The notes below the pieces were generated by a model that worked only from the letters and a program-made list of their open reading frames with translations, did no database searches and was not told the origin of the DNA. A DNA stretch of 11,621 nucleotides from Candidatus Abyssobacteria bacterium SURF_5 (GTDB lineage: Bacteria; Abyssobacteria; SURF-5), in the NCBI GenBank assembly GCA_003598085.1, contig QZKU01000049.1:1-11621 (forward strand). The letters are read 5' to 3'. Position 1 is the stretch's first letter; the number at the start of each line of letters is the position of its first letter. The position numbers and the translations under genes are program-made. Positions 1-11,621 of the stretch are shown in pieces.

Positions 1-2
1 TT

Positions 3-1382
3 CTGCTGTCCCATTATATCGATCTTCTGAATTCACTTGCGACGCAACAGGATCTGGAGTCCTTCGAGGCAACCGTTCATCTTTATGGATATTTTTCCGA
101 TGACGAGATGAGAGAAGTCGAGCGGCAGATGAAGAAAGATTGGGACAGCCTGTCGCTTCACCAGGATGAGTTGTTGCACGTCGGTCCGCTTTCGAATGTG
201 CTGGACATGGCGTGGCTGCTGGGCTGCGCGGCGCTGGCTTTTTTCAAGCCTCTCTTGCTTCCAATCCTGCTCCCGTACATGATTTTCAACGTTGTGCATC
301 TGCGCGCCCGCTCCAGAAAACTCATTGTGGCGAGAAAATACAAGGAATGCGCGCGCGAATTAGCGAACACGATTCGGGTGCAAAGAGGCGCCGATGAGAC
401 TGTTGCGGGGCAAGTGAATCAGGTTGTCGAGGAGTTCGAGCGGACTGACGGAAGCGGGCAAGAGATATATTTGAAGCTGTCGAACAAAGCGCGCGAGCAG
501 GAATTGGAGACGGTTTGCGATTTCTACTATTCGCAATTCGAGGACAGCAAGCCGCGGCGCGGGTTCCTTCGGAACGTCTTTCATTTTCTCGCGCTCGTCC
601 TTAAGGATGAGGAGGCCGCCCGCATCCGGGCGCCGGAGCGCGAGGTGCGGAAAGCAGCGTTTCTCCGTGACAGCCGCCAGCAGCGCTCGCTGGAATTTCT
701 GGTGCTGCCGACGAAAGAATCGTTCGAGATCTATTTGGCCGACGAATTTTCTAATGGCGAGCTTTTCCCCTTCAATGTAATACCGCCTGCACTGCATCCG
801 ACCGCGCATCTGGTGAGCGAGACCGACGTCGAGATCAACAATGTCGTCCGCGTTCCGGAGGCGCTCGACCCGGAGAAGATACGATCGAAGCTGTCCCAGA
901 GCCTTTTTATTACAACCTATTCACGGAGCAAGTTTCAGGCGATGAAGCTGGGGCACCTCATTTCGTTTGAGAAGAGGCAGATCCCGATCGGCATCATGGT
1001 TGTGGGCGGGCTCGACATGGCGTTCGGCCTGATGAAAGGCGCGTTCTTCATTTCCCCTATTCTTGTGTTCGGAGTCGCCACCTTTGGAGTCAGCCTTCTG
1101 CTCAGCCGCAAGGTGAAGAAGCATTTTTCTGATATAGCTCGAGGGTTCGATAAGATATTCGGCGACTTCTCGAGACCTACCCTGGTCACCGATGAAAAAC
1201 TCGCGGAATTGAACGGACTTGTGAAGGACTCGGCGAACCTGGTTGACGCCTACACGGAGACATTTCATCGCGCGCTGCATTTCGGGTGGGACGGCATCGC
1301 CGATGTGTATCAGTCAAAGGCGGTGTTCCATCAGCGCGAATTCAAGGAGCCCGGCGAATGCATCATGAGGCTTGAACGATGA
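3..1382 (+). CDS. Large membrane protein of unknown function (5' end outside the window)
   Basis: I do not recognise the family. The reading frame is open to the left edge: 35 codons precede the first ATG at 108 without a stop, and that ATG has no clear ribosome-binding site, so it is probably internal and the gene starts upstream. 459 residues are visible. Two long hydrophobic stretches, encoded at about 198-299 and 981-1105, could each form one or two membrane segments; the first is rich in Leu/Pro/Phe, the second in Gly/Phe/Val. Between them lies a charged region of roughly 225 residues, rich in Arg and Glu, and a further soluble tail of about 90 residues follows the second. There is no Walker motif, Cys cluster or protease signature. 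Its stop overlaps the start of the M14-like gene (ATGA), so the two are probably translated together and may work together. Coding status is secure; function is open. Confidence 0.8.
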   Translation: MLSHYIDLLNSLATQQDLESFEATVHLYGYFSDDEMREVERQMKKDWDSLSLHQDELLHVGPLSNVLDMAWLLGCAALAFFKPLLLPILLPYMIFNVVHLRARSRKLIVARKYKECARELANTIRVQRGADETVAGQVNQVVEEFERTDGSGQEIYLKLSNKAREQELETVCDFYYSQFEDSKPRRGFLRNVFHFLALVLKDEEAARIRAPEREVRKAAFLRDSRQQRSLEFLVLPTKESFEIYLADEFSNGELFPFNVIPPALHPTAHLVSETDVEINNVVRVPEALDPEKIRSKLSQSLFITTYSRSKFQAMKLGHLISFEKRQIPIGIMVVGGLDMAFGLMKGAFFISPILVFGVATFGVSLLLSRKVKKHFSDIARGFDKIFGDFSRPTLVTDEKLAELNGLVKDSANLVDAYTETFHRALHFGWDGIADVYQSKAVFHQREFKEPGECIMRLER

Positions 1383-2578
1383 ACGATCTATTCGACAAAT
1401 ATCCCCGTATCAAGGAACTCAACGGCTACAAGCGCTACTCGAATTTGCAGAGCGCGCTCATGGAATTGCACGATTATCTCGACGTCCGAGAGGTTGCTTG
1501 CTCGAAGATGGGACGGCCGATCTATGCGCTGAAAGCCGGAGCGGATGACACGCCGCACCGGATACTTCTCACCGCCGCCAATCACGGCCGAGAGGATGCT
1601 CCGCCCCTTGCGCTCCTGCTCGCGGCGCGGCATCTTGCCGAACCGGGCGAAGACTTGAAGCGGATACTGGAGAAAGTGCAATTTATCCTGCTGCCTTGTC
1701 TCGATCCGGACGGCTACGATTTGCGCGGGGTAAAATGCGTCGACCCGCTTGGCAACACTGAAATTCGCGAGGACTATTCGGAGAGTCATTGGGAAGATGT
1801 CAATGCCGTATGGTGCAGACCGGATGAATTCTTGCCCCCGGAGACGCGGATGCTGAAGCAATATCTGCTGGAAGCGCGGGCGTCGTTATCGCTCGATTTG
1901 CATGAGACGCTGTTTTACCGGCCAGGGGTGCGATTTCAATTGCCGCAACAGTGGCGCTTCATGCCGAGTAATTTTGAAGTGACGGTGATCGAGTTCATTC
2001 CTGATACGGAGCGCGAGTTGGGGGAACTGGTTGGCGCGCAGATAATAGAAAACCTGAAACGCAACTACTTCATTCCGCGGAAGGTGAGCAATGTCGGCAA
2101 GCTTTTCCGGAAACTGTTCGTCCCGATCCCGCAAACAATCACGAAAGGCGAGGGGCGCGAGATATCCGGGCCGTTACTGACAGAATTCAGGAAGGGAAGA
2201 ATGGTTCTGAGCGATTGGCTTACGCTTTCCTTCAGGATTCCATCCTACACTTTCGAAACCTTTTTCTCTCCGCTCGAATACCGGGTTGGAGCACATCTGG
2301 CGGGCATCGAGGGCGCCGTTCTGGCATATGTCGGATTCCTGCCGGAAACGCGATCGGAGCAGTATCTCAAGAGATTGCCTCGTTCGGCCAGCAAGAAATT
2401 TTTCGCCGAAAGCGCGGCGGAAGCCGTGAGATTTCTCGGAAACGACTGCAGAATCACTACCCACAAGAGGGGCGGATTATTCTCGCGGGAACGCCTGATC
2501 GCGTGGAAGGATGGCCGAAAAATCGAGTTTCGTCCCGGCCTGCGCGGCCCCCGCATCTTTGAAATCGTCCAGAGATAA
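1379..2578 (+). CDS. M14-type zinc carboxypeptidase-like protein
   Basis: A probable zinc metallopeptidase or amidohydrolase of the M14 (carboxypeptidase A) superfamily, 399 residues, with no signal peptide and so probably cytoplasmic. Zinc-ligand motifs are present in order: NHGRED with H69 and E72 (HxxE), then LDLHET with H175. The general-base glutamate fits E293 in SYTFET. LDPDGYD (residues 108-114) matches the usual NPDG motif. One departure: where the family has D-x-N-R, whose Arg binds the substrate's C-terminal carboxylate in carboxypeptidase A, this protein reads DVNA (140-143). By inference it may not be a simple C-terminal exopeptidase; an amidase or deacylase role is possible. The start is supported by GAGG at 1367-1370, eight bases upstream, and by the ATGA overlap with the membrane-protein gene. 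The chain ends in a basic region of about 60 residues of unknown role. Superfamily assignment is fairly sure, substrate unknown. Confidence 0.8.
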   Translation: MNDLFDKYPRIKELNGYKRYSNLQSALMELHDYLDVREVACSKMGRPIYALKAGADDTPHRILLTAANHGREDAPPLALLLAARHLAEPGEDLKRILEKVQFILLPCLDPDGYDLRGVKCVDPLGNTEIREDYSESHWEDVNAVWCRPDEFLPPETRMLKQYLLEARASLSLDLHETLFYRPGVRFQLPQQWRFMPSNFEVTVIEFIPDTERELGELVGAQIIENLKRNYFIPRKVSNVGKLFRKLFVPIPQTITKGEGREISGPLLTEFRKGRMVLSDWLTLSFRIPSYTFETFFSPLEYRVGAHLAGIEGAVLAYVGFLPETRSEQYLKRLPRSASKKFFAESAAEAVRFLGNDCRITTHKRGGLFSRERLIAWKDGRKIEFRPGLRGPRIFEIVQR

Positions 2579-2645
2579 GAACACCCATCCAATTCCCGCT
2601 GCCGGCAAACTCATCTGTCCCAGACTCCTTCTGTAAGACCGCTGC

Positions 2646-4571
2646 TTACTGCTCGCCTCTGGAATCATCGTTTTTTCTCGAAACTACCGGCAATTCAATA
2701 TGCGAGGCGAAATTCTTGTTTCTCAGGATGGTAATTGTCGTAATGCCTTCTTCAGGAATTCGTGCGAACGAATCCTTATCGTGTCCTGCGATCGCAATAC
2801 GTATCCGATGCCCTTTTTTGATCAGCGCAGAAGTTGGATGCAAACCGAACCTGAGCTCCGCGATTTCGCCTGGGACAAGCGGCATGGCGTCCTTTTGTTT
2901 GAATGAATGGTACGGAACCAGCATTTTGTAAGGCGGTCGGTCCGAAGAAATTTTTCGGTGCAGCGCGCGAAGCTGACCTTCCGTGAGGTAGGTGACCTTC
3001 CCTGATTCGTCCACATCTTCCAGATAGACGAAGAAGGCTCCGTCGGTATGCGTTGAAGTAAGGTAGAGAGTGATGACCGGATGGCCGGTAATTTCGAGGT
3101 CCTCCGATAGCGGCTCGCTCGTGTAAGTGAGGAGGCGGCGGTCTTGTTCGGCGCGGTCTGGATAGACTACGTCGGCGCCCATCTGAGTATGCCAGCGGTT
3201 AGATGTCCCGGTGGTCGCCTCGAAATCAACGGCGTAGGAGTCAGCGCCCGATTCTTCCGCCGGCTCGATTTCTGAGAGCCCATTATCTTGATGAAAGTAC
3301 CAGGCGGCCGAGGTTGTACCGGCGGGCGGCCAGACATTGGTCGATTTCCACTTCTCCTCGCCCATTGTGTAATAGATAAGCACCTTCTCCGACATAACGC
3401 CGTTTTCGATATCTTTCAGGTAGTAGTCAAAGAACTTGACGCAATCGAGCCACTGGCGCTCCATACTCGGGTCGGTTGGCGTATCGGGAGGAAGATATTG
3501 ACTCGCATGATTGCCGCCGCCGTGGTCCCATGGCCCGATCACCGTACGCTGGGGATTGCTGTATGTCAGGAAACGGCGTATGGCCGCGTCCGCCATGGTT
3601 TCATCCATCCAACCACCCCAACTATAGATGCCGACGTTGGACCGCTCGATTTCTTCTTTGAAATTGTGGGTGCTGAGACTATCGATCGTGGTGTCCGAGG
3701 AAGTATTTGTCTCGTCGCGAAAGGTCGCGGATGTAGCGAGTTGATAGACGTCGCCGTTCTTCGCATGCTCCGCCACCGCCTTCGTGAGGAGCCGACGGCC
3801 TTTGTCGCCATCCACAGGTTTGACTCCCCGCACGAAGAGGCGCGCCATCAAACCCGCATCCTTTGGGACGACATTGCTATCCAGCAAATGCGTGTAATAA
3901 CCCCAATTCTTCATCATCCAAACAAACGAAATTCCCCCCGGAAACGCGATATCAAAATACAAGTCATGATCGGCGAAGCGGGGAACGACCGCCTTCACTG
4001 CGGGGTGATTGTTGACAGCGAGAAGTTCAGCTGTCGTGCCGGAATATGAAGTGCCGATTGCACCAACCTTTCCGTTCGACCATGGCTGCGCGACTATCCA
4101 ATCCGCCAAATCGGCCCCGTCCTTGACCTCATCCTTGGAGAAGGGGTGTGGCCGCGGCCCGAACGAAGCGCCCGTCCCCCGCACATCGACAAGGACGAGC
4201 GCGTATCCATGGCTCGTAAAGACGCGTTCGAATTCATCACGCTCTTGAAACCAGCTCAGAGGAGGCCGGAGTTCCGGCGCTCGCCAGTAACAGGTCATTT
4301 TCAGGATGGATGGAATCTTTATGTCCTCCGGCAGATTCTTCGGCAGCACGATATCCGCCGCTATTTTCGTGCCGTCACGCATGGTGATGTATCGCGAGCT
4401 GACAACCACGCCATCACATAATGGTCCTTCATATCCTTCGTAAATTCCGAATTGGAGATTTGCCTGTTCCGCGACGGAGTCAACTGAAATGCAGACGAAA
4501 ACCGCCAGCGCACAAAGTGTCGCCCATTTCAAAAAGTGCGGTCGCATTGAAAGTCCCCCTATTCCTCGCAT
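2646..4571 (-). CDS. Exported CocE/NonD (S15-type) alpha/beta hydrolase
   Basis: A serine hydrolase of the X-Pro dipeptidyl-peptidase / cocaine-esterase class, which cleaves esters, amides or acyl-peptides. The 641-residue length suits the family. In the order seen: an N-terminal signal peptide (hydrophobic core about 17-30, possible cleavage after SVA near residue 34); DVRGTGAS at 129-136; nucleophile S175 in GTSYSG; probable acid D323 in GWMDE; probable base H350 in GPWDHG. The D-to-H spacing of 27 is close to that of CocE. From about 385 to 620 comes the beta-sandwich domain typical of PepX_C. No lipobox Cys is visible, so a periplasmic or secreted enzyme is likely. Last gene of the three-gene operon, 25 bases after the aminotransferase. 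The start at 4571 has GGGGGA upstream; the in-frame ATG at 4547 has an equally good purine tract (AGGGGGA, six bases away) and gives a more typical short signal-peptide n-region, so the true start may be 4547. Substrate cannot be told. Confidence 0.88.
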   Translation of the reverse strand: MRGIGGLSMRPHFLKWATLCALAVFVCISVDSVAEQANLQFGIYEGYEGPLCDGVVVSSRYITMRDGTKIAADIVLPKNLPEDIKIPSILKMTCYWRAPELRPPLSWFQERDEFERVFTSHGYALVLVDVRGTGASFGPRPHPFSKDEVKDGADLADWIVAQPWSNGKVGAIGTSYSGTTAELLAVNNHPAVKAVVPRFADHDLYFDIAFPGGISFVWMMKNWGYYTHLLDSNVVPKDAGLMARLFVRGVKPVDGDKGRRLLTKAVAEHAKNGDVYQLATSATFRDETNTSSDTTIDSLSTHNFKEEIERSNVGIYSWGGWMDETMADAAIRRFLTYSNPQRTVIGPWDHGGGNHASQYLPPDTPTDPSMERQWLDCVKFFDYYLKDIENGVMSEKVLIYYTMGEEKWKSTNVWPPAGTTSAAWYFHQDNGLSEIEPAEESGADSYAVDFEATTGTSNRWHTQMGADVVYPDRAEQDRRLLTYTSEPLSEDLEITGHPVITLYLTSTHTDGAFFVYLEDVDESGKVTYLTEGQLRALHRKISSDRPPYKMLVPYHSFKQKDAMPLVPGEIAELRFGLHPTSALIKKGHRIRIAIAGHDKDSFARIPEEGITTITILRNKNFASHIELPVVSRKNDDSRGEQ

Positions 4572-4596
4572 AGATTCCCCCAGTTCTCCGTCAGGA

Positions 4597-5976
4597 CTAA
4601 CTCTTTAACAAGTGCGGGAAATCCTCTTCAAGAATCGGCTTGAGCTCCTGCAGCGTCTCCGTCAGAGCCCCGACCGCCTTTTCGATTTCCTTTGCGGTCA
4701 TGGGCGTCGAGACGCAGTACATCTGCCGGCCGGCTGGAAAGATGCCGCGCTGCAGCATACACAGATGAAGGTGCATCGGAATCGGACCCGCCCCGAACAG
4801 GCCGGTGATGCTGTCGCGCGCATTGCGGATGGGCCGGTCCGTCATGTGCAGGTTCACCAGCGAGCCGAGGCCGGTCGCCTGCCCCCGAATTCCGATTTCA
4901 TCGAAGGCAATGTTAAACCCCTTCCGCAAGGCGTCGCCGGCCGCATTCAGTCTATCATAGACCTGCGGGGTGAGTTCACGCATGCAAGCAAGCCCCGCCG
5001 CTATCGTGAGCGGATTCCCGCTGAAGGTGCTCGCGTGCCACATGAAATCGGCCGTTTCGGGGCTGAAAAGCTGCATGATATCTTTTCGTCCGCCGAATGC
5101 CCCAATGGGCAGACCGCCCCCGATGATTTTCCCCATCGCCGTCAGATCGGGCTCGATCCCCGCCATGCCCTGAAGACCGGCCGGTGAAAGTCGGAGCGTG
5201 ATGACCTCATCGAAAATGAGGAGAACCTCGTTTTCTTTGGTTATCCGGCGCATCTCCTGCAGATAACCGGGCATCGGAGCGATCATGCCGAGAGCGCCCA
5301 TCATTGGTTCCATGATGATTGCACACAATTCATCCCGGTGTTTCTTAATCAGCTTCTCGGTGATCTCCGGTTCGTTAAATGGGGTCACAATGACGCCGTC
5401 CACCGAACTCAGCGGAACCCCTTTGTCGGGCTGCAGAGTTATCGGCTCCTCGAAGGGGCCGGCTTCGGTGGGAATCGCAACGAGACTGATCTCGCCAATG
5501 TCGTGGTTTCCGTTGTAGCCGCCCTCGATCTTCATGACCTTCTGCTTTCCAGTGAAGGCGCGGGCCGCGCGGATTGCCATCATCGTGGCCTCGCTGCCGG
5601 AACTGCAGAAACGGAGTTGTTCGACGGAAGGTACGCGCTCGCAGATCAGGCGCGCCAACTCGAATTGAGACTCGGTCGGAGCGGCATAGGCCGTTCCCAG
5701 TTTCACCTGGTCGGCCACAGCCCCCACCACTTTCGGATGAGCATGTCCGAGAATAAGCGTGGTGAAATTGTTCATGAAATCGATATACTCGTGGCCGTCG
5801 GCATCATATATGCGGCAGCCGGCGCCCTTCTTCATGAAGACCGGATAGGGAAGGTAATGTGCAGTGGTGCGCGTGTCGCCGCCTGGCATGTACCGGCGCG
5901 CCGGCTCCATTAACTGCTTCGACTTCTGCGACCATTGAAAATACGACTCCTGAATTTCCTCGAAGTTTTTCGCCAT
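4597..5976 (-). CDS. Class-III PLP aminotransferase, glutamate-1-semialdehyde aminomutase-like
   Basis: A cytoplasmic pyridoxal-phosphate enzyme of fold type I, class III, 459 residues, complete. Visible landmarks: the N-terminal MPGGDTRT (30-37); SSGSEATMMAIRAAR (125-139), the cofactor-phosphate region; EGGYNGNHD (151-159); IFDEVIT with D256, which should pair with the pyridine nitrogen; MGKIIGGGLPIGAFGG with K283 as Schiff-base lysine. The lysine neighbourhood is closest to glutamate-1-semialdehyde 2,1-aminomutase (HemL), but the protein is longer than usual HemL (about 430), has YNG where HemL has YHG, and sits between two hydrolase genes with no haem genes. I therefore read it as a HemL-like aminotransferase or aminomutase of other specificity, perhaps for a beta- or gamma-amino acid. 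Its ribosome-binding site (AGGTGAGG) runs across the stop of the preceding alpha/beta hydrolase gene, nine bases away, implying coupled translation. Confidence 0.9.
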   Translation of the reverse strand: MAKNFEEIQESYFQWSQKSKQLMEPARRYMPGGDTRTTAHYLPYPVFMKKGAGCRIYDADGHEYIDFMNNFTTLILGHAHPKVVGAVADQVKLGTAYAAPTESQFELARLICERVPSVEQLRFCSSGSEATMMAIRAARAFTGKQKVMKIEGGYNGNHDIGEISLVAIPTEAGPFEEPITLQPDKGVPLSSVDGVIVTPFNEPEITEKLIKKHRDELCAIIMEPMMGALGMIAPMPGYLQEMRRITKENEVLLIFDEVITLRLSPAGLQGMAGIEPDLTAMGKIIGGGLPIGAFGGRKDIMQLFSPETADFMWHASTFSGNPLTIAAGLACMRELTPQVYDRLNAAGDALRKGFNIAFDEIGIRGQATGLGSLVNLHMTDRPIRNARDSITGLFGAGPIPMHLHLCMLQRGIFPAGRQMYCVSTPMTAKEIEKAVGALTETLQELKPILEEDFPHLLKS

Positions 5977-5985
5977 GATAATACC

Positions 5986-7086
5986 TCACCTGTTATCGCT
6001 ATGGGTTTCTGCCAAGACCCTATTAATCAAAGCATCTGCGTATTCCTGCGGTGATTCATACGGGATCATGTGGCCGGAGTTTTCGAAAAAGACAATGTGC
6101 TTTCCCCGAGGCGCTATTAACGCGTCAACATAACGTTCGACCAACGCACCCGGCGTATTGTAATCATATTTTCCAACAAAAAAATAAACGGGAATATCCA
6201 CTTGAGGAGCCTGCACAAATAAATCCGTGTCTTTGCCCTCCTCCCACAGGCATGAGGGGGAAAAATCTCCTCCACGGAAAAACTTCAGCCCGTCAACCAG
6301 CGAGTAATCCGGTGACGAAAGGCCTATCTTCAGCATGTCTTTAAACCTGAGGTCTGAATGAGACTGGCCGCCGAAATGTTCCAGCCATTTCCGCTGCATG
6401 AGGAGTTCATCGCGGCTCTTATAGGGAGGGGCAATCGCCCGAAGTTCTTGCAGGGCGCGCTGATTTCCGGTCTGCGCAGCTTCTTTTGTGACGAAGTCGT
6501 AGGAAATCCTCTCGGCTTCATCGTATTCGACCACCTGGCTGACGCCGACAAAAGCATGAAACAGCTCGGGATATCGTGCGGCCGAAAGCATCCCGATCTC
6601 GCTCCCCCAAGAATGGCCCACCAGGTAAATCTTCGGAACACCGAGTCTTTTCTTCAGCAGCTCAGAGAGGGATTTTATGTCTGAGACAAACTGCTCCCGA
6701 TTCATCGTTTCCCGCGGGATATCAGGATTGAATGATTTGCCGGCGCCGCGCTGGTCCCAGTGCACCACCACAAAATGTTTCACAAGTTCGCCATCGAAGT
6801 GGCGGGCGATGGAGATATCGGCGGCGCCCGGCCCCCCATGCAGATGGAGGAGAACAGGATTCGAAACGTCGCAGCCGCGGATGAGAATCCACTGTTTGAC
6901 GCCATTCAGGTCTACGGCTTCCAGCAATTCGATCCCGTTCGGCGAGCGAATAGCCGTGGCCTGCATCACTTTATCCTGCAGGTATGCACGATAGGAAATT
7001 GTGAGGAATGAAACGAGCAGCACCAACAGTACGAGCGACAAGAGAAAATATCTTGTCAACAATTTGAGAATTTTATGGAAGTTCAT
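5986..7086 (-). CDS. Membrane-anchored alpha/beta hydrolase, proline iminopeptidase-like (S33)
   Basis: A serine hydrolase of the alpha/beta fold resembling prolyl aminopeptidases (family S33), 366 residues. Residues 10-31 form one very hydrophobic segment after a basic start, which looks like an uncleaved signal anchor placing the catalytic domain outside the cytoplasmic membrane. Motifs in order: oxyanion-hole HGGPG (83-87), DQRGAGKS (111-118), nucleophile S159 in GHSWGS, probable acid D308 in GKYDYN, probable base H339 in NSGHM. HGGPG plus DQRGAG is the S33 signature, but many such proteins are esterases or lactonases, so peptidase activity is not certain. First gene of the minus-strand operon. 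ATG 7086 is preceded by AGGAGGCGGGG; the best AGGAGG lies 12 bases away, a little far, with GGGG closer. The membrane-anchor part is more AT-rich than the rest. Confidence 0.88.
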   Translation of the reverse strand: MNFHKILKLLTRYFLLSLVLLVLLVSFLTISYRAYLQDKVMQATAIRSPNGIELLEAVDLNGVKQWILIRGCDVSNPVLLHLHGGPGAADISIARHFDGELVKHFVVVHWDQRGAGKSFNPDIPRETMNREQFVSDIKSLSELLKKRLGVPKIYLVGHSWGSEIGMLSAARYPELFHAFVGVSQVVEYDEAERISYDFVTKEAAQTGNQRALQELRAIAPPYKSRDELLMQRKWLEHFGGQSHSDLRFKDMLKIGLSSPDYSLVDGLKFFRGGDFSPSCLWEEGKDTDLFVQAPQVDIPVYFFVGKYDYNTPGALVERYVDALIAPRGKHIVFFENSGHMIPYESPQEYADALINRVLAETHSDNR

Positions 7087-7150
7087 CTATTTGCCCCGCC
7101 TCCTAGAAAAATGCCATTCCTTTCCCCTGAACCTGCTCATAACGAAAATC

Positions 7151-7168
7151 GTGCGAATGAATTCGCAC
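7151..7168. promoter_or_regulatory. 18-base perfect palindrome between TetR gene and hydrolase operon (candidate operator)
   Basis: GTGCGAATGAATTCGCAC has two exact 8-base arms around a 2-base centre. It lies 65 bases upstream of the first gene of the hydrolase operon and 67 bases after the TetR stop. Length and symmetry are those of a TetR-family operator. Alternatively, read on the minus strand, it could fold into a 7-base stem with a tetraloop followed by GATTTTCG, a weak terminator for the TetR gene. I see no convincing -35/-10 pair nearby on the minus strand, so the operon may also be read through from the TetR promoter. Confidence 0.5.
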
Positions 7169-7235
7169 CTACCGCAGGCGCCTCTTTTCCAAAATCGAGT
7201 TCACGCTGCGCGTATGATGGCGTTGCGAAACGCGT

Positions 7236-7901
7236 CTATTTGTTCTCCGACTTTTCGAATTCTCGCCGGAAAGCGTTCACAACTCCATTGACGATGTTTT
7301 CCGGTCGCGATACTACCGGAGAATCCACGACCAATGCTGTAAGCAAGCCTTCAAAAGAAACAAACAGCATCTGAACCAGCAGATCGCGTCGTCTCTTTTT
7401 CATGTGCGGATACTGCCGTTTAATTTCGGGCACGACGATTTCCTCGAATTCGCGGTCGGCCTGGCTGTGCATTGCCTTGAAGTCAGCATCCACAAGAGCC
7501 ATGCTCATGTATTCGCGCGTGATGCCTCGCAGAAGAGGGTCGACCGCGAGAAAATGAAACTGGCGCTCGAGCGCCTCGCGCAGCCCTTCAAAAAAATCCT
7601 CTTCGCTTGCCAATGCTTCCGAAAGGAGACGGTTCGATTTTTCCTGGCGGAACCGGTTCAGCTTCATCAGCAGTCCTTTCTTGCCGCTGAAATGATGATA
7701 GACGGCGCCCATGGTGAGGCCGGCCCGCCGTGCGATTTCACGAATCGAGGCAGCCTGGAACCCGCTTTCGGCAAAACATTCCATCGCTGCACGGAGCAGC
7801 TTTCGGCGGGTCAGTTCCGCCGCCTTTTCATGCAAAGCCTTGGGGTCTTCATCGAAGTTTAACAGGTAATCGCGCGACAGCGGATTCCGGGCGTCTGACA
7901 T
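7236..7901 (-). CDS. TetR/AcrR-family transcriptional regulator
   Basis: A DNA-binding repressor (less often an activator) of the TetR family, 221 residues from this start. The N-terminal part carries the family's three-helix DNA-binding domain: LLRAAMECFAESGFQAASI (35-53), then the helix-turn-helix IREIARRAGLTMGAVYHHF (53-71) and FSGKKGLL. The remaining 140 or so residues are the variable, mostly helical ligand-binding and dimer domain, so the inducer cannot be guessed. The frame is open well upstream, but a consensus promoter at 7929-7957 overlaps that extension, so only ATG 7901 and ATG 7919 (adding MIDNNV) are sensible starts. Neither has a Shine-Dalgarno sequence. The gene is divergent from the dehydratase operon and upstream of the hydrolase operon on the same strand, a position suited to controlling both and itself. 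Confidence 0.9.
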   Translation of the reverse strand: MSDARNPLSRDYLLNFDEDPKALHEKAAELTRRKLLRAAMECFAESGFQAASIREIARRAGLTMGAVYHHFSGKKGLLMKLNRFRQEKSNRLLSEALASEEDFFEGLREALERQFHFLAVDPLLRGITREYMSMALVDADFKAMHSQADREFEEIVVPEIKRQYPHMKKRRRDLLVQMLFVSFEGLLTALVVDSPVVSRPENIVNGVVNAFRREFEKSENK

Positions 7902-7912
7902 AACATTGTTAT
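7900..7912. promoter_or_regulatory. Palindrome over the TetR start codon (candidate operator)
   Basis: ATAACATTGTTAT is an exact inverted repeat (6-base arms, 1-base centre) covering ATG 7901 and lying about 10-22 bases downstream of the start point expected for the promoter at 7929-7957. A further GTTAT half-site occurs at 7926-7930. This position would suit autorepression. The sequence is AT-rich and short, so chance is possible. Confidence 0.35.
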
Positions 7913-7928
7913 CTATCATAGCAGCGTT

Positions 7929-7957
7929 ATTATATCCTTGACTCCCCTCTTTGTCAA
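7929..7957 (-). promoter_or_regulatory. Exact-consensus sigma-70 promoter for the TetR gene
   Basis: On the minus strand TTGACA (7957-7952) and TATAAT (7934-7929) are separated by exactly 17 bases: twelve of twelve consensus positions with optimal spacing. Transcription should begin near 7922. The leader would then be about 3 bases to ATG 7919 or 21 bases to ATG 7901. Such a strong promoter before a repressor gene is usually held in check by an operator; two inverted repeats overlap it or lie just downstream. Confidence 0.85.
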
Positions 7958-7958
7958 G
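7937..7958. repeat. Inverted repeat CTTGAC-N10-GTCAAG over the TetR -35 region
   Basis: CTTGAC (7937-7942) and GTCAAG (7953-7958) are exact inverted 6-mers ten bases apart. The right arm contains the -35 box of the TetR promoter; the left arm lies in its spacer and is not needed by a promoter. CCTTGACT recurs at 8041-8048 over the -35 box of the opposite promoter. This fits a regulator site, but TTGAC itself is the -35 consensus, so part of the match is expected. Confidence 0.35.
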
Positions 7959-8042
7959 CCCCTCTTCCCTGCCGCCCGTACGTTCTGCGACGACCTGCCC
8001 AAAACCCCGCCTGAAAGCCATGGCCCACGTGCGGCTTTTTCC

Positions 8043-8072
8043 TTGACTTTGCCAAAAAGGACGGGATAGAAT
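8043..8072 (+). promoter_or_regulatory. Sigma-70-type promoter for the dehydratase operon
   Basis: TTGACT (8043-8048) and TAGAAT (8067-8072) are separated by 18 bases and each match consensus at five of six positions. Transcription should start near 8079, giving an untranslated leader of about 114 bases before ATG 8193. The leader holds only a weak inverted repeat (GGAAG 8109-8113 with CTTCC 8124-8128) and no riboswitch or attenuator I can recognise. Confidence 0.6.
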
Positions 8073-8192
8073 TGAGCGAAACATTACCCCGTTTCCTGAT
8101 TGCCCCAAGGAAGCACAAGATGTCTTCCCAGAAGCAGAGAGAATCGAGCAAGTGAATTTTCCCTCACAGCATATCAAGAGAAGGATATCGCC

Positions 8193-9320
8193 ATGGGAGC
8201 CTTTGAAGAGTTAGCGGAAGTATCCAATGAGTTGCAGAACCGGTTCGTGCACAAATGGAAGGAAGGGGGGAAAAAGGTCGTCGGCTACGTCTGCTCTTAT
8301 CTGCCGGAAGAGATACTCTTTGCGGCGGACATCCTGCCATTCAGGATCACGGGCAGCGGGTGCGGCGAGACCGCTCTGGCGGATTCCTACCTGACGAGAG
8401 TAAACTGTTCCTTCTCGCGATGCTGTCTGGAATTGGCTTTGAGCGGGAAATACAGCTTTCTTGACGGCGCGGTTTTCGTGAATGGCTGCGACCATATCCG
8501 GCGCGCCTACGACAATTGGGCTGCCCATACCAGCGCGCTTCCCTTCATGTATATCCTGCCGGTTCCACATGTGCTGACATCCGACGCCTTGAACTGGTAC
8601 CGCGAAGAAGTGAACAAACTGAAGGCGAGCCTCGAAGAGAATCTTGGGGTCAAAATTCCCGACGAAAAACTCAAAGGAGCGATTAAGACGTATAATGATA
8701 CGCGAAGTCTTCTTCAGAAATTGTATGACCTGAGGGCGAAGGATCAACCTGTTTTCAGCGGCGCAGACAAGATGGCCATCCTGGCGGCGGCAAGCCGGAT
8801 GCCGAAGGACGAATTCAACAAGTTATTGGCCGCCGCCCTTGATGAGTCTGAAGGCAACAAGAGAGGCGCCGATGCGGGAGTGCGCCTGCTCATTGCCGGC
8901 AGTGTTATGGATGACGCCGACTTTATTCGGAATGTGGAAGACCTGGGGGCGGTCGTCGTGGCGGACGCTCTCTGCTATGGGGCGCGGACTTTTTCAAATT
9001 TGACGGACGAAACCGTTGACCCAATCGAGGCCCTTGTTCAGAGGTATTTCCATCACGTACCCTGCCCGAGGATGGCGGGAGAATATCACAGCCGGCTGGA
9101 ATTTGTGAAGCAGCAGGCGGAGCGCGGCCGGGTTGACGGCGTCATACTGGAGTACATAAAATTCTGCGATTTGCACGGGACCGACAATGCTCTGCTCAAG
9201 AACGATCTTGAGAAGGCGGGCATCCCGGCGCTCGAACTCGAGCGCCAATATGGTCCGCTGGCCGACGCAGGCCGTGTTCGCACGCGAGTGCAGGCTTTCC
9301 TGGAAAGAATCCGGAGATAA
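8193..9320 (+). CDS. 2-hydroxyacyl-CoA dehydratase family, small subunit (HgdB/BcrC-like)
   Basis: One of two iron-sulfur subunits of a 2-hydroxyacyl-CoA dehydratase-type enzyme (HGD-D family), 375 residues, the usual length for the beta subunit. In the family each subunit holds a [4Fe-4S] cluster by three Cys; here the likely ligands are one Cys of NCSFSRCC (C72, C77, C78), C99 in NGCDH and C325 in KFCDLHG. The C-terminal IPALELERQYG and RTRVQAFLE are also family-typical. The enzyme takes one very low-potential electron from the activator and removes water from a 2-hydroxyacyl-CoA through a ketyl radical. The start is chosen at ATG 8193, with AAGGA eight or so bases upstream; a longer frame beginning at TTG 8100 adds residues of non-family character. 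First gene of the operon, four bases before the large subunit. A benzoyl-CoA-reductase role is less likely because only one activator gene follows. Substrate unknown. Confidence 0.88.
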   Translation: MGAFEELAEVSNELQNRFVHKWKEGGKKVVGYVCSYLPEEILFAADILPFRITGSGCGETALADSYLTRVNCSFSRCCLELALSGKYSFLDGAVFVNGCDHIRRAYDNWAAHTSALPFMYILPVPHVLTSDALNWYREEVNKLKASLEENLGVKIPDEKLKGAIKTYNDTRSLLQKLYDLRAKDQPVFSGADKMAILAAASRMPKDEFNKLLAAALDESEGNKRGADAGVRLLIAGSVMDDADFIRNVEDLGAVVVADALCYGARTFSNLTDETVDPIEALVQRYFHHVPCPRMAGEYHSRLEFVKQQAERGRVDGVILEYIKFCDLHGTDNALLKNDLEKAGIPALELERQYGPLADAGRVRTRVQAFLERIRR

Positions 9321-9324
9321 CAAC

Positions 9325-10680
9325 ATGCAAAACGACGCCATTCCACGCATTGTCGAGGCTTTCGAACAGGCTTCGATGCTGCCTGAAGACCTAAATCTTG
9401 AGTCGCCCGAGATGAAAACGATCCTGGATTTTTTGCCGGAGACCAGACGCAACACGTTTCTCGCGATGGCGAAAGACCCGGACGTAAGGAAAATGTCGGC
9501 TGTGTTCAACCGCGGATTGGGCAAGTACTGGAAAACTCTGCTTTCGGCACGGGACTCGGGGAAGAAGGTGGCTTTTGTCCCGTTTAATTTCTCGCCCGAG
9601 ATTTTTCATGCGCTCGATATCATTCCCGTATGCGTCGAGGTTCTGACAACGATGGCGCTTCCCCTGGAAGAAGGGATCGAAGGCTATTTAGACCTTTCGG
9701 TCGAGCGCGGGCTTCCCGATACAATGTGCTCGGCGCAGCGCGGAGTAATCGGGCTTTTTGAAGCAGGCGTGCTCGAGAAACCCGACCTGCTGGTCAATGG
9801 CGCCCTTGGTTCATGCGATCCGAATTCCAAGGCATTCGAGTACATGGCCGAGAAATTCGACATCCCGGTCCTGTACCTCGACATTCCTTATTATTCCGAT
9901 AAGCGGGCGCTCGACTACTACGCGAAGGGCTTCAAGGACGTGGTGGCAGCGATACAACAGATGACCGGCGCCAAGCTCAAGGCAGATCGCCTCCGCGAGG
10001 TCGTCGAGAACACGAATAAGGCGTCGGAGCTTTTTTACGAAATTGCAGAGTTGAAGAAGAACATTCCAAATCCGGTGCCGAACTATTACAACATGCATCA
10101 TACCGGCGCCAAGCTGACAATGGCGGGTACAATGGACGCGATTGAATATTATCAGACAGCTCTTGCGATATGCAAAGAACGACTGAAGCAAGGAAAACAC
10201 GTGCTGCCTCGGGAAAACATCCGCCTCTTTTTCATCTATACTCCTTACTATTTCGATAATTCGATCTATTCGTGGTTTCAGGAAGAAATCGGCGTTTCCT
10301 GGATCATGGACGTGCTCAACGCATTCGATTTCAATCCGTTCATCGACACCTCGAGCGTGGATAGCATGCTCTATGGACTCGCGGAAGAGATGTTCAATCT
10401 GCCGATGACACGCCAGCTCAAGGGCGGCTGGAATGCACCCGACAACTGGCTGTTCGACGTTCTCTACTATGTGAAGACGTATAAGGCCGACTGCTGCGTT
10501 TTCTCCGGTCATACCGCCTGCAAGCAGGCGTGGGGCGTATATCGCCTGGTGGCGGACGAGGTGAAACGCCAACTCGGCGTCCCCTCGCTCCGGCTCGAGG
10601 GAGACGGCTGGGACTCGCGCATCACGCCGATGTCGGTCATTAAAGAGCAATTCGAAGAATTTTTTGCCACGATTCTGTAG
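9325..10680 (+). CDS. 2-hydroxyacyl-CoA dehydratase family, large subunit (HgdA/BcrB-like)
   Basis: The partner subunit of the same HGD-D family, 451 residues, somewhat longer than its neighbour as expected for the alpha (HgdA/BcrB-type) subunit. Likely cluster ligands are C135 in DTMCSAQRG, C164 in GSCDPN and C399 in GHTACKQ; an extra adjacent pair, C390-C391, lies just before the third. Near the C-terminus, PSLRLEGDGWDSR (420-432) corresponds to the IP.L..E.D..D.R motif of this subunit type. An N-terminal extension of about 80 residues precedes the first conserved block (KVAFVPFNFSPEIFHAL, 81-97). ATG 9325 follows GGAGA by seven bases; that ribosome-binding site lies inside the last codons of the small subunit, so translation is probably coupled. 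The frame can be read further upstream but only through the previous gene. With the small subunit it should form the heterodimeric dehydratase; acyl chain specificity cannot be read from sequence. Confidence 0.87.
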   Translation: MQNDAIPRIVEAFEQASMLPEDLNLESPEMKTILDFLPETRRNTFLAMAKDPDVRKMSAVFNRGLGKYWKTLLSARDSGKKVAFVPFNFSPEIFHALDIIPVCVEVLTTMALPLEEGIEGYLDLSVERGLPDTMCSAQRGVIGLFEAGVLEKPDLLVNGALGSCDPNSKAFEYMAEKFDIPVLYLDIPYYSDKRALDYYAKGFKDVVAAIQQMTGAKLKADRLREVVENTNKASELFYEIAELKKNIPNPVPNYYNMHHTGAKLTMAGTMDAIEYYQTALAICKERLKQGKHVLPRENIRLFFIYTPYYFDNSIYSWFQEEIGVSWIMDVLNAFDFNPFIDTSSVDSMLYGLAEEMFNLPMTRQLKGGWNAPDNWLFDVLYYVKTYKADCCVFSGHTACKQAWGVYRLVADEVKRQLGVPSLRLEGDGWDSRITPMSVIKEQFEEFFATIL

Positions 10681-10692
10681 GAGTTATCAACG

Positions 10693-11469
10693 ATGATTGT
10701 TGCGGGATGCGATGTCGGCTCACTCACGGCCGAAGCTGTGATCATGGATAATGGCACGATCTGCGGCTCAGAAATTATCCGGGTTCGCCCGCGACCGGAG
10801 CAATCGGCGCGCGACGTGATGGATAAACTGCTCGGCCGGCTGGAGATGACGTACGATGATATTATGTACTGTATCAGCACGGGCTATGGGCGCGAGACCA
10901 TCTCATTTGCGAACGACAATATCAGCGAGATCTCGTGCCACGGGCGCGGCGCGCACTGGCTCAATCCGTCGATCCGGACCGTTATCGACGTCGGCGGGCA
11001 GGACTGCAAGGCGATTCGGGTAGACGAGCGCGGCCTGCTTGTGGATTTCGTCATGAACGACAAGTGCGCGGCGGGTACCGGCAGATCGCTTGAGCTCATG
11101 GCGGAAGCGCTCGGCATAGATATCGGCGATCTGGGGCCGCTTTCGCTTAATGCAACTACATCACTGGTCATCACCAACCAGTGCAGCATTTTTGCCGAAA
11201 TGGAAATCCTGCATTTTCTCTGCGAGGAGAAGAATCTCGCAGACATAGCGGCAGGCGTAAATGAAGCGATGGCGAGGCGCGTCAAGATGCTGGTGGGCAA
11301 GGTCGGAGTTAAGGAAGAGATCGGAATGACCGGAGGCGTCTCCAAGAATATCGGGGTCGTGAAAGGTCTCGAGCGCATGCTCGGCAAGGAGTTTGTTCAA
11401 TTTCAGGAAGACCCGCAGATAATCGGAGCGCTTGGCGCCGCCGTCTTTGCGTCTGAAAAAGTGAAGTAG
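10693..11469 (+). CDS. ATP-dependent activator of 2-hydroxyacyl-CoA dehydratase (HgdC-like)
   Basis: An ASKHA-fold ATPase, 258 residues, which as a homodimer holds one [4Fe-4S] cluster between its subunits and uses ATP to deliver a low-potential electron to the dehydratase. Motifs in order: phosphate loop CDVGSLTAEAVIMD (6-19), STGYGRE (62-68), SCHGRGA (81-87), second phosphate loop DVGGQDCKAIR (99-109), NDKCAAGTGRSLE (122-134), NQCSIFAE (162-169), adenosine motif MTGGVSKNIGV and the terminal QIIGALGAAVFA. C125 and C164 are the expected cluster ligands; their spacing of 39 equals that of C127 and C166 in HgdC of Acidaminococcus. The ATG follows AGGAG (10679-10683), which starts within the stop codon of the large subunit. 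It is the last gene of the operon. The cluster has one activator rather than the heterodimeric pair of Thauera-type benzoyl-CoA reductase. Confidence 0.93.
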   Translation: MIVAGCDVGSLTAEAVIMDNGTICGSEIIRVRPRPEQSARDVMDKLLGRLEMTYDDIMYCISTGYGRETISFANDNISEISCHGRGAHWLNPSIRTVIDVGGQDCKAIRVDERGLLVDFVMNDKCAAGTGRSLELMAEALGIDIGDLGPLSLNATTSLVITNQCSIFAEMEILHFLCEEKNLADIAAGVNEAMARRVKMLVGKVGVKEEIGMTGGVSKNIGVVKGLERMLGKEFVQFQEDPQIIGALGAAVFASEKVK

Positions 11470-11485
11470 ATGCAGTAAATACGTT

Positions 11486-11507
11486 GAGGCTTTCCTGCGG
11501 GAGCCTC
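11486..11507 (+). terminator. Hairpin after the dehydratase operon (possible terminator)
   Basis: GAGGCTTTC (11486-11494) and GGGAGCCTC (11499-11507) pair over nine positions, two of them G-U, around a CTGC tetraloop, 17 bases after the activator stop. No run of T follows, so it is not a standard intrinsic terminator; it may instead protect the 3' end or act with Rho. Confidence 0.4.
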
Positions 11508-11544
11508 GCCAGAATATCGGAACTAAATATAACGACATAAATAA

Positions 11545-11573
11545 TTGCGCATATTTCTCTTTTCTGCTATACT
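11545..11573 (+). promoter_or_regulatory. Probable promoter for the gene starting at 11595
   Basis: TATACT (11568-11573) matches the -10 consensus at five of six positions, with TTGCGC (11545-11550) 17 bases upstream matching the TTG core of the -35 box. The surroundings are AT-rich. The expected start near 11580 lies just before an AAGGAGGA ribosome-binding site (11583-11590), leaving a very short leader. Confidence 0.5.
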
Positions 11574-11594
11574 CAAACCAGAAAGGAGGAACTC

Positions 11595-11621
11595 ATGCGC
11601 AAACTGGAAATCAAAGATGCT
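11595..11621 (+). CDS. Start of a further gene, cut by the window edge
   Basis: Only nine codons are visible (MRKLEIKDA), too few to recognise. The start is convincing because AAGGAGGA ends four bases before the ATG and a promoter lies just upstream. It appears to be its own transcription unit, separated from the dehydratase operon by a 125-base gap with a hairpin and its own promoter. Confidence 0.6.

Follow-up and report, generated by a model that had tools for sequence, protein, structure and literature searches.

Genes for a probable ATP-driven, BzdNO-like double-cubane reductase in Candidatus Abyssobacteria bacterium SURF_5, from an uncharacterised subfamily of BCR/HAD radical enzymes

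The window, that is the whole stretch of 11,621 nucleotides analysed here, is the entire contig C49 of the SURF_5 genome (G000; 5.1 Mb in 145 contigs), which shares its family with Candidatus Abyssobacteria SURF_17. Three genes lie on the + strand in the order small subunit, large subunit, activator (Table 1). Their open reading frames are genuine and correctly positioned, and their PF06050 and PF01869 matches are all far above the cut-offs, confirming the original prediction that two HGD-D subunits and an HgdC-type activator are encoded. This is the gene set of the BCR/HAD radical enzyme family (two HGD-D subunits plus an ASKHA-type activator), which includes enzymes whose reductions lie outside the redox range usual in biology (PMC11971306). 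From its position, the TetR-type regulator likely controls the operon; TetR genes are also found 5' of the cassette in the relatives' loci L055, L197 and L198. As had been noted, none of the nine open reading frames scanned in the window matched a CoA-transferase, CoA-ligase, 2-hydroxyacid dehydrogenase or acyl-CoA dehydrogenase.

Table 1. Features of the operon and its surroundings, in positions of the window.
Feature	Position	Strand	Evidence
TetR-type regulator, divergent from the operon	7236..7919	-	PF00440, 60 bits
HGD-D small subunit, 375 aa, BzdN-like	8193..9320	+	Pfam PF06050, 312 bits
HGD-D large (catalytic) subunit	9325..10680 (ATG at 9325)	+	Pfam PF06050, 183 bits; family alignment
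ATP-dependent activator 1 (BcrAD_BadFG)	10693..11469	+	PF01869, 183 bits
Insertion element (multi-copy), left end	11523..11621	+	34-bp repeat; contig-end comparison

The small subunit finds its best PDB match in BzdN (8s02_B, E 1.6e-51; 31-37% identity), part of the class I benzoyl-CoA reductase BzdNOPQ (BZD) of Aromatoleum sp. CIB (PDB 8s02). In BzdNO an [8Fe-9S] double cubane, a cluster previously seen only in DCCP, is held by BzdN Cys36, Cys73, Cys100, Cys263, Cys293 and Cys327 (PMC11971306). All six cysteines are aligned in the window protein, in which C34, C72, C99, C261, C291 and C325 are the predicted ligands. The complete set is also kept in all seven SURF_5 small subunits read, in the BZD references and in DCCP, whereas no more than three or four are present in the HadC, BcrC and MbdN types. 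At these positions the window reads CCCCCC and HadC PCCACC, and the single-[4Fe-4S] pattern of HadC is absent from the window protein. This bears on the reading of the genes as a 2-hydroxyacyl-CoA dehydratase (HAD) of unassigned substrate, in which ATP would inject one electron that is then recycled during a radical elimination of water. HadBC/HadI (2-hydroxyisocaproyl-CoA dehydratase; PDB 3o3m, 4eht), which catalyses such a redox-neutral elimination, resembles the window proteins in its Pfam families, fold family, activator, and large-subunit cluster cysteines and Glu, but HadC lacks two of the six double-cubane cysteines, and the HadB and HadC profiles give 50 bits (cut-off 750) and 170 bits (cut-off 700), respectively. 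A dehydratase is quite unlikely on this evidence, to which the active site and the activators add below, and that part of the original prediction is not upheld; genes of the window type should not be annotated as 2-hydroxyglutaryl-CoA dehydratases.

In the large subunit of the benzoyl-CoA reductase, BzdO, the active-site [4Fe-4S]-OH2 cluster sits on Cys95, Cys128 and Cys380, Glu65 and His131 act as acid/base, and Tyr97 contacts the thioester (PMC11971306). The large subunit of the window is only about 18% identical to BzdO, and its predicted [4Fe-4S] ligands C137, C166 and C401 (numbered from position 9319, not from the ATG at 9325) align with these three cysteines; the catalytic Glu is kept as E107. 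By contrast, Trp46, Tyr97 and His131 of BzdO are replaced by N90, A139 and N169. The thioester-binding Tyr of BZD, BCR, MBR and HAD enzymes, including HadB, is thus missing: in the same alignment it occurs in nearly all sequences on the BZD/BCR/MBR/HAD side and in none on the window side, and the additional large subunits taken from mini-CdhC cassette loci (see below) all lack it as well. Substrate binding must therefore differ from that of the known family members. Structure models of both subunits, built from 4-row alignments, reached pLDDT values of 56 and 47, too poor to use.

These substitutions also weigh against a true class I benzoyl-CoA reductase of the BZD type. The small-large-activator order, which the original prediction contrasted with the classic hgdCAB order, is real and does differ from hgdCAB, but it is no anomaly, being the order of bzdN-O-P-Q; together with the identity of the small subunit to BzdN and its conserved double-cubane ligands, it speaks for a BZD enzyme. 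However, the bzdN and bzdO profiles score 180 bits (cut-off 454) and 32 bits (cut-off 449), and supported branches separate both subunits from BZD. The genome family of the window lacks the Oah hydrolase, no true 6-oxocyclohexene-carbonyl-CoA hydrolase being present in G000, G001 and G002, which is a weak point given that the marker TIGR03200 also stays under its cut-off in several BZD genomes. A BZD enzyme proper is accordingly very improbable.

The phylogenies place both subunits outside the clades of the characterised references, which were selected through NCBIfam cut-offs or from PDB sequences and comprise no HgdAB, LcdAB or FldBC. In the small-subunit tree, where HadC is the sole HAD reference, the window protein groups with those of SURF_17, Meg22 and NC_groundwater (support 100/99) inside a 13-row clade (100/99) that stands apart from BZD, BCR, MBR, HadC and DCCP. 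The large-subunit tree divides into 26 and 35 rows (100/99), with no characterised member on the window side. A wider large-subunit tree, a quick tree with SH-aLRT support only, unites the window and every mini-CdhC-linked large subunit in one 42-row clade (SH-aLRT 99), here proposed as the window-type subfamily. The DCCP profile NF040772 gives 204 bits against a cut-off of 350.

Activator 1 reaches 231 bits with TIGR00241 (cut-off 125) and carries the conserved Cys motifs NDKCAAGTG and NQCSIFAE for the bridging [4Fe-4S] cluster. Its best PDB match, 4eht (E 2e-63), is the activator of 2-hydroxyisocaproyl-CoA dehydratase, as a dehydratase would have it, and MbdQ also matches (9gai_D, E 5e-61). 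HAD activators are homodimers, whereas the closest relatives of the window all encode two different activators, as does BZD for its heterodimeric activator. The second activator gene directly follows the first in SURF_17, the Meg22 deltaproteobacterium and NC_groundwater_1539. The window, by comparison, runs at its 3' end (the last ~100 bp) into a multi-copy mobile element, which opens with an inverted repeat at 11523-11556 and contains a transposase-like reading frame (MRKLEIKDA...) that starts at 11595 and is cut by the contig end. The 34-bp repeat is found again where contigs C103, C119 and C104 end; these three ends are mutually identical up to the repeat and differ in their flanks. On sequence grounds, they are right ends of a single multi-copy element, and the left end of that element is what closes the window. 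On C119 the gene for activator 2 lies directly after the element copy. Because activator 2 directly follows activator 1 in the relatives, C49-element-C119 is the likely order in SURF_5, a join drawn from synteny and not read, in which the element would separate the two activator genes. The self-contained enzyme with one activator of the original prediction is thus probably an artefact of the contig break at the mobile element.

Since the window is a whole contig that ends in this element, the absence of a pathway downstream cannot be judged from it. Across the inferred join beyond position 11621, C119 continues after activator 2 with an ammonium transporter in convergent orientation, a thiolase and housekeeping genes. 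Neither in the window nor among these genes was a substrate or catabolic pathway found adjoining the operon. The proposal that the substrate is one not yet linked to the family therefore stands, with both subunits outside every characterised clade included and no catabolic pathway next to them.

The order small-large-activator-activator is shared by SURF_17, Meg22, NC_groundwater, the loci L055, L056, L207, L212, L214 and L222, and others. With small variations, the loci L055, L056, L207, L210, L211 (which begins at the large-subunit gene), L212, L213, L214, L215, L216 and L222 display a longer cassette, small-large(-large)-activator-activator, followed by a mini-CdhC and a CooC-like ATPase; L224 has no mini-CdhC. 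Ahead of the cassette in L207, whose subunits lie near the window clade, come genes for an FrhB-like protein and for a POR/TPP 2-oxoacid:ferredoxin oxidoreductase pair, a plausible source of reduced ferredoxin. The mini-CdhC proteins (about 240-280 aa) match PF03598 and, in the PDB, residues about 333-517 of acetyl-CoA synthase (ACS), its middle domain, where CODH-ACS binds CoA (PMC12289521). All 31 of 31 keep the middle-domain Trp and a terminal CxxCx5C motif. At about 260 aa, they differ from the CODH/ACS beta subunit (CdhC/AcsB) in lacking most of the A-cluster domain and in lying beside HGD-D genes. The linked ATPase has CooC1 (3kje) as its closest PDB match, and all 21 of 21 sequences conserve both GKGGxGKT and the CxC of CooC; in CooC1 the CxC chelates metal (PMC3792862).

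In SURF_5 and SURF_17 the mini-CdhC/CooC pair is located elsewhere, beside an AOR-family enzyme and an HycB-like ferredoxin (in SURF_5 on contig C121, locus L136), and does not adjoin the window operon. No full-length ACS was seen in the SURF_5 genome. As the pair lies on another contig, a joint function in SURF_5 is inferred from the relatives. Among 290 sampled genomes, a mini-CdhC occurs in 7, and all of these belong to the 11 genomes that encode a window-type large subunit (Fisher 1e-11, or 8e-9 with the family of the window counted once). In a second genome group, the phylum of G291, HGD-D genes lie at most 6 kb from 21 of the 27 mini-CdhC loci; the other six comprise three contig-edge cases and three loci of a divergent subgroup, found beside acyl-CoA dehydrogenase and CaiB-like genes. 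None of the BZD genomes sampled has a mini-CdhC, and no description of the HGD-D operon/mini-CdhC/CooC association was found in the open-access literature searched.

This linkage invites the view that the HGD-D proteins, instead of being the catalyst, use ATP to inject electrons into another metalloprotein, for instance mini-CdhC, a nickel protein or a corrinoid protein. Corrinoid proteins are known to have ATP-dependent activators (PMC6739815). Against an injector, the active-site cluster of the large subunit is fully preserved, as is the catalytic Glu, mini-CdhC lacks the A-cluster domain for the most part, and many HGD-D clades have no mini-CdhC; it is rated rather improbable.

Among the relatives' loci, 9 have an acyl-CoA dehydrogenase nearby, and single loci contain a 3-hydroxyacyl-CoA dehydrogenase (L056) or a thiolase and a CoA ligase (L218), meaning that acyl-CoA is likely involved somewhere in the pathway. 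These neighbours count against a DCCP-like reductase acting on small non-CoA molecules. DCCP/DCCP-R (Carboxydothermus; PDB 6eno, 7yyl) shares the double-cubane signature and the ATP-driven activator with the window proteins, and the CoA-thioester Tyr is missing across the whole clade. DCCP has no known CoA substrate although it has the same six cysteines, a point against the reading preferred below. However, DCCP has a single HGD-D subunit, present as two small-type subunits, and a single activator, as opposed to the small/large heterodimer here and the two activators in relatives of the window, and a DCCP-like function appears unlikely.

The window genes are therefore best read, with fair confidence, as the 5' portion of an operon that encodes a BzdNO-like, ATP-driven double-cubane reductase from an uncharacterised BCR/HAD subfamily; by its sequence, this reductase is related to enzymes that break aromatic rings without oxygen. 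Its predicted make-up is a heterodimer, in which the small subunit carries every [8Fe-9S] ligand and the large subunit a [4Fe-4S] site of three Cys; in relatives it is apparently served by two different activators and, in many of them, linked to mini-CdhC and the CooC-type ATPase. In such a reductase, ferredoxin would reduce the activator pair, and ATP hydrolysis would drive single electrons first to the double cubane and from there to the cluster of the large subunit. The latter cluster would reduce a hard-to-reduce substrate, probably either an acyl-CoA or a hydrophobic compound that enters acyl-CoA metabolism. CooC and mini-CdhC would probably supply or hold a metal (nickel) or a CoA-linked partner. 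A bolder and doubtful version sets the clade apart as a class of its own among ATP-driven double-cubane reductases, one that needs the pair for nickel handling, the CooC-type ATPase loading nickel on or through mini-CdhC as a stripped-down acetyl-CoA synthase; if true, ATP-driven electron delivery of the nitrogenase kind would be combined with nickel/CoA chemistry of the ACS type, on a substrate new to the family. With its altered active site and its conserved ACS-like/CooC-like link, this widespread and uncharacterised group makes the use of double cubanes directly testable.

No neighbour names the substrate, since the neighbours vary between relatives. GMC flavoproteins, nearby in 4 loci, and a type II DMSO-reductase-like enzyme in L059 (TIGR03479, 896 bits, under the 985 cut-off) hint at hydrophobic alcohols or hydrocarbons, as a lead only. 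An SCP2 identity considered for a ~220-aa neighbour (L139, L197, L198, L200, L140) was withdrawn, the protein having no Pfam match. Matches in the plasmid tblastn search were only 21-23% identical. The SURF_5 genome as a whole contains 16 HGD-D genes and few activators.

The genome of SURF_5 encodes 16 HGD-D genes, located on contigs C68, C128, C49 (the window), C63, C85, C103, C53, C144 and C9, and only three stand-alone activators of the window type, the others being fused or distant. The six cysteines that serve as [8Fe-9S] double-cubane ligands are present in the small subunits read from this genome (7/7), and because all seven carry this set, none of them appears, by its sequence, to resemble the 2-hydroxyacyl-CoA dehydratase type.

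The large subunits at loci L204 and L206 display a histidine in place of the third cluster cysteine (GHMGHKD/GHKGHKD), which suggests an altered cluster ligand in the sub-branch that includes them. At L059, in genome G001, a gene for a type II DMSO-reductase-like enzyme separates the large HGD-D gene from the small one.

In L136 (SURF_5, contig C121) and L137 (its same-family relative SURF_17, contig C77), two genes, one for a HycB-like ferredoxin and the other for a tungsten-type enzyme of the AOR family, are divergent from the pair formed by mini-CdhC, a ~260-aa protein resembling the acetyl-CoA synthase middle domain, and its linked CooC-type ATPase; L206 is the third case of an AOR neighbor. 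A divergent mini-CdhC subgroup (L219, L220 and L221) adjoins an acyl-CoA dehydrogenase and a CaiB-like CoA-transferase, with no HGD-D genes nearby. Full-length acetyl-CoA synthase is present in G001 and SURF_17, whereas none was found in the whole SURF_5 genome, which still contains mini-CdhC.

Additional features in the window and at locus L059
Feature	Position	Strand	Remarks
459-aa ORF	window 3-1382	+	open at contig start
Class III aminotransferase	window 4597-5976	-	adjoins two alpha/beta hydrolase genes
Multi-copy insertion element	window 11523-11621		34-bp inverted repeats; also at ends of C103 (L022), C104 (L141), C119 (L027)
TAT-signal type II DMSO-reductase-like enzyme	L059:10835-13741		G001; ethylbenzene dehydrogenase alpha relative

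The ORF at the contig start has no match in Pfam or NCBIfam. The aminotransferase is close to glutamate-1-semialdehyde aminomutase, with scores under the cut-offs (371/398 and 359/527 bits). At least four SURF_5 contigs are broken by the insertion element.
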